Assembly: GCF_029893805.1 (NCBI RefSeq)
Contig: NZ_JARXYP010000002.1
Span: forward strand, 6,696,001 to 6,760,000
Length of the DNA: 64,000 nt
Reading direction: 5' to 3'
Source of the DNA: Streptomyces sp. SAI-135
GTDB lineage: Bacteria; Actinomycetota; Actinomycetes; Streptomycetales; Streptomycetaceae
Below, piece after piece: positions 1 to 64,000 of the stretch; the stretch's first letter is position 1; each line of letters starts with the position of its first letter. The notes under the pieces were generated by a model. That model saw nothing but the letters and a program-made list of their open reading frames with translations. It did not search any database and was not told where the DNA came from. The position numbers and the translations under genes are program-made.

Positions 1-367
1 GGCCGACCGCCTTGGGCTCGTCCGTGGTGCGGAGCAGTTCGAGGACGGGGAGGCGGTAGCCGACGGCTGTGCGGTCGGTGTTGGCCAGGATCGCGCGGAT
101 CTGGTGGGTGGGGCCGCCTGTCCAGCGCTGGTTCTCCGTGTAGATCCTCCAGGAGCCGTCCATGCGGAGGTGGGAGTGGAGGGTCAGGCCGCCCTCGATA
201 CGGGTGAGGAGGTGTTTGCCTCGTGCGGTGACGTCGAGGACTCTGCGGCCCGTGAGGTCGGCCGTGGCGAATTTCGGCACCCTCAGGTCGCTGCGGGTCA
301 GCACCTTGTCCGCGAGGGCGGTGTGGAGCCGCTTCGCGGCTTGCCAGACGGTGTCTCCTTCGGGCAT
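1..367 (-). CDS. nei: Fpg/Nei-family DNA glycosylase, N-terminal part (runs off left edge)
   Basis: Base-excision repair glycosylase/AP lyase that removes oxidised bases. Reading leftward from the ATG at 365-367 gives a protein beginning MPEGDTVW; the Pro-Glu directly after the start Met is the catalytic N-terminus of the Fpg/Nei family, where Pro1 acts as the Schiff-base nucleophile. The next about 120 residues are a typical Nei N-terminal beta-sandwich sequence. The C-terminal H2TH and zinc-finger parts lie beyond the window, so the gene is partial only because of the window edge. It lies downstream of lhr in the same direction, separated by about 325 bp of G-rich repeats. An nei-lhr pairing is common in actinobacteria, which supports a repair role. 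Nei versus Fpg cannot be settled without the rest. Confidence 0.85.
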   Translation of the reverse strand, partial: MPEGDTVWQAAKRLHTALADKVLTRSDLRVPKFATADLTGRRVLDVTARGKHLLTRIEGGLTLHSHLRMDGSWRIYTENQRWTGGPTHQIRAILANTDRTAVGYRLPVLELLRTTDEPKAVG

Positions 368-401
368 GGGTCAAGGGTGTCATGGGGGGAGGGGGTGGGT
401 G

Positions 402-660
402 GGGTGCGGCGGGGTGCGGGTGCGGGTGCGGGTGCAGGTGCGGGGTGGTCGTGGCTCGGCCTCGGCTTCGCCTTCGGCCAGGGTGGTCCCACCCGCACCA
501 CCCGTGCGGGAATCGTGGTCGGGTGCGGGTGGCCCCGGTGGGGCGGGTTCGCCGTCGGCGGGTGCGGGTGGCCCCCGGTGGGGTGGGGGCGCCCGTGCGG
601 GTGTGGGTGGGGCGGCGTTGGTGTGCGGGTGCGGGTGCGGGTGCGGGGAGGGCGCTGGGG
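402..660. repeat. GTGCGG-type tandem repeats with two G-quadruplex motifs between lhr and nei
   Basis: The 325-bp gap between nei and lhr holds no believable gene. It is filled with GGGTGC-type hexanucleotide repeats on the plus strand. Two blocks have four GGG tracts separated by exactly three bases (TGC): 412-432 and 627-647. Each fits the classical G3N3 G-quadruplex pattern. Both genes are transcribed leftward, so the G-rich strand is the template strand and the transcript would be C-rich here. Confidence 0.7.
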
Positions 661-692
661 GTGTCGGTGGGACGTTCGCATCGTGTGAGGGG

Positions 693-3600
693 TCAGGCGC
701 GTAGGCGTAGGCCCCTTGGGGTGGCGATGAAGCCTGCTGATTCCAGGAGGGTGCCCAGGGGGGAGGTCAGGGCCGAGGTGCCGTTGATGCGTTCCACCGT
801 GACGGTGCCCAGGGAGCCGGCCTTGGCAGCTGCTGCGAGGGCCTCGGACGCCGCGCGGAGGCGGGGGTCGTCGGTGGGGGTGTTGTCGGGGGCGGAGGGC
901 CAGGCCAGGAGGGTCTTGCCGCCCCGCTCCATGTAGAGCGTGAGCTCGCCGTCCACGAGGACCACGAGGGAGCCCGCCTTGCGGCCCGGCTTGTGGCCTG
1001 CCTCGGTCGGCGGGTCGGGCCAGGGGAGGGCGGCACCGTAGGCGTTGGCGGGGTCGGCGGCGGCCAGGACGACGGCTCGGGAGGCGTCCGAGGCGTGCTG
1101 CCCGCGGTTGCCGAAGCCGGAACCGTACGCGGGGGTGCCCTGCCAGTGCTGGGGGGCGGGCTGGGGCGGGTAGTCGCGCGGTGAGATGTACTCGTCGCGG
1201 GAGGCGGGGGACGGGGGCCCGGACCGGGAGTCCGGGCCGGCTTCGCCGCCGGGGCCGTCCGGGGTGTCGAAGGCGCGGGTCCAGTCCCGGTCCTCGGCCG
1301 CGGGGTCGGCCGGTGCCGGGTCCGAGCCCCAGATGTCGGGAGCGCCGGTCTCCGGCATCGCCTCGCCGCGGTCGCGGGCGTTGGACACCGCGCGGAGGCG
1401 GTCGACCGCGCCGTCCATGGCGAACTGGGCGGCGCCGAGGCCCTCCACGACATAGCCGCGGCGGGCCTGACCGCTGTCCTCGAAGGCGGAGAGGATGCGG
1501 TACGTCGCCGAGAAGCCGCCCTCCACGCCCTCGGCCGACACGGCTCCCCGGGTGACCACTCCGTGCCGGTCGAGGAGGGTGCGGGCCAGGGCGTGGGCGC
1601 GCACGGTCGGGTCGGCCTCGCGCGGCGGGAGCAGGGACCAGCGGCCGGCGACGGTCGGCGGGCCGGTGCGGGAGGCACTGCGGGCGGCCGCGGTGAGCGA
1701 GCCGTAGCGGCCGCGCGGGATCGTGCGCTTGGCGCGGTGGGCGGTGGAACCTGCGGTGCGGCCGGAGCCCAGCAGGGAGCGCATGGGGGTGAGGGTGTCG
1801 TTGGTGAGCCGCCCGGACCAGGCCAGGTCCCAGACGGCGTCGGCGAGCTGGGGGTCGGTGGCGTCGGGGTGGGTGGTGGCGCGCACCTGGTCGGCGATCT
1901 GGCGGAAGAACAAGCCGTAGCCGCCGGTCAGTGCGTCCAGGACGGACTGGTGGAGTGCCGTCAGCTCCAAGGGGTGGGGCGGGGGCAGGAGCAGGGGGGC
2001 CGCGTCCGCCAGATACAGGGAGACCCAGCCGTCCTTGCCGGGCAGGGCGCCCGCTCCGGCCCACACGATCTCTCCGGCGGCGGTGAGCTCGTCGAGCATG
2101 GCCGGGGCGTAGTTCGTGACGCGGGACGGCAGGACGAGCTTCTCCAGGGCGGAGGCGGGCACGGAGGCGCCCTGCAACTGCTCCACGGCACGCACCAGCC
2201 CGTCGATGCCGCGCAGGGAGTGGCCCTTGCCGATGTGCTGCCACTGGGGCAGGAACTGGGCGAGGGCCTGGGGAGGCACCGGTTCGAGCTCGTGCCGCAG
2301 GGCCGCCAGGGAGCGGCGGCGCAGACGGCGGAGCACGGTCGCGTCGCACCACTCCTGTCCGATGCCCGCCGGGTGGAACTCTCCCTGTACGACGCGTCCG
2401 CTCGCCGCCAGGCGCTGCAACGCGCCCTCGGTGACCGCCGTGCCCAGGCCGAAGCGGGCGGCGGCCGTCGCCGAGGTGAAGGGGCCGTGGGTACGGGCGT
2501 AGCGCGCGAGGAGGTCGCCGAGAGGGTCCTTGACCGGTTCCGTGAAGGCCTCCGGGACACCGACCGGAAGCGCTGTGCCGAGGGCGTCGCGCAGACGGCC
2601 CGCGTCCTCGATCGCCGCCCAGTGGTCGGCGCCGGCGACCCGGACCTTGATCGTGCGGCGGGCTCCGGCGAGATCCTGGGCCCAGTGCGGCTCGGCGCCC
2701 CGCTCGGCCAGCTCGGCGTCGGTGAGCGGGCCGAGGACGCGGAGGAGGTCGGCGACGCCCTCGGCGTCCTTGACCCGGCGGTCCTCGGTGAGCCACTGGA
2801 GCTCCCGCTCGAGCTCGGTCAGGACCTCGGCGTCGAGCAGTTCGCGCAGCTCCGCCTGGCCCAGCAGCTCGGCCAGCAGACGCGAGTCCAGGGAGAGGGC
2901 GGCCGCCCGGCGCTCGGCGAGGGGGGAGTCGCCCTCGTACAGGAACTGGGCGACGTAGCCGAAGAGGAGGGAGCGGGCGAAGGGGGAGGGCTCGGGGGTG
3001 GTGACCTCGACCAGGCGGACCCTGCGGGACTCCAGGTCGCCCATCAGCTCGACGAGACCGGGGACGTCGAAGACGTCCTGGAGGCACTCGCGGACCGCCT
3101 CCAGGACGATCGGGAACGAACCGAACTCGCTCGCCACCTGGAGCAGTTGGGAGGCGCGCTGACGCTGCTGCCACAGCGGTGTGCGCTTGCCGGGGTTGCG
3201 GCGTGGGAGGAGGAGTGCCCGGGCGGCGCACTCGCGGAAGCGGGACGCGAACAGGGCCGAGCCGCCGACCTGGTCGGTGACGACCTGGTCGACCTCGCCC
3301 TTGTCGAAGACGACGTCCGCTGCGCCCACCGGAGCCTGTTCGGCGTCGTACTCCGTGCCGGTCCTGGACGGTTCCCGGTCGAGGAGGTCAAGGCTCATCA
3401 TGTCGGCGTCGGGCAGCCGCAGGACGATGCCGTCGTCGGCGTGCATGACCTGGGCGTCCATGCCGTAGCGCTCGGAGAGCTTGGCGCCGAGGGCGAGGGC
3501 CCAGGGGGCGTGGACCTGGGCACCGAAGGGGGAGTGGACGACGACCCGCCAGTCGCCGAGTTCGTCGCGGAAGCGCTCCACGACGATCGTGCGGTCGTCC

Positions 3601-5609
3601 GGGACGTGGCCGCAGGCCTCCCGCTGTTCCTCCAGGTAGGCCAGGACGTTGTCCGCGGCCCACGCGTCCAGGCCCGCGGTGAGCAGGCGCAGGCGGGCGT
3701 CCTCCTTGGACAGGGAGCCGACCTCGCGGAGGAACGCGCCCACCGCGCGGCCCAGTTCGAGGGGGCGGCCCAGCTGGTCGCCCTTCCAGAAGGGGAGCCT
3801 GCCGGGGACGCCGGGGGCGGGGGAGACCAGGACCCGGTCGCGGGTGATGTCCTCGATGCGCCAGGAGCTGGTGCCGAGCGTGAAGACGTCCCCGACGCGC
3901 GACTCGTAGACCATCTCCTCGTCGAGCTCGCCGACCCTTCCGCCGCCCTTCTTGGGGTCGGAGCCGGCGAGGAAGACACCGAAGAGGCCGCGGTCGGGGA
4001 TGGTGCCGCCGGAGGTGACGGCGAGGCGCTGGGCGCCGGGCCGGCCGGTGACCGTGCCGGCGATGCGGTCCCAGACCACGCGCGGGCGCAGTTCGGCGAA
4101 GGCGTCGGAGGGATAGCGGCCCGCGAGCATGTCGAGGACGGCGGTGAAGGCGGACTCGGGCAGGGAGGCGAAGGGGGCCGCCCTGCGGACCGTGGCCAGG
4201 AGGTCGTCGAGCTGCCAGGTGTCCATCGAGGTCATCGCGACGATCTGCTGGGCGAGGACGTCCAAGGGGTTCGCGGGGACCTTGAGGGACTCGATGGAAC
4301 CGGTCCGCATGCGCTCCGTGACGACCGCCGCCTGGACCAGGTCGCCCCGGTACTTCGGGAAGACCACGCCGGTGGAGACCGCACCGACCTGGTGGCCCGC
4401 GCGGCCGACGCGTTGCAGCCCGGAGGCGACGGAGGGGGGTGACTCGACCTGGATCACCAGGTCCACCGCGCCCATGTCGATGCCGAGTTCGAGGCTGGAC
4501 GTCGCCACTACGGCCGGGAGGCGGCCCGCCTTGAGGTCCTCCTCGACCAGGGCGCGCTGCTCCTTGGAGACCGAGCCGTGGTGGGCCCGGGCGATGACCG
4601 GGGGCGCGCCCTGGGCCGCACCCGAGCCGCCCATGAGGTCGGCCGGGGCGTGGTGCTCCTCCAGGGGCTCGCCGGTGGCACGCTCGTAGGCGATCTCGTT
4701 CAGACGGTTGCAGAGGCGTTCCGCGAGGCGACGGGAGTTCGCGAAGACGATCGTGGAGCGGTGCGACTGGACGAGGTCGGTGATCCGCTCCTCCACGTGC
4801 GGCCAGATGGAGGGGCGCTCCGCGCCTTCGTTGCCCTCGGCGACCGGGGAGCCGCCGAGCTCACCGAGGTCCTCCACCGGGACCACGACCGAGAGGTCGA
4901 ACTCCTTGCCGGACTTCGGCTGGACGATCTCCACCTTGCGCTGCGGGGAGAGGTAGCGGGCGATCTCGTCCACCGGGCGGACCGTGGCGGACAGGCCGAT
5001 GCGGCGGGCCGGCTTCGCCAGGAGCTCGTCCAGGCGCTCCAGGGAGAGGGCCAGGTGGGCGCCGCGCTTGGTGCCGGCCACGGCGTGGACCTCGTCGAGG
5101 ATCACGGTCTCGATGCCGGTCAGCGCGTCCCGGGTCGCCGACGTCAGCATCAGGAACAGGGATTCCGGGGTGGTGATCAGGATGTCCGGGGGGCGGGTGG
5201 ACAGGGCCCGGCGCTCGGCCGGAGGGGTGTCGCCGGAGCGGATGCCCACCTTGACCTCGGGCTCGGGCAGGCCGAGGCGGACGGATTCCTGGCGGATGCC
5301 GGTGAGGGGACTGCGGAGGTTGCGCTCCACGTCGACGGCGAGGGCCTTGAGGGGGGAGACATACAGGACCCGGCAGCGCTTCTTGGGGTCCGCGGGTGGG
5401 GGCGTGGAGGCCAGCTGGTCCAGGGCGGCGAGGAAGGCGGCCAGGGTCTTGCCGGAGCCGGTGGGGGCGACGACCAGCACGTCCGAGCCCTCGGCGATGG
5501 CCTGCCAGGCGCCGGCCTGGGCGGTGGTGGGCGCGTCGAACGCACCCGTGAACCAGCCGCGGGTGGCGGGGGAGAAGCCGTTCAGGGCTCGGTGTGCTGG
5601 GCTGACCAT
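693..5609 (-). CDS. lhr: Lhr-family ATP-dependent DNA helicase
   Basis: Large superfamily 2 helicase of 1638 residues, in the range of bacterial Lhr proteins. Walker A APTGSGKT is at residues 48-55, the DEVH Walker B box at 172-175, and the SAT motif (GLSATVRP) near residue 206. The helicase C domain contains the ARAHHGSVSKEQR region and the QRVGRAGH motif VI. The rest of the protein is the long Lhr-specific winged-helix and core C-terminal region. A hydrophilic, Pro/Gly/Asp-rich linker near residues 1375-1470 probably separates C-terminal subdomains. Lhr is a 3'-5' single-strand-dependent translocase linked to DNA repair. It sits upstream of an Nei-type glycosylase in the same orientation, matching that role. 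The ATG at 5607-5609 is the natural start; the upstream gap contains a dispersed repeat. Confidence 0.95.
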   Translation of the reverse strand: MVSPAHRALNGFSPATRGWFTGAFDAPTTAQAGAWQAIAEGSDVLVVAPTGSGKTLAAFLAALDQLASTPPPADPKKRCRVLYVSPLKALAVDVERNLRSPLTGIRQESVRLGLPEPEVKVGIRSGDTPPAERRALSTRPPDILITTPESLFLMLTSATRDALTGIETVILDEVHAVAGTKRGAHLALSLERLDELLAKPARRIGLSATVRPVDEIARYLSPQRKVEIVQPKSGKEFDLSVVVPVEDLGELGGSPVAEGNEGAERPSIWPHVEERITDLVQSHRSTIVFANSRRLAERLCNRLNEIAYERATGEPLEEHHAPADLMGGSGAAQGAPPVIARAHHGSVSKEQRALVEEDLKAGRLPAVVATSSLELGIDMGAVDLVIQVESPPSVASGLQRVGRAGHQVGAVSTGVVFPKYRGDLVQAAVVTERMRTGSIESLKVPANPLDVLAQQIVAMTSMDTWQLDDLLATVRRAAPFASLPESAFTAVLDMLAGRYPSDAFAELRPRVVWDRIAGTVTGRPGAQRLAVTSGGTIPDRGLFGVFLAGSDPKKGGGRVGELDEEMVYESRVGDVFTLGTSSWRIEDITRDRVLVSPAPGVPGRLPFWKGDQLGRPLELGRAVGAFLREVGSLSKEDARLRLLTAGLDAWAADNVLAYLEEQREACGHVPDDRTIVVERFRDELGDWRVVVHSPFGAQVHAPWALALGAKLSERYGMDAQVMHADDGIVLRLPDADMMSLDLLDREPSRTGTEYDAEQAPVGAADVVFDKGEVDQVVTDQVGGSALFASRFRECAARALLLPRRNPGKRTPLWQQRQRASQLLQVASEFGSFPIVLEAVRECLQDVFDVPGLVELMGDLESRRVRLVEVTTPEPSPFARSLLFGYVAQFLYEGDSPLAERRAAALSLDSRLLAELLGQAELRELLDAEVLTELERELQWLTEDRRVKDAEGVADLLRVLGPLTDAELAERGAEPHWAQDLAGARRTIKVRVAGADHWAAIEDAGRLRDALGTALPVGVPEAFTEPVKDPLGDLLARYARTHGPFTSATAAARFGLGTAVTEGALQRLAASGRVVQGEFHPAGIGQEWCDATVLRRLRRRSLAALRHELEPVPPQALAQFLPQWQHIGKGHSLRGIDGLVRAVEQLQGASVPASALEKLVLPSRVTNYAPAMLDELTAAGEIVWAGAGALPGKDGWVSLYLADAAPLLLPPPHPLELTALHQSVLDALTGGYGLFFRQIADQVRATTHPDATDPQLADAVWDLAWSGRLTNDTLTPMRSLLGSGRTAGSTAHRAKRTIPRGRYGSLTAAARSASRTGPPTVAGRWSLLPPREADPTVRAHALARTLLDRHGVVTRGAVSAEGVEGGFSATYRILSAFEDSGQARRGYVVEGLGAAQFAMDGAVDRLRAVSNARDRGEAMPETGAPDIWGSDPAPADPAAEDRDWTRAFDTPDGPGGEAGPDSRSGPPSPASRDEYISPRDYPPQPAPQHWQGTPAYGSGFGNRGQHASDASRAVVLAAADPANAYGAALPWPDPPTEAGHKPGRKAGSLVVLVDGELTLYMERGGKTLLAWPSAPDNTPTDDPRLRAASEALAAAAKAGSLGTVTVERINGTSALTSPLGTLLESAGFIATPRGLRLRA

Positions 5610-5699
5610 GCGTCCATCTTGCCTCCGGGCACTGACAACGGGTTGCCTCCGGCGGTCGGGCGGGGGCTCCGGTGGTTGGGCGGGTGCGGTTGTCGGTCG

Positions 5700-5832
5700 T
5701 CTGCGGGTTCGGTGGGGGCGGGCGTTTCTGCGCAGTTCCCCGCGCCCCTGAATGCCTGCGGCGGCCCGTTGCGGTCCGGTGGGGGGGCTCGTCCCCTTGC
5801 CGCCGTGCGCGACTGCCGGTCCGTCGTGGGGG
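5700..5832 (+). repeat. Dispersed modular intergenic element, copy 1 (short form)
   Basis: This fills the gap between the stop of the leftward toroid-like gene (5833) and the start of lhr. It contains the 20-bp core CGCAGTTCCCCGCGCCCCTG at 5731-5750, preceded by a GGTGGGGGCGGGCGTTT block. Downstream modules are CTGCGGCGGCCCGT, GGTCCGGTGGG, and a GTCCCCTT...GTCGTGG block ending right before the stop codon. The same modules occur in the same order at 21848-22212. In the minus-strand transcript the core can fold (GGGGCG against CGCCCC), so a terminator role for the leftward gene is plausible. Confidence 0.7.
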
Positions 5833-6747
5833 TCAGCCCACTTCGCGGCCGTATGCGCGCAGGGTCCGCAGGGCCGTGATGGTCACCATGGGGCGTGTGT
5901 CGTGGGCGACGGTGGGTGCCCACTGGCGGTGGGTCGGCCAGCCGCCGTCCTCCTGCTGTGCGGCTGCGAGGAAGTCCAGGGAGCGGGAGATCTCGTCGTC
6001 CGTGAACCATGCGCGCGCGAGGGAGTCCGGCGTGCTCGCGTAGTCGAGCGGGAAGTGGTGCGCGCCCGGGGCGGGGTTCGAGGGGTCCAGCGAGGCCAGG
6101 CCCTGGTCGCGTACCAGGCGGCCGAGGCGGTCGGCGGTCGCCTGCGCGCGCGAGCGGTCGGGAGCGGCGTCCAGGAAGGTCAGGGCGGCCTGGATCTCGT
6201 CCGGGCGGGACACCTGGAGGGACTCCACCGCCTGCCAGCAGAAGTCCGTGGCCCGGAACAGCCAGGCGTGCCACACCTCGTTGCGGTGCAGCAGGCCGAC
6301 CACGGGGCCGGTGGTGAGCAGGTCGCTCGGAGGGGCGTCCGTCACCGGCAGGAAAGGGGCCGTCGGATAGCCCCGCTGGGCGGGAGTGACCGTCGGGAGG
6401 GCGCCTTCCGGGGTGGACACCGAGGTGAGATAGCGGCACACGCGCTCCACACGCTGTCCGCCGCAGCGTCCGACGGCGTCCAGGACCCGCAGGGCGTGAG
6501 CGGTGTGCAGGGGCTGGCTGACGGGACCGCGCAGATCGGGTTCCAGGGCGTGGCCGTAGCCGCCGTCCGTGTTGCGGTAGGCGTCCAGGGCCGTCTCCAC
6601 CGGGTCGGGGCCGCCGTTCAGGAAGTGGTACGCGAACAGACGCTGTTCCAGCACGCGCGCGGTGAGCCAGACGAAGTGCTCGGCGCGGAAGAGCGGGGAG
6701 TGCGCCGGTGGCGTCTGGGGGAGTGGGGAGGCTCCTGTTTCGGGCAT
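5833..6747 (-). CDS. Conserved hypothetical protein with terpenoid-cyclase-like alpha-toroid repeats
   Basis: The 304-residue soluble protein shows helical-repeat signatures of the alpha/alpha toroid fold. An NTDGGYGHALEPD segment near residue 73 and QQEDGGWPTHRQW near residue 267 resemble the QW-like repeats of prenyltransferase and squalene cyclase-like proteins. No catalytic DxDD or DCTAE motif of a true cyclase is visible, so I assign only the fold, not a reaction. There is no signal peptide or membrane segment. It is divergent from the DUF3046 gene, with about 80 bp between starts. The start ATG is at 6745-6747. Its function is unknown. Confidence 0.75.
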   Translation of the reverse strand: MPETGASPLPQTPPAHSPLFRAEHFVWLTARVLEQRLFAYHFLNGGPDPVETALDAYRNTDGGYGHALEPDLRGPVSQPLHTAHALRVLDAVGRCGGQRVERVCRYLTSVSTPEGALPTVTPAQRGYPTAPFLPVTDAPPSDLLTTGPVVGLLHRNEVWHAWLFRATDFCWQAVESLQVSRPDEIQAALTFLDAAPDRSRAQATADRLGRLVRDQGLASLDPSNPAPGAHHFPLDYASTPDSLARAWFTDDEISRSLDFLAAAQQEDGGWPTHRQWAPTVAHDTRPMVTITALRTLRAYGREVG

Positions 6748-6827
6748 GCGACAGACCGTAGGGCGGAAAGCGGTCTCGACGAGCGGTCCCGGCCCAGGCC
6801 CACCCCCAGGGGCGGGATACTGGAGTC

Positions 6828-7022
6828 ATGCGGTTGACGGTCTTCTGGCAGCGGATGGCGGAACACTTCGGTCCGGGGTACGCCGACACCTTCGCGCGCG
6901 ATCATGTGATGGCCGAGCTCGGTGGGCGCACGGTGCACGAGGCACTGGACTCCGGCTGGGACGCCAAGGACGTGTGGCGTGTGGTCTGCACCGTGATGAA
7001 CGTTCCGGGCGAACGGCACTGA
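6828..7022 (+). CDS. DUF3046 domain small protein
   Basis: This 64-residue protein begins MRLTVFWQRMAEHFG and continues with the conserved HVMAELGGRTVHEAL and DAKDVWRVVC segments. The whole length matches the actinobacterial DUF3046 family, whose function is unknown. Family members are usually found upstream of recA in actinobacteria, as here (recA starts about 3 kb downstream). It is acidic and basic mixed, has no membrane segment, and is likely cytoplasmic. The ATG lies a few bases after a GAGTC sequence with no strong ribosome binding site. Confidence 0.85.
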   Translation: MRLTVFWQRMAEHFGPGYADTFARDHVMAELGGRTVHEALDSGWDAKDVWRVVCTVMNVPGERH

Positions 7023-7146
7023 GACGGCGTGGACGTTCCGGTGAGAAGTGCCGAGTTCGTGTGAACATCTCACGAAAGAGGCACTGGCCGGTCACGAAGA
7101 TCGCAGGACGGCAGCCATTGTCAGTCGCGTGGGCGAGACTTGCACC

Positions 7147-8406
7147 GTGGCACCCACTGACGAGTCCGGGCAGGCAGCCCAGCAGACATCTCCGCTCGGC
7201 ACGACGCCCCCCGCCCGGCCTCCGGCCGACGGTGCCGGGCCGAACGCCCGCATGCCGCGCTGGCTGCCGCGCGCCATGGTGCTGGCGCTCGCTCTCATCG
7301 CCGTCTTCCAGCTCGGCAGTTGGGTCTTCCACCAGCTGATAGGCCTGCTGATCAACATCCTCATCGCGTTCTTCCTGGCCCTGGCCATCGAACCCGCGGT
7401 GAGCAAGATGGCCGCGCGGGGCATGCGCAGGGGGCTCGCCACCTTCCTCGTGTTCTTCGGGGTGCTGATCGTGACGGCCGGGTTCGTGACGCTGCTCGGT
7501 TCGATGCTCGCGGGACAGATCATCAAGATCGTCGAGGACTTCCCGGACTACCTCGACTCCGTCATCGCCTGGATCAACGGGCACTTCCACACCGAGCTGA
7601 AGCGGGTGGACGTCCAGGAGGGACTGCTGCGCTCCGACTGGCTGCGCAACTACGTGCAGAACAGCGCCACCGGCGTCCTGGACGTCTCCGCCCAGGTCCT
7701 CGGCGGCCTCTTCCAGCTGCTGACGATCGCGCTGTTCTCGTTCTACTTCGCCGCGGACGGCCCACGGCTGCGCCGCGCGATCTGCTCCGTCCTGCCGCCC
7801 GCCCGCCAGGCCGAGGTGCTGCGCGCGTGGGAGATCGCCGTGGACAAGACCGGCGGCTACCTCTACTCGCGCGGTCTGATGGCCCTCGTCTCCGGAGTCG
7901 CGCACTTCGTCCTGCTCCAGGCCCTGGACGTGCCGTACGCGCCCGTGCTCGCCGTGTGGGTCGGCCTGGTCTCGCAGTTCATCCCGACCATCGGCACCTA
8001 CCTGGCGGGCGCCCTGCCCATGCTGATCGCCTTCACGGTCGATCCCTGGTACGCGCTGTGGGTGCTGGTCTTCGTGGTGATCTACCAGCAGTTCGAGAAC
8101 TACGTGCTCCAGCCCAAGCTGACCTCGAAGACCGTCGACATCCATCCCGCGGTCGCCTTCGGCTCGGTCATCGCGGGCACCGCCCTCCTCGGCGCGGTCG
8201 GTGCCCTGATCGCCATTCCGGCGGTCGCCACGCTCCAGGCGTTCCTCGGGGCCTACGTGAAGCGGTACGCCGTCACCGACGACCCGCGGGTCCACGGGCA
8301 CCGGAAGCGGGGTGAAGGGCCCTCGCCGGTCACGCGTGTGCGTGCGCTGTGGGAGCGCCGACGGCGGGGAGCGCGGGACTCCACCGACGGCGACGAGTCG
8401 GCCTGA
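7147..8406 (+). CDS. AI-2E family (YdiK/PerM-like) membrane transporter
   Basis: A 419-residue integral membrane protein. After about 40 hydrophilic residues it has two closely spaced membrane segments (VLALALIAVFQLGSWVF and LLINILIAFFLALAIEPAV), then a soluble region. The C-terminal half has several more segments and the family signature LVSQFIPTIGTYLAGALP, followed by YQQFENYVLQPK. These mark the AI-2E/PerM family; substrates differ between members and cannot be predicted here. I chose the GTG at 7147 (protein MAPTDESGQ), which follows a GGGCGAG ribosome-binding-like stretch. An in-frame GTG at 7048 would add 33 uncharacteristic residues. The gene converges with the membrane protein at 8426. 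Confidence 0.88.
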   Translation: MAPTDESGQAAQQTSPLGTTPPARPPADGAGPNARMPRWLPRAMVLALALIAVFQLGSWVFHQLIGLLINILIAFFLALAIEPAVSKMAARGMRRGLATFLVFFGVLIVTAGFVTLLGSMLAGQIIKIVEDFPDYLDSVIAWINGHFHTELKRVDVQEGLLRSDWLRNYVQNSATGVLDVSAQVLGGLFQLLTIALFSFYFAADGPRLRRAICSVLPPARQAEVLRAWEIAVDKTGGYLYSRGLMALVSGVAHFVLLQALDVPYAPVLAVWVGLVSQFIPTIGTYLAGALPMLIAFTVDPWYALWVLVFVVIYQQFENYVLQPKLTSKTVDIHPAVAFGSVIAGTALLGAVGALIAIPAVATLQAFLGAYVKRYAVTDDPRVHGHRKRGEGPSPVTRVRALWERRRRGARDSTDGDESA

Positions 8407-8425
8407 GGGCGGGCAGGCACCGGGC

Positions 8426-9226
8426 TCAGTACGTGAGGGCGGCCCACACCGCGGCGCCGACGACGGCCGTGACGTAGGAGCCGATCGCCGCGTACAGGAT
8501 CCGGCGCCGCAGCCGCTCGCTCCAGGAGGTGCGCGACAGCAGCCAGGCCAGCGCGGGCAGGACCAGGACCGCGTGCAGGCTCACGCCGTGCAGCGGCTTG
8601 AGCGGGGCCGTCGAGCGGTAGGCCGCCTCCTGGTGGCCGGTGCGGGTGAGGACCACACCGCGCGCGACCATCGCGGCGCCCGAGGCGAGCGCGACCAGCA
8701 GGATCGCGAACCCCGACCGCACCGCGAGGTCCATGCCCGCCGGGCCCGAGGGCCGGTGGCGGAACGAGGCGACCGCCAACACCGTCAGCAGCACCACCAG
8801 GACGCCGCCGCCCACCGCGAGCGTCATGGACACCGCCGTGTCGAAGGGGGTCTCCATGTCGAGGTGCGAGGGCACCCCGCGCCACGCCTGAAGGGTGATG
8901 CCACCGACCTCCACCACGCAGTCCGCCGCGAACACCGCGAGGAGCAGGGCGCGTGGCCGCGGAGCGATACGGAGACACGACGTGACCCAGGTGACCGCGA
9001 TCAGGGTCGCCCCGAAGGACACCCCGAACGTCACCGGCTTGCGCCAGGAGACCGGCCCGTCCCAGGGGCCGCCGTCCACGGCGAACACCACCAGGTGCGC
9101 GAGCCCGGAGAGGACCAGGAGAAGACCGGTGGCGTGACAGAGCCGCTCCACGCGGCGGGCGGGGACGGCCCGCGGGGGCGACGTCCGGTCCGGCACCGGG
9201 GGAGCATTCGTCGCAGTCGGTTCCAT
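8426..9226 (-). CDS. Conserved integral membrane protein, unknown function
   Basis: The 266-residue protein has a short hydrophilic N-terminus and about six or seven predicted membrane helices. Recognisable hydrophobic runs are CHATGLLLVLSGLAHLVVFAV, GVSFGATLIAVTWVTSCL, LAVGGGVLVVLLTVLAV, SGFAILLVALASGAAMVA, LHAVLVLPALAWLL and YVTAVVGAAVWAAL. A conserved-looking PVSWRKPVTFGVSFG stretch and HGVSLHAV motif lie at predicted loop-helix borders. I do not recognise a family with known activity. The start codon overlaps the stop of a small upstream reading frame (ATGA), suggesting translational coupling. Confidence 0.8.
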   Translation of the reverse strand: MEPTATNAPPVPDRTSPPRAVPARRVERLCHATGLLLVLSGLAHLVVFAVDGGPWDGPVSWRKPVTFGVSFGATLIAVTWVTSCLRIAPRPRALLLAVFAADCVVEVGGITLQAWRGVPSHLDMETPFDTAVSMTLAVGGGVLVVLLTVLAVASFRHRPSGPAGMDLAVRSGFAILLVALASGAAMVARGVVLTRTGHQEAAYRSTAPLKPLHGVSLHAVLVLPALAWLLSRTSWSERLRRRILYAAIGSYVTAVVGAAVWAALTY

Positions 9227-9438
9227 CAGGTGCGGGCTGCCTTTCGGGCGAGACAGGCAGCATCACCAGGACGCCGCCGCCCGCGGCCACGCGCCCTGAT
9301 CCGGCCCGCGATGGACGCGGCCGACAGGAGCAGCGCGGACAGGGTCGCGAACACGGCGGGGTGGCGTGTCGTCCCGCGGTAGCGCCGGCGCCGTTGGGTG
9401 GTCGAGGTCGCTTCTCGGGTGTTCGTAGTGGTCTCCAT
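9226..9438 (-). CDS. Possible 70-residue membrane-associated small protein
   Basis: Starting at the ATG at 9436-9438, this frame encodes METTTNTREATSTTQRRRRY, then one hydrophobic segment (PAVFATLSALLLSAASIAG) and a basic tail. Its stop TGA overlaps the ATG of the 8426-9226 membrane gene by the four-base ATGA arrangement typical of co-translated Streptomyces genes. That overlap is the main support. The ribosome binding site is weak (TTGGGGC). It could be an unrelated leader or a chance frame. Confidence 0.45.
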   Translation of the reverse strand: METTTNTREATSTTQRRRRYRGTTRHPAVFATLSALLLSAASIAGRIRARGRGRRRPGDAACLARKAART

Positions 9439-9753
9439 GCCCCAAGACTCGCGACCACGGGCCGGCCGGTCGTCGTACCGCCGAAGGCACCTGGAGTACG
9501 CCGCGGGAAGTAGCCGGAGGGGGAAGCGAAAGAGGGGCGGGGAAAGTCGCCGGAGCGGGCATGAGGAGGTCGTCGTAGCGGCCTGCGAGGTTCGTCCGCG
9601 CGGGCCTGGGAAGGTTGCCCGGGCGGCCCCGACGAGGTCCTCCGCGCGGGCCTGGGTGGCGGCCGAGTGGGGCTGGGCGGAGTCGCCCCAGTGGGGCAGG
9701 GCGGAGTCGCCCGGGAGGGCCGCAGGAAGTGGCCCGGGTGCCGCGTGGTGCGC
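9439..9753. repeat. Noncoding stretch upstream of recA with short direct repeats and mini-hairpins
   Basis: No convincing gene is seen. A 16-bp direct repeat TCCGCGCGGGCCTGGG occurs at 9595-9610 and 9641-9656 (46-bp period). A self-complementary GGGCGGAGTCGCCC occurs twice, at 9675-9688 and 9699-9712 (24-bp period); each copy can form a 5-bp stem. The repeats end about 40 bp before the recA promoter. Confidence 0.6.
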
Positions 9754-9784
9754 TTGACACGAAAATCGAACATCCATTCATATG
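9754..9784 (+). promoter_or_regulatory. recA promoter with SOS (LexA) box
   Basis: A consensus -35 TTGACA is at 9754-9759. The sequence GAACATCCATTC at 9768-9779 sits in the spacer and -10 area. This is the dyad-type SOS operator I recall from Streptomyces recA promoters, close to the GAAC-N4-GTTC LexA consensus. The -10 is not unambiguous; TCATAT at 9778-9783 gives an 18-bp spacer. LexA bound here would directly block RNA polymerase. The recA start codon is about 160 bp downstream, giving a long leader. Confidence 0.8.
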
Positions 9785-9943
9785 GAAGCTCCGGCGAAGC
9801 CAACGGCGGGCGTTTCGACATGGTTTGCATGGAGAAGTACCCGAGTTATCCACAGGCCGGACGGGCGTCGGGGCGCATTGTCAGTGGCAGGCGTTAGCGT
9901 CTTTGACGTGAAGCGATCGACTCAAGCAAATCGGGTGGAACCC

Positions 9944-11068
9944 ATGGCAGGAACCGACCGCGAGAAGGCGCTCGACGCCGCGCTCGCACAGATTGAACGG
10001 CAGTTCGGCAAGGGCGCGGTCATGCGCATGGGCGAGCGGCCGAACGAGCCCATCGAGGTCATCCCCACCGGGTCGACCGCGCTCGACGTCGCGCTCGGCG
10101 TCGGCGGCATCCCGCGCGGCCGAGTGGTGGAGGTGTACGGACCGGAGTCCTCCGGCAAGACGACCCTGACCCTGCACGCGGTGGCCAACGCACAGCGGGC
10201 CGGCGGCCAGGTGGCCTTCGTGGACGCGGAGCACGCCCTCGACCCCGAGTACGCGCGCAAGCTCGGCGTCGACGTCGACAACCTGATCCTGTCCCAGCCG
10301 GACAACGGCGAGCAGGCCCTGGAGATCGTGGACATGCTGGTCCGCTCCGGCGCCCTCGACCTCATCGTCATCGACTCCGTCGCAGCCCTCGTCCCGCGCG
10401 CGGAGATCGAGGGCGAGATGGGCGACAGCCACGTCGGTCTGCAGGCCCGCCTGATGAGCCAGGCCCTGCGGAAGATCACCAGCGCGCTCAACCAGTCCAA
10501 GACCACCGCGATCTTCATCAACCAGCTCCGCGAGAAGATCGGCGTGATGTTCGGCTCCCCGGAGACCACGACCGGTGGCCGGGCGCTGAAGTTCTACGCC
10601 TCGGTGCGCATGGACATCCGCCGTATCGAGACCCTGAAGGACGGCACGGACGCGGTCGGCAACCGCACCCGGGTCAAGGTCGTCAAGAACAAGGTCGCGC
10701 CGCCCTTCAAGCAGGCCGAGTTCGACATCCTCTACGGCCAGGGCATCAGCCGTGAGGGCGGTCTGATCGACATGGGCGTGGAGCACGGCTTCGTCCGCAA
10801 GGCCGGCGCCTGGTACACGTACGAGGGCGACCAACTCGGCCAGGGCAAGGAGAATGCGCGCAACTTCCTCAAGGACAACCCCGACCTGGCCAACGAGATC
10901 GAGAAGAAGATCAAGGAGAAGCTGGGTGTCGGCGTGCGGCCCGAGGAGCCTGCCGCCGAGCCGGGTGCGGACGCCGCGGTGACCGCTGCCGCGGACGACA
11001 CCGTGAAGGTGCCCGCTCCGGCGGCCACGAAGGCGACGAAGGCCAAGGCCCCGGCCGCCAAGAGCTGA
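9944..11068 (+). CDS. recA: RecA recombinase
   Basis: The 374-residue RecA catalyses ATP-dependent strand exchange and stimulates LexA self-cleavage in the SOS response. Walker A GPESSGKT is at residues 66-73. The [22 protein letters not shown] region carries Walker B and loop L1, and the MSQALRKIT...[16 protein letters not shown] region carries L2 and the polymer core. The acidic/alanine-lysine C-terminal tail is typical of Streptomyces. I chose ATG 9944 because [14 protein letters not shown] is the conserved N-terminus; in-frame upstream starts would add unconserved residues. recX follows after 4 bp, forming an operon. A LexA-type box lies in the promoter at 9768-9779. Confidence 0.98.
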
Positions 11069-11072
11069 TCCT

Positions 11073-12020
11073 GTGACACGGCGAACCGACTGGGCCGAGT
11101 ACGAGGACGCTCCGCGAGGCTGGGGCGGTGAAGGCGACGGGGGTTCTGCCGGGCCGGGCGGCGACGGGTACGGGGGCGCCGGGTACGGGGGCGACGGCAC
11201 GGGGCACGGAACGGACGGGGGACACGGCCGTTCGGTGTCGTACGCCGACGCAGCGTTCGGCGACGGATTCACGCACGGCTCCGGGCGGTCCCGCCGCGGC
11301 GAGCGCTCCCACAGTGACGGTGAGACGTACGGCGACGAGTCCGGTGACGGGGCGGCGCGTGGTTCCGGGGCGTTCGGCCGGAGCACGCGTCGAGGCGGCG
11401 GAGCACCCGGCGAGGGCGGCTCCCGAGGGCGTCGGCAGCGCCGGCGCGGCTTTGGGGAACCGCCCGGAGAGGACGGAGGCGGCCCCTCCTTGTCGAGGGC
11501 CGAGAAGGGGGAGCCTCCGGCGGACCCGGTGGAGCGGGCGCGGGCGATCTGTCTGCGCCTGCTCACCGGGACCCCGCGTACGCGGAAGCAACTCGCCGAC
11601 GCTCTGCGCAAGCGGGAGATCCCGGACGACGCCGCGGAGGAGGTGCTGTCGCGGTTCGAGGAGGTCGGCCTGATCAACGACAGCGCGTTCGCGGACGCCT
11701 GGGTGGAGTCCCGGCACCACGGCCGAGGGCTCGCCAGGCGCGCGCTCGCCCAGGAGCTGCGCACCAAGGGCGTCGACTCCACGCTGATCGACGCGGCCGT
11801 CTCACAGCTGGACTCCGATCAGGAGGAGGCGACGGCCCGCGAGCTCGTCGAGCGCAAGCTGCGTGCGACGCGTGGCCTCGACCGCGACAAGCGGCTGCGC
11901 CGCCTCGCCGGCATGCTCGCCCGCAAGGGGTACTCCGAGGGGATGGCCCTGCGGGTCGTCCGTCAGGCGCTGGAGGAGGAGGGGGAGGAGACGGAGTTCC
12001 TCGGGAACGAGAGGTTCTGA
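11073..12020 (+). CDS. recX: RecX regulatory protein with long glycine-rich N-terminal extension
   Basis: RecX binds RecA filaments and inhibits or remodels them. The RecX repeats start near residue 152 (ERARAICLRLLTGTPRTRKQL) and run to the C-terminus, including FEEVGLINDSAFADAWVESR and LARRALAQELRTKGV, all hallmarks of the three-helix RecX repeats. Most RecX proteins have about 150-200 residues. Here the first 150 residues are low-complexity, rich in Gly, Asp, Ser and Arg (for example WGGEGDGGSAGPGGDGYGGA), predicted disordered. The GTG start lies 4 bp after the recA stop, so the genes are almost certainly co-transcribed and coupled. Confidence 0.93.
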   Translation: MTRRTDWAEYEDAPRGWGGEGDGGSAGPGGDGYGGAGYGGDGTGHGTDGGHGRSVSYADAAFGDGFTHGSGRSRRGERSHSDGETYGDESGDGAARGSGAFGRSTRRGGGAPGEGGSRGRRQRRRGFGEPPGEDGGGPSLSRAEKGEPPADPVERARAICLRLLTGTPRTRKQLADALRKREIPDDAAEEVLSRFEEVGLINDSAFADAWVESRHHGRGLARRALAQELRTKGVDSTLIDAAVSQLDSDQEEATARELVERKLRATRGLDRDKRLRRLAGMLARKGYSEGMALRVVRQALEEEGEETEFLGNERF

Positions 12021-12130
12021 CGCGGGGGTGCGCGCACGGGGCCATCGGGCCGACACCGGCGCGAGTCACCGGGACACGGCACCGCTCTCCTGCCCGCCCG
12101 ACGGCCGTGCCGCCGACGAACGCGGCGCGC

Positions 12131-12667
12131 CTACTGCCAGTCCTCCGGGCGTTCCACGTGCTCCAGGCGCAGGATCGGGCCCGTGCGGCTGTAGCGGCGG
12201 ATCTGGGGGAGGGGCGGGTAGTAGGCGTGCACGGAGATCGCGTGGAGCTCGGTGGACTCGTTGAGGACCTCGTGGACATGGTGCTGTCCGAAGGAACGGC
12301 CCTTGCCGGCCGGCAGCCGGCGCTCGCGGTCCACGTCGTCGGAGAGTTCGAGGGTCTTCCAGCCGTCGGCGGGCAGCCGGGCGGCGAGGGAGTTCTCCTT
12401 GAGCTCCCCGGCCGCGGTGATGAAGGCGCCGACCGACTCGGCGTGGTCGTGCCAGCCGGTGCCGGTGCCGGGCGGCCAGCCGATCAGCCAGGCCTCGCTG
12501 CCGCCGGGCCCCTCCAGGCGCACCCAGGTGCGGCCCTCGGGGTCGAGCGGGAGTGAGTCGATCAGCTCGGTGTCGGCGGCGGTGCGCCGTACGAAGTCGA
12601 GGAGTTCGGCCTGGGTGGGCGGCGCGACGGCGGAGGAGACCGAGGGGAGGGCGGGGGAGACAGACAC
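12131..12667 (-). CDS. Cysteine dioxygenase type I-like protein (cupin)
   Basis: The 178-residue protein is a cupin of the cysteine dioxygenase family, which oxidises cysteine or related thiols with a mononuclear iron. Metal-binding histidines are visible as HDH at residues 73-75 within GTGTGWHDHAESVGAF and as H130/H132 in FGQHHVHEVLN. I chose the GTG at 12665-12667 because a strong ribosome binding site, AGGACGG, sits 5 bases upstream. An in-frame ATG at 12739 would place that site inside the gene. The gene is convergent with recX and preceded by a region with a 14-bp palindrome. Whether the substrate is free cysteine, 3-mercaptopropionate or another thiol cannot be told. Confidence 0.85.
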   Translation of the reverse strand: MSVSPALPSVSSAVAPPTQAELLDFVRRTAADTELIDSLPLDPEGRTWVRLEGPGGSEAWLIGWPPGTGTGWHDHAESVGAFITAAGELKENSLAARLPADGWKTLELSDDVDRERRLPAGKGRSFGQHHVHEVLNESTELHAISVHAYYPPLPQIRRYSRTGPILRLEHVERPEDWQ

Positions 12668-12798
12668 GGGTACCGTCCTGTGAAGAGTTCGCGAGAGCGT
12701 GCCGTCGATGCCCGGTCGACGCACGAGCGCGGCACGCAAAGGGAGAAGAAGGCGAATTCAGCAGGACGGGCGACACACGCAGCCCGCATAGCGGACGA

Positions 12799-12812
12799 GG
12801 TCCATATGGACC
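12799..12812. promoter_or_regulatory. 14-bp perfect palindrome upstream of the cysteine dioxygenase-like gene
   Basis: GGTCCATATGGACC is a perfect palindrome about 130 bp upstream of the GTG at 12667. Size and symmetry suit a dimeric repressor operator. No regulator gene is adjacent, so the binding protein is unknown. Confidence 0.4.
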
Positions 12813-12881
12813 CTCCGCCACAGGCGCACACAGGTGTCGGTCACGATCCGGAGTACACCATGGCGCCGACGGCTGTTTCAA

Positions 12882-12917
12882 CTCACTGTCACTATGTGGA
12901 CGCACAGTGACAGTGAG
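12882..12917 (-). terminator. 12-bp perfect inverted repeat just past the monooxygenase stop
   Basis: Arms at 12882-12893 (CTCACTGTCACT) and 12906-12917 are perfectly complementary across a 12-base loop. On the minus strand this hairpin begins 5 bases after the monooxygenase TGA (12922-12924), a terminator-like position. It lacks a T run and its arms are only about half G+C, unlike the other terminators here. An operator or mRNA-stabilising role is therefore also possible. Confidence 0.55.
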
Positions 12918-12921
12918 CACG

Positions 12922-14526
12922 TCAACGTGAACCGGCCCCCGCGTTCGCCTCGGTCTTCGCCGGAGGCCCGCCGAGCGCCGTCTCGGCCGCCGAGTACAGA
13001 TCGGCCGGGCGGACCCCGCTCAGCGCCGTGACGAGGTGACCGTCGGGCCGTACGAGAAGGACCGTGTGCGGGGCCGCGCCCGGGTACTCCTCGGCGACCA
13101 GGAGCTCGGCGGGGCGCGGGAGCGCGCTCACCGCCGCGGCCAGGCGGGGCATGATTCCCGCGGTCACCCAGTGCTTGCGCTCCCACACCCCGGTGCCCGG
13201 CGCGATCAGGACGACGAGCAGCGCTCCTCGGCCGAGGCGCTCGCGCAGCCGTACGAAGGTGCCGTCCTCGGCGGTGACCCGTACGTCCGTCACCGGCGAC
13301 CCCGGGAGCGTGTCGACCGGTACCTCTCCTTCGAGGTGCCGGGGCGCGAGGGGCGAGTCGGCGTACGCCCCGGGCGCACCGAGCGGGCCGCGCCCCAAGT
13401 GACCGTCCGTAAGCAGCGCGTCGTGGCCGCGCGCCGAGCCGGGGACCACCGAGCGCAGCCCCCCGCCGCCGCGGAGCACCGGCAGCGCCTGGTCGGCGGC
13501 GCGCAGCCGTCCGGCGACGACCGCGCGCCGCTCGGTCTGGTAGCTGTCGAGAAGCGCCTCGTGCGGGCCGTGGTGCCAGGCCAGAGCCAGTTTCCAGGCG
13601 AGGTTGTCGGCGTCCCTGAGGCCCTCGTCGAGTCCCTGCGTGCCCAGCGCCCCGAGGCAGTGCGCCGCGTCCCCGGCGAGGAAGACCCGGCCGGCGCGCC
13701 AGCGGCGGGCCAGCCGGTGGTGCACGGTGTGGACTCCGGTGTCGAGGAGTTCGTACGGCGGTGTCGGGCCGCCGGTCCAGCCCGCGAGGGTCTCCCGGAC
13801 GCGGGTGACCAGGAGTTCGGGCGTGACCAGGTCCTTGCCGGGCGGCAGCAGCCAGTCCAGGCGCCAGACGCCCTCGGGGAGAGGGCGGGCGGTGATCTCC
13901 CCGGCGGAGGGTCCCGAGGTCCGCCACGGCGGCATCCGGTGGAGCAACGCCCGGTCCTCCCAGGGGAGTTCCGTGCGCAGCGCGGCGACCGCGTGGCGTT
14001 CCACGGCCGTACGGCCCGGGAACCGGATGTCCTTGAGCTTGCGCACGGTGGAGCGCGTGCCGTCGCAGCCGACCAGGTAACTCCCGCGCCACCACGTGCC
14101 CTTGGGGCCGCGGGTGTGGGCGGTGACGCCCGAGGGCTCCTGCTCGATGGTGTCGAGGCGGCTGTCCGAGGTGAGCTTGACCAGCCGCTCCTCGGCGAGG
14201 GCGGCACGCAGCGCGCCGGTCAGGACGTGCTGGGCGAGATGCAGGGGGGCGTCCCCGGCCTCCTCGAAGTCGACCTCGCGCATCACCTGCTTGCGGCGCA
14301 TGGACCGCCATCCGGCCCAGTGCACTCCCAGCTCGGCGACCGGCACTCCGGTCAGCCGGGACATGAGGGCGGCGGTGTCCTCGTGCAGTACGGCGGTACG
14401 GGCCAGGCGGGGTTCGTCCTTGCCGGGGCCCTCGTCGAGGATCACGGAGGGGACCTCCTGACGCGCCAGCGCCAGGGCGAGCGTGAGCCCGACGGGCCCC
14501 GCTCCGACGATGATCACCGGGTCCAC
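12922..14526 (-). CDS. FAD-dependent aromatic monooxygenase (PHBH/Rox class A type)
   Basis: A 534-residue flavoprotein hydroxylase. The N-terminal VIIVGAGPVGLTLALALAR is the dinucleotide-binding Rossmann motif. YLVGCDGTRSTVRK is the DG motif and GRVFLAGDAAHCLGALGTQGLDEGLRDADNLAWKL is the GD motif. The C-terminal region after residue about 370 resembles the thioredoxin-like dimerisation domain of phenol, MhpA and rifampicin hydroxylases. It should hydroxylate an aromatic compound using NAD(P)H; the substrate is not predictable. I take the GTG at 14526 with AGGGGG upstream. An earlier in-frame ATG at 14616 would lie inside the predicted -10 region, so it is unlikely. Confidence 0.88.
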   Translation of the reverse strand: MDPVIIVGAGPVGLTLALALARQEVPSVILDEGPGKDEPRLARTAVLHEDTAALMSRLTGVPVAELGVHWAGWRSMRRKQVMREVDFEEAGDAPLHLAQHVLTGALRAALAEERLVKLTSDSRLDTIEQEPSGVTAHTRGPKGTWWRGSYLVGCDGTRSTVRKLKDIRFPGRTAVERHAVAALRTELPWEDRALLHRMPPWRTSGPSAGEITARPLPEGVWRLDWLLPPGKDLVTPELLVTRVRETLAGWTGGPTPPYELLDTGVHTVHHRLARRWRAGRVFLAGDAAHCLGALGTQGLDEGLRDADNLAWKLALAWHHGPHEALLDSYQTERRAVVAGRLRAADQALPVLRGGGGLRSVVPGSARGHDALLTDGHLGRGPLGAPGAYADSPLAPRHLEGEVPVDTLPGSPVTDVRVTAEDGTFVRLRERLGRGALLVVLIAPGTGVWERKHWVTAGIMPRLAAAVSALPRPAELLVAEEYPGAAPHTVLLVRPDGHLVTALSGVRPADLYSAAETALGGPPAKTEANAGAGSR

Positions 14527-14610
14527 GACGCGGCGCCCCCTGCCCGCGGCGGAGTCCCTGGGAACGTATGTGAACAGGAGGTTGGAGCAGGGTGCACGAT
14601 CACAGAACGT

Positions 14611-14639
14611 ATGCAACCCATTGCCGGTGCTTGCGTCAA
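14611..14639 (-). promoter_or_regulatory. Predicted promoter of the FAD monooxygenase
   Basis: On the minus strand a -35 TTGACG (14639-14634) is followed after 17 bases by TTGCAT (14616-14611). This is a plausible sigma-HrdB promoter 85 bases upstream of the GTG start, and it argues against the longer reading of the gene. Confidence 0.5.
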
Positions 14640-14642
14640 GTG

Positions 14643-14676
14643 ACGGAGGCAGTGGCGATCATGCCACTGCCTCCGT
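14643..14676 (-). terminator. Terminator of the gluABCD operon
   Basis: A perfect 14-bp stem (ACGGAGGCAGTGGC at 14643-14656 with its complement at 14663-14676) closes a 6-base loop. It lies about 40 bp past the gluD stop. There is no long T run, as is common in Streptomyces. Confidence 0.8.
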
Positions 14677-14714
14677 GTCGTTCTCACATGCGGTTCATGC
14701 CGATTGACCGACTG

Positions 14715-15629
14715 TCAGAATCCGCCGCCACCGGTGTTCTCGCCGGTCCCGTAGGTGCCGCGCACCGCGGCCGGGTTGACCTCCACCGTGTCCTCGCCCA
14801 GCACCGCCCCCGTGCTCTTCTTGCTGCGCCGCAGCCGCTGCTCCAGCCAGCTCGCGAAGCTGGTGAGGAGGAAGTTCAGGACGATGTAGACGATCGCCAC
14901 GACGATGAAGCTGGGGATGACGTTGGCGTAGTTGGCGGCCAGGGTCTGGCGCGAGTTGAGCAGCTCGGGGAAGCCGAGCATCACGCCGCCCAGCGCGGTG
15001 TCCTTCACGATGACCACGAGCTGGCTGACGATCGCCGGCAGCATCGCGGTGACCGCCTGCGGCAGCAGGATGTTGGTCATCGTCTGGCCCTTGCGCAGTC
15101 CGACCGCGTAGGCCGCCTCCGTCTGCCCCTTGGGCAGCGAGAGGATGCCGGCCCGGACGACCTCGGCGAGGACCGAGGCGTTGTAGAGCACCAGGCCGGT
15201 GATGACGGCGTACAGGGGGCGCTGCTCGCTGGAGATGTCCGTGGAGCGGACGTAGAACTCGTTGGCGAACAGCATCAGCAGCAGGACCGGGATCGCCCGG
15301 AAGAACTCGACCACCGTGCCGGCGGCGCCCCGGACCCAGGCGTGGTCGGACATGCGGGCGATGCCGAAGACCGCGCCCAGCGGAAGGGCGATGACCATGG
15401 AGATCGCCGCGGCCTTGAGGGTGTTGCCGAGGCCGGGCAGGAGGTAGGTCGTCCAGGCGGCACCCGTGGTGAAGGGCTCCCAGAGGTTCCACTCGAGCTG
15501 GTTCTTGTCGTCCATCTTCTGCCACACCCACCACAGCACGAGCAGGAGCAGCAGGGTGAAGACGACGGACAGGAGGACGTTGCGCCGTTTCGCGCGGGGT
15601 CCGGGAGTGTCGTAGAGGACCGAGCTCAT
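14715..15629 (-). CDS. gluD: Glutamate ABC transporter permease GluD
   Basis: The 304-residue membrane permease belongs to the HisM/GlnP family of polar amino acid ABC transporters. After a basic N-terminus there is a first helix (VLLSVVFTLLLLLVLWWVW), then the conserved LGNTLKAAAISMVIALPLGAVFGIARM region. The ATPase-contact EAA-like loop follows (VVRAGILSLPKGQTEAAYAVGLRKGQTMTNILLPQAV). The C-terminal tail is charged. Its ATG overlaps the gluC stop (ATGA), so the two permeases are translationally coupled. With GluC, GluB and GluA it forms the glutamate uptake system known from Corynebacterium and S. coelicolor. Confidence 0.95.
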   Translation of the reverse strand: MSSVLYDTPGPRAKRRNVLLSVVFTLLLLLVLWWVWQKMDDKNQLEWNLWEPFTTGAAWTTYLLPGLGNTLKAAAISMVIALPLGAVFGIARMSDHAWVRGAAGTVVEFFRAIPVLLLMLFANEFYVRSTDISSEQRPLYAVITGLVLYNASVLAEVVRAGILSLPKGQTEAAYAVGLRKGQTMTNILLPQAVTAMLPAIVSQLVVIVKDTALGGVMLGFPELLNSRQTLAANYANVIPSFIVVAIVYIVLNFLLTSFASWLEQRLRRSKKSTGAVLGEDTVEVNPAAVRGTYGTGENTGGGGF

Positions 15630-16294
15630 CGCTTCACCGCCAGTCGCTTGGCGAGCCAGCCGAGGAGGAGGCCGGTCGGCAGGGTCAGTACCACGAAGCC
15701 GAGTGCGAAGACCGCGCCGATGGCGAGCGTCTGAGCCTCGTTCTCGATCATTTCCTTCATCAGGAGGGCGGCCTCGGCCACGCCGATCGCGGCCGCCACC
15801 GTGGTGTTCTTGGTCAGCGCGATCAGCACGTTGGCCAGCGGGTTGATGACCGCGCGGAAGGCCTGCGGAAGCACGATGAGACGCAGGGTCTGGCTGAAGT
15901 TGAGGCCGATCGCGCGGGCCGCCTCGGCCTGGCCGAGCGGCACCGTGTTGATGCCGGAGCGGATCGCCTCGCAGACGAACGCCGCGGTGTAGGCGATGAA
16001 ACCGAGTACCGCCAGCCGGAAGCCCTGGACGTCGAAGTTGTCGGCCGCGCCCATCGTCACCCCGAAGATGTCGGCGAGGCCGAGCGAGGTGAAGACGATG
16101 ATGACCGTCAGGGGGATGTTCCGGACGATGTTGACGTAGGCGGTGCCGAAGCCGCGCATCAACGGGACCGGGCTGACCCGCATCGCGGCCAACAGGGTGC
16201 CCCAGATCAGGGAGCCGACGGCGGACAGGGCGGTGAGCTTCACCGTCATCCAGAACGCCCCGAGGACGTCATAACCTTCTAGAAAGTCGAACAC
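15626..16294 (-). CDS. gluC: Glutamate ABC transporter permease GluC
   Basis: The 222-residue inner-membrane permease has helices at KLTALSAVGSLIWGTLLAAM, NIPLTVIIVFTSLGLADIFG, LAVLGFIAYTAAFVCEAI and a C-terminal ALGFVVLTLPTGLLLGWLAK. The EAA loop is AIRSGINTVPLGQAEAARAIGLNFSQTLRLIVLPQAF. It pairs with GluD to form the membrane channel. The gene follows gluB after 108 bp containing a strong hairpin, and overlaps gluD by four bases. Confidence 0.95.
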   Translation of the reverse strand: MFDFLEGYDVLGAFWMTVKLTALSAVGSLIWGTLLAAMRVSPVPLMRGFGTAYVNIVRNIPLTVIIVFTSLGLADIFGVTMGAADNFDVQGFRLAVLGFIAYTAAFVCEAIRSGINTVPLGQAEAARAIGLNFSQTLRLIVLPQAFRAVINPLANVLIALTKNTTVAAAIGVAEAALLMKEMIENEAQTLAIGAVFALGFVVLTLPTGLLLGWLAKRLAVKR

Positions 16295-16347
16295 GATCTC
16301 CCGCGCTTCCGGGTGTGTGGCGTGTGTGTGGCGTACGTGGACGGGCG

Positions 16348-16389
16348 CGGCGCGCCGCCGCCCTGATCGCGGCGGGCGGCGGCGCGCCG
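16348..16389 (-). terminator. Perfect 16-bp stem-loop between gluB and gluC (attenuator/processing hairpin)
   Basis: CGGCGCGCCGCCGCCC at 16348-16363 is exactly complementary to 16374-16389 across a 10-base loop. It lies between the gluB stop and the gluC start. In binding-protein ABC operons such hairpins usually protect upstream mRNA or stop most transcripts, so that the binding protein is made in excess over the permeases. Confidence 0.8.
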
Positions 16390-16402
16390 GTGAACCCCTG
16401 CG

Positions 16403-17248
16403 TTACTTGACGATGACGCCGACCTTCGGGGCGGGCTCGTTCTTGTAGTCGGCCGGGCCGAAGTTCTCGTCGACCGCCTTCTGCCAGGAGCCGTCGCTGA
16501 CCATCTTCTCCAGGGCGGCGTTGACCTTGTTCAGGGTCGCGGAGTCGCCCTTCTTCACGCCGATGCCGTAGTTCTCGTTGCTCAGCTTGAGGCCGGCGAG
16601 CTTGAACTGACCCTTGTACTTGTCCTGCGAGGCGAAGCCCGCGAGGATCGAGTCGTCCGTGGTCACCGCGTCGACGGCGCCGCTCTGCAGGCCGGCGATG
16701 CACTCCGAGTAGCCGCCGTACTGCTTCAGCTGGGCCTTCGGGGCGAAGTCGTCCTTGACGTTCTGGGCCGAGGTCGAGCCGGTCACGGAGCACAGCTTCT
16801 CGCCGTTGAGGTCCGTGGCCTCGCTGATCTTGGAGTCCTTCTTGACCAGCAGGTCCTGGTGGGCCAGCAGGTACGGGCCCGCGAAGTCGACCTTCTGCTT
16901 GCGCTCGTCGGTGATCGAGTAGGTGGCCGCGATGATCTTCACGTCGCCACGGGCGAGCGCGTTCTCACGGTCGGCGCTCTTGGTCTCGACGAACTCGATC
17001 TGGTCGGCGTCGTAGCCGAGCTGCTTGGCCACGTACGTCGCCACGTCCACGTCGAAGCCGGAGAAGGAGCCGTCGGGCTCCTTCAGGCCCAGACCGGGCT
17101 GGTCGTACTTGATGCCGATCTTGATCTTGCCGCCGCCGCCGGAGCCCGAGCTGGAGCTGTCGTCCTTGCTGTCGCCGCCGCAGGCGGTCGCGGACAGGGC
17201 GAGGGCGAGGACGGCGGCCGAGGCGGCGGTGACCTTGCGGAGCTTCAT
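16403..17248 (-). CDS. gluB: Glutamate-binding lipoprotein GluB
   Basis: Extracytoplasmic solute-binding protein family 3, 281 residues. It has a lipoprotein signal peptide with lipobox LSATAC, Cys23 being the predicted lipidated residue, followed by a Ser/Gly-rich spacer. The mature part begins KIKIGIKYDQPGLGLKEPDGSFSGFDVDVATYVAKQLG, the classical SBP family 3 opening that contacts the ligand amino group. I chose ATG 17248 (MKLRKVTAAS) because AAAGGA lies 9 bases upstream; ATG 17257 would sit directly on that site. It delivers glutamate to GluCD. Confidence 0.95.
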   Translation of the reverse strand: MKLRKVTAASAAVLALALSATACGGDSKDDSSSSGSGGGGKIKIGIKYDQPGLGLKEPDGSFSGFDVDVATYVAKQLGYDADQIEFVETKSADRENALARGDVKIIAATYSITDERKQKVDFAGPYLLAHQDLLVKKDSKISEATDLNGEKLCSVTGSTSAQNVKDDFAPKAQLKQYGGYSECIAGLQSGAVDAVTTDDSILAGFASQDKYKGQFKLAGLKLSNENYGIGVKKGDSATLNKVNAALEKMVSDGSWQKAVDENFGPADYKNEPAPKVGVIVK

Positions 17249-17309
17249 GGTGAACATCCTTTGGGTGGTGAAGACAGGAGAGCCGTCGGTGGTCGATCCG
17301 GGTGGCACG

Positions 17310-18086
17310 TCAGTGGTGCAGGATCTTCGACAGGAAGTCCTTGGCGCGGTCGCTGCGCGGGTTGCTGAAGAACTGGTCGGGCGCAGCCTCCTCGACGATC
17401 CGTCCGTCCGCCATGAACACCACGCGGTTTGCGGCCGATCGTGCGAAACCCATCTCGTGTGTGACGACGATCATTGTCATGCCGTCACGGGCGAGCTGCT
17501 GCATGACCTCCAGCACCTCGTTGATCATCTCGGGGTCGAGCGCCGACGTGGGCTCGTCGAAGAGCATGACCTTGGGGTCCATCGCCAGGGCCCGGGCGAT
17601 GGCGACACGCTGCTGCTGGCCGCCGGACAGCTGGGCGGGGTACTTGTCCGCCTGCGTGGCGACGCCGACCCGGTCGAGCAGGGCGCGCGCCTTCTCCTCG
17701 GCCTGCTTCTTGTCGGCCTTGCGGACCTTGATCTGGCCCAGCATCACGTTCTCGAGCACGGTCTTGTGCGCGAAGAGGTTGAAGGACTGGAAGACCATGC
17801 CGACGTCGGCGCGCAGCCGGGCCAGTTCCTTGCCCTCCTGGGGCAGCGGCTTGCCGTCGATGGCGATCGAACCCGTGTCGATCGTCTCGAGGCGGTTGAT
17901 GGTGCGGCACAGGGTGGACTTCCCGGACCCGGAGGGTCCGATGACCACGACGACCTCGCCGCGGGCGATCGTCAGGTCGATGTCCTGGAGCACGTGCAAC
18001 GCGCCGAAGTGCTTGTTGACGCTCTTCAGGACGACCAGTTCGCCGGTCGCGGCCACATCTTCCTTGGCCGCCGATACTTCGGTCAT
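17310..18086 (-). CDS. gluA: Glutamate ABC transporter ATPase GluA
   Basis: The 258-residue ABC ATPase powers glutamate uptake. Walker A GPSGSGKS is at residues 50-57, signature LSGGQQQR follows a Q-loop region ([18 protein letters not shown]), and Walker B is [14 protein letters not shown], with the H-loop VTHEMGFA. All key residues are present. It is the first gene of the leftward gluABCD operon. It diverges from gluR, leaving a 312-bp regulatory region. A short hairpin in its leader may overlap one of its Shine-Dalgarno-like sequences. Confidence 0.96.
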
Positions 18087-18100
18087 CGCTCTCTGGCTCC

Positions 18101-18122
18101 GTCCTCCTCGGTTTCGGAGGAC
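18101..18122 (-). promoter_or_regulatory. Leader hairpin upstream of gluA
   Basis: GTCCTCC (18101-18107) and GGAGGAC (18116-18122) form a 7-bp stem with an 8-base loop. On the minus-strand mRNA the proximal arm reads GGAGGAC, a Shine-Dalgarno-like sequence about 14 bases before the gluA ATG. It could modulate translation. A second GGAG lies closer to the start, so the effect may be small. Confidence 0.35.
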
Positions 18123-18398
18123 AGTAGTAACCCCATGCGACCAGCGTCATCAGTCTTGAGGGGAATCTGAGCATCACGATCCGATAGCAATCAGACACGT
18201 GTCGTAGCACTTGTCACCAGTGCGCATCCGGTGTGCGTATCGGCCGGATAACGGAAGCGCGGCGCAACCGGAACGCTCTTGACGCCGTCCTCATCCATCA
18301 GCATGACTGCACGGTGCGCACGCGCGCGTGCGCTCGCACATTTGTACCTGTTCACTGCATATACAGATAGTACGTCCGATGGATAAAAGGGGGCCGGG

Positions 18399-19085
18399 GT
18401 GAGACTTCTCCTCGTCGAGGACGACAACCACGTGGCCGCCGCGCTGTCCGCGGTGCTCGCCCGGCACGGCTTCGACGTCACGCACGCCCGCAGCGGCGAG
18501 GAGGCACTCCAGGCGCTCGTCCCCGAGGGCAACGGCTTCGGAGTCGTGCTCCTCGACCTCGGTCTGCCCGACCAGGACGGCTACGAGGTGTGCGGCAAGA
18601 TCCGCAAGCGCACCAGCACGCCGGTGATCATGGTCACCGCGCGCTCCGACGTCCGCTCCCGCATCCACGGCCTGAACCTCGGCGCCGACGACTACGTGGT
18701 CAAGCCGTACGACACGGGCGAGCTCCTCGCCCGCATCCACGCCGTCAGCCGGCGCACCGTCCACGAGGACGCGCCCGGCGGCGCGGACACGGCACTGGTC
18801 CTCGGGGCCGTGCGCATCGAACTGCCGACCCGTCAGGTCACCGTGGACGGCACGGTCGTCCAGCTCACCCGCAAGGAGTTCGACCTCCTCGCGCTGCTCG
18901 CCCAGCGGCCCGGGGTGGTCTTCCGTCGCGAGCAGATCATCAGCGAGGTCTGGCGCACCAGCTGGGAGGGCACCGGCCGCACGCTGGAGGTGCATGTGGC
19001 GTCCCTGCGCGCGAAGCTGCGGATGCCCGCGCTGATCGAGACGGTACGGGGCGTGGGGTACCGGCTGGTGGCCCCCGGGGTCTGA
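18399..19085 (+). CDS. gluR: OmpR-family response regulator GluR
   Basis: The 228-residue regulator has a receiver domain (acidic pair in LLLVEDDN, phospho-acceptor Asp53 in LLDLGLP, Thr in MVTARSD, Lys in VVKPYDTGELLARI). A winged-helix DNA-binding domain follows (LTRKEFDLLALLAQRPGVVFRREQI ... RTLEVHVASLRAKL ... VRGVGYRL). The GTG start has an AAAAGGGGG ribosome site. The gene is divergent from gluABCD and followed by its kinase. I recall that the orthologous GluR-GluK pair of S. coelicolor senses glutamate and activates gluABCD. The 18087-18398 region should therefore hold its binding sites. Confidence 0.92.
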   Translation: MRLLLVEDDNHVAAALSAVLARHGFDVTHARSGEEALQALVPEGNGFGVVLLDLGLPDQDGYEVCGKIRKRTSTPVIMVTARSDVRSRIHGLNLGADDYVVKPYDTGELLARIHAVSRRTVHEDAPGGADTALVLGAVRIELPTRQVTVDGTVVQLTRKEFDLLALLAQRPGVVFRREQIISEVWRTSWEGTGRTLEVHVASLRAKLRMPALIETVRGVGYRLVAPGV

Positions 19086-19417
19086 GGGCCGCGCGGCGGC
19101 GAGGCTCGGCGGCTGCCGTGAGGTCCGGGGTGGACGTGCGGGGCGAGGAGCTGTGCGAGGCTCGGGGGACGGAGACGGGTCGGGTGAGGGACGGTGGCTG
19201 TGGGCGCGGGTGAGCGGGGCGGTCGGGGAGCCCGCGTGTGCGGTGACGGTGGCCGGTCGTGGCGGGGCGCGGCGGGGCCGGACGGAGTCCCGGTGCAGAC
19301 GTGCGGTGCGGGACGACCCTGCCGCCCGGCAGGTCAATCCGATCGGGCGGTTGTGGCCGTGTCCGGCCGTGCTCGTGCGGGGCGGGTCTCTCAGGCGCGG
19401 GGCGGGGCGTAGGCGTC
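19086..19417 (+). other. 332-bp G-rich spacer between gluR and gluK
   Basis: No convincing gene, terminator or promoter is seen. The stretch is plus-strand G-rich with many GGGGCGGG-type runs. It is unusually long for the inside of a two-component operon, so gluK could have its own promoter here. Confidence 0.4.
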
Positions 19418-20800
19418 GTGCGTACCCGTCTTCTTCCGCTGCTCATCGTCCTCATGGCCGCCGTGCTCATGGCCCTGGGCGTGCCGCTCGCCATCGGAGT
19501 GGCCTCCGCGGAGCAGCAGAAGGTCGTCGTCGACCGGATCGACGACACCGCGCACTTCGCCGCACTCGCCCAGTTCGTCACCGGCTCCTCCGACGAGCGC
19601 CTGGAGACCCTGGAGAGCGAACTCGCCAGCTACTACCAGGTCTACGGCATCCGCGCCGGCGTCTTCTACGACGGTGATGTGCCCATGGCCACCGCGCCCC
19701 GGGGGTGGTTCCTCCCCAGGGAGGGCGAGGTGCGCGACGCGTTCGGCGAAGCCCTCCTCAGCCGCCGCAGCCAGGACCCCAAGCAGGTGTGGCCCTGGCA
19801 GCGCGGCCGGCTGGTCGTCGCCTCCCCGGTGATCCGGGACGGAGACGTCGTCGCGGTCGTCGTCACCGACTCGCCCACCGGGCCGATGCGTTCCCGGATC
19901 CTGCACGACTGGCTCGTCATCTTCGCGGGCGAACTCGCCGCAATGCTGCTGGCCGTGGGCGCCGCGCTGCGGCTGACCGGCTGGGTGCTCCGGCCCGTAC
20001 GGGTCCTCGACGCCACCACCCACGACATCGCCACCGGACGGCTCAAGTCCCGGGTGGCGGTGGCCGGCGGACCGCCCGAACTCAGACGCCTGGCGAAGTC
20101 GTTCAACGAGATGGCGGACAACGTGGAGGACGTGCTGGAGCAGCAGCGCGCCTTCGTCGCCGACGCGTCGCACCAGTTGCGCAATCCGCTCGCCGCACTG
20201 CTGCTGCGCATCGAGCTGCTCGCCTTCGAACTGCCCGAGGGCAACACTGAGATCGCCTCCGTGCAGGCGGAGGGCAAACGACTGGCCCAGGTCCTCGACG
20301 ACCTCCTCGACCTCGCCCTCGCCGAGCACACCGAGGCGGACCTGAGCGTCACCGACATCGGGGAGCTCACGGCCGAACGCGTCGCCGCGTGGACGCCGAC
20401 CGCCGAGGCCAAGGGGGTACGCCTGGTGGGGAGTTGCCCGCCGACCACCGCCTGGGCCGACCCCGTCACCCTGTCCAGCGCCCTCGACGCGGTCATCGAC
20501 AACGCGCTCAAGTTCACGCCGAAGGACGAGACCGTCGAGGTCACGGTTGCCGCGGACGGGGACACCTCGACAGTCGTCGTCGCCGACCGGGGACCCGGGC
20601 TCACCGACGAGGAACTCGCGCGGGTCGGCGACCGGTTCTGGCGCAGCGGGCGGCATCAGAACATCAAGGGCTCCGGCCTCGGGCTGTCCATCTCGCGGGC
20701 GCTGCTGGCCGCGGGGGGCGGCTCGATCTCGTACGGCCACCAGGAGCCGCACGGGCTGGTCGTCACCGTGGCCGTGCCGCGCAGCCGTCCTACGGCTTGA
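19418..20800 (+). CDS. gluK: Sensor histidine kinase GluK
   Basis: The 460-residue membrane kinase starts at GTG 19418 with a first membrane helix (LLPLLIVLMAAVLMALGVPLAIGV). An extracytoplasmic sensor region of about 135 residues follows. The second helix is WLVIFAGELAAMLLAVGAAL, then comes a HAMP domain (LRPVRVLDATTHDIATGRL). The DHp box FVADASHQLRNPLAALLLRIE carries His252. The HATPase domain has the N box (VIDNALKFTP), G1 (DRGPGL) and G2 (GSGLGLSISRALL). It should phosphorylate GluR in response to extracellular glutamate. Its 3' end overlaps the convergent TAXI-protein gene by 11 bp. Confidence 0.9.
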   Translation: MRTRLLPLLIVLMAAVLMALGVPLAIGVASAEQQKVVVDRIDDTAHFAALAQFVTGSSDERLETLESELASYYQVYGIRAGVFYDGDVPMATAPRGWFLPREGEVRDAFGEALLSRRSQDPKQVWPWQRGRLVVASPVIRDGDVVAVVVTDSPTGPMRSRILHDWLVIFAGELAAMLLAVGAALRLTGWVLRPVRVLDATTHDIATGRLKSRVAVAGGPPELRRLAKSFNEMADNVEDVLEQQRAFVADASHQLRNPLAALLLRIELLAFELPEGNTEIASVQAEGKRLAQVLDDLLDLALAEHTEADLSVTDIGELTAERVAAWTPTAEAKGVRLVGSCPPTTAWADPVTLSSALDAVIDNALKFTPKDETVEVTVAADGDTSTVVVADRGPGLTDEELARVGDRFWRSGRHQNIKGSGLGLSISRALLAAGGGSISYGHQEPHGLVVTVAVPRSRPTA

Positions 20801-21785
20801 CCGAGCGGTAGTAGCGGCGGGCGCCCTCGTGGAGGGGGACCGGGTCGGTGTAGATCGCCGTGCGTACGTCCACCAGCTGGGCGGAGTGGACGTCCCGGCC
20901 GATGCCGTCCCTGCTCTTGATCACGGTCCGGGTGAGCCACTCGGTGAGCTCGGGGTCCATGTCCTTGCGGGTGATCAGCAGGTTCGAGACGGCCATCGTG
21001 GGGACGGTCGTGCCGTTCTGGACGGACGGGTACGCCGACGCCGGCATGTTGGTGGCCCGGTAGTAGCGGGTCGGCTCGCCCTCGGCGTGCAGCTTCGCCA
21101 CGAGGGACGGTTCGATCGGGACGAAGCGGAACGCGGAGCGTTCGGCCAGCTGCTTGAGACCGTCGGTGGGCAGGCCACCGGACCAGAAGAACGCGTCCAG
21201 GCCGTGGCCGAGGAGCTCGGGGCCGGTGTCGATGCCCTCCGCCCTCGGCTGGATGTCCTTGTCCGGGTCGATGCCGGCGGCCCTGAGCACCCGGTCCGCT
21301 ATCAGTCGTACGCCGGAGTTGCGGACGCCGATGGAGACCCGCTTGCCCTTCAGGTCGGCGACGGTGCGGATGTCCGAGTCGGCGGGGACGACGAGCTGGA
21401 CGTAGTCGTCGTAGAGGCGGGCCAGGCCGCGGAGCTGGTCGGCGCCGGGGTCGCCGTTCTGCTGGTAGGTCTCCACCGCGTCGGCCGCGGCGATGGCGAA
21501 GTCGGACTTTCCGATCGCCACGAGTCGGACGTTCTCCTGGGAGCCGGCGCTGGTCTCCAGTTCCACCTTCAGGTCCGGCATGTCCTTGTGGATCTCGTCG
21601 CGCAGGAGTTCGCCGTACTTCTGGTAGACGCCTGCCTTCGTGCCCGTGCTGAACGTGATCGTGCCGGTCGGGGGGCTCTCACCCAGCGGGAGCAGCCACC
21701 ACAGGAGCAGGCCGAGGGCCACGAGGGTGGCGACCGCGGTCTGGAGCGCCTGGCGGCGGCTGAGGTGGGGGAACGGCTTGGGCAT
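20790..21785 (-). CDS. Orphan TAXI-family (TRAP-type) solute-binding protein, membrane-anchored
   Basis: A 331-residue protein. The N-terminal helix (LQTAVATLVALGLLLWWLLPLG) has no lipobox or obvious cleavage site and probably anchors it outside the membrane. The TAXI domain follows: ITFSTGTKAGVYQKYGELLRDEI, VELETSAGSQENVRLVAIGKSDFAIAAADAVETY, DLKGKRVSIGVRNSGVRLIADRVL and ALDAFFWSGGLPTDGL-like segments. TAXI proteins normally feed TRAP membrane subunits (DctQ/DctM or a fusion), but none is in this window. The start is ATG 21785. It is convergent with gluK, overlapping by 11 bp. A Thermus TAXI protein is known to bind glutamate/glutamine, which makes this neighbourhood suggestive. Confidence 0.88.
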   Translation of the reverse strand: MPKPFPHLSRRQALQTAVATLVALGLLLWWLLPLGESPPTGTITFSTGTKAGVYQKYGELLRDEIHKDMPDLKVELETSAGSQENVRLVAIGKSDFAIAAADAVETYQQNGDPGADQLRGLARLYDDYVQLVVPADSDIRTVADLKGKRVSIGVRNSGVRLIADRVLRAAGIDPDKDIQPRAEGIDTGPELLGHGLDAFFWSGGLPTDGLKQLAERSAFRFVPIEPSLVAKLHAEGEPTRYYRATNMPASAYPSVQNGTTVPTMAVSNLLITRKDMDPELTEWLTRTVIKSRDGIGRDVHSAQLVDVRTAIYTDPVPLHEGARRYYRSVKP

Positions 21786-21847
21786 GGCGGTGATCCTGCC
21801 AGGGGGTGTGGGGGGCTGGCCACCTCCGGCGGTTGGGCCGCTTCTTG

Positions 21848-22212
21848 TGCGGGTTGGGTGGGGGCGGGCGTTTTTGCGCAGTTCCCCGCGCCCCTGAATG
21901 CCTGCGGCGACCCGTGACGGCTTCGGTGGGGGCTTGTGTAGCGCGTGCGGTCCGGTGGGTGGGTCGGTGCCGGGGTGGGGGGTGTCCGTCCTCGGTCCGG
22001 CGGCTCGGCTGCTCCATCTGTCCTCGGTAACGGACGCCGGCCGCTGCGGGCGGACACCCCCCACCCCGTCCCCTTCGCGCCGTACGCGGCCAACCGGCCG
22101 TCGTGGCGTGCGGTCTGGCGAACGGTTCGTCGTGGCGTGCGTGACTGCGCCTACCCAGGGGCGCGGGGAACTGCGCGAGCGGCCCCCACCGGCCCGCACC
22201 CGCCCCACAACC
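21848..22212. repeat. Dispersed modular intergenic element, long form (copies 2 and 3, inverted)
   Basis: The 440-bp gap contains no gene. The 20-bp core CGCAGTTCCCCGCGCCCCTG is at 21877-21896 (plus) and inverted at 22156-22175 (minus). Between them an 18-bp perfect inverted repeat lies at 21971-21988 and 22051-22068, around a 62-base loop. GTCGTGGCGTGCG occurs twice near 22103 and 22127. The modules CTGCGGCGACCCGT, GGTCCGGTGGG and GTCCCCTT...GTCGTGG repeat the order seen at 5700-5832. The overall form, inverted ends plus an internal hairpin, is MITE-like, but no transposase or target duplication is evident. Confidence 0.7.
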
Positions 22213-22227
22213 GAACCCGGCACCCCC

Positions 22228-23457
22228 CTAGGCGCCCCGCTCAAGCACCTTGGCGCCGTCCGCCGACGGCTCCGTGGCTCGGGATGTGCTCCCAGAGGGC
22301 TCGCGGCGGGACGTCAGTCTCGTGGCGAGGGGTTCTGTGTAGCGGGCCGTGAGGGGGCCGAGGATGACCAGGATGAGGACGTAGGCCGTGGCCAGGGGGC
22401 CGAGGGAGGGCTCGATGCCGGCCGAGACCGCGAGGCCCGCTATGACGATCGAGAACTCGCCGCGGGCCACCAGTGCGCCGCCCGTGCGCCAGCGGCCCTT
22501 GGGGGAGATCCCGGCCCGGCGGGCCGCCCAGTAGCCGGTGGCGATCTTCGTGGCCGCGGTGATCAGGGCCAGGGCGAGGGCGGGGAGCAGGACCGGGGGG
22601 ATGCTCGCCGGGTCCGTGTGGAGGCCGAAGAAGACGAAGAAGACCGCGGCGAACAGGTCGCGCAGGGGGCTCAGCAGGGTGTGGGCGCCCTCGGCCACCT
22701 CTCCGGAGAGGGCTATGCCCACGAGGAACGCGCCCACGGCCGCGGAGACCTGGAGCTGCTGGGCCACGCCCGCGACCAGGATCGTGAGCCCGAGGACGAC
22801 CAGGAGGAGCTTCTCCGGGTCGTCGCTCGACACGAAACGGGAGATCAGTCGGCCGTAGCGGACGGCGACGAAGAGGACCAGGCCCGCCGCGCCGAGGGCT
22901 ATGGCCAGGGTCAGGCTCCCGGCCAGCAGGCCCGCGCCGGCCACGAGGGCGGTGACGATGGGCAGGTACACCGCCATGGCCAGGTCCTCCAGGACCAGGA
23001 CGCTGAGGATGACCGGGGTCTCCCTGTTGCCCACTCGGCCGAGGTCGCCGAGGACCTTCGCGATGACGCCCGAGGAGGAGATCCAGGTGACGCCGGCCAG
23101 GACGACCGCTGCCACCGGGCCCCAGCCCAGCAGCAGGGCGGCCGCCGCTCCGGGGAGGGCGTTGAGGGCGGCGTCGACCAGGCCCGAGGGGTAATGGGCC
23201 TTGAGGTTGGTGACCAGGTCGCTGGCCGTGTATTCGAGGCCGAGCATCAGGAGCAGGAGGATCACTCCTATCTCCGCCCCTATCGAGACGAACTCCTCGC
23301 TCGCGCCGAGCGGGAGCAGTCCGCCCTCGCCGAAGGCCAGGCCGGCCAGGAGGTAGAGCGGGATGGGGGAGAGGCGGAAACGGGCGGCGAAGCGGCCGAG
23401 GAGGCCCAGGCCGAGGATGATCGAGCCGAACTCGATCAGCAGGACCGCGGAGTGCAT
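22228..23457 (-). CDS. CPA2-family cation:proton antiporter (KefB/KhtU-like)
   Basis: The 409-residue integral membrane protein has about 12 helices. It begins LLIEFGSIILGLGLLGRFAARF and contains the family core GAEIGVILLLLMLGLEYTASDL, VTWISSSGVIAKVL and LSVLVLEDLAMAVYLPI. That last segment carries the acidic residues of the ion-binding site. GGALVARGEFSIVIAGLA is the usual late conserved helix. There is no C-terminal RCK domain; instead a separate TrkA-C protein is encoded 5 bp upstream. This two-gene layout matches KhtTU-type K+/H+ antiporters. The exact cation is not determinable. The start ATG is at 23455-23457. Confidence 0.9.
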   Translation of the reverse strand: MHSAVLLIEFGSIILGLGLLGRFAARFRLSPIPLYLLAGLAFGEGGLLPLGASEEFVSIGAEIGVILLLLMLGLEYTASDLVTNLKAHYPSGLVDAALNALPGAAAALLLGWGPVAAVVLAGVTWISSSGVIAKVLGDLGRVGNRETPVILSVLVLEDLAMAVYLPIVTALVAGAGLLAGSLTLAIALGAAGLVLFVAVRYGRLISRFVSSDDPEKLLLVVLGLTILVAGVAQQLQVSAAVGAFLVGIALSGEVAEGAHTLLSPLRDLFAAVFFVFFGLHTDPASIPPVLLPALALALITAATKIATGYWAARRAGISPKGRWRTGGALVARGEFSIVIAGLAVSAGIEPSLGPLATAYVLILVILGPLTARYTEPLATRLTSRREPSGSTSRATEPSADGAKVLERGA

Positions 23458-23462
23458 GCGAT

Positions 23463-23948
23463 CTACTCCCGACCGAGGATCGCCGCCGCCGCGTCCACGC
23501 CCTCGCGGGTGCCCACGACGATGAGGATGTCGCCGCCCGCCAGGCGGAAGTCCGGCGCGGGGGACGGGATCGCCTCGGCCCGGCGCAGGGCCGCCACGAC
23601 GGAGGCTCCGGTGTCGGTGCGCATCTTCGTGTCGCCCAGGACCCGGCCGTTCCAGCGGGAGCCGGCCGCCACCTCGATGCGCTCGGCCACCAGGCCCAGG
23701 TCGGAGGTGTAGAGGAGGCTCGCGCTGTGGTGGGAGGGCTTCAGCGCGTCGATCAGGGCGCCCGCCTCGGCGCCGGTCAGGCGCAGCGACTGGGCGCAGG
23801 AGTCGGGGTCGTCGGCCCGGTACACGCTCACCGTGCGGGCACCGTCGCGGTGCGCCACCACGGAGAGATGGCGGTCCTCGCGGGTCACGAGGTCGTACTG
23901 GACCCCGATGCCCGGTAGCGGCGTCGCCCTCAGGCGTGGAGCAGACAC
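23463..23948 (-). CDS. TrkA-C domain regulatory subunit of the antiporter (KhtT-like)
   Basis: This 161-residue cytoplasmic protein has an N-terminal half of KhtT type (TPLPGIGVQYDLVTREDRHLSVVAHRDG). The C-terminal RCK-C/TrkA-C domain (ERIEVAAGSRWNGRVLGDTKMRTDTGASVVAALR ... LAGGDILIVVGTREGV) binds nucleotides or divalent ligands in relatives. I use the GTG at 23948, which has AAGGGGAAG close upstream; an ATG at 23978 is possible. The stop is only 5 bp before the antiporter start, so both proteins are surely made together. Confidence 0.88.
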   Translation of the reverse strand: MSAPRLRATPLPGIGVQYDLVTREDRHLSVVAHRDGARTVSVYRADDPDSCAQSLRLTGAEAGALIDALKPSHHSASLLYTSDLGLVAERIEVAAGSRWNGRVLGDTKMRTDTGASVVAALRRAEAIPSPAPDFRLAGGDILIVVGTREGVDAAAAILGRE

Positions 23949-24022
23949 GTTTCTTCCCCTTGTGGTTCGAGTGATCACGGGTGCCGGGTTCGCATGCTGC
24001 CAGGCCCCCGTACGGTGGCGAC

Positions 24023-25057
24023 ATGGGTGACGTGACGGATATACGCGAGCGGCGGCGACCGGCGAGGGTGGGACCTCGGGCGTCGTACGGGAGGAGTGAG
24101 GGCAGGGCCGTGTCGCTGTTCTGGCGGATCTTCTCGCTCAACGCCGCGGGCCTCGTCGTCGCCGCCGCGCTGCTGCTCGGGCCCGTCACCGTGTCGACTC
24201 CGGTGCGGCGGGGGGAGGCCGTCGTCGTCCTCGGCGGACTCGTTTTGCTGCTGGTCGCCAACGCCCTGGTGCTGCGGGTCGGACTCGTGCCGCTCCAGCG
24301 GCTGGGGCGGGCCATGGCCGCCGCCGATCTGCTGCGCCCCGGGGTGCGCGCCCCCGTCTCCGGTCCCTCCGAGACGGCCGCGCTGATCACGACGTACAAC
24401 ACCATGCTCGACCGGCTGGAGGCCGAGCGGGCGACCGGAGCGGCCCGTGCGCTCTCCGCGCAGGAGAGGGAGCGGCAGCGCATCGCGCGCGAACTGCACG
24501 ACGAGGTGGGGCAGACGCTGACGGCCGTCCTGCTCCAGCTGAAGCGGGTCGCCGACCGGGCGCCGGAGGAGCTGCGGGAGGACGTGGGGCAGGCGCAGGA
24601 GGCGACCCGCGCCGGGCTCGACGAGATCCGCCGGATCGCGCGACGGCTGCGGCCCGGGGTGCTGGAGGAGCTCGGGCTGTCCAGCGCGCTGCGGTCTCTG
24701 GCGGGTGAGTTCACCACGCACGGGCTGACCGTGCGCCATCACGTCGGCGGCGAGCTGCCCCGGCTGACCGAGGAGTCGGAACTGGTGGTCTACCGGGTCG
24801 CCCAGGAGGGTCTGACCAACACCGCGCGCCACTCCGCCGCCGACCGCGCCGAAGTCCGGCTCCAGCCGGTCGCGGGGGGAGTCGAGCTGCTCGTACGGGA
24901 CAACGGCAAGGGACTGGGCGGGGCGCCCGAAGGGGCCGGGATCCAGGGGATGCGGGAACGGGCGCTGCTGGTGGGGGCGGTGTTCTCGGTGCAGGACGGT
25001 CCGGGGCGGGGGACGGACGTGCGGTTGCGCGTACCGGTTCCGGCGGGGGTGCGCTGA
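24023..25057 (+). CDS. NarL-type sensor histidine kinase
   Basis: A 344-residue kinase with two membrane helices (FWRIFSLNAAGLVVAAALLL and AVVVLGGLVLLLVANALVL), a HAMP-like linker, and the HisKA_3 dimerisation box RQRIARELHDEVGQTLTAVLL with phospho-accepting His159. The HATPase follows (VVYRVAQEGLTNTARHSAA, VRDNGKGL, GIQGMRERALLVGA). An alternative start is the GTG at 24110 (MSLFWRIF). Its TGA overlaps the ATG of the next regulator gene. I recall that the S. coelicolor orthologues SCO5784-SCO5785 influence secondary metabolism and secretion; the signal is unknown. Confidence 0.9.
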   Translation: MGDVTDIRERRRPARVGPRASYGRSEGRAVSLFWRIFSLNAAGLVVAAALLLGPVTVSTPVRRGEAVVVLGGLVLLLVANALVLRVGLVPLQRLGRAMAAADLLRPGVRAPVSGPSETAALITTYNTMLDRLEAERATGAARALSAQERERQRIARELHDEVGQTLTAVLLQLKRVADRAPEELREDVGQAQEATRAGLDEIRRIARRLRPGVLEELGLSSALRSLAGEFTTHGLTVRHHVGGELPRLTEESELVVYRVAQEGLTNTARHSAADRAEVRLQPVAGGVELLVRDNGKGLGGAPEGAGIQGMRERALLVGAVFSVQDGPGRGTDVRLRVPVPAGVR

Positions 25058-25710
25058 TGGCCGGGCCGACCCGGGTACTGCTCGCCGACGACCACACCCT
25101 CGTACGGCGAGGGGTCCGGCTGATCCTGGAGGGGGAACCGGATCTCACGGTGGTGGCCGAGGCGGGGGACGGCGCCGAGGCGGTCGAGCTCGCCCGCGCG
25201 CGGGAGGTCGATCTCGCGGTCCTGGACATCGCCATGCCGCGGATGACCGGGCTCCAGGCGGCCCGGGAGCTCTCCCGGCGGCTGCCGGACCTGCGGATCC
25301 TGATCCTGACGATGTACGACAACGAGCAGTACTTCTTCGAGGCGCTCAAGGCCGGGGCCAGCGGATACGTGCTCAAGTCCGTCGCCGACCGCGATCTCGT
25401 CGAGGCGTGCCGGGCCGCCGTGCGCGACGAGTCCTTCGTCTACCCCGGGGCCGAGCGTGCCCTCGTCCGCTCCTACCTCGACCGGCTGCGGCGCGGTGAC
25501 GGCCTGCCGGCGCGGGCCGTCACCGAACGCGAGGAGGAGATCCTCAAACTGGTCGCCGAGGGTCACACCACGAAGGAGATCGGCGAGCTGCTGTTCATCA
25601 GCGCGAAGACCGTCGAGCGGCACCGGGCGAACCTGCTGCACAAGCTGGGGATGCGGGACCGGCTGGAGCTGACGCGGTACGCGATACGGGCGGGGCTCAT
25701 CGATCCCTGA
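25057..25710 (+). CDS. NarL/LuxR-family response regulator
   Basis: The 217-residue regulator has a receiver domain with the DDH acidic pocket at residues 11-13, Asp57 in VLDIAMPRMTG, Thr in LTMYD and Lys in VLKSV. It is followed by a LuxR-type helix-turn-helix (TEREEEILKLVAEGHTTKEIGELLFISAKTVERHRANLL). It overlaps the kinase gene by one base (TGATG), so translation is coupled. Its last 14 bp overlap the 3' end of the convergent excalibur gene. Confidence 0.93.
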   Translation: MAGPTRVLLADDHTLVRRGVRLILEGEPDLTVVAEAGDGAEAVELARAREVDLAVLDIAMPRMTGLQAARELSRRLPDLRILILTMYDNEQYFFEALKAGASGYVLKSVADRDLVEACRAAVRDESFVYPGAERALVRSYLDRLRRGDGLPARAVTEREEEILKLVAEGHTTKEIGELLFISAKTVERHRANLLHKLGMRDRLELTRYAIRAGLIDP

Positions 25711-26158
25711 GACGGGCGTGGGTGGCACGGCGTCGCCGCACCACGTACGCCCCCGCGAGGCCGGCCCCGCCGAGTGCCAGGGCCACTCCGATCGCCCGCT
25801 CGAAACCCGCCGGGCCCACACTGCCCCCGGAGCCGCCCTGGACACCGAGCGTCGGAACGGGCGTGACGAGGGGCGTGGCCGACGGGGTGGTGAGCGGTGT
25901 GATCACCGGCGTGGCGACACTCACCTCGGCGGTGTCTCTTCTGGGCAGCGCCTCACAGGCGACGCCGTCGTCGGAACCCCGGTCCTCGTCGAGCCGGTCG
26001 GGGTCGGTGCGGTCGAGGTCGAACTGCGCCTGCGCGTCCTCCTGGTAGACGAAGTCCGCGCAGTCCAGGTCGCTTTCGGCGTGGGCGACGCCGGTCAGCG
26101 GTCCGGCGGTGGCCAGGACGGCCAGTGCGGCGCCGGTGAGCGTGATGCGTATTGCCAT
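25697..26158 (-). CDS. Excalibur calcium-binding domain protein, secreted and membrane-anchored
   Basis: The 153-residue protein has a signal peptide (ITLTGAALAVLATAGPLTGVAHA). The excalibur domain follows (DLDCADFVYQEDAQAQFDLDR ... DPDRLDEDRGSDDGVACEAL); its DCxDF, acidic loop and ACE elements fit the family signature. Next are a Thr/Pro-rich wall-spanning linker with repeated TPxxTP units, a membrane helix (AIGVALALGGAGLAGAYVV) and a basic tail (RRRR). It is probably surface-exposed with a C-terminal membrane anchor. Its role may be calcium-dependent surface organisation, but that is inference. Confidence 0.88.
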   Translation of the reverse strand: MAIRITLTGAALAVLATAGPLTGVAHAESDLDCADFVYQEDAQAQFDLDRTDPDRLDEDRGSDDGVACEALPRRDTAEVSVATPVITPLTTPSATPLVTPVPTLGVQGGSGGSVGPAGFERAIGVALALGGAGLAGAYVVRRRRATHARLRDR

Positions 26159-26257
26159 GGGTCGTGCCTTTCGGGCGGGGCCGGAACAGCCGTCACCGCG
26201 AATCTAGGGACGCGCCCGGCATCCGGCCCGTGGAGCTGGGCCGAACGGGCTCGCGTC

Positions 26258-29146
26258 TCACAGCAGCGCTTCCCAGTCCTCGTCGAAGTCCGCCGGGTTC
26301 AGGAACAGCACCTCCGCCGGCTCGGCCGGACCCCGCAGGGACTGTTCCGTCCAGATGCACTTGCCCGTCGGGGTGTACCGGGCGCCCCAGCGGTGGGAGA
26401 GCGCCGAGATGAGTTGCAGACCCCGGCCGCCCTCGTCGGTGTCCGCGGCGTGCCGGATCCGGGGCATGGTCTGGCTGCCGTCGTAGACCTCGCAGATCAG
26501 CTCGGTGGTGTGCAGCAGACGCAGCAGGACCGGGCCGCGGGCGTGCCGGACCACATTGCCCACCAGTTCGCTGACCAGGAGTTCCGTGGTGGGGGACAGA
26601 TCGTCCAGGGCCCAGGCCGCGAGCTGTTCGCGGACATGGCGGCGGGCCTGGCTCGCCGCCTTCGGGTCCTGGGGCAGCGACCAGGCGGCCATCCGGTCGG
26701 CCGGCAGCGCGTGCAGCCGGGCCACCAGGAACGCCGCGTCGTCCGCCGCCTGTTGGTCCGCGGGCAGCAGACCGGCCGTCAGCGTGTCGCACAGCCGTTC
26801 AAGATCCGTGGCGGTCCCGTCGGCGTGGGCGGCGCCGAGCAGCCGCGCCAGCTCGGCCATGCCCTCGTCGATCTCCCGTGTCGCCGACTCCACCAGTCCG
26901 TCGGTGTACAGCACGAGCAGACTGCCCTCGGGCACCGCCAGCTCGGCCGTCCCGAACGGCGGCTTGGCCGCGCCCAGCGGGGGATCGGCGTCCGGTTCGG
27001 GGAAGTGCACGGTTCCGTCGGGCCGTACCAGGGCGGGCGGCGGATGGCCGGCCCGGGCGAGGGAGCACACCTGGGTGGTCGGGTCGTAGAGCGCGTACAG
27101 ACAGGTGGCGTACGACGCCTCGCCCATGCCGCCGACGATGTCGTTGAGGTGGCCGAGGATCTCGTCGGGCGGCAGCTCCAGGTCGGCCAGGGTGTGCACC
27201 GCGGTGCGCAGCCGGCCCATGGTGGCCGCCTCCGGCAGGCCGTGGCCCATCACGTCGCCCACGACCAGCGCGACCCGTCCGCCGGACAGCGGGATGATGT
27301 CGTACCAGTCGCCGCCCACGTCGGCACCCTGGCCGGCCGGCAGGTAGCGGGCGGCCGCCGTGCAGGCGGGCAGGTCGGGCAGCGCCTGGGGGAGCAGGCT
27401 GCGCTGGAGTTCCCGGGACCGGGTGTGCTCGGCGTCGTAGAGCCGTGCCCGCTCCAGGGACTGGGCGACGAGGGCGGTGATCGTGGTGAGCAGCGCGCGT
27501 TCCTCGTCGTCGAGGATCCGGGGCCGGTCGAAGGAGACCACACAGACGCCGAAGGTGTGCCCGGACGCCGTCAGCGGCAGGAACGCCCAGGACTTCTTGT
27601 CGCCGAGGGCGGGGAAGTCGGCCAGCTCGGGATAGCGGGTGGCGTACTCGCGCGCCGAGGAGAGGAACAGCGGGAGGCCGGAGGCGATCGTGTCCCAGGC
27701 GGGGTCGCCGGTCGACGCCCGGCGGCGGCTGTCGAGGAGGGCCACGAAGTCCCTGGGGTAACCGACCGCGCCCACGTGGTGGAGCCGGTCGCCCTCGCTG
27801 ACCTGGACCATCAGTCCGGAGGCGGCGAACGGCGGCAGTACCCGGCGGGCGACCGCCTCCACCACGTCCCGGGACGTCGTCGCCTTGGCGAGTTCCGTGG
27901 TCAGCTCCGCGATCCGCACCGCACGCTCGGCCGCGGCCCGTTCCGTCGCCTGCCGCTCCTGCGCCAGCCGGCGCTTCTCGGTGACGTCCTGGAAGTACAG
28001 GGTGCGGCCGTCGGGCCCCGGCACCAGCCGTACGTGCAGCCGCCGCCGGCAGTCCGCGACGTACACGTCGAACCCGGCGGACTTCTCCTCGGCCCCGGCC
28101 TTCAGACAGCCCTCCTTCAGGCCCGGGACCTGACGGGCGGCCGGCAGGTCCCACAGCAGACGTCCGAACAGCTCCTCCTCGGAGAAGCCGAGGAAGCGTT
28201 CGGCCTCCAGGTTGGCGAAGGTGATCCGCCACTCGTCGTCCACCGCGAGGAAGCCGTCGCTCATGTGTCTCAGGGCCCGGCCGAGGGCGTCCCGGGCGGT
28301 GCGCGACTCGTTGCTCTCCCAGCCGACCCCGATCATCCGCAGGGGCTCGCCCTGCTCGTCGTAGGTCGCCCGGCCACGGGCCTGCGTCCAGCCCCAGGTG
28401 CCGTCCAGGCGCCGTACGCGGTACTCGGCCTCGTAGACGGAGTGGTCGAGGATCGCGCGCTGCGCGGCCGCGAGGGTGGGGGCGAGGTCGTCGGGGTGGA
28501 CGATCCGCATCCAGTTGTCGATCCGGCCGGTGAAGTCGGCGGGCCGCGTGCCGTACAGCCCCATCGCCGCCTCGTCCCAGATCAGGTCGCCGCTGCGGAT
28601 GTCCCAGTCCCACGAACCGACCTGGACCTCCTTCAGCGCCTGCCGCAGCCGCTCGCCACCCAGCTCCGCCTGGGTGGGCCCCGACGGGGGCGGTGCCTGG
28701 GCCATCCGGTCCTCGGTCCAGGCGACGACGTCCCGCAGGAAGTCCCAGTGCCCGGAGGTGGGTTCGCCCTCCTCACCGGCCAGGACGGTCAGCGCGCCGA
28801 TGCTGCGCCGGCCGCTGAACACCGGGAGTGCGGCGAGGCCGGTGCCCGGCCAGGGGTCCTGCTGCGGAGGGTCCTGGGGCAGCGGCACCCAGACACCGCT
28901 GCCCTGCTGGAGCGCGCGGGCCGGGGCCAGGGGGCCCTCCTGGTCGACGATCTCCCAGGAGCGGGTGAGGGCGGGCGGCAGACCGACCGACGACACCAGG
29001 CGCAGGGCGGACATCGGGCCGCGCAGGTGCACGGTCCCGCCGAGCGCGCCCAGCTCACCGACCGCGTGCCCGAGCGCCAGCCGGAAGACCTCGCTCTCGG
29101 TCGCACCCGGGGTGACCGTGCCGAGGAGAGCGAGCCGCGCGTTCAT
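26258..29146 (-). CDS. Multi-sensor PP2C (SpoIIE) phosphatase with anti-sigma-type kinase domain
   Basis: A 962-residue cytoplasmic signalling protein. An N-terminal GAF-like region (1-130) is followed by a PAS domain (about 150-260, VGSWDWDIRSGDLIWDE) and a second PAS (about 285-400, MSDGFLAVDDEWRITFANLE). A coiled linker and a GAF domain (about 420-565) follow. The SpoIIE phosphatase domain (about 590-780) has Asp residues in ADVGGDWYDI, VVGDVMGHG and QAADDAAFLV. The C-terminal HATPase_c_2 domain (about 810-935) carries NVVRHA and EGGRGLQLISAL. Such proteins set anti-anti-sigma phosphorylation and sigma-B-like activity in Streptomyces. No sigma factor gene is adjacent, so the partner is unknown. 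Confidence 0.93.
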   Translation of the reverse strand: MNARLALLGTVTPGATESEVFRLALGHAVGELGALGGTVHLRGPMSALRLVSSVGLPPALTRSWEIVDQEGPLAPARALQQGSGVWVPLPQDPPQQDPWPGTGLAALPVFSGRRSIGALTVLAGEEGEPTSGHWDFLRDVVAWTEDRMAQAPPPSGPTQAELGGERLRQALKEVQVGSWDWDIRSGDLIWDEAAMGLYGTRPADFTGRIDNWMRIVHPDDLAPTLAAAQRAILDHSVYEAEYRVRRLDGTWGWTQARGRATYDEQGEPLRMIGVGWESNESRTARDALGRALRHMSDGFLAVDDEWRITFANLEAERFLGFSEEELFGRLLWDLPAARQVPGLKEGCLKAGAEEKSAGFDVYVADCRRRLHVRLVPGPDGRTLYFQDVTEKRRLAQERQATERAAAERAVRIAELTTELAKATTSRDVVEAVARRVLPPFAASGLMVQVSEGDRLHHVGAVGYPRDFVALLDSRRRASTGDPAWDTIASGLPLFLSSAREYATRYPELADFPALGDKKSWAFLPLTASGHTFGVCVVSFDRPRILDDEERALLTTITALVAQSLERARLYDAEHTRSRELQRSLLPQALPDLPACTAAARYLPAGQGADVGGDWYDIIPLSGGRVALVVGDVMGHGLPEAATMGRLRTAVHTLADLELPPDEILGHLNDIVGGMGEASYATCLYALYDPTTQVCSLARAGHPPPALVRPDGTVHFPEPDADPPLGAAKPPFGTAELAVPEGSLLVLYTDGLVESATREIDEGMAELARLLGAAHADGTATDLERLCDTLTAGLLPADQQAADDAAFLVARLHALPADRMAAWSLPQDPKAASQARRHVREQLAAWALDDLSPTTELLVSELVGNVVRHARGPVLLRLLHTTELICEVYDGSQTMPRIRHAADTDEGGRGLQLISALSHRWGARYTPTGKCIWTEQSLRGPAEPAEVLFLNPADFDEDWEALL

Positions 29147-29264
29147 GCAGGGAACTTATCGTTCCCGTTTCCGTTCGAAACCTGCTTCACACATTCCGAC
29201 GGCCTGAACTCCGGCACTCCGTCACCTCAACTGCCTCTAGCACGCAGGAAGTTGGGGGCTTTCC

Positions 29265-29360
29265 GGGTTCGGTCGTGGGCCGGTGCGGGTTGGTGGGGGC
29301 TGATCGCGCGGTTCCCCGCGCCCCTGGCGGGTGTCCGCAGCGGTGCTCATCGGCGCCGGA
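29265..29360 (+). repeat. Dispersed intergenic element, copy 4 (core only)
   Basis: Core at 29307-29326 (one mismatch to the other copies, A to G), preceded by GGTGCGGGTTGGTGGGGGCTGATCG. It lies past the leftward argG stop and upstream of the PP2C gene, the same placement as copies 1-3. Confidence 0.65.
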
Positions 29361-29436
29361 CGGCCGGGAGGCCGGCCCGGTGCCGTTGTCGGGCACCGGA
29401 CCGGCCTCCCGGTCATGGCTTTGCGTCCACCAGGCG

Positions 29437-30925
<1,489 letters not shown>

Positions 30926-31010
30926 AAGCCCCTGGTGTCGCTCCGCGCGTGATTCACGTCATCCGGACCGACAAGTCAGGCGCGGCACCGCGAGCACCTA
31001 CCCTTGAGCC

Positions 31011-32537
31011 ATGACCAGCAGCAGCGACCGGAGCCCGGCAGTGGACGTTCGATCACCCAAGACCTACGAAGTCCGTACCTACGGGTGCCAGATGAACGTC
31101 CACGACTCCGAGCGATTGTCCGGTCTGCTGGAGGAGGCGGGATACGTGCCCGCTCCCGAGGGCTCCGACGGGGACGCCGACGTCGTCGTCTTCAACACCT
31201 GCGCGGTCCGCGAGAACGCCGACAACCGGCTCTACGGCAACCTCGGCCGGCTCGCCCCGCGCAAGGCCTCGCGGCCCGGCATGCAGATCGCCGTCGGCGG
31301 CTGCCTCGCGCAGAAGGACCGCGACACCATCGTCAAGAAGGCGCCCTGGGTGGACGTCGTCTTCGGCACGCACAACATCGGCAAGCTGCCGGTCCTGCTG
31401 GAACGCGCGCGCGTGCAGGAGGAGGCGCAGGTCGAGATCGCCGAGTCCCTCGAGGCGTTCCCGTCCACGCTGCCGACCCGGCGCGAGAGCGCCTACGCGG
31501 CCTGGGTGTCGATCTCCGTCGGCTGCAACAACACCTGCACCTTCTGCATCGTCCCGGCCCTGCGCGGCAAGGAGAAGGACCGCCGCACCGGCGACATCCT
31601 CGCCGAGATCGAGGCGCTGGTCGGCGAGGGCGTCTCCGAGATCACGCTGCTCGGCCAGAACGTCAACGCGTACGGCTCCGACATCGGCGACCGCGAGGCG
31701 TTCAGCAAACTGCTGCGCGCCTGCGGGCAGATCGAGGGCCTGGAGCGCGTCCGCTTCACCTCCCCGCACCCGCGCGACTTCACCGACGACGTGATCGCCG
31801 CGATGGCCGAGACGCCGAACGTCATGCCGCAGCTGCACATGCCCCTGCAGTCCGGCTCGGACACCGTCCTGAAGGCGATGCGCCGCTCGTACCGCCAGGA
31901 CCGCTACCTGGGCATCATCGAGAAGGTCCGCGCCGCCATCCCGCACGCGGCGATCACCACCGACATCATCGTGGGCTTCCCCGGCGAGACCGAGGAGGAC
32001 TTCGAGCAGACCCTGCACGTCGTCCGCGAGGCCCGCTTCGCGCAGGCCTTCACCTTCCAGTACTCCAAGCGTCCCGGGACCCCGGCCGCCACCATGGAGA
32101 ACCAGATCCCCAAGGAGGTCGTCCAGGCGCGCTACGAGCGTCTCGTCGCCCTCCAGGAGGAGATCTCCTGGGAGGAGAACAAGAAGCAGGTCGGCCGCAC
32201 CCTGGAGCTGATGGTCGCCGAGGGCGAGGGCCGCAAGGACGGTGCCACCCACCGCCTCTCCGGCCGCGCCCCCGACAACCGCCTGGTCCACTTCACCCAG
32301 CCCGACCAGGAGGTCCGCCCCGGCGACGTGGTCACGGTCGAGATCACCTACGCCGCCCCGCACCACCTCCTCGCCGAGGGCGCCGTCCTCGATGTGCGCC
32401 GCACGCGCGCGGGGGACGCGTGGGAGAAGCGGAACACCGCGGAGGCCGCGACGTCGGCCGGTGTCATGCTGGGGCTGCCGAAGATCGGGGTTCCCGAGCC
32501 GCTCCCGGCGGCGACGGGCGGCTGCGCGGCGCACTGA
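31011..32537 (+). CDS. miaB: tRNA-2-methylthio-N6-dimethylallyladenosine synthase MiaB
   Basis: Radical SAM methylthiotransferase acting on i6A37 of tRNAs, 508 residues. The N-terminal MTTase domain carries three cluster cysteines: C26 ([11 protein letters not shown]), C64 (NTCAVRENA) and C98 (GGCLAQ). The radical SAM CxxxCxxC motif CNNTCTFC has C172, C176 and C179. [10 protein letters not shown] and [10 protein letters not shown] are further conserved blocks, and a TRAM RNA-binding domain closes the protein. It works directly after MiaA, which is encoded 3.5 kb downstream on the same strand. Confidence 0.97.
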
Positions 32538-32564
32538 GCGCATACCGACGGGGGGCGGACGCAC

Positions 32565-32864
32565 ATGGCGCACTGGGTGGTGATCGTCCAGTTCGGCAAC
32601 GACGGCGTGGACGACTACGTCTGCGAAGAAGTCACCCGCTTCGAGGACACCGGCGACCGGGCCCGGGCCCGCCTCTACGAGATCGCCTGCACCCATCTGC
32701 CCCGCAAGGCACTGCGTCAGCAGGCCCGCGAGGTCTACCGGATCGGTGACGGGGACGCCTACTACACCCGGATCAAGGGCAGGGTGAGCACGTTCCTCGT
32801 CACGTACCGGCTGGCCGAGCTGGTGTGGAGCACGGGCCCCGAACAGAAGCGCCCTTGGCGGTAG
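32565..32864 (+). CDS. Conserved hypothetical small protein
   Basis: A 99-residue soluble protein starting MAHWVVIVQFGNDGVDDYVCEE, with a mixed charged sequence and a YRLAEL segment near the end. I do not recognise a functional family. Its place between miaB and the dioxygenase-like gene, with gaps of 27 and 10 bp, implies one operon. Confidence 0.8.
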   Translation: MAHWVVIVQFGNDGVDDYVCEEVTRFEDTGDRARARLYEIACTHLPRKALRQQAREVYRIGDGDAYYTRIKGRVSTFLVTYRLAELVWSTGPEQKRPWR

Positions 32865-32874
32865 GCTCCCGATC

Positions 32875-33582
32875 ATGCTGGTCGCCGCCGCCGTATGCCC
32901 GTGTCCTCCCCTCCTCGTGCCCGAGGTCGCCGCGGGCGCCGCGCCCGAGCTGGACGCCGCCCGAGCCGCCTGCACGGACGCGCTCGGCGTGCTCGCCGCC
33001 GCGCGGCCCGAACTCCTCGTGGTCGTCGGGCCCGCCGAGCAGAGCGGGCGCGGCGTGCTCCCGGAGGGCAGCCGCGGGTCCTTCCGGGGCTTCGGAGTGG
33101 ATCTCGACGTACGGCTCGGCAGGGACGCCGACTCCCGGCGTGAGCTTCCGGTCTCCCTCGCCGTCGCCGCCTGGCTGCTGAAGCGCACCGGCTGGTCCGA
33201 CGCCCCGATCGAGGGACTCGGCGTGGGGGAACCGCTGGAGCCCGAGCGGTGTATTCAGACCGGGAGGGACATCGCAGACCGGGCCGAGCGGGTGGCGATG
33301 CTGGTGATGGGCGACGCCAGCGCCTGCCGCACGCTCAAGGCACCCGGTTACCTGGACGAGCGCGCGGCCCCCTTCGACGCGGAGGTCGCCAGGGCGCTGG
33401 GCGCGGCCGACGTGGCGGCCCTGCGCGCGCTGGACACCGAGCTGGCGTACGAGCTGAAGGCCTCCGGCAGGGCGCCCTGGCAGGTCCTCGCGGGGGCGGC
33501 CGAGGGTGCCGGCCTGGGCGGCTCACTGCTGTACGAGGGCGCGCCGTACGGCGTGGGGTACATGGTCGCGACCTGGTCGTGA
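32875..33582 (+). CDS. Class III extradiol dioxygenase-like protein
   Basis: The 235-residue protein begins MLVAAAVCPCPPLLVPEV, resembling the LigB/MEMO-type family of class III extradiol dioxygenase-like proteins in actinobacteria. VVVGPAEQSG and MLVMGDASAC are buried beta-strand segments typical of the fold, and PWQVLAGAAEG is conserved near the end. Usual metal-binding histidines are not evident at the N-terminus, where CPCPP replaces a PHPP-like motif, so ring-cleaving activity is doubtful. The stop codon lies inside a 9-bp tandem repeat. Confidence 0.75.
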   Translation: MLVAAAVCPCPPLLVPEVAAGAAPELDAARAACTDALGVLAAARPELLVVVGPAEQSGRGVLPEGSRGSFRGFGVDLDVRLGRDADSRRELPVSLAVAAWLLKRTGWSDAPIEGLGVGEPLEPERCIQTGRDIADRAERVAMLVMGDASACRTLKAPGYLDERAAPFDAEVARALGAADVAALRALDTELAYELKASGRAPWQVLAGAAEGAGLGGSLLYEGAPYGVGYMVATWS

Positions 33583-33635
33583 CGGTCGTGACGGTCGTGG
33601 CGCTCGTGACGGTCGTGGCGCTCGTGACGGTCGTG
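33577..33635 (+). repeat. 9-bp tandem repeat spanning a stop codon
   Basis: About 6.5 copies of TCGTGACGG or TCGTGGCGC, with an 18-bp higher-order period from 33586. The stop of the 32875-33582 gene is in the first copy. Slippage there would not change the protein much. Confidence 0.85.
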
Positions 33636-33672
33636 GAAGAGCGGTAGGGGGCCGGGAGCGCCTGGACAACGG

Positions 33673-33708
33673 CGGACGGCCGGGGGGCGTCTGCCCCGGG
33701 GCCGTCCG
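33673..33708. terminator. Bidirectional terminator between convergent genes
   Basis: CGGACGGCC (33673-33681) pairs with GGCCGTCCG (33700-33708), and inner GGGGC/GCCCC runs extend the hairpin. It lies between the ends of the dioxygenase-like gene and the MT0933-like gene. Confidence 0.6.
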
Positions 33709-33728
33709 TCGGTGTGCCGTGCCGCCGT

Positions 33729-33995
33729 TCAGGAAGCGGGCGGCGGTGAGGCCGGTGGCGTGGTGCCGCCGGGCCCCTCCGTGCCGTCCCTGTGCGCGAG
33801 TCGGTCCATGGCGTCCTTGGCCTTGCCCGTGCCCGTCTGGATCCTGCCGCTGTACTTGCCCTTGGTCTTCTCGTCCACGACCTTCGCGGCCTTGTCGAGG
33901 CCGTGCTGGATCTTGTCCCCGTGCTGTTGCGCGAGGCCGGAGGCCTTGTCCTTCGCCGGGTTGAGCTTGGCCTTGAAATTGTCCAGGAGACCCAT
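33729..33995 (-). CDS. MT0933/Rv0909-like putative antitoxin family protein
   Basis: The 88-residue charged protein begins MGLLDNFKAKLNPAKDKASGLAQQHGDKIQHGLDKAAKVVDEKTKG. This matches the small actinobacterial family annotated as MT0933-like antitoxin, which has a helical, Lys/Ala-rich composition. A Pro/Ser tail follows. No toxin gene is adjacent, so an actual toxin-antitoxin role is doubtful; the name rests on the family only. It is likely in the same leftward unit as the 34021-34368 gene. Confidence 0.75.
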   Translation of the reverse strand: MGLLDNFKAKLNPAKDKASGLAQQHGDKIQHGLDKAAKVVDEKTKGKYSGRIQTGTGKAKDAMDRLAHRDGTEGPGGTTPPASPPPAS

Positions 33996-34020
33996 CGTTC
34001 ACCTTCCCGCGCGGGGGCAG

Positions 34021-34368
34021 TTACGTGCGGGCGCCCTCGCCGGCCTCACGGTCGGCCGCGTCCTCGGCGGACTGCTGCTTGGGAATCTCGACGTCCTCGG
34101 CGGCGGCCTCCTCGACGGCCTCCGTCGCCGTCGAAGCGTCCGTGTCCTCGGCTCCGGCCGCCGTACCGGCCTCGGCTCCGGCCTTCTCGTCGGCCTCGGG
34201 ACCGGCCGCCGTACGGGCCTTCTCGTCGGCCTTCGCCTCCGTCGGCTCCTTCGCCACTGCCGTCTCGTCCGCCGCGGACTCGGCCGTCCGGGTGTCGGCC
34301 TGCGCCTCGGCGGTTGACGCCTCCTCCGTGGCCTTCGACCTGCGGAGAAGTCGTGCGAAAACGCCCAT
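34021..34368 (-). CDS. Ala/Glu/Thr-rich low-complexity protein
   Basis: The 115-residue protein starts MGVFARLLRRSKA and then consists almost entirely of Ala, Glu, Thr, Asp and Lys in degenerate repeats (for example KADEKARTAAGPEADEKAGAEAG). It is probably disordered or coiled, with an amphipathic basic N-terminus. I chose ATG 34368 with GGAG close upstream; a GTG at 34374 adds two residues. The gene lies 25 bp upstream of the MT0933-like gene. The function is unknown. Confidence 0.65.
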   Translation of the reverse strand: MGVFARLLRRSKATEEASTAEAQADTRTAESAADETAVAKEPTEAKADEKARTAAGPEADEKAGAEAGTAAGAEDTDASTATEAVEEAAAEDVEIPKQQSAEDAADREAGEGART

Positions 34369-34551
34369 ATCCACTCCATACGCTACTCGTGCGGGGGAAA
34401 TCCCGCTTCATCCGGTGCGCCCGTTTGCGCCGTCCAGATCGCCGCCTCCGGGAACAGGGCGGCGGAAACCACGCAACTGGCAACGACGCCCGAACCGGGC
34501 CGTCACGTAACTCGTTCGAGGTGGTGTCCCAAGGTTTGCGAGACTGGGCCG

Positions 34552-35490
34552 GTGAGCAGCGCACCCCCCGCCCCCCGCGTCATCGCCGTCGTCGGACCCA
34601 CTGCGGCCGGAAAGTCCGATCTGGGCGTCTTCCTCGCCCAGCGACTGGGAGGCGAGGTCGTCAACGCCGACTCCATGCAGCTCTACCGAGGGATGGACAT
34701 CGGCACCGCCAAACTGACGCCCGCGGAACGCCACGGCGTCCCGCACCACCTCCTGGACATCTGGGACGTGACCGTCACCGCGTCCGTCGCCGAGTACCAG
34801 CGGCTGGCCCGCGCCAGGATCGACGCGCTGCTCGCCGAGGGCCGCTGGCCGATCCTCGTCGGCGGTTCCGGGCTCTACGTCCGCGGGGCCGTCGACAACC
34901 TGGAGTTCCCCGGCACCGACCCCGAGGTCAGGGCCCGGCTGGAGGAGGAACTCGTGCTGCGCGGCTCCGGCGCGCTGCACGCCCGCCTCTCCGCCGCCGA
35001 CCCCGGTGCGGCGCAGGCGATCCTGCCCAGCAACGGCCGCCGCATCGTCCGGGCTCTCGAAGTGATCGAGATCACCGGCAAACCGTTCACCGCCAACCTC
35101 CCCGGACACGACTCCATTTACGACACGGTCCAGATCGGCGTCGACGTCGCCCGGCCCGAGCTCGACGAGCGCATCGCGCGCCGGGTCGACCGGATGTGGG
35201 AGGCGGGTCTCGTGGACGAGGTGCGGGAGCTGGAGGCGCGAGGGTTGCGAGAGGGGCGCACTGCCTCCCGCGCGCTCGGGTACCAGCAGGTACTCGCGGC
35301 GCTCTCGGGGGAGTGCACGATGCAGGACGCGCGGGCCGAGACCGTCCGTGCCACGAAACGCTTCGCGCGCCGTCAGGATTCATGGTTCAGGCGCGACCCG
35401 CGGGTGCACTGGTTGAGTGGGGCTGCGGCGGATCTCACAGAACTTCCCCAGCTCGCACTGGCGTTGGTCGAACGACCGGTTACAGCCTGA
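34552..35490 (+). CDS. miaA: tRNA dimethylallyltransferase MiaA
   Basis: Transfers a dimethylallyl group to A37 of tRNAs, providing the substrate of MiaB. The 312-residue protein has the P-loop GPTAAGKS at residues 15-22, the tRNA- and substrate-binding NADSMQLYRGMDIGTAK, PHHLLDIWDV, LVGGSGLYVRG and the C-terminal GYQQVLAAL and RRQDSWFRRDPRVHWL. The GTG start follows a poor ribosome site. It is complete and normal in length. Confidence 0.97.
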   Translation: MSSAPPAPRVIAVVGPTAAGKSDLGVFLAQRLGGEVVNADSMQLYRGMDIGTAKLTPAERHGVPHHLLDIWDVTVTASVAEYQRLARARIDALLAEGRWPILVGGSGLYVRGAVDNLEFPGTDPEVRARLEEELVLRGSGALHARLSAADPGAAQAILPSNGRRIVRALEVIEITGKPFTANLPGHDSIYDTVQIGVDVARPELDERIARRVDRMWEAGLVDEVRELEARGLREGRTASRALGYQQVLAALSGECTMQDARAETVRATKRFARRQDSWFRRDPRVHWLSGAAADLTELPQLALALVERPVTA

Positions 35491-35598
35491 TCACGTCCTG
35501 GCATCGGGACGCTCCGGCCGTCATCCCGGCCTCCGGCGCCGTGCCATCATCGAGCTTCGATCGACCAAGTGGAGTCCGAGTTGGGAGGGCGCGTGGCG

Positions 35599-36102
35599 AT
35601 GGAGGCCGGCCCTCGCGACACCGCACAAGGCACTGAGCCCCGTACCGCCGAGAGCGGTGAACCGGAGCAGGACGGGATCCGTCTGAGCCCCGACGGGCCC
35701 GACGAGGTGCCGGACGGTGTGACCGACGACGGCCCCGAGCCCGAGGAGATGTTCGCGGCCGGGGAAGAGGTCGAGGTCGAGCTGCGCCCGCAGCGCCGTC
35801 TGCGCATCTGGCAGCTCGCCCCCATCGTCACGCTGGCCGCGGTCGGCTCCCTGATGTTCGCCTTCCCCCTGGCCTTCGACTTCGGCGACAGCGGAGCGGT
35901 GATCGCGATGCTGGGCCTGCTGATCTGCTTCTGCGCGGCCGGCTGGGGCATGATGGCCGCGCGCCGCGTTGGTTACACGTGGCCGGGGCTGCCGCAGCGG
36001 GGGTCCGCCCGCCGCGCGGACTGGCGGATCGTGACCGGGTACGTGCTGCTGGTGGCCGTGGTGGTGGTCCTCGCGGTGTGGCGGGTGGCACGACTGCGGT
36101 GA
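35599..36102 (+). CDS. Hypothetical membrane protein with acidic N-terminus
   Basis: The 167-residue protein has an acidic, probably disordered N-terminal third, then three membrane segments (LAPIVTLAAVGSLMFAFPLAF, AVIAMLGLLICFCAAGWGMM and VTGYVLLVAVVVVLAVWRV). The start is uncertain: ATG 35599, or the GTG two codons earlier, both after GGGAGGG. The family is common next to miaA and dapF in Streptomyces; no function is known. The last codons and the stop lie inside a 35-bp tandem repeat. Confidence 0.75.
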   Translation: MEAGPRDTAQGTEPRTAESGEPEQDGIRLSPDGPDEVPDGVTDDGPEPEEMFAAGEEVEVELRPQRRLRIWQLAPIVTLAAVGSLMFAFPLAFDFGDSGAVIAMLGLLICFCAAGWGMMAARRVGYTWPGLPQRGSARRADWRIVTGYVLLVAVVVVLAVWRVARLR

Positions 36103-36152
36103 CGCGTGCGGTGTGGCGGGTGGCACGACTGCGGTGACGCCTGCGGTGTGGG
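36073..36152 (+). repeat. 35-bp tandem repeat over the 3' end of the membrane-protein gene
   Basis: GCGGTGTGGCGGGTGGCACG begins at 36073 and again at 36108; the first 33 bp of the 35-bp unit are identical. A third partial copy starts at 36143. The first unit contains the stop codon at 36100-36102. It looks like a recent duplication. Confidence 0.85.
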
Positions 36153-36837
36153 GCGGTGCGGTGAGACCGGCCCCTGCGGCCGACGTCCACCGATCCGGGT
36201 TGCCCTGCCGGGCGGCGACCGGCCCTGCTGACCTACGGCGAGGTCCTACCGGTCCGAGATCGATCCCGATTCGGCCTGCGGCCTGCGGCTTCCGCCGTCC
36301 CGCGGTCGGCCTTCACTGGTCCGCGTCAGCCTCCCCGGGCCGTGACCGGTCCCTACTGGCCTGCGGCTGCCTCTGCCGTCTCGCGGCCGACCTCTGCCGC
36401 TCTGTGGCTGGTCGCCGCCGATTAGCGGCTACTCTCCTTCGGCCGGCGGCAGTCCCCGGTGTCTGGTGGCGGGCCTTCTCCGGCCCGCGTCGGCCTCTGC
36501 TGTCCTGCGGCCCTCTCCGTCGGCCTGCGGCGGCCTCAGCGTCCTGTGAGGTGCCTTCACCGGTTCGCGTCAGCCTGCACCCGGCCGAGACCGGTCCCTG
36601 ATGGCCGGCGTCCAGCGTCCACCGCCCGGTGAATTGCCTCTTCCGGCCCCGTCGCTCCGCGGGCCGACGGAGGCCGCCGCGATCAGCGTCCTGGGGGCCT
36701 GTGGCCAGTCCCCATCCGGTCCGCGGCAGCCTCCGTCGGCCCGCGGCCGGTGCCCACCGGGTATCCACCGGTCCCACCGGTATCCATCGGCCCGCCGCCG
36801 ACCTCCACCGGCCCGCGGCCGACAACCCCCGTTCCCT
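36153..36837 (+). other. About 690-bp noncoding stretch with degenerate GGCCTGCGGC-type repeats before dapF
   Basis: No frame has a believable protein. The sequence is built from imperfect, shuffled modules such as GACCGGTCCCTACTGGCC / GACCGGTCCCTGATGGCC, GTCCGCGTCAGCCT / GTTCGCGTCAGCCT and CGGCCCGCGGCCG. It is unusually long for this region. Confidence 0.6.
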
Positions 36838-36843
36838 TACGAT
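36838..36843 (+). promoter_or_regulatory. Probable -10 element for leaderless dapF transcript
   Basis: TACGAT lies 6 bases before the dapF ATG at 36850, the distance at which transcription would begin on or next to the ATG. No ribosome site with normal spacing exists, so a leaderless mRNA is the best reading. A clear -35 is not seen. Confidence 0.55.
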
Positions 36844-36849
36844 CGAAGG

Positions 36850-37719
36850 ATGCGCACCCGGATCGCCTTCCTCAAGGGCCACGGCACCGAGAACGACTTC
36901 GTGATCGTCCCGGACCCCGAGAACGCCCTCGACCTGCCCCCCGCCGCCGTCGCCGCGCTGTGCGACCGTCGGGCCGGCATCGGTGGGGACGGCCTGCTCC
37001 ACGTCGTACGGTCCGCCGAGCACCCCGAGGCCAGGCACCTGGCCGAGGAGGCCGAGTGGTTCATGGACTACCGCAACGGCGACGGCTCCGTCGCGGAGAT
37101 GTGCGGCAACGGCGTACGCGTCTTCGCCCGCTATCTCCAGCGCGCCGGGCACGTCACCGAGGGCGACCTCGCGGTGGCCACGCGCGGGGGTGTGAAGAGC
37201 GTGCACATCGCGAAGGACGGTGACGTCACCGTCGGCATGGGCAAGGCGCTGCTCCCCGAAGGGGACGTCACGGTGAGCGTCGGCGACCGCAGCTGGCCCG
37301 CACGGAACGTGAACATGGGCAACCCGCACGCCGTGGCCTTCGTGGACGACCTCGCGCACGCCGGCGACCTGTACTCCCCGCCGCCCTTCAGCCCGGCCGC
37401 CGCCTACCCGAGCGGGGTGAACGTCGAGTTCGTGGTCGACCGCGGCCCCCGCCACGTCGCCATGCGCGTGCACGAGCGCGGAGCGGGCGAGACGCGCTCC
37501 TGCGGCACCGGCGCGTGCGCCGTCGCCGTCGCCACGGCACGCAGGGACGGCGCCGACCCCGCGGCCACCGGCAGCCCGGCGACGTACACCGTCGATGTGC
37601 CCGGCGGCACCCTGGTGATCACCGAACGGCCCGACGGCGAGATCGAGATGACCGGCCCCGCGGTGATCGTCGCCGAGGGCGAGATCGACGCCGACTGGCT
37701 TGAAAACGCGGTCCGTTGA
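36850..37719 (+). CDS. dapF: Diaminopimelate epimerase
   Basis: Converts LL- to meso-diaminopimelate for lysine and peptidoglycan. The 289-residue enzyme carries the two catalytic cysteines, Cys85 in MCGNGVRVF and Cys218 in RSCGTGACAVA, plus GHGTENDFV near the start and NMGNPHAV. All key residues are intact. The start is ATG 36850, where MRTRIAFLKGHG is the conserved N-terminus. An in-frame upstream ATG at 36601 would add repetitive junk. Confidence 0.97.
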   Translation: MRTRIAFLKGHGTENDFVIVPDPENALDLPPAAVAALCDRRAGIGGDGLLHVVRSAEHPEARHLAEEAEWFMDYRNGDGSVAEMCGNGVRVFARYLQRAGHVTEGDLAVATRGGVKSVHIAKDGDVTVGMGKALLPEGDVTVSVGDRSWPARNVNMGNPHAVAFVDDLAHAGDLYSPPPFSPAAAYPSGVNVEFVVDRGPRHVAMRVHERGAGETRSCGTGACAVAVATARRDGADPAATGSPATYTVDVPGGTLVITERPDGEIEMTGPAVIVAEGEIDADWLENAVR

Positions 37720-37745
37720 CCCTGTGAATCGAAACGATCACAGCC

Positions 37746-37772
37746 TCGGAGGCGTGGAACTGCGGCCTCCGA
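37746..37772 (+). terminator. Terminator after dapF
   Basis: TCGGAGGC (37746-37753) pairs with GCCTCCGA (37765-37772) across an 11-base loop, 27 bp past the dapF stop. Confidence 0.6.
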
Positions 37773-38006
37773 CCCGTTGTGCGATGCAGAACCGCAGTCA
37801 GTCGCAGGTCAGGTGGCGCAAAATCGTAAACCTACAGACCTTCGCTCGAATGGGTGATCCGTTTCACGCTCGCCGAGAGGCGGTCAGCCGGGCGTGATGG
37901 GCTCGGTAGCATCAAGCACCGGCCCGGACGGGGGACAGATGCCATCCCCTGAGCCGTGTCCGCCATGGGGCACCCCGTCCGCCGGTCCACGCAGCCGGAG
38001 GTGCCC

Positions 38007-40358
38007 ATGAGTGCGGAGGCGACGAACCCCGCGACCCCAGGTCCGGTAGCAGGCCCGGCCGCCCGCTGGCGGGCGCGGATCGACCTGCGCCGCCTCGGCC
38101 GCGCCGCGCTGCTCGGCCCCGCCGCCCGCGACCGGCTGCCCGACGCCATCGGCCACGTCGCCGAGGCCCACCGCGCCCACCACCCCGACGCCGACCTCGA
38201 ACCCCTGCGCCGCGCCTGGGTCCTGGCGGAGTCCTCGCACCGCGGTCAGATGCGCAAGAGCGGTGAGCCGTACATCACCCACCCGCTCGCCGTGACGCTG
38301 ATCCTCGCCGAACTCGGCGCCGAGACCACGACCTTGACGGCCTCCCTGCTCCACGACACCGTCGAGGACACCGAGGTGACGCTCGATCAGGTCGGTGAGG
38401 AGTTCGGCGAGGAGGTCCGTTTCCTCGTCGACGGCGTCACCAAGCTGGAGAAGGTCGACTACGGCGCCGCCGCCGAGCCCGAGACCTTCCGCAAGATGCT
38501 CGTCGCCACCGGCAACGACGTCCGCGTGATGTCGATCAAACTCGCCGACCGGCTGCACAACATGCGCACCCTCGGCGTGATGCGCCCCGAGAAGCAGGCC
38601 CGCATCGCCAAGGTCACCCGCGACGTCCTCATCCCGCTCGCCGAACGCCTCGGCGTGCAGGCCCTCAAGACCGAACTGGAGGACCTGGTCTTCGCGATCC
38701 TCCACCCCGAGGAGTACGAGCACACACGCGAGCTGATCGTCGACAACGCCTCCCGCGCGGACGACCCGCTCGCCGAGATCGCCGAAGAGGTCCGGGGGGT
38801 GCTGCGCGAGGCCGGCATCCAGGCCGAAGTCGTCATCCGGCCGCGGCACTTCGTCTCCGTGCACCGGACGGCCCGCAAGCGCGGCAGGCTGCGCGGCGCG
38901 GACTTCGGCCGGCTGCTCGTCCTGGTCGCCGAGGACGCGGACTGCTACGGCGTCCTCGGTGAACTGCACACCTGTATGACGCCGGTCGTCTCGGAGTTCA
39001 AGGACTTCATCGCCGTACCGAAGTTCAACCTGTACCAGTCGCTGCACACCGCCGTGGCCCGCGGCGACGGCCAGGTCGTCGAGGTCCTCATCCGCACCCA
39101 CCGGATGCACAAGGTCGCCGAGGCCGGTGTGGTGGCCCTCGGCAATCCGTACGTGGGTCCGCCGGACGAGCCCAGTGCGGCCGACGGCGAGCGGGTGGAC
39201 CCCACCCGGCCCGGCTGGCTCTCCCGGCTCCTCGAATGGCAGGCGGCCGCGCCCGACGCCGACACCTTCTGGTCCACCCTGCGCGAGGACCTCGCCCAGG
39301 ACCGCGAGATCACCGTCTTCCGGCCCGACGGCGGCACCCTGGGCCTGCCCGAGGGCGCGACCTGTGTGGACGCCGCGTACGCGCAGTACGGCGAGGACGC
39401 GCACGCGTGCCTGGGTGCTCGTGTCAACGGGCGTCTGGCGACCCTGAGCACCGTCCTGAAGGACGGCGACACCGTCCAGCTCCTCATGGGCCAGGATCCG
39501 GCCGCCGAGCCGTCCAAGGAGTGGCTGGAGCACGCACACACTCCCGCCGCCCGGATCGCCATCCAGCGGTGGATCGCGACACATCCCTCGCACGAGACGC
39601 AGGGGGAGACGGGGCAGACGGGGCGGACAGGGCAGCAGACGGGGGAGGGGAACGGCACTACCGGTACGGCGGCCGACGTGAAGGCCGCCGCGACGGCCGA
39701 CGGTGCGAACCCCTTCCGGGCCTCCGCCGCGGAGCCGCCGACTGCCGACACGCCCGACAGCGCGGGTCGGACCGTCTCCGAGCCGCGAACACCCGACGAC
39801 CGGGCCTCCGACGACCGGGCCTCCGACGACCGGGCCTCCGACGACCGGGCCTCGGACGACCGGGCTTCCAGCGACCGGTCCTCCGACGGTCAGGCCGCGG
39901 ATCGCTCCGGTGCCGCCGTCGCGCTGGTCGACCAGCCGGGCGCGACCGTACGGCTGGCCGGCTGCTGCACGCCCGTACCGCCCGACGAGATCACCGGCTT
40001 CTCCGTGCGCGGGGGAGTGGTCACCGTGCACCGCGTCGAGTGCGCCGCGGTGGCCCGTATGAAGGGCACCGGGCGCGGCGAGGTCGACGTGCGCTGGGGT
40101 GACACCGCGGAGTGCCGGGTCACTCTGTTCGCGGAATCGTTCGGCCGCCCGCACCTCCTCGCCGACCTCACCGAGGCCATGGCGGGCGAGGGCGCCGAGA
40201 TCGTCTCCGCGACGGTCGAACCCCCCAGCCAGCAGCGGGTGCGCCACACGTACACCGTCCAGCTCCCGGACGCGGCCCAGCTGCCCGCGCTGATGAGGGC
40301 GATGCGGAACGTGGCCGGCGTCTACGACGTGAGCAGGGCGCAGACGCCTGGGGCATGA
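38007..40358 (+). CDS. rshA: RelA/SpoT homologue (RshA-like ppGpp enzyme)
   Basis: A 783-residue bifunctional-type RSH. The hydrolase HD domain (about 75-200) is intact: THPLAVTLILAE, HD at 116-117, ED at 120-121. The synthetase-like domain (about 265-375) keeps FNLYQSLHTAV and EVLIRTHRMH. It departs from the usual consensus at the G-loop (IRPRHFVSVHRTAR) and in ADFGRLLVLV, where the customary Arg is Leu. A TGS domain (about 432-495), a zinc-type RIS domain (C653, C654, H675, C679) and an ACT domain follow. Between TGS and RIS is a 110-residue low-complexity insert with five DDRAS repeats. GGAGG precedes ATG 38007. It is probably mainly a ppGpp hydrolase; the true relA lies elsewhere. Confidence 0.92.
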   Translation: MSAEATNPATPGPVAGPAARWRARIDLRRLGRAALLGPAARDRLPDAIGHVAEAHRAHHPDADLEPLRRAWVLAESSHRGQMRKSGEPYITHPLAVTLILAELGAETTTLTASLLHDTVEDTEVTLDQVGEEFGEEVRFLVDGVTKLEKVDYGAAAEPETFRKMLVATGNDVRVMSIKLADRLHNMRTLGVMRPEKQARIAKVTRDVLIPLAERLGVQALKTELEDLVFAILHPEEYEHTRELIVDNASRADDPLAEIAEEVRGVLREAGIQAEVVIRPRHFVSVHRTARKRGRLRGADFGRLLVLVAEDADCYGVLGELHTCMTPVVSEFKDFIAVPKFNLYQSLHTAVARGDGQVVEVLIRTHRMHKVAEAGVVALGNPYVGPPDEPSAADGERVDPTRPGWLSRLLEWQAAAPDADTFWSTLREDLAQDREITVFRPDGGTLGLPEGATCVDAAYAQYGEDAHACLGARVNGRLATLSTVLKDGDTVQLLMGQDPAAEPSKEWLEHAHTPAARIAIQRWIATHPSHETQGETGQTGRTGQQTGEGNGTTGTAADVKAAATADGANPFRASAAEPPTADTPDSAGRTVSEPRTPDDRASDDRASDDRASDDRASDDRASSDRSSDGQAADRSGAAVALVDQPGATVRLAGCCTPVPPDEITGFSVRGGVVTVHRVECAAVARMKGTGRGEVDVRWGDTAECRVTLFAESFGRPHLLADLTEAMAGEGAEIVSATVEPPSQQRVRHTYTVQLPDAAQLPALMRAMRNVAGVYDVSRAQTPGA
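39793..39869 (+). repeat. 15-bp in-frame tandem repeat in rshA encoding DDRAS units
   Basis: Five near-perfect copies of CGACGACCGGGCCTC encode DDRAS. A sixth degenerate copy gives SDRSS. The unit is a multiple of three, so copy-number change keeps the frame. Confidence 0.9.
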
Positions 40359-40567
40359 GGGGCGGCTTGGGGGACGGGGGTGGGGCCTGGCTGGACCCAG
40401 GGCCTTCGGGCGTCCCCGGCGCCTACGTCCTTGAGGGCTCGTTCGACTCGGACAGATCTCATGTCCACGACCGCCCGCGTCTCCGCAACGGGCCCGGAGG
40501 ACCCCGTTCGAGTGGGCCGGTCGCGCGTCGTCGACGTGGGGCACGCGCGCGCTGGTAGCGGTGGTGC

Positions 40568-42124
40568 ATGCCGCTCACCCCCCACATCCGCACCGGGCCC
40601 ACCCTCGCCCGCGCCGACCGGTCCGCCCCGGACGCCCCCCACCGCCGTACCGGAAGCGCCCGAAGGCGCAAGGCGGCCGCGCTGCTCGCCTCCGCCGTCT
40701 CCGTGTGCCTGCTCGCCGCGAGCGCCCCGGCCGCGCCGCTCGGCGTCGGCGACCGCCTCTTCCCGCACCTCGGCAACCCGGGCTACGACGTGGCGTCGTA
40801 CGACCTCTCCTTCACCTATTCCGGCAGCAACAGCAAGCCGCTCACCGCCGTCACCACGATCGACGCCTGGACGACGACCGAACTCGACCGCGTCAACCTC
40901 GACTTCGCGCACGGCGAGGTCCGGTCGGTGCAGGTCGACGGCCGACCCGCGGCCTTCACCGGCGCAGGTGAGGACCTCGTCGTCACGCCCGACGAACCGC
41001 TGCCCGCCGGCAGCTGGATGCGGATCACCGTCCGGCACACGAGCGACCCCGTCTCCGCCGCGGACCGGGAGGGCGGCTGGGTGCGCACCGCGGACGGGCT
41101 CGCCATGGCCAACCAGGCCGACGTCGCCCACCTGGTGTTCCCGTGCAACGACCACCCCTCCGACAAAGCGATGTTCACGATCCGGGTCACCGCGCCGGAC
41201 GGCTACACGGCCGTCGCCAACGGCCTGCCGACCGACGTGGACCGGGGCGCCCGGGCGACGACGTGGACGTACCGCACCCAGCACCCCATGGCCACCGAGC
41301 TCGCACAGGTCTCCATCGGGCGCTCCACCGTGCTGCACCGCGACGGCCCGCACGGGCTGCCGGTCCGGGACGTGGTGCCCACGAAGGACCGCGCCGCGCT
41401 CGAACCCTGGCTGAAGAAGACCCCCGGCCAGCTCTCCTGGATGGAGGACAAGGTCGGGCCGTACCCCTTCGAGACGTACGGCATCCTCATGGCCGCCGCC
41501 GACACCGGTTTCGAGTTGGAGACCCAGACCCTCTCCCTCTTCGAGAAGGACCTCTTCACCGAACCCGCCTACCCCAAGTGGTACGTCGAGTCGATCATGG
41601 TCCACGAGCTCGCCCACCAGTGGTTCGGCGACAGCGTCAGCCCCCGCACCTGGTCCGACCTGTGGCTCAACGAAGGACACGCCACCTGGTACGAGGCCCT
41701 CTACGCGGAGGAGAAGGCGGGCCGCACCCTTGAGGCCCGGATGAAGGCCGCGTACGGGGCCTCCGACCGCTGGCGCGCCGCCGGGGGGCCACCCGCCGCG
41801 CCCAAGCCGCCCAACCCCGGCCAGAAGATCAGCATCTTCCGGCCGAACGTCTACGACGGCGGCGCCCTGGTCCTGTACGCCCTGCGCCAGGAACTGGGCC
41901 GCACGTCCTTCGAGGAGCTGGAACGGGCCTGGGTGCAGGAACACCGGGACGGGACCGCGTCGACCGCCGACTTCGTGCACCTCGCCTCCGAGATCTCCGG
42001 ACGCGACCTCGGCGGCTTCCTGCAGGGCTGGCTCTACGGCGAGAAGACCCCGCCGATGCCCGGACACCCGGACTGGAAGGCCACGCCAGCCACCGCGGGC
42101 ACCCGCGCCGCACCGGTGAAATAA
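40568..42124 (+). CDS. Secreted M1-family metallopeptidase
   Basis: The 518-residue gluzincin has a signal peptide: basic GSARRRKAAALL, then a hydrophobic core (LLASAVSVCLLAASAPAAP). The aminopeptidase N-like beta domain follows. The zinc site HELAH is at residues 346-350 in VHELAHQWFGDSV, with the third ligand Glu369 in LWLNEGHATW. GxMEN is not visible, replaced by the TGFELETQTLS segment. It should cleave N-terminal residues or small peptides outside the cell. It is monocistronic between rshA and hflX. Confidence 0.92.
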   Translation: MPLTPHIRTGPTLARADRSAPDAPHRRTGSARRRKAAALLASAVSVCLLAASAPAAPLGVGDRLFPHLGNPGYDVASYDLSFTYSGSNSKPLTAVTTIDAWTTTELDRVNLDFAHGEVRSVQVDGRPAAFTGAGEDLVVTPDEPLPAGSWMRITVRHTSDPVSAADREGGWVRTADGLAMANQADVAHLVFPCNDHPSDKAMFTIRVTAPDGYTAVANGLPTDVDRGARATTWTYRTQHPMATELAQVSIGRSTVLHRDGPHGLPVRDVVPTKDRAALEPWLKKTPGQLSWMEDKVGPYPFETYGILMAAADTGFELETQTLSLFEKDLFTEPAYPKWYVESIMVHELAHQWFGDSVSPRTWSDLWLNEGHATWYEALYAEEKAGRTLEARMKAAYGASDRWRAAGGPPAAPKPPNPGQKISIFRPNVYDGGALVLYALRQELGRTSFEELERAWVQEHRDGTASTADFVHLASEISGRDLGGFLQGWLYGEKTPPMPGHPDWKATPATAGTRAAPVK

Positions 42125-42258
42125 GGCGGTGACGAGACGCCCCGTGCCGTGCGACCATCTTCAGGTCGGCGCGGCACGGGGCGCGGGAATCTCCCGGGAC
42201 GTTCGTGCGTTGAAAGACATGACCGCCGAATCGGAATCCCCATCGACGTAAGGATCAA

Positions 42259-43755
42259 ATGACCTCCTCTTCATCCCCTTCCCAGGACACGCAGCGCCTC
42301 GCGCACACATACGCCGAAGGTCTTCGGGCCGATGCCCTGATGGAAGAGGACGTCGCCTGGAGCCACGAGATCGACGGAGAGCGGGACGGCGACCAGTTCG
42401 ACCGCTCCGAGCGCGCGGCCCTGCGCCGTGTCGCCGGTCTCTCCACCGAGCTCGAGGACGTCACCGAGGTCGAGTACCGACAGCTCCGTCTGGAGCGGGT
42501 CGTCCTCGTCGGCGTCTGGACCACGGGGACCGCCCAGGACGCCGACAACTCCCTCGCGGAGCTCGCCGCCCTCGCGGAGACCGCGGGCGCACTCGTGCTC
42601 GACGGCGTGATCCAGCGTCGCGACAAGCCCGACGCGGCCACCTTCATCGGTTCCGGCAAGGCCCTGGAGCTGCGCGACATCGTCGTGGAGTCCGGCGCCG
42701 ACACCGTCATCTGTGACGGCGAGCTCAGCCCTGGCCAGCTCATCGCCCTGGAAGACGTCGTCAAGGTCAAGGTCGTCGACCGTACGGCCCTGATCCTCGA
42801 CATCTTCGCCCAGCACGCCAAGTCCCGTGAGGGCAAGGCGCAGGTCGCGCTCGCGCAGATGCAGTACATGCTGCCGCGACTGCGGGGCTGGGGTCAGTCG
42901 CTGTCCCGTCAGATGGGCGGCGGCAAGGGCGGCGGCCTCGCCACCCGTGGTCCCGGTGAGACCAAGATCGAGACGGACCGGCGTCGGATCCGCGAGAAGA
43001 TGGCGAAGATGCGCCGGGAGATCGCGGACATGAAGACCGGCCGCGAGATCAAGCGCCAGGAACGCAAGCGCCACAAGGTGCCCTCGGTCGCCATCGCGGG
43101 CTACACCAACGCCGGCAAGTCGTCCCTGCTCAACCGCCTCACAGGCGCCGGCGTCCTGGTCGAGAACGCCCTGTTCGCGACCCTGGACCCCACCGTCCGC
43201 CGGGCCGAGACCCCGAGCGGCCGTCTGTACACCCTGGCGGACACCGTCGGCTTTGTACGGCACCTGCCGCACCACCTGGTCGAGGCGTTCCGCTCCACCA
43301 TGGAGGAGGTCGGCGAGTCCGACCTGATCCTGCACGTGGTGGACGGCTCGCACCCGAACCCGGAGGAGCAGCTGGCCGCCGTACGCGAGGTGATCAGGGA
43401 CGTCGGCGCCACCGACGTGCCCGAGATCGTCGTGATCAACAAGGCCGACGCGGCGGACCCGCTGACGCTCCAGCGGCTGATGCGGATCGAGAAGCGTGCC
43501 ATCGCGGTCTCGGCCCGTACCGGCCAGGGCATCACCGAACTGCTCGCCCTGATCGACAACGAACTGCCCAGGCCGTCCGTCGAGATCGAGGCGCTCGTGC
43601 CGTACACCCGCGGCAAGCTGGTCGCCCGCGCCCATGACGAGGGCGAGGTGATCTCCGAGGAGCACACGGCGGAGGGCACCCTGCTCAAGGTGCGGGTGCA
43701 CGAGGAACTGGCCGCCGAACTCGCGCCGTACGTACCGGCACCCGTCGTGGCCTGA
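42259..43755 (+). CDS. hflX: HflX ribosome-associated GTPase
   Basis: The 498-residue GTPase splits stalled or stressed ribosomes. An N-terminal extension of about 60 acidic residues precedes the HflX domain (DKPDAATFIGSGKALELRD, LDIFAQHAKSREGKAQVALAQMQYMLPRLRG). The G domain has G1 GYTNAGKS at 281-288, G3 DTVGFVRHLPH, G4 NKAD and G5 SARTG. It has the usual C-terminal extension. A perfect terminator follows 19 bp downstream. Confidence 0.97.
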   Translation: MTSSSSPSQDTQRLAHTYAEGLRADALMEEDVAWSHEIDGERDGDQFDRSERAALRRVAGLSTELEDVTEVEYRQLRLERVVLVGVWTTGTAQDADNSLAELAALAETAGALVLDGVIQRRDKPDAATFIGSGKALELRDIVVESGADTVICDGELSPGQLIALEDVVKVKVVDRTALILDIFAQHAKSREGKAQVALAQMQYMLPRLRGWGQSLSRQMGGGKGGGLATRGPGETKIETDRRRIREKMAKMRREIADMKTGREIKRQERKRHKVPSVAIAGYTNAGKSSLLNRLTGAGVLVENALFATLDPTVRRAETPSGRLYTLADTVGFVRHLPHHLVEAFRSTMEEVGESDLILHVVDGSHPNPEEQLAAVREVIRDVGATDVPEIVVINKADAADPLTLQRLMRIEKRAIAVSARTGQGITELLALIDNELPRPSVEIEALVPYTRGKLVARAHDEGEVISEEHTAEGTLLKVRVHEELAAELAPYVPAPVVA

Positions 43756-43774
43756 GCCTCGCAGCTCTCCTGAG

Positions 43775-43811
43775 AGGCCCGCCCCTTTCCGTTTCGAGAA
43801 GGGGCGGGCCT
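43775..43811 (+). terminator. Terminator of hflX
   Basis: A 13-bp perfect stem, AGGCCCGCCCCTT at 43775-43787 paired with 43799-43811, with an 11-base loop. It sits 19 bp past the hflX stop. Confidence 0.9.
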
Positions 43812-43849
43812 TCAGCGTGTTCAGGCCCACCGGCGTCCGTGGTCGACCG

Positions 43850-43967
43850 GGTGCTCGGGTGCTCGGGCGCTCTGAGTGGCCGGGGTGGCCGGGGTGGCCG
43901 GGGGCTCAGGGTGGCCGGATGCTCGGGTGGCTGGGTGGCTGGGTGGCTGGGTGGCTGGGTGGCCGGA
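43850..43967. repeat. 8-bp tandem repeats between hflX and the serine protease
   Basis: GGGTGCTC-type units near 43853, then GGGGTGGCC units, then four perfect copies of GGGTGGCT at 43925-43956 with a partial fifth. It ends 5-10 bp from the protease stop (43973). Confidence 0.85.
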
Positions 43968-43972
43968 TGCCG

Positions 43973-45202
43973 TCACCGGCCCGCGAACTTGCGACTGACC
44001 GAGTCGTACACCCCCTCGGCCACCTCGCCCAGCCGGGGCCCGGCCAGCCAGCCCGCGTTCACCGGGCCGATCGAGGTGTTGGAGACCAGCGCCGGCTCAC
44101 CGTCCGCCCCCTCCGCGACCCAGCCGCCCCCGGACGAACCGCCGGTCATGGTGCAACCGATCCGGTACATCGTCGGAGCCGACGCGTTGATCGACAGCCG
44201 TCCCGGCCTGTCCTGGCACTGGTACAGCGTCTCCCCGTCGAAGGGTGCCGCCGCCGGATAACCGCTGGCCGTGATGCTCTCCACCCGCGGCACCGCCGGC
44301 GCGGCGAAGTTGACCGGCAGTGCCGAACCCACCGTCTCCTCCAACGACTTGCCGCTACCACCCCCTTCCGGCGTCACATGGATGACGGCGAAGTCGTACG
44401 GCGCCCCGTCCCCTCCCGTCGGACCGCCCTGCGCGATCCACTGGTCCGAGGTCCCCGCCCAGTCGGCCCACCAGACGCCGTACGGAGCGAGCTCGTCCTC
44501 GGTCGCACCGGCCAACTCCTCCGCCCCGAGGGCCTGGTCGTTGTACGACGGCACGAACGCGAGGTTGCGGTACCAGCCGCCACTCCTGCCCGCGTGCACA
44601 CAATGCCCCGCCGTCCACACCAAGTTGGACTTGCCCGGGTGCGCCGGGTCCGCCACGACCGTCGCCGAGCAGACCATCGTGCCTTCGGGGGAGTCGAAGA
44701 ACACCTTGCCCGCCTCGGGGACGTTGTCGTGATACGTAGGCGACACGGCCTTCGCGTCCACCGGCGCCGGCTCCGGGTCGGTCACCCCCTGGTCACCCGA
44801 GAGGTCGCTCTCCTGGACACCGCGGCCGGGATCCTCGGCCCGCCGCATCCGCTCCGGGTCCCACAGGCCCTCGATGATGGGGTTGATGTAGTCCTGGGCC
44901 TCGCGCAGCCAGTCGTCCCTGTCCCAGTCCTTCCAGGCGCCGTCCTTCCACTTGTCGACATCGATCCCGTGCTCCTTGAGCCTGTCCCTGATGTCGTCCG
45001 GGATCGTGATCTTGCCGTCTCCCTCGGACGCGGCGGAGCCGGAGGCCTGCGCGTTCGCGTCCGGATCGCCCGAGCCGCAGCCGGTGGCGGTCAGCGCCAG
45101 CACCGAGACGAGGGCCAGGGCGGCGAGGACGGGAGAGGTTCTGCGGCGCGCGCCCCTTCCGCCTTCGCCGCGAGCGGTCAACAACAGCGGTTCGGATCGC
45201 AT
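43973..45202 (-). CDS. Secreted trypsin-like serine protease, lipoprotein
   Basis: The 409-residue protein has a lipoprotein signal (LALTATGC, Cys42). Residues 64-140 form an acidic helical propeptide-like region (IRDRLKEHGIDVDKWKDGAWKDW). The chymotrypsin-fold domain shows His200 (VWTAGHC), Asp270 (YDFAVIHV) and Ser357 in GSSGGGW, a complete triad in the order of the family. It should be surface-anchored and active outside. ATG 45202 has GGGGGAGG upstream. It diverges from the siderophore aminotransferase gene; no functional link is evident. Confidence 0.92.
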   Translation of the reverse strand: MRSEPLLLTARGEGGRGARRRTSPVLAALALVSVLALTATGCGSGDPDANAQASGSAASEGDGKITIPDDIRDRLKEHGIDVDKWKDGAWKDWDRDDWLREAQDYINPIIEGLWDPERMRRAEDPGRGVQESDLSGDQGVTDPEPAPVDAKAVSPTYHDNVPEAGKVFFDSPEGTMVCSATVVADPAHPGKSNLVWTAGHCVHAGRSGGWYRNLAFVPSYNDQALGAEELAGATEDELAPYGVWWADWAGTSDQWIAQGGPTGGDGAPYDFAVIHVTPEGGGSGKSLEETVGSALPVNFAAPAVPRVESITASGYPAAAPFDGETLYQCQDRPGRLSINASAPTMYRIGCTMTGGSSGGGWVAEGADGEPALVSNTSIGPVNAGWLAGPRLGEVAEGVYDSVSRKFAGR

Positions 45203-45609
45203 GCTCTGCCTCCCCCTGGTGTGGACGAACCCGGCGCCGGAACCGGGGACTTCCCGCGGACGGCCCGCGATCCACCCTCCAGCACAGTGCCCCGGAACGG
45301 CATCACACACTATGCGCCCGCTATGGGTTGCTTCCGACGGAACCGCAACAGTTTCGTCACGCCAAAGATCTTCGGACAACCCGTAACCCGTTGCACAGTC
45401 CGCGGTTGGTAGCGGTGGGGGCTTGCTGCCAGCGGACGGTGCGGTCCCCCGTGTCCCGGTCCCCGCCCCAACCCCCGGAGATTTCCCGGTGGTCGGGGCA
45501 TCGATGTGCCGAGGAGTCGAGCAATGGGTCCCGGGGCTCCGTATGTCGGGGCGGGCGAGTCCGTGAAAGGGAACCGCTTGCCCCTGCACAGTGCGACGAC
45601 GGGAGAACC
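45203..45609. other. 407-bp divergent intergenic region (protease / NIS locus)
   Basis: Should contain promoters for the protease and the siderophore locus. I find no IdeR/DmdR-type iron box (TTAGGTTAGGCTAACC-like) and no clear repeats. A GGGAGAACC ribosome site precedes ATG 45610. Confidence 0.5.
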
Positions 45610-47241
45610 ATGGCCGTGACCGACACCGCACCCGGGGAGGCCACGGCGGGGTCCACCGCCGTCGCGCAACCGTCGCAGGCCCGCGCCGCGCAGGAGGGGA
45701 TCCTGCGGCGCCAGTCGGCCCGCGAGTCCGCGGCGCGTACCTACGCCCGCGCCCTCCCGATCGTCCCCGTACGCGCACGCGGTCTGACCATCGAGGGCGC
45801 CGACGGACGCCGCTACCTCGACTGCCTCTCGGGTGCCGGCACGCTGGCCCTCGGACACAACCACCCCGTCGTCCTGGAAGCCATTCGCAAGGTCCTCGAC
45901 TCGGGCGCCCCCCTTCAGGTCCTCGACCTCGCGACGCCCGTCAAGGACGCCTTCGTCACCGAACTGTTCCGCACCCTCCCTCCCGGGCTCGCCGACCGTG
46001 CACGTGTGCAGTTCTGCGGTCCGGCCGGCACCGACGCGGTGGAGGCCGCCTTCAAGCTCGTACGCGCCGCGACCGGCCGCAACGACGTGCTCGCCTTCGC
46101 CGGCGCCTACCACGGCATGACCTCCGGCGCGCGCGAGGCGTCCGGCCACGCCTCCGACGTACGGGTCGCCCGGCTGCCCTATCCGCAGGACTACCGCTGC
46201 CCCTTCGGCGTAGGCGGCCCGCACGGTGCCGAACTCGCCGCCCGCTGGACGCAATCCGTCCTCGACGACCCCAAATCCGGGGTGCCGCTGCCCGCCGGGA
46301 TGATCCTCGAACCCGTCCAGGGCGAGGGCGGAGTCCTCCCGGCCCCGGACGAGTGGATGCGGCGCATGCGTCGGATCACGGCCGACCGCTCGATCCCGCT
46401 CATCGCCGACGAGGTGCAGACGGGGGTCGGGCGCACCGGCGCCTTCTGGGCGGTGGAGCACAGCGGCATCACCCCCGACGTGATGGTCCTCTCCAAGGCC
46501 ATCGGCGGCAGCCTCCCCCTCGCCGTCGTCGTCTACCGCGACGACCTCGACGTCTGGCAACCCGGCGCCCACGCCGGCACCTTCCGCGGCAACCAACTCG
46601 CCATGGCCGCGGGCACGGCCACGATGGCCTACGTCCGCGAGAACGGCCTCACCACGCGCGCGGCATCGCTGGGGGCGCGGATGCTGGAGCAACTCCGTTC
46701 GCTGGCAAGGGAGTTCGCTGTGATCGGTGAGGTGCGGGGGCGGGGGTTGATGATCGGGGTGGAGATGGTGGAGGCGGAGGGCGATGCGGACGGGGAGGCG
46801 GAGAGCGCTGCGGATGGGGAGACGAAGGGGGAGGGGCGGGTCGGTGGGTTCGGTGACACTGCTGCTGGGGCTGCTGCCTGTACTGGGCCTGGTGAGGTTG
46901 ATGGGCCCCCTGGGTTGTCGGAAACGGTCGGGATGGACAGCGCCGGTGATGTGAGCACGGCCCTGATGACCGGGGCCGCCCCATCCCCTCGGCCCGCCTC
47001 TCCGGCGCTTGCCGCCGCTGTGCAACGGGAGTGCCTCCGACGTGGACTGATCGTCGAGCTCGGCGGTCGTCACGCCAGCGTCGTCCGCCTGCTCCCGCCC
47101 CTGACGATCACCGATGAACAGGCGACCGCCGTCCTCGACCGCCTCGCCGACGCCGTGGCAGAGGTGGCCCGAGTCCACGGGCGTGGCGGTGTGAGGCCAC
47201 AGCAGCGTCGAGGTTGGGGGCCGGGCCAGGAGGCGGGGTAG
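45610..47241 (+). CDS. Class III aminotransferase (diaminobutyrate-2-oxoglutarate type) of the NIS siderophore locus
   Basis: The 543-residue PLP enzyme fits the 2,4-diaminobutyrate aminotransferase group. It shows YLDCLSGAGTLALGHNHP, QFCGPAGTDAVEAAFKLVR, YHGMT, IADEVQTGVGRTG and the PLP lysine K296 in LSKAIGG. It probably forms 2,4-diaminobutyrate from aspartate semialdehyde as siderophore precursor. It differs from the family by a low-complexity insert of about 75 residues (389-463, rich in Gly/Glu/Asp/Ala). The insert sits between the RGRGLMIGVEMV strand and the C-terminal small-domain helix, where homologues have a short turn. It is followed by a 577-bp gap before the synthetase. Confidence 0.9.
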   Translation: MAVTDTAPGEATAGSTAVAQPSQARAAQEGILRRQSARESAARTYARALPIVPVRARGLTIEGADGRRYLDCLSGAGTLALGHNHPVVLEAIRKVLDSGAPLQVLDLATPVKDAFVTELFRTLPPGLADRARVQFCGPAGTDAVEAAFKLVRAATGRNDVLAFAGAYHGMTSGAREASGHASDVRVARLPYPQDYRCPFGVGGPHGAELAARWTQSVLDDPKSGVPLPAGMILEPVQGEGGVLPAPDEWMRRMRRITADRSIPLIADEVQTGVGRTGAFWAVEHSGITPDVMVLSKAIGGSLPLAVVVYRDDLDVWQPGAHAGTFRGNQLAMAAGTATMAYVRENGLTTRAASLGARMLEQLRSLAREFAVIGEVRGRGLMIGVEMVEAEGDADGEAESAADGETKGEGRVGGFGDTAAGAAACTGPGEVDGPPGLSETVGMDSAGDVSTALMTGAAPSPRPASPALAAAVQRECLRRGLIVELGGRHASVVRLLPPLTITDEQATAVLDRLADAVAEVARVHGRGGVRPQQRRGWGPGQEAG

Positions 47242-47818
47242 CTGCGGGGGCGGTCGCGACCACATCCGAAGCGGGATGTGTCTGCGGGCTCGGCCCCGGT
47301 TTCGTCCTCCGCCCTCGCGTAGGCCTCGGCGGCAGGAACGCGGCTGGCCGTCCGGATCGGATGCGGGTCGGAGGTGGAGCCGCATTCGACGCCGGCATCG
47401 GAATCGGGGCCAAGGCAGGAGCCCGAGTCCAGTCAGCCTCCGCAGCCGCCACCACCCCTCACGCCACAGGCCTGACCGCGCGCCGCCGGCCGAACCCTCC
47501 GAACGGCCGACGCTCTCCAGCGGATTGTTCAACGAAGTCCTCCCGAACACCGCTCACCTCCATCGACTCGACTACTCATCCAGCACGAATCCCGCAATCA
47601 GCCGCCCCGCCACCGGGACTGGCGCCCCCACCAGCACTGGCACCGGAACCGGAACCGGTCACGGAACAGCGACCTCAACCCGCTACCCCCGAGGCATCAA
47701 CCTCGTGGAGCTACAACCGCCTGCGAGCCAGAACGACCCCCAGCCAGACCCCTGAGCCAGAACCACCCCCGAGCCAGAACCACCCCCGAGTCAGAACCAC
47801 CCCCGAGGAACACCGAAC
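47242..47818 (+). other. 577-bp gap inside the NIS locus with short repeats
   Basis: No frame looks like a real protein; translations are Pro/Arg/Thr-rich. Near 47755-47815 AGCCAGAACCACCCCCG is repeated about three times. Near 47610-47660 GGCACCGG-like runs occur. In related loci a decarboxylase or hydroxylase might be expected; no remnant is recognisable. Confidence 0.5.
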
Positions 47819-49783
47819 GTGAACACCACCCCCACCCGCCACAACTCCACCCCCACGCATCCGCACAACAACTCCGGCACAGCCCCGTCCCCGCAGGGCC
47901 GCTCCCGCCCGGCCCGCACCCCGTCCCAGGGCGGCCCACCCGACCGGGAACATCTGCGCAGCACCACCGTCGATCCCCTGGACCACCCAGACCCCCACAC
48001 CACGGCCGAAGCCGCGGCCGTCGAGAACCTCCTGCGCTGCTGGGTCCGCGAGACCGGCCTGTCTGCTCCCGTGAGCGGCCCCCTCCGCATCCCCCTCCCC
48101 GCTAGCGGTACATCCCTCCTCGTCCCTGTTCACTACTGGTCGCCGACGGGATGGCACCGCTTTGGCTTCCCCCGCCTCGCCAATGCCCCCGAACAAGCCC
48201 CGCCGGCCGACGCGGTGACCGTCGCCGCACTGCTCACCCGTGAGTCGATGCCGACACAGGCCCCGGCCCCCGTTTCCGCAGGCGGTGCCGAACTCGTGGC
48301 CCGCGTGGCCGACTCAGTCCGCCGCACCGCTACCTTCGTGCGTGAGCGCCGCAAGAACCCCGACGACGGCCCCGACCTCTTCCTCACGGCGGAACAGGCC
48401 CTCGTCCTCGGCCACCCCCTGCACCCGGCCCCAAAGAGCCGCGAAGGTCTCTCCGAAGCTGAAGCGGCTTGGTACTCACCCGAATTGCGCGGCTCCTTCC
48501 CTCTGCACTGGCTAACTGTCGCCCCCTCTCTCCTCGCCACCGACTCGGCCTGGACCGAACGCGGCCGCCCCGTCTCCGCCGCCCAGCTCACCCGGCGTCT
48601 GGCCGGCTCCGACCTGACGCTGCCCGACGGACACGCGCTTCTGCCGCTGCACCCCTGGCAACTCCGGGAGGTCCGGCACCGCCCGGAGACCGCGCCTCTC
48701 TTCGACAGCGGACTGCTCCAGGATCTGGGCCCCCACGGCCCCCACTGGTGTCCCACCTCCTCCGTACGCACCGTCCATCGCTCCGGCGCCCCCGCCATGC
48801 TCAAGCTCTCGCTGGGCCTGCGCATCACCAACTCCCGCCGCGAGAACCTGCGCAAGGAACTCCACCGGGGCGTCGAGGTGCACCGCCTCCTTCGCAGCGG
48901 CCTGGCCACTGAGTGGCAGGCGGCTCACCCGGGGTTCGACATCGTCCGCGACCCGGCCTGGCTCGCCGTCGACGGCCGTGACGGCACTCCCGTCCCCGGA
49001 ATCGACGTAGTGATCCGGCACAACCCGTTCACCCCCTCACATGACGTCTCCTGCATCGCCGGACTTGTCTCACCCCGCCCTCACGCCCGAGCGGGCACCG
49101 CCGAGGACCGTCCGGACAGGGGGCGCCAGGACGGGGACTGCCGGGAGGCGGACCGGCCGACCTGGCGGTCCCGGCTGGGCGAAGTGGTCACGCGCCTCGC
49201 CGCCCGCACCGGCCGGCCCCGAGGTGCCGTCGCCACCGAGTGGTTCCTGCGCTACCTGGAACACGTGGTCCGCCCGGTGCTGTGGCTCGACGGGGAAGCA
49301 GGGATCGCGCTGGAGGCACACCAGCAGAACACCTTGGTCCTGCTGGACGGCGACGGTTGGCCCGTCGGCGGCCGTTACCGCGACAACCAGGGCTACTACT
49401 TCCGCGAGTCCCGACGGGCGGAACTCGACGCCCGGCTGCCCGGCATCGGGGTCCACAGCGACACCTTCGTCTCTGACGAGGTCACTGACGAGCGCTTCGC
49501 CTATTACCTCGCCATCAACAACGTCCTCGGCCTCATCGGGGCGTTCGGCTCCCAGGGCCTGGCCGACGAACGGCTGCTGCTCGCCGCCTTCCGGCGCTTC
49601 CTCGCCGACGTGGCCTCAGGGCCCGCCCGACTGCGCTCCACGCTTCCCGGCCGCCTGCTCGACGCGCCCGTCCTGCGTTGCAAGGCCAATCTGCTGACCC
49701 GTGTGCACGGCCTGGACGAACTCGTCGGTCCGGTCGACACCCAGTCCGTCTACGTCACCATCGCCAACCCCCTTCATTTCTGA
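47819..49783 (+). CDS. IucA/IucC-family NRPS-independent siderophore synthetase
   Basis: The 654-residue NIS synthetase condenses a carboxylate with an amine or hydroxamate via acyl-adenylate. After a 60-residue Pro/Thr/His-rich extension it shows the conserved ATP- and citrate-site blocks: GHPLHPAPKSREG, LLPLHPWQLREV, SSVRTVHR, MLKLSLGLRITNSRREN and, in the C-terminal FhuF-like part, ALEAHQQNTLVLLD and RDNQGYY. All main motifs are intact. GTG 47819 follows GAGGAACACC. It is linked with the upstream aminotransferase and downstream acyltransferase, 40 bp apart. Confidence 0.95.
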   Translation: MNTTPTRHNSTPTHPHNNSGTAPSPQGRSRPARTPSQGGPPDREHLRSTTVDPLDHPDPHTTAEAAAVENLLRCWVRETGLSAPVSGPLRIPLPASGTSLLVPVHYWSPTGWHRFGFPRLANAPEQAPPADAVTVAALLTRESMPTQAPAPVSAGGAELVARVADSVRRTATFVRERRKNPDDGPDLFLTAEQALVLGHPLHPAPKSREGLSEAEAAWYSPELRGSFPLHWLTVAPSLLATDSAWTERGRPVSAAQLTRRLAGSDLTLPDGHALLPLHPWQLREVRHRPETAPLFDSGLLQDLGPHGPHWCPTSSVRTVHRSGAPAMLKLSLGLRITNSRRENLRKELHRGVEVHRLLRSGLATEWQAAHPGFDIVRDPAWLAVDGRDGTPVPGIDVVIRHNPFTPSHDVSCIAGLVSPRPHARAGTAEDRPDRGRQDGDCREADRPTWRSRLGEVVTRLAARTGRPRGAVATEWFLRYLEHVVRPVLWLDGEAGIALEAHQQNTLVLLDGDGWPVGGRYRDNQGYYFRESRRAELDARLPGIGVHSDTFVSDEVTDERFAYYLAINNVLGLIGAFGSQGLADERLLLAAFRRFLADVASGPARLRSTLPGRLLDAPVLRCKANLLTRVHGLDELVGPVDTQSVYVTIANPLHF

Positions 49784-49822
49784 GGAACATGACCCGCCCC
49801 GCCTTCTGAGAGGAGCGCCCCC

Positions 49823-50713
49823 GTGTCTCCCACCGACCCGACCGCCGACACCGTTTCCGCCCCCGGGCCCGATGTCGGCACCAGCACCTGCCCCGCTCCG
49901 GACGGGGCCGGGACGGTCGAGGGCGCCGACCGGAGCGCTGATCGGAGCACCGACCAGGAGGACACGCTGGACCTGCGCCTGCCGGACGAACTCGTCGCAC
50001 TCTTCGAGACGGGAAATCCCGGCGCAGGCGATACCCACCCCCGAACTCACCCCCACACCAACACCGATGCCGAAGCCGGGCACGAGCACCAGAGTCGGGG
50101 CGACAAGCACCCAACGACTGTCCGATCCATCCAGGCCTGCGATGACCTGCTCGACTGCGTCGCCGAATGGGGACCGGTCACCACCCCGGTCGGCGTGTTC
50201 CAGCTCGTGCCCGTGCGCGTCGAGCGGGACCTTCCCCTCGTGTCCCGGTGGATGAACGACCCCGCCGTGGCCGCGTTCTGGGAGCTGGCCGGGCCCCAGG
50301 ACGTGACGGAGGAGCATCTGCGCTCCCAGCTGACGGGCGACGGACGCAGCGTGCCCTGCCTCGGAGTGCTGGAGGGCACCCCGATGAGTTACTGGGAGAT
50401 CTACCGGGCAGACCTGGATCCCCTGGCCCGTCACTATCCGGCCAGGCCGCACGACACCGGTATCCATCTCCTCATCGGAGGCGACACCGATCGGGGACGC
50501 GGTCGTGGCAGCACTCTTCTCAGAGCCGTCGCCGATCTCGTGCTCGACAACAGGCGCGCCTGTGCCCGAGTCGTCGCGGAACCCGACCTTCGCAACATTC
50601 CGTCCGTCACCGCCTTCCTGAGCGCAGGATTCCGCTTCTCCGCCGAGGTGAACCTGCCCGCCAAGCGGGCGGCCCTCATGATCCGAGACCGGTCCCTGCG
50701 CGATGTGATGTAG
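49823..50713 (+). CDS. GNAT acyltransferase of the IucB/MbtK siderophore type
   Basis: The 296-residue protein has a 125-residue disordered N-terminal region and a C-terminal GNAT domain (about 130-290) of the lysine/diamine N-acyltransferase kind. Landmarks are VPVRVERDLPLVSRWMNDPAVAAFWELAGP, YWEIYRADLDPLARHYPARPHDTGIHLLIG, the acetyl-CoA loop GGDTDRGRGRGSTLLRA and VAEPDLRNIPSVTAFLSAGFRF. The WMNDP and HDTGIH segments match IucB-type enzymes that acylate hydroxylated diamines. This suggests the product is an acyl-hydroxamate. Confidence 0.9.
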   Translation: MSPTDPTADTVSAPGPDVGTSTCPAPDGAGTVEGADRSADRSTDQEDTLDLRLPDELVALFETGNPGAGDTHPRTHPHTNTDAEAGHEHQSRGDKHPTTVRSIQACDDLLDCVAEWGPVTTPVGVFQLVPVRVERDLPLVSRWMNDPAVAAFWELAGPQDVTEEHLRSQLTGDGRSVPCLGVLEGTPMSYWEIYRADLDPLARHYPARPHDTGIHLLIGGDTDRGRGRGSTLLRAVADLVLDNRRACARVVAEPDLRNIPSVTAFLSAGFRFSAEVNLPAKRAALMIRDRSLRDVM

Positions 50714-51103
50714 CAGCACGTCATCGCGCAAGCACTTTTGGTACACCGCTCGCGCCGAGTCGGTTCCCACCCACCACGGAACCTTTTCCGAAGCGCCCGG
50801 GACCACACGACCGCCGCCCCCCACCACCCGCCCCACCACTCCACGGGGTGACGATCGGTATCGGCCGCCGCCGTCGTATCGAAGTCGTCTCGATCAGCCC
50901 CGGCCAGTCCCGATCAGTCACCAGACATCCGCGACCAGCCCCCAGCCGGTCCCGACCAGACGAGCCCCGGTCGATTCCGAACCGGCTGGAGCCGATCCGA
51001 TCTCCATCCGTTGCTTCTCCGAGGAGCCCCAGGTCTTGATCCCGCCCTTCGTCACCGCCTTGATCACCCCTTTGTCAGTCCCGGGTCGTAGGGTGGTCGC
51101 GCT
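50714..51103 (+). other. 390-bp intergenic region before dinG
   Basis: No gene or strong hairpin found. It contains loose repeats of CCGATC, CCAGTCCCGATCAGTCACC and CCGGTCCCGACCAG. No LexA box is visible upstream of dinG. Confidence 0.45.
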
Positions 51104-53122
51104 ATGACGAAGCCCTCACTCCCCGAACTCCTGCATGCTGCCGTCACTGCCGTCGGCGGTACGGAGCGCCCCGGCCAGGTGACCATGGCCGAATCCGTCG
51201 CGGAAGCGATCGACGACGGTTCCCACCTGCTGGTGCAGGCCGGCACCGGTACCGGAAAGTCGCTGGGCTATCTCGTGCCCGCGCTCGCACACGGGGAGCG
51301 GGTCGTCGTCGCCACGGCCACCCTGGCCCTGCAGAGACAGCTCGTCGAGCGCGACCTGCCGCGCACGGTCGATGCGCTGCACCCCCTGCTGCGCCGCCGC
51401 CCGGAGTTCGCGATGCTCAAGGGCCGGTCGAACTATCTGTGTCTGCACCGCCTCCACGAGGGTGTCCCGCAGGACGAGGAGGAGGGCCTCTTCGATCAGT
51501 TCGAGGCCGCCGCGCCCACCAGCAAGCTGGGCCAGGACCTGATCCGGCTGCGGGACTGGTCGCAGGACACCGAGACCGGTGACCGTGACGACCTCACGCC
51601 GGGTGTCTCCGACCGTGCCTGGGCGCAGATCTCCGTGTCCTCCCGCGAGTGCCTGGGAGCGACGAAGTGTGCTTATGGCGCCGAGTGCTTCGCCGAGATG
51701 GCCCGTGAGCGCGCCAAGCTCGCCGAGGTCGTCGTCACCAATCACGCGCTGCTCGCGATCGATGCGATCGAAGGCGCCCCCGTGCTTCCCCAGCACGAGG
51801 TCCTGATCGTCGACGAGGCGCATGAGCTCGTCTCCCGGGTCACCGGCGTCGCCACCGGCGAGCTCACCCCCGGCCAGGTCAACCGCGCGGTGCGCCGTTC
51901 CGCGAAGCTCGTCAACGAGAAGGCGGCCGACCAGCTCCAGACCGCGGCCGAGGGCTTCGAGCGGCTGATGGAGCTCGCCCTGCCCGGCCGCCTGGAGGAG
52001 ATCCCGGAGGACCTCGGCTACGCGCTGATGGCCCTGCGCGACGCCGCCCGTACGGTCATCTCCGCGATCGGCGCGACGCGCGACAAGTCGGTCCAGGACG
52101 AGGACGCGGTCCGCAAGCAGGCGCTCGCCTCCGTGGAGTCGGTGCACGACGTGGCGGAGCGGATCACGAACGGCTCGGAGTGGGACGTCGTCTGGTACGA
52201 GCGTCACGACCGCTTCGGCGCCTCCCTGCGCGTGGCTCCCATGTCGGTGTCGGGCCTGCTGAGGGAGAAGCTGTTCGCGGACCGCTCCGTGGTCCTGACC
52301 TCGGCGACCCTGAAGCTGGGCGGCGACTTCAACGGCGTAGGAGCGTCTCTGGGGCTCGCTCCGGAGGGAGCAGAGGGTGATGACCTGCCGAGGTGGAAGG
52401 GGATCGACGTCGGTTCGCCCTTCGACTACCCCAGGCAGGGCATCCTCTATGTCGCCAAGCACCTTGCGCGTCCCGCGCGGGACGGTGACCGAGTCGACAT
52501 GCTCGACGAGCTGACGGAGCTCATCCAGGCGGCCGGCGGCCGCACCCTGGGGCTCTTCTCGTCGATGAGGGCGGCCCAGCTCGCCGCGGAGGAACTGCGC
52601 TCCCGCATCCCCGAGTTCCCGATCCTCCTCCAGGGCGAGGAGACCCTCGGCGAACTGATCAAGAACTTCGCGGCCGACCCGAAGACCTGCCTCTTCGGCA
52701 CGCTGTCTCTCTGGCAGGGCGTCGACGTGCCCGGCCCGAGCTGTCAGCTGGTGGTCATGGACAAGATCCCCTTCCCGCGCCCCGACGACCCCCTGATGAG
52801 CGCCCGCCAGAAGGCGGTCGAGGACGCGGGGGGCAACGGCTTCATGGCGGTCGCGGCCACGCACGCCGCGCTGCTCATGGCCCAGGGCGCAGGACGCCTC
52901 GTACGGGCCTCGGGGGACCGTGGCGTGGTCGCCGTACTGGATCAGCGGCTGGCGACGGCGCGGTACGGCAGCTATCTCAAGGCGTCACTTCCCGACTTCT
53001 GGTACACCACGGACCGTAACCAGGTCCGCAAGTCGCTGGCGGCGATCGACGCGGCGGCGAAGGCCACGGAAGCGGCGGAGCTCGCCGCCGAAGCCGAGAA
53101 GGCTCAGGCGGAGATCGGGTGA
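51104..53122 (+). CDS. dinG: DinG/XPD-family Fe-S DNA helicase
   Basis: The 672-residue 5'-3' helicase has Walker A AGTGTGKS at 46-53 and DEAH at 237-240. The iron-sulfur cysteines C113 (NYLC), C183 (RECLGATKC), C189 and C195 are in correct order. The helicase C part has GLFSSMRAAQ, LFGTLSLWQGVDVPG and AQGAGRLVR. It resolves DNA structures and R-loops. It converges with lexA and ends in a paired terminator region. Confidence 0.95.
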   Translation: MTKPSLPELLHAAVTAVGGTERPGQVTMAESVAEAIDDGSHLLVQAGTGTGKSLGYLVPALAHGERVVVATATLALQRQLVERDLPRTVDALHPLLRRRPEFAMLKGRSNYLCLHRLHEGVPQDEEEGLFDQFEAAAPTSKLGQDLIRLRDWSQDTETGDRDDLTPGVSDRAWAQISVSSRECLGATKCAYGAECFAEMARERAKLAEVVVTNHALLAIDAIEGAPVLPQHEVLIVDEAHELVSRVTGVATGELTPGQVNRAVRRSAKLVNEKAADQLQTAAEGFERLMELALPGRLEEIPEDLGYALMALRDAARTVISAIGATRDKSVQDEDAVRKQALASVESVHDVAERITNGSEWDVVWYERHDRFGASLRVAPMSVSGLLREKLFADRSVVLTSATLKLGGDFNGVGASLGLAPEGAEGDDLPRWKGIDVGSPFDYPRQGILYVAKHLARPARDGDRVDMLDELTELIQAAGGRTLGLFSSMRAAQLAAEELRSRIPEFPILLQGEETLGELIKNFAADPKTCLFGTLSLWQGVDVPGPSCQLVVMDKIPFPRPDDPLMSARQKAVEDAGGNGFMAVAATHAALLMAQGAGRLVRASGDRGVVAVLDQRLATARYGSYLKASLPDFWYTTDRNQVRKSLAAIDAAAKATEAAELAAEAEKAQAEIG

Positions 53123-53126
53123 ACGC

Positions 53127-53162
53127 CTGTTGGCCTGACTCGGTGCAGGGTCGGGCCAACAG
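53127..53162 (+). terminator. dinG terminator
   Basis: CTGTTGGCC (53127-53135) pairs with GGCCAACAG (53154-53162). The stem extends inward to about 15 bp with two G-U pairs and a 6-base loop. It starts 5 bp after the stop. Confidence 0.85.
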
Positions 53163-53226
53163 AAGGTGGGCGGCGAGTCGCCGACGTTGAACAGTGCGCC
53201 GACGTGTCCCAGGCGTGGACAGCACA

Positions 53227-53260
53227 GGGCCCCGGAACCGGCGCAGGGGTTCCGGGGCCC
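53227..53260 (-). terminator. lexA terminator
   Basis: GGGCCCCGGAACC (53227-53239) is exactly complementary to 53248-53260 across an 8-base loop. It is 30 bp past the lexA stop, facing the dinG terminator. Confidence 0.85.
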
Positions 53261-53289
53261 GGTCTGGGCGGCAAGGTCGGCCGCGGCGC

Positions 53290-54069
53290 TCAGACGCGCC
53301 GCAGAACCGCGACTACCTTGCCGAGGATGGTCGCGTCGTCGCCCGGGATCGGCTCGTACGCGGAGTTGTGGGGAAGCAGCCAGACATGGCCGTCCTCGCG
53401 CTTGAAGCGCTTGACGGTGGCTTCGCCGTCGAGCATGGCGGCCACGATGTCGCCGTTCTCGGCGACGGGCTGGCGGCGCACGGTGACCCAGTCGCCGTCG
53501 CAGATCGCGGCCTCGATCATCGAGTCGCCGACGACCTTCAGCACGAACAGCTCACCGTCACCGACGAGCTGGCGGGGCAGGGGGAATACGTCCTCGACGG
53601 ATTCCTCGGCGAGGATCGGACCACCGGCGGCGATCCGGCCCACCAGGGGGACGTACGACGCGGCGGGCTTGCCCGCGGTGTCCGTGGGCTGCACCGAGGT
53701 GCCCTGGTCGGAGCCGCGCACCTCGTACGCGCGCGGGCGGTGCGGATCACGGCGCAGGAAGCCCTTGCGCTCCAGTGCCATCAGCTGGTGTGCGACGGAC
53801 GAGGTGCTGGACAGACCGACCGCCTGGCCGATCTCCCGCATCGATGGCGGGTAGCCGCGCCGCTGGACGGAATCCCTGATGACCTCGATCACCCGGCGCT
53901 GCCTGTCGGTGAGTCCCGAGCTGTCGGCCCGGATGCCTGGAGGTCGGCCCGGCAGGGAGCGCTTGTGCCCCTCGGGATTCACGGCTTCGTTCATCGCATG
54001 CACCGGCTCGAGTCGGCCCTGGGAACGGTCCTGGGCAGTGATGGTGGCACTGTCTGCGGTCGTGGTCAC
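53290..54069 (-). CDS. lexA: LexA SOS repressor
   Basis: The 259-residue repressor has a winged-helix region starting at [15 protein letters not shown] and a recognition helix around [19 protein letters not shown]. The S24 autoprotease domain has cleavage site Ala148-Gly149 in GRIAAGG, Ser183 in VVGDSMIE and Lys220 in ATVKRF. The GTG at 54069 has GAGAGGGG upstream; an ATG at 53994 (MNEAVNPEG) is a second possibility. It has an imperfect LexA box in its own promoter, as expected for autoregulation. Confidence 0.97.
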
Positions 54070-54128
54070 GTCGGCCCCTCTCGATGGTCTCCCTGCTGGA
54101 CAACGGTAGTTGCTTTCGAAAGGTTGCG

Positions 54129-54144
54129 CCAAACACACGTTCGA
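54129..54144 (-). promoter_or_regulatory. LexA box upstream of lexA
   Basis: CCAAACACACGTTCGA matches the actinobacterial LexA consensus TCGAAC-N4-GTTCGA at all but two positions, with a perfect GTTCGA half. It is 60 bp before the lexA start. Confidence 0.75.
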
Positions 54145-54631
54145 GTGAAAAATCGCGAAGCGCCTGACGCGATCATGTGTCTGGGTGTATGGCTAACGCG
54201 CCGCCTGCCGAACAAAAGGGCACATTGCTGTACTCTTCACCGCCGGATGGCGACCTCGTGGGTCGTCGCCCCAGTCTGCCATCCAGGGCCGTGCAGGCCG
54301 GGTACCGGCTCCCATCTGTGCGGGAATCCCACGTCCCCTCCTTGTGGCGCCCACGGTATCTCCGCATGCGCCGCAGCGATACGCCTGTGCGTCGTGTTCG
54401 CCGGGCGCAGGGACGGCCGTACGGCACATGCCCATACAGGCGCGACGCGCGTGTACGGCGTGTATGCCGTGCCAATCCCTACATGTAGTGCTTGGATTGC
54501 TACAGCAGCCCAGAAGTTGTGGTCCCCCGGGTCTCCACGCCCGCCGCGATCGCCTATGCTTGGGGCTGCTTCGAGGGGCCCATGGGGCTCAGCGAGGCTA
54601 TTGAGTCTGCTGTGAGGAGGGTTGGGAGTTC
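54145..54631. other. Divergent lexA-nrdR regulatory region
   Basis: The 490-bp noncoding stretch holds an inverted pair CATACA (54433-54438) and TGTATG (54461-54466) about 22 bp apart, and the NrdR-like palindrome at 54477-54490. I see no cobalamin riboswitch. Confidence 0.5.
54477..54490 (+). promoter_or_regulatory. NrdR-box-like palindrome upstream of nrdRJ
   Basis: CCCTACATGTAGTG contains the perfect palindrome CTACATGTAG (54479-54488), close to the ACACTATATATAGTGT-type NrdR box. It lies about 140 bp before nrdR, where NrdR would repress its own operon. NrdR boxes usually come in pairs; I could not find a convincing second. Confidence 0.55.
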
Positions 54632-55210
54632 ATGCACTGCCCCTTCTGCAGGCACCCCGACAGCCGCGTCGTCGACAGTCGTACGACCGACGACGGCACG
54701 TCGATCCGCAGGCGCCGCCAGTGTCCGGACTGCTCCCGTCGTTTCACGACCGTGGAGACGTGCTCGCTGATGGTGGTCAAGCGGTCCGGAGTCACCGAGC
54801 CTTTCAGCCGTACCAAGGTCATCAACGGCGTGCGCAAGGCGTGCCAGGGACGGCCTGTCACCGAGGACGCGCTCGCCCAGCTCGGCCAACGGGTCGAGGA
54901 GGCGGTGCGGGCCACCGGGAGCGCCGAGTTGACCACCCATGACGTGGGGCTGGCCATACTCGGTCCGTTGCAGGAGCTCGATCTCGTCGCGTATCTGCGA
55001 TTCGCCTCCGTCTACCGGGCGTTCGACTCGCTCGAGGACTTCGAGGCCGCGATCGCGGAACTGAGGGAAGACACGGGACCCCCCGCCGCGGACGACGAGG
55101 ACCGCGCAGAGGCTGTGGGCGCCGACGAGGCCGTCGCGGGGAGCCAGGAAGACGATCGCGGGCCCGGGGGGACTGCTCAGGTCCCCGAGCCCGCCCGCGC
55201 CGCCGACTGA
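54632..55210 (+). CDS. nrdR: Transcriptional repressor NrdR
   Basis: The 192-residue zinc-ribbon/ATP-cone repressor controls ribonucleotide reductase genes according to dNTP levels. Zinc ligands are C3, C6, C31 and C34. The ATP-cone covers about residues 46-136 ([25 protein letters not shown]). The C-terminal 45 residues form an acidic, disordered tail longer than in E. coli NrdR. It is followed after 162 bp by nrdJ. Confidence 0.97.
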
Positions 55211-55372
55211 TCGGCGGGCCGGACCGGGCCAGCACCCCGGGCCGGCCGGACGGCGGCGAACCAGGACCTGTTGCGGGCGGTAGCGAGTGGGTGCCCGCAA
55301 TACCAGACAGAACAACGTGCCACGGGAACAACGGGGCACTTCAGGGCGTTTTCGCCCGTACAGGGAGGCGGC

Positions 55373-58273
55373 ATGACAGAGACGGCGAGCGGTCCGGCAC
55401 GGAGTTCCCGCGCCAAGGGCACCAAGGCGGCTGCGAACAAGGGCCTGCGTATCGAGCGGATCCACACCACCCCCGGCGTGCACCCGTACGACGAGGTGGC
55501 CTGGGAGCGCCGTGACGTCGTCATGACCAACTGGCGCGACGGCTCGGTCAACTTCGAGCAGCGTGGCGTCGAGTTCCCCGACTTCTGGTCGGTGAATGCG
55601 GTCAACATCGTCACCAGCAAGTACTTCCGCGGTGCTGTCGGCACCCCCCAGCGCGAGGTGAGCCTCAAGCAGCTCATCGACCGCATCGTGAAGACGTACC
55701 GGAAGGCCGGCGAGGACTACAAGTACTTCGCTTCGCCCGCCGATGCGGAGATCTTCGAGCACGAGCTGGCGTACGCCCTCCTGCACCAGATCTTCAGCTT
55801 CAACAGCCCTGTGTGGTTCAACGTCGGCACGCCCCAGCCGCAGCAGGTCTCGGCCTGCTTCATCCTGTCCGTCGACGACTCCATGGAGTCGATCCTCGAC
55901 TGGTACAAGGAAGAGGGCATGATCTTCAAGGGCGGCTCCGGCGCCGGCCTGAACCTCTCCCGCATCCGCTCCTCCAAGGAACTGCTGTCCTCGGGCGGCA
56001 ACGCCTCGGGTCCCGTCTCCTTCATGCGCGGTGCCGACGCCTCCGCAGGAACGATCAAGTCGGGCGGCGCCACGCGTCGCGCCGCCAAGATGGTCATCCT
56101 GGACGTCGACCACCCCGACATCGAGGACTTCATCGAGACCAAGGTGAAGGAGGAGGAGAAGATCCGCGCCCTGCGTGACGCGGGCTTCGACATGGACCTG
56201 GGCGGCGACGACATCACCTCCGTCCAGTACCAGAACGCCAACAACTCGGTCCGCGTGAACGACCGGTTCATGAAGGCCGTCGAGCAGGGCGGCAAGTTCG
56301 GTCTGACGTCCCGCATGACCGGCGAGGTCATCGAAGAGGTCGACGCCAAGGCGCTGTTCCGCAAGATGGCCGAGGCCGCGTGGGCCTGTGCCGACCCGGG
56401 CATCCAGTACGACGACACCATCAACCACTGGCACACGTGCCCGGAGTCCGGCCGGATCAACGGCTCGAACCCCTGCAGCGAGTACATGCACCTGGACAAC
56501 ACGTCCTGCAACCTCGCCTCGCTGAACCTGATGAAGTTCCTGAAGGACGACGGCAAGGGCAACCAGTCCTTCGAGGTCGAGCGCTTCGCCAAGGTCGTCG
56601 AGCTCGTCATCACCGCGATGGACATCTCCATCTGCTTCGCGGACTTCCCGACCCAGAAGATCGGCGAGAACACGCGCGCGTTCCGCCAGCTCGGCATCGG
56701 CTACGCCAACCTCGGCGCCCTGCTGATGGCGACCGGCCACGCCTACGACTCCGACGGCGGCCGCGCCCTCGCCGGGGCCATCACCTCCCTGATGACCGGT
56801 ACGTCGTACAAGCGTTCCGCCGAACTCGCCGCGGTCGTCGGCCCGTACGACGGCTACGCCCGCAACGCGCAGCCGCACCTGCGGGTCATGAAGCAGCACT
56901 CCGACGAGAACACCAAGGCCGTCCGCATGGACGACCTGGACACGCCGATCTGGGCCGCCGCCACGGAGGCCTGGCAGGACGTGCTGCGTCTCGGTGAGAA
57001 GAACGGTTTCCGTAACTCCCAGGCGTCCGTCATCGCCCCGACCGGCACCATCGGTCTGGCGATGTCCTGCGACACCACCGGCCTTGAGCCCGACCTCGCT
57101 CTGGTCAAGTTCAAGAAGCTGGTCGGCGGCGGCTCGATGCAGATCGTCAACGGCACCGTCCCGCAGGCCCTGCGCCGCCTGGGCTACCAGGAGGAGCAGA
57201 TCGAGGCGATCGTCGCCCACATCGCCGAGCACGGCAATGTGATCGACGCCCCCGGCCTCAAGCACGAGCACTACGAGGTGTTCGACTGCGCCATGGGCGA
57301 GCGCTCCATCTCTGCGATGGGCCACGTCCGCATGATGGCCGCGATCCAGCCGTGGATCTCCGGCGCCCTGTCCAAGACGGTCAACATGCCGGAGTCGGCG
57401 ACCGTCGAGGAGGTCGAGGAGATCTACTTCGAGGCCTGGAAGATGGGCGTCAAGGCGCTCGCCATCTACCGCGACAACTGCAAGGTCGGCCAGCCCCTCT
57501 CCGCGAAGACCAAGGAGAAGGAGAAGGCCGAGGTCACTGAGAAGACCGAGGCGACCATCCGCGAGGCCGTCGAGAAGGTCATCGAGTACCGCCCGGTCCG
57601 CAAGCGCCTGCCCAAGGGCCGTCCCGGCATCACGACGTCCTTCACGGTCGGTGGCGCCGAGGGGTACATGACCGCCAACTCCTACCCGGACGACGGTCTC
57701 GGCGAGGTCTTCCTGAAGATGTCCAAGCAGGGCTCCACCCTCGCGGGCATGATGGACGCGTTCTCCATCGCGGTCTCCGTCGGCCTCCAGTACGGCGTGC
57801 CGCTGGAGACGTACGTCTCGAAGTTCACCAACATGCGCTTCGAGCCGGCCGGCATGACGGACGACCCGGACGTGCGGATGGCGCAGTCGATCGTCGACTA
57901 CATCTTCCGCCGCCTGGCGCTCGACTTCCTGCCCTTCGAGACCCGCTCCGCGCTCGGCATCCACTCCGCCGAGGAGCGTCAGCGCCACCTCGAGACCGGC
58001 TCCTACGAGCCGACCGAGGAGGAGGTCGACGTCGAGGGGCTGGCCCAGTCGGCACCGCGCGCCCAGGAGCTGAAGGCGGTCGCCACGCCCAAGGCCGAGG
58101 TCGAGGCGGCCAAGCCCGCCCCGCAGCAGGCCCACACCAGCGCCGAACTGGTGGAGATGCAGCTGGGCATCCAGGCGGACGCCCCGCTGTGCTTCTCCTG
58201 CGGTACGAAGATGCAGCGGGCCGGTTCCTGCTACATCTGCGAGGGCTGCGGTTCGACCAGCGGCTGCAGCTGA
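55373..58273 (+). CDS. nrdJ: Class II (adenosylcobalamin-dependent) ribonucleotide reductase
   Basis: Reduces ribonucleotides using a cobalamin-generated thiyl radical and needs no oxygen. The 966-residue enzyme shows NSPVWFNVGTP, GSGAGLNLSRIRSSKE, SGPVSFMRGADA and NPCSEYMHLDNTSCNLASLNL with a conserved Cys. APTGTIGLAMSCDTTGLEPD and a C-terminal cysteine-rich segment (CFSCGTKMQRAGSCYICEGCGS) follow, the latter likely shuttling reducing equivalents from thioredoxin. AGGGAGG sits before ATG 55373. It is co-transcribed with nrdR. Confidence 0.97.
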   Translation: MTETASGPARSSRAKGTKAAANKGLRIERIHTTPGVHPYDEVAWERRDVVMTNWRDGSVNFEQRGVEFPDFWSVNAVNIVTSKYFRGAVGTPQREVSLKQLIDRIVKTYRKAGEDYKYFASPADAEIFEHELAYALLHQIFSFNSPVWFNVGTPQPQQVSACFILSVDDSMESILDWYKEEGMIFKGGSGAGLNLSRIRSSKELLSSGGNASGPVSFMRGADASAGTIKSGGATRRAAKMVILDVDHPDIEDFIETKVKEEEKIRALRDAGFDMDLGGDDITSVQYQNANNSVRVNDRFMKAVEQGGKFGLTSRMTGEVIEEVDAKALFRKMAEAAWACADPGIQYDDTINHWHTCPESGRINGSNPCSEYMHLDNTSCNLASLNLMKFLKDDGKGNQSFEVERFAKVVELVITAMDISICFADFPTQKIGENTRAFRQLGIGYANLGALLMATGHAYDSDGGRALAGAITSLMTGTSYKRSAELAAVVGPYDGYARNAQPHLRVMKQHSDENTKAVRMDDLDTPIWAAATEAWQDVLRLGEKNGFRNSQASVIAPTGTIGLAMSCDTTGLEPDLALVKFKKLVGGGSMQIVNGTVPQALRRLGYQEEQIEAIVAHIAEHGNVIDAPGLKHEHYEVFDCAMGERSISAMGHVRMMAAIQPWISGALSKTVNMPESATVEEVEEIYFEAWKMGVKALAIYRDNCKVGQPLSAKTKEKEKAEVTEKTEATIREAVEKVIEYRPVRKRLPKGRPGITTSFTVGGAEGYMTANSYPDDGLGEVFLKMSKQGSTLAGMMDAFSIAVSVGLQYGVPLETYVSKFTNMRFEPAGMTDDPDVRMAQSIVDYIFRRLALDFLPFETRSALGIHSAEERQRHLETGSYEPTEEEVDVEGLAQSAPRAQELKAVATPKAEVEAAKPAPQQAHTSAELVEMQLGIQADAPLCFSCGTKMQRAGSCYICEGCGSTSGCS

Positions 58274-58289
58274 TCTGAGTCGGCCGTCC

Positions 58290-58324
58290 AGGGCGGTGCA
58301 GTCGGACATCGACTGCACCGCCCT
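58290..58324 (+). terminator. nrdRJ terminator
   Basis: A perfect 15-bp stem (58290-58304 with 58310-58324), a 5-base loop and then CGGTCTTTT. It is an intrinsic terminator with a short T run, 17 bp after nrdJ. Confidence 0.95.
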
Positions 58325-58415
58325 CGGTCTTTTCCGTTTCTCCACGTGACGATCACACGTTAGGCTCCCCCAGCGCACGACCGGCGCGAACAGCAGGGTG
58401 GGGGACACGGGGAAC

Positions 58416-59123
58416 ATGGCTGAGCAGCAGACCGCCGATGCGGCGCAGGGCGTGAGACAGCCCGAGAAGGCGCCGAACGAGTGGGGACAGGCCCTGGCGG
58501 CACTGGTGGTGGTCGGGGGGCTCGCCGCTCTTGTGTTGTCAGGGACCTTTCAGCAGAAGTCCGGTGACCCCGAGCCGGCCGAGTGCCATAGGTCGGGAGA
58601 CGCCCGGCCGTCGAAGCCCGTCTCAGGTGTTCAGTTGTGCACGGCGCTGAACCGTGCCGACCTGCCGACCCTGCTGGGTACGCCGACCGAGTACGCGATG
58701 AACGCCAGCGGCAACGAGAGCGTGGGCGACTGGGCCGACGGCACCAGGACCGTCACGCCCGAGGCGGAGGTCCAGCTGTCCACCTACACGGTGCAGCTCT
58801 CCGCGTCCGGCGACGACGTCCCGGTGGCCGAGATGGCCGGGTTCCTGGGCAGTTCGGCACAGAACAGGACAGTCGGCGGGCACCCCGCGGTCCTCTACTC
58901 GAACCGGACCGTCGCCCTCAAGTTCAACCTCGGCGGCGGCAAGGTCGACACCGGCCCCGGCGGCATCGCCCGCAGCCTGGTGGTCGCCAAGGACACCGAG
59001 GACGGCGGCGGCTTCTACGAGATCTCGATATGGCGTCAGGACGACGTCCCGCCCGACGACTTCGCGTTGTTCCGCGTCGCCGAGACGGTGCTGCCGACGG
59101 TCCCGGGCTGGACCGCCGGCTGA
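58416..59123 (+). CDS. Membrane-anchored hypothetical protein (DUF6215-like)
   Basis: A 235-residue protein with a single N-terminal anchor (ALAALVVVGGLAALVLSGTF) and an extracytoplasmic domain containing two cysteines (AECH and VQLC), possibly a disulfide. Conserved-looking segments are LPTLLGTPTEYAMNASG and VGGHPAVLYSNRTVALKFN. The start is ATG 58416 with GGGGAAC upstream; GTG 58398 is an alternative. It converges with the TerD gene, ends 4 bp apart. Function unknown; the DUF name is only a guess. Confidence 0.7.
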   Translation: MAEQQTADAAQGVRQPEKAPNEWGQALAALVVVGGLAALVLSGTFQQKSGDPEPAECHRSGDARPSKPVSGVQLCTALNRADLPTLLGTPTEYAMNASGNESVGDWADGTRTVTPEAEVQLSTYTVQLSASGDDVPVAEMAGFLGSSAQNRTVGGHPAVLYSNRTVALKFNLGGGKVDTGPGGIARSLVVAKDTEDGGGFYEISIWRQDDVPPDDFALFRVAETVLPTVPGWTAG

Positions 59124-59127
59124 CACG

Positions 59128-59652
59128 TCACGCCCGGCCCATGCTCCGGGTGAACGTCGCGGGGTCCTCCTCGAAGCCGCTGATCCCCGGGTGGAAGTCC
59201 CAGGTGCCGTCTTCCTGGCGCACGAACTCCGCGACCTTCGCGGCCGTGGCGCCGAGGACGCCGCCGAAGTCGTCCTCGGCCAGGACCGTGTAGCCCTCTC
59301 GTATGCGCAGGCCCGGGTTGACCACCCCGACGAAGGTGCGGTGCGCGGAGCGCTGCTGGATGACGGCGCCGACGACCACGCGCGTGTACCGGGCGTCCAG
59401 CCGGTCGAGTTCGAGGGTCATGACCTCGTCCCAGCCGAAGCCCTTGCCGTCCTTGCTGTCCCGGTTGAGATAGATGGTGCCGTCGGGGGAGCGGCTGTCG
59501 AAGTGCACCACATAGGCGGGATCGCCGTACGGATCGCCCGCCACGTAGGTCGCGGCGACGATGTCCAGGTCGGTGGGCGACTGCCCCGCCGGACTGGGAT
59601 CCCACTTGAGCGCGACTTCGACCTTGCGGATCCCCTTGTTGATGCCGCTCAC
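59128..59652 (-). CDS. TerD-family stress/tellurite resistance protein
   Basis: The 174-residue calcium-binding TerD domain protein begins MSGINKGIRKVEVALKWDPS. Acidic Ca sites are SPTDLDIVAA, DSRSPDGTIYLNRDSKDGKGFGWDEV and GYTVLAEDDFGGV. GTG 59652 has AAGGGGAAAAT upstream and fits the family N-terminus; an ATG at 59703 would add 17 residues. TerD proteins act in a metal-linked stress module; no other ter genes are nearby, so this is a solitary paralogue. Confidence 0.9.
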   Translation of the reverse strand: MSGINKGIRKVEVALKWDPSPAGQSPTDLDIVAATYVAGDPYGDPAYVVHFDSRSPDGTIYLNRDSKDGKGFGWDEVMTLELDRLDARYTRVVVGAVIQQRSAHRTFVGVVNPGLRIREGYTVLAEDDFGGVLGATAAKVAEFVRQEDGTWDFHPGISGFEEDPATFTRSMGRA

Positions 59653-59801
59653 CAGATTTTCCCCTTCCCCCTGTGTCCACGGCCCGAACTGCCGGTCGGG
59701 CAAGACCGGTTGTCCATCCTGCCACGCGCGTGTGTCACTCGGGGGTCACCTCTGCCGCCGAGCGTGACCGGCGCCACGCTCCCTGGCCTTACCATGGCGC
59801 G

Positions 59802-60407
59802 GTGCTGGTCAAGTGGATTCGCTGCACCGTGGTGGACCGCCGCGGCTTCGAGCGGGGGCAGCGAAAGTGGGCGGGGCTTCTGGGAGAGCCGGGGTTTCGG
59901 GGACAGGGCGGAGGCTGGAGCCGGGGGCGGCAGGGTGTGGCGCACATCTTCTCCTTCTGGGAGAGCCGTTCCTTCTACGACTCCTTCATGGCGCGTTCCC
60001 ATGACCGGCTTGCGGCGGCCCAGTCAGGCACGTTCAAGGACATCCAGGTCAAACTCTTCGACCACCGCTTCGACGTGAAGACGGGCTTCGAGCCCCGCTT
60101 CACCGACGCCGACCTGGTGCGGTTCGCCCACTGCCGCGTCCATGAGGAGCGCGCGGAGCACTTCACCCTGATGCAGGAGAAGGTCTGGAACCCGGCGATG
60201 GCCGGCTCACCCGGCATGATCCGCGGCCTTTTCGGTGAAGCCCCGGGGAACGAGTTCCTGGTGCTCTCGATGTGGCGGTCGGCCGCGGAGCACGGCAAGT
60301 ACCGCAGCGAGCGTGTGGAACGGCTCGCGCTCCGGGCGCAGACCGAAGCGGATGTCGCCGCCCTCACGGGCGACATCCTGGACCTCGAACCGGCCTGGAC
60401 CGTTTGA
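59802..60407 (+). CDS. DUF4937-like protein (YdbC family)
   Basis: The 201-residue protein begins MLVKWIRCTVVDRRGFERGQRKWAGLLGEPGF, followed by a dimeric alpha-beta barrel-like repeat (HIFSFWESRSFYDSFMARSHDRL and FLVLSMWRSAAEHGKYRSERVERL). This matches the DUF4937 family of small antibiotic-biosynthesis-monooxygenase-like proteins of unknown role. I chose GTG 59802; TACCAT, a possible -10, ends 6-7 bases before it, so the mRNA may be leaderless. Confidence 0.8.
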   Translation: MLVKWIRCTVVDRRGFERGQRKWAGLLGEPGFRGQGGGWSRGRQGVAHIFSFWESRSFYDSFMARSHDRLAAAQSGTFKDIQVKLFDHRFDVKTGFEPRFTDADLVRFAHCRVHEERAEHFTLMQEKVWNPAMAGSPGMIRGLFGEAPGNEFLVLSMWRSAAEHGKYRSERVERLALRAQTEADVAALTGDILDLEPAWTV

Positions 60408-60526
60408 CATCCGGACCGACCGGACGTGCGCCTCTGGGTGGCCGATGGTGCGGGAAATGTGTGACCTACGCCGTATGGAGGCCGTACGAGTGCTCGATCC
60501 GCCCCGACCCGATCTAGGGTCTTGGC

Positions 60527-61186
60527 ATGGCACGACCACGGCGAATCGTCCTTGTCCGGCACGGGGAGTCAACGGGCAATGTTGATGACACCGTGTATGA
60601 GCGCGAGCCCGACCACGCCCTGGCCCTGACGGAGCAGGGCTGGCGGCAGGCAGAGGAGACCGGCAAACGGCTGCGTGAGATCTTCGGTCGTGAGCGTGTC
60701 AGCGTGTACGTCTCCCCGTACCGCCGTACCCACGAGACGCTCCGGGCCTTCCACCTGGACCCCGAGCTCATACGAATGCGTGAGGAGCCCCGGCTGCGGG
60801 AGCAGGACTGGGGGAACTGGCAGGACCGGGACGACGTACGGCTCCAGAAGGCGTACCGGGACGCCTACGGGCACTTCTTCTACCGGTTCGCCCAGGGCGA
60901 GTCCGGGGCCGACGTGTACGACCGGGTCGGTGGCTTCCTGGAGAGCCTGTTCCGCAGCTTCGAGGCGCCCGACCACCCGCCGAACGTCCTCATCGTGACG
61001 CACGGCCTGGCCATGCGGCTGTTCTGCATGCGCTGGTTCCACTGGACGGTCGCCGAATTCGAGTCGCTGTCGAATCCGGGGAACGCCGAGATGCGGATGC
61101 TCGTTCTCGGGGACGACGGCAAATACGCGCTTGACCGGCCCTTCAAGCGCTGGCGGGAGCCGGAGCCGTACGGGATCACCGATTAG
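60527..61186 (+). CDS. Histidine phosphatase superfamily protein
   Basis: The 219-residue phosphoglycerate mutase-like phosphatase has the phospho-histidine motif RHG at residues 11-13 (LVRHGESTGN). SPYRRTHET carries the second Arg and the later VTHGLAMRLF supplies the second catalytic His. The acid residue is in REQDWGNWQD. The substrate is unknown. The end of the gene is a 12-bp tandem repeat covering the ITD-stop codons. Confidence 0.9.
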   Translation: MARPRRIVLVRHGESTGNVDDTVYEREPDHALALTEQGWRQAEETGKRLREIFGRERVSVYVSPYRRTHETLRAFHLDPELIRMREEPRLREQDWGNWQDRDDVRLQKAYRDAYGHFFYRFAQGESGADVYDRVGGFLESLFRSFEAPDHPPNVLIVTHGLAMRLFCMRWFHWTVAEFESLSNPGNAEMRMLVLGDDGKYALDRPFKRWREPEPYGITD

Positions 61187-61197
61187 ATCACCGATTA
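61174..61197 (+). repeat. 12-bp tandem duplication at the phosphatase stop codon
   Basis: Two perfect copies of GATCACCGATTA. The first contains Ile-Thr-Asp and the beginning of the stop TAG at 61184-61186; the second gives an identical in-frame end downstream. Confidence 0.9.
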
Positions 61198-61210
61198 GAG
61201 TGGCAGACCG

Positions 61211-62113
61211 ATGACCGCTGACTCCGCACCCGACGACCGCCTGCAGCGCGCCCTGGCCAGTCTGCGTGGCCTGGCCGTGGGAGACGCACTGGGTTCGCAG
61301 TTCTTCGTGCCGGTGAACTACCCCTTGCTGAAGAACCGCGAGCTGCCGTCCGGCCCCTGGCAGTGGACCGACGACACCGAGATGGCCTGCTCGGTGGTGG
61401 CCGTCCTGGCCGCCCACCACCGGGTCGACCAGGACGCCCTGGCCCGGTCCTTCGCCGAGCACCACGACTTCGACCGCGGTTACGGGCCCGCCGTCAACCG
61501 ACTGCTGCGGCTGGTCCGCGAGGGCGGCGACTGGCGTGAGCTCGCGGCGGCCCTCTTCAACGGGCAGGGGTCCTGGGGCAACGGCGCCGCGATGCGCATC
61601 CCGCCCCTCGGCGCCTTCTACGCGGACGATCCGGAGCAGGCGACCCACCAGGCGGAGATCTCGGCGTACCCCACGCATCAGCACCGCGAGGCCGTCGTCG
61701 GCGCCATGGCCGTTGCCGCGGCCGCCGCGCTGGCCGCCGCCCCCGGCGGACCGCCCAGCCCCGGGGCGCTGCTGGACGGCGTCATCGCGCTCGTTCCGAA
61801 GAGTGCCGTCGGCGCGGGCCTGCGGCGGGCCCGCGACATGCTCGACTACGGCGACGCCTCCACCGTCGCGGCCGTGCTGGGCTGTGGGCGGCGTACGACG
61901 GCTCATGACACCGTGCCGTTCGCCCTCTGGTCCGCCGCCAGGTCCCTGGGCGACTACGAAGAGGCGTTCTGGACGACGGCCCAGGTCGGTGGTGACGTGG
62001 ACACGACCTGCGCCATCGTGGGGGGCGTGATCGCGTCGGGGAAGGCCGGGGCGCCGCCCGCCGAGTGGGTGCGACGGACCGAGGCGTTTCCGGAGTGGTT
62101 GCGGACGGAGTAG
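61211..62113 (+). CDS. ADP-ribosylglycohydrolase family protein
   Basis: A 300-residue enzyme of the DraG/ARH family, which removes ADP-ribose from proteins or nucleic acids with a dinuclear metal centre. GLAVGDALGSQF and the metal ligands in QWTDDTEMA are near the N-terminus. Further ligands are in GDVDTTCAIVGGVIAS. All typical acidic residues are present. It follows the phosphatase gene after 24 bp and is likely co-transcribed. Targets are unknown; no ADP-ribosyltransferase is in view. Confidence 0.92.
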   Translation: MTADSAPDDRLQRALASLRGLAVGDALGSQFFVPVNYPLLKNRELPSGPWQWTDDTEMACSVVAVLAAHHRVDQDALARSFAEHHDFDRGYGPAVNRLLRLVREGGDWRELAAALFNGQGSWGNGAAMRIPPLGAFYADDPEQATHQAEISAYPTHQHREAVVGAMAVAAAAALAAAPGGPPSPGALLDGVIALVPKSAVGAGLRRARDMLDYGDASTVAAVLGCGRRTTAHDTVPFALWSAARSLGDYEEAFWTTAQVGGDVDTTCAIVGGVIASGKAGAPPAEWVRRTEAFPEWLRTE

Positions 62114-62400
62114 AAGCCCGGCATCCGTCACCGTCACATCGCCGAAACTCTCCGTGCCCGCTGGGAACTCTGCGTAATCGGACGCTCGTTGTCATGACAG
62201 TCGCTGTGGCAGTCGCTCTGCGACGAACGGGTCGGCGCGCGCACGGGGTGCGAGAGGGGCGGGGTGCGGTGATGGGGTGGCTGCTGCTGTTCGCTCGGCT
62301 GTACGTGGTTCTTCCGGTGCGGATGGCCGGACTGTCGTCCTCGCCGTCGGTCCCCTGGACTCGGCCCGGCCATCCGCGGCTCGTCGGGAGCCCGGCCCCG
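62114..62400. other. 287-bp convergent intergenic region
   Basis: No gene or strong terminator found. It contains GTCATGACAGTCGCTGTGGCAGTCGCTCTGCGAC with a short AGTCGCT repeat. Confidence 0.4.
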
Positions 62401-63948
62401 TCAGCCGAGCCCCGGTCCCGCCGTGCCGGCGAGCGCCTCCAGGTCGCTCTTGCGGACCTTGATCACCAACCAGGCGCTGACGAGGGCGAGTACGGCCATC
62501 GAGGCGGCCGCCACGAAGCCCGACGAGATGCCCTGGGCGAGTACCTCGTGACCCCACGGGGCGGGCAACTGGTGCGTTTTGGCGAACTCCGCCTTTTGCT
62601 CTGCCGAACCGTCGGCCATGAAGTGCGGCAGTTGCTTCTCCGCCTCGTCCTTGCTGGCCGACCCGAACACGGTCGTCAGGATGGACAGACCGAGCGAACC
62701 ACCCACCTGCTGTGTGGTGTTGAGCAGCCCGGAGGCCGCGCCGGCCTCGTGCTGGGCGACACCGGAGACCGCGGTGATCGTCAGCGTCACGAAGTTCAGG
62801 CCCATGCCGAAGCCGAAGATCAGCATGGGGCCGAGCACCCCACCGACGTAGGAGCTGTCGGAGCTGATGAGGGCCTGCCAGGCGAGTCCGGTCACGGCGA
62901 GCGCCGAGCCCGTGAGCATGAACGGCTTCGGGCCGAGGACCGGCAGGAACCGCTGCGACAGGCCCGCGCCCAGCGCGATGACGACCGTCACGGGCAGGAA
63001 GGCGAGACCGGCCTCGATCGGGGTGTAGTCCAGGACGTTCTGGACGAAGAGGACGATGTAGAAGAACATGCCGAACATCGCGGCGGCGAGACTCAGCATG
63101 ATCACGTAAGTGCCCGAGCGGTTGCGGTCGGCGAACATGCGCAGGGGGGTGATCGGCTCCTTGGCGCGCGACTCGATGAAGGCGAAGGCGAGCAGGAGGA
63201 CCACGGCCGTACCGAAGGACCCGAGGGTCAGACTGTCGCGCCAGCCCTCGTCCGCGGCACGGATGAAGCCGTAGACCAGCAGGGCCATACCTCCCGTGGA
63301 GGTCAGGGCGCCCGCGATGTCGAAGCGGCCGCTGTGCCGTTCGGACTCGCTGATGTACAGCGGCGTGAGGACGGCGATCAGCACGCCGATCGGCACGTTG
63401 ACGAAGAGCACCCAGCGCCAGTCGAGCCACTCGGTGAGCATGCCTCCCGCGAGCAGGCCTATGGCGCCACCGCCCGCGGAGACGGCGGCGAAGACGCCGA
63501 AGGCCCTGTTCCGCTCGGGCCCTTCGGGGAACGTGGTGGTGATCAGCGCCAGCGAGGTCGGCGAGGCGATTGCGCCACCCACACCCTGCAGGACGCGGGC
63601 TGCCAGCAGCTGCCAGGGCTCCTGGGCCAGACCGCCCAGCAGCGAGGCGAAGGTGAACAGCAGGATGCCGGTCATGAAGACCCTGCGGCGCCCGAGGATG
63701 TCACCCGCCCGGCCGCCCAGGAGCAGCAGGCCGCCGAAGGTGAGCGTGTAGGCGCTGACGACCCATGTGAGGTCGGTGGTGCTGAACTCGAGAGCGTCTT
63801 GAATGTGCGGCAGCGCGATGTTCACAATCGTCGCGTCGAGTACGACCATGAGTTGGCAGGCCGCGATGACGGCGAGCGCGATGCCGGGTCGCCCTGCCCG
63901 GCGTGCAGCGCCTGGTTTCTGATCATCGATCAACTGAGAGGTAGTCAC
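62401..63948 (-). CDS. DHA2-family MFS drug efflux transporter
   Basis: The 515-residue proton-antiporter has 14 predicted helices of the EmrB/QacA type. Motif C-like AACQLMVVLDATIVNIALPHIQ is in helix 1. Motif A is GRAGDILGRRRVF, and LQGVGGAIASPTSLALI and GGGAIGLLAGGMLTEWLDWRWVLFVNVPIG follow. It probably exports hydrophobic toxic compounds or a metabolite. A TetR-type operator lies 24 bp before the start, and a divergent tetR gene is likely just outside the window. Confidence 0.95.
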   Translation of the reverse strand: MTTSQLIDDQKPGAARRAGRPGIALAVIAACQLMVVLDATIVNIALPHIQDALEFSTTDLTWVVSAYTLTFGGLLLLGGRAGDILGRRRVFMTGILLFTFASLLGGLAQEPWQLLAARVLQGVGGAIASPTSLALITTTFPEGPERNRAFGVFAAVSAGGGAIGLLAGGMLTEWLDWRWVLFVNVPIGVLIAVLTPLYISESERHSGRFDIAGALTSTGGMALLVYGFIRAADEGWRDSLTLGSFGTAVVLLLAFAFIESRAKEPITPLRMFADRNRSGTYVIMLSLAAAMFGMFFYIVLFVQNVLDYTPIEAGLAFLPVTVVIALGAGLSQRFLPVLGPKPFMLTGSALAVTGLAWQALISSDSSYVGGVLGPMLIFGFGMGLNFVTLTITAVSGVAQHEAGAASGLLNTTQQVGGSLGLSILTTVFGSASKDEAEKQLPHFMADGSAEQKAEFAKTHQLPAPWGHEVLAQGISSGFVAAASMAVLALVSAWLVIKVRKSDLEALAGTAGPGLG

Positions 63949-63971
63949 TATGGGTCCCCCACAAGCGGCTT

Positions 63972-63991
63972 AGTGAACGGTCGCGTTCACT
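63972..63991. promoter_or_regulatory. TetR-type operator upstream of the MFS gene
   Basis: AGTGAACG (63972-63979) and CGTTCACT (63984-63991) are perfect inverted arms around GTCG. The AACG...CGTT form is common for TetR repressors of exporters. Confidence 0.75.
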
Positions 63992-64000
63992 GTCGCGTCA

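What the first reader, a model, noticed from the sequence alone, without database searches (positions are those of the whole stretch)
21848..22212. Inverted pair of the dispersed core around an 18-bp hairpin: a MITE-like or RNA-structured element
Two cores in opposite orientation (21877-21896 and 22156-22175) flank an 18-bp perfect inverted repeat (21971-21988 / 22051-22068). The nested symmetry over about 330 bp would make a very large cruciform or RNA hairpin. I find no protein coding. The core recurs four times in 64 kb, always just past the 3' end of a leftward gene. The core is widespread in Streptomyces from memory, but a function is not, to my knowledge, established.
Basis: partly seen in the sequence, partly recalled or inferred. 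Interest (0 to 1): 0.6.

Follow-up and report, generated by a model that had tools for sequence, protein, structure and literature searches.

The report
Streptomyces repeated structured-RNA element between REP-like repeats
The odd palindrome is one copy of an apparently unnamed, Streptomyces-specific repeated element whose long hairpin is preserved by matched mutations on both sides, is present in up to about 27 copies per genome at old shared sites, and is kept uniform within each genome; what it does is not known.

Summary
In detail: two inverted copies of the dispersed core flank an exact 18-bp inverted repeat (0 in 8 shuffles). The core occurs 179 times in this genome. The whole ~370-bp unit recurs 16 times, most copies 80-89% alike to the window copy. 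It is a composite. The outer arms are a REP-like repeat. The middle (window 21898-22090, minus strand) is a separate ~195-nt element found in 61 of 199 sampled Streptomyces genomes, with one weak match outside the genus and none in Rfam. Its long hairpin shows strong compensatory change (11 pairs changed on both sides; 71 cells against 13 shuffled). The G-U/A-C asymmetry (59 to 2) points to the minus strand as the functional one. Sites are old: all 16 have orthologues in other species. Yet the nearest relative of 67 of 67 copies is a paralogue in the same genome and never the orthologue, which means concerted evolution. Copies stay out of the outer chromosome arms and lean head-on to replication (166 to 63, not independent). 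A recent MITE insertion and a RAYT-driven REPIN are not supported. The best account is a strand-specific structured repeat, recognised in folded form and homogenised by gene conversion. Its function, and whether it is transcribed, remain inference.

The parts
21840..22213 (.). Whole composite element (REP-like arm, structured-RNA unit, right arm with inverted REP-like core); 16 copies in this genome
   Evidence: BLAST of 21838-22232 against own genome, 80-89% identity over most of the length; centre 26-mer 16 times, none with 1-2 mismatches
21849..21896 (+). Left REP-like arm; core GCGCAGTTCCCCGCGCCCCT at 21876-21895
   Evidence: (179 exact copies of the 17-mer, 0 of the reversed control)
21898..22090 (-). 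Structured-RNA unit, about 195 nt; RNA 5' end at the high coordinate (GCCGCGTACGGCG), 3' end at the low one (GCCGCAGGCAT)
   Evidence: boundaries from copies of other species that lack the REP-like arms
21950..22076 (-). Long hairpin covered by covariance model R1
   Evidence: model match 127.9 bits, E 1.8e-26; compensatory changes
21971..21988 (.). Arm of the exact 18-bp inverted repeat
22051..22068 (.). Arm of the exact 18-bp inverted repeat
21989..22003 (.). Inner stem with conserved mismatch, internal loop and bulge (partner 22032-22050)
   Evidence: nearly invariant in 63 and 62 aligned copies
22032..22050 (.). Inner stem, other side
22004..22031 (-). Apical loop: variable in sequence, nearly fixed in length (28-31 nt in the canus/lincolnensis clade)
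22088..22227 (.). Right arm: unit of about 98 bp that is tandemly multiplied (period 102-110) in other copies; holds the inverted core 22157-22176 and runs up to the TAG stop of the antiporter gene
5730..5790 (+). Core followed by a truncated piece of the structured unit (ATGCCTGCGGCG at 5752)
29306..29325 (+). Solo core with one mismatch, between argG and a PAS/phosphatase-like gene

Best explanation
It is a dispersed, non-coding, structured repeat of Streptomyces. Its central ~195-nt unit works as a strand-specific folded nucleic acid, most likely RNA of the minus strand: a long GC-rich hairpin with invariant inner stem, mismatch, internal loop and bulge, and a variable apical loop of near-fixed length. 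In this lineage each copy is bracketed by REP-like core units and the composite behaves as one. SHOWN: repeat family, conserved paired structure and its strand, old shared sites, within-genome homogenisation, origin-proximal distribution. INFERRED: the folded form is recognised by a trans-acting factor that holds the inner stem invariant; copies are homogenised by gene conversion between them; the element acts mainly as a REP/ERIC-class repeat that is passively carried or mildly useful, not as a leader or terminator for a particular gene.
For: Sixteen near-full-length copies in this genome; 14-27 in six close or sister genomes. Covariance model R1 finds the unit in 61 of 199 Streptomyces genomes; a class-wide sample gives one weak match outside the genus. 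98.5% of cells are paired, 11 pairs have changes on both sides, 71 cells against 13.2 shuffled, and slid structures give at most 14. G-U 59 against A-C 2 on the minus-strand reading. All 16 sites have orthologues by flanking genes; nearest neighbour of 67/67 copies is a paralogue in the same genome, 0 orthologues, and orthologous pairs are no closer than random pairs. Gene orientation around copies is mixed, so no fixed cis role. Fold z-scores -5.0 and -6.3.
Against: No promoter-like motif lies upstream of the unit in 207 copies, so transcription of the minus strand is not shown. The + strand of the window folds to lower energy (-254.7 against -230.8), so the strand call rests on the G-U/A-C asymmetry alone. 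Alignment A2 was fitted to the model's structure, which favours pairing, though the unfitted A1 also covaries. A single-stranded DNA hairpin would give a weaker version of the same asymmetry. No binding partner was identified.
Confidence: 0.6

Rival explanations
1. A REPIN/BIME-type element: inverted REP pair moved as single-stranded DNA by a Y1 (RAYT) transposase.
For: Inverted core pairs at 72-310 bp and many solo cores, high and very uneven copy number between genomes (0 to 737) as in REP families; solo cores near gene 3' ends.
Against: No Y1_Tnp in this genome or in the genomes with 737, 372 and 131 cores, while genomes with none have several. Conserved structure lies in the centre, which occurs without the left core in S. 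lincolnensis.
Confidence: 0.12
2. A MITE: non-autonomous DNA transposon with core-bearing terminal inverted repeats, spread by a transposase in trans.
For: Inverted ends, non-coding, many dispersed copies, inconsistent orientation to genes.
Against: Sites shared across species (16/16, 24/25, 24/26), and paralogues closer than orthologues, the opposite of what old separate insertions give. Ends differ between lineages. No autonomous partner found.
Confidence: 0.12
3. A host-functional, polar chromosome element (for replication, segregation or recombination) acting through a fold on one strand.
For: All 229 copies in 15 genomes lie in the inner part of the arms (median 0.29, max 0.77 of the origin-terminus distance); minus-strand reading is head-on to the fork in 166 against 63. 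Deeply conserved sites and invariant inner stem.
Against: Copies are not independent; the bias is clear in the clade of this genome and G229 but absent in G007, G049, G168. 138 of 199 Streptomyces genomes lack the unit, so it is not essential to the genus.
Confidence: 0.15
4. Transcription terminator or 3'-end RNA-stability element of the neighbouring genes.
For: REP-like cores sit near gene 3' ends; strong GC-rich hairpins.
Against: Composite copies sit in convergent, divergent and tandem gaps alike; conserved internal loop and invariant inner stem exceed what a terminator needs.
Confidence: 0.12

Closest known systems
ERIC / IRU elements of enterobacteria
   Same: Dispersed intergenic imperfect palindrome of >100 bp, conserved centre, either orientation to genes (from general knowledge)
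   Different: No sequence relation tested or expected; here covariation, a strand call, composite REP-like arms and concerted evolution are shown
REP / BIME / REPIN families (PMC3116915, PMC3733652)
   Same: The core is a short palindromic, extragenic, high-copy repeat, single, tandem or in inverted pairs
   Different: No RAYT/Y1 transposase tracks it; centre is a separate structured unit; PMC3733652 does not mention Streptomyces
Mobile/repeat sequence candidates of the 50-genome ncRNA survey (PMC11109978)
   Same: Structured motif in many copies with inconsistent orientation to genes; S. avermitilis was one genome surveyed
   Different: The named example MRSC-65-2 is from diverse phyla; the list of 250 candidates was not readable here, so this family may be among them unnamed
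Correia/NEMIS elements of Neisseria
   Same: Short dispersed repeat with inverted ends that can be transcribed and fold (from general knowledge)
   Different: No target duplication or RNase III processing shown here

Membership tests
REP/REPIN with RAYT | Short palindromic extragenic repeat in high copy | tested here: met
   core: 179 exact copies, reversed control 0
REP/REPIN with RAYT | Y1 transposase (RAYT) in genomes with expanded repeats | tested here: not met
   PF01797 absent from G000, G059, G032, G001
REP/REPIN with RAYT | GTAG or CGTC tag at the hairpin foot | tested here: inconclusive
   no GTAG beside the core in the solo consensus; CGT(C) lies 14-18 nt away in part of the copies
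MITE | Terminal inverted repeats, non-coding, multicopy | tested here: met
MITE | Target-site duplication and empty sites in close relatives | tested here: inconclusive
   site filled in close relatives (seen in G325, G221, G172, G267, G173, G254), no core in species with 85-88% gene identity, but no clean empty site readable
MITE | Orthologous copies closer than paralogues | tested here: not met
   0 of 67
Known Rfam RNA family | Match to a curated covariance model | tested here: not met
   no match at gathering score or at permissive threshold, only chance miRNA hits
ERIC-like dispersed palindromic repeat | Intergenic, imperfect palindrome over 100 bp, conserved core, either orientation to genes | tested here: met
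Conserved structured RNA | Compensatory base changes beyond controls | tested here: met
Conserved structured RNA | Transcription of the predicted strand | not testable with these tools
   no expression data held; no promoter motif

The most novel reading that the evidence does not exclude
A strand-specific structured element that is re-copied in place into fixed, origin-proximal chromosomal sites (RNA- or ssDNA-templated conversion, homing-like), or one kept by the host as a polar chromosome element. Either would be a non-coding family with concerted evolution across about 25 unlinked loci and a replication-strand bias.
Probability: 0.22. Interest if true: 0.85.

Novelty: new variant of a known kind. 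Interest (0 to 1): 0.6.

Why it matters
Long repeats of this kind are scattered over Streptomyces chromosomes and seem to be unnamed in public RNA libraries. A covarying, strand-specific unit shows that at least one of them is under selection for its fold. Concerted evolution at about 25 unlinked, orthologous loci means copies exchange sequence often, which bears on genome stability and on how repeats persist in bacteria. The model R1 and the site lists make both questions directly testable.

Tried and rejected
Rfam search of the window and of the element alone: nothing. Y1/RAYT partner: no correlation. Plasmids: seven single partial cores; phages: none, so not a plasmid or phage element. Printed core sequence in papers: none. 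First RNAalifold on all 190 canus-clade copies gave an ambiguous fold because those copies are too alike at the stem; more distant species resolved it. Simple empty-site reading failed because distant relatives have unrelated spacers of varied length. Closing helix of the ~195-nt unit: pairs but is mostly invariant, so unproven. A match in another family (G492, E 2.8e-6) was not followed and is probably chance.

Full report
Observation. The two cores, their opposite orientation and the exact 18-bp inverted repeat are real; core coordinates are off by one base. Four core matches in 64 kb compare with 0.06 expected, and no shuffle gave an 18-bp inverted repeat at this spacing. The region lies between the 3' end of a cation/proton antiporter-like gene (stop at 22228) and the start of a TAXI-type solute-receptor-like gene (about 21785), both leftward (gene names are my reading of the translations).

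What repeats. The 17-base core has 179 exact copies in the genome (92 plus, 87 minus; reversed control 0) and is absent from the first 1.55 Mb of the chromosome contig. Among 61 genomes of the genus (G000 included) it ranges from 0 to 737 copies. Most copies looked at are solo units of about 55 bp next to gene 3' ends. In addition the whole window element has 15 further copies, most of them near full length. Alignment shows a left core, a strongly conserved centre and a right arm whose ~98-bp unit is tandemly multiplied in several copies. The 26-mer in the centre occurs exactly 16 times, with no copy at one or two mismatches.

The centre is its own element. The 30-mer of the centre was found in S. 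canus, S. lincolnensis, S. griseorubiginosus, S. pseudovenezuelae, S. bicolor, S. curacoi and others. In S. lincolnensis and G347-type copies it stands without the left core. In more distant species the flanks are other local repeats. The shared unit runs from GCAGYCGCGYACGGCG to GCCGCAGGCAT on the minus strand, about 195 nt, window 21898-22090.

Structure. On 63 copies, mostly of the canus/lincolnensis group, the hairpin pairs in 97% of cells with 33 double-changed cells against 10 shuffled, mostly at one pair. A covariance model (R1) found the unit in 61 of 199 Streptomyces genomes, and in a class-wide sample only in Streptomyces apart from one weak match. On the wider set 98.5% of cells pair, 11 pairs have changes on both sides, 71 cells against 13.2 shuffled and at most 14 for slid structures. 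Read as the minus strand, non-Watson-Crick cells are G-U 59 and A-C 2, which points to that strand. The inner stem, a mismatch, a 5x2 internal loop and a bulge are nearly invariant in the canus/lincolnensis group; in more distant species the bulge base and two inner pairs vary. The apical loop varies in sequence but keeps 28-31 nt in nearly all copies of that group. Folding energy does not pick the strand.

Evolution. Flanking genes show that all 16 sites of this genome are shared with other species; 24 of 25 in G221 and 24 of 26 in G347 are too. Yet orthologous copies are no more alike than random cross-species pairs (85.0 against 84.4%, 77.4 against 77.8%, 79.4 against 79.3%), while paralogues within a genome are 87-92% alike and flanks 86-91%. 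For 67 of 67 copies the closest relative is in the same genome; none is the orthologue, though 53 have one. This is concerted evolution. Gene conversion is the simplest cause; repeated replacement at the same sites is not excluded. The window site itself is filled in close relatives (for example L133-L137, L139) and shows no core in species whose genes are 85-88% identical.

Placement. Gene orientation around copies is mixed, which argues against a leader or fixed 3' role. With dnaA as origin, all 229 copies of 15 complete genomes lie in the inner 0.77 of the arms, median 0.29, and the minus-strand reading is head-on to the fork in 166 against 63. Copies in related genomes are not independent and some genomes show no bias, so this is a lead rather than a proof.

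Interpretation. What is shown is a family, a fold with its strand, old sites and homogenisation. That the fold is read as RNA, by a protein, and what follows from it, is inferred. A RAYT-moved REPIN fails its partner test and a simple MITE fails the orthologue test. A published survey that included S. avermitilis lists 250 mobile/repeat candidates (PMC11109978); this family may be among the unnamed ones, so novelty is claimed only as not named in Rfam and not found in the papers searched.

Noticed in passing
36657-36746: A second exact inverted repeat of at least 18 bp within 100 bp in this window.
   Followed up: no
55266-55350: nrdJ RNA (RF03034), 78.8 bits, the only Rfam match in the window.
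   Followed up: no
5730-5790: Core followed by a truncated piece of the structured unit, probably the remnant of a lost composite copy.
   Followed up: partly
L381, L410-L412 (G049): Another dispersed repeat, CCTCGTCCTCAAACGCCGGACGGGCTGAAATGCCGGGACCGGCGTCCAGAGG, sits beside the structured unit in that species, in place of the core.
   Followed up: no
L007 and G000:C2:2689575-2690047, 4480617-4481158: The right-arm unit is amplified in tandem with a period of 102-110 bp, ending in an inverted core.
   Followed up: partly
L177, L200, L233: Long runs of G in draft contigs exactly at the element, likely assembly or sequencing failure at the hairpin.
   Followed up: no
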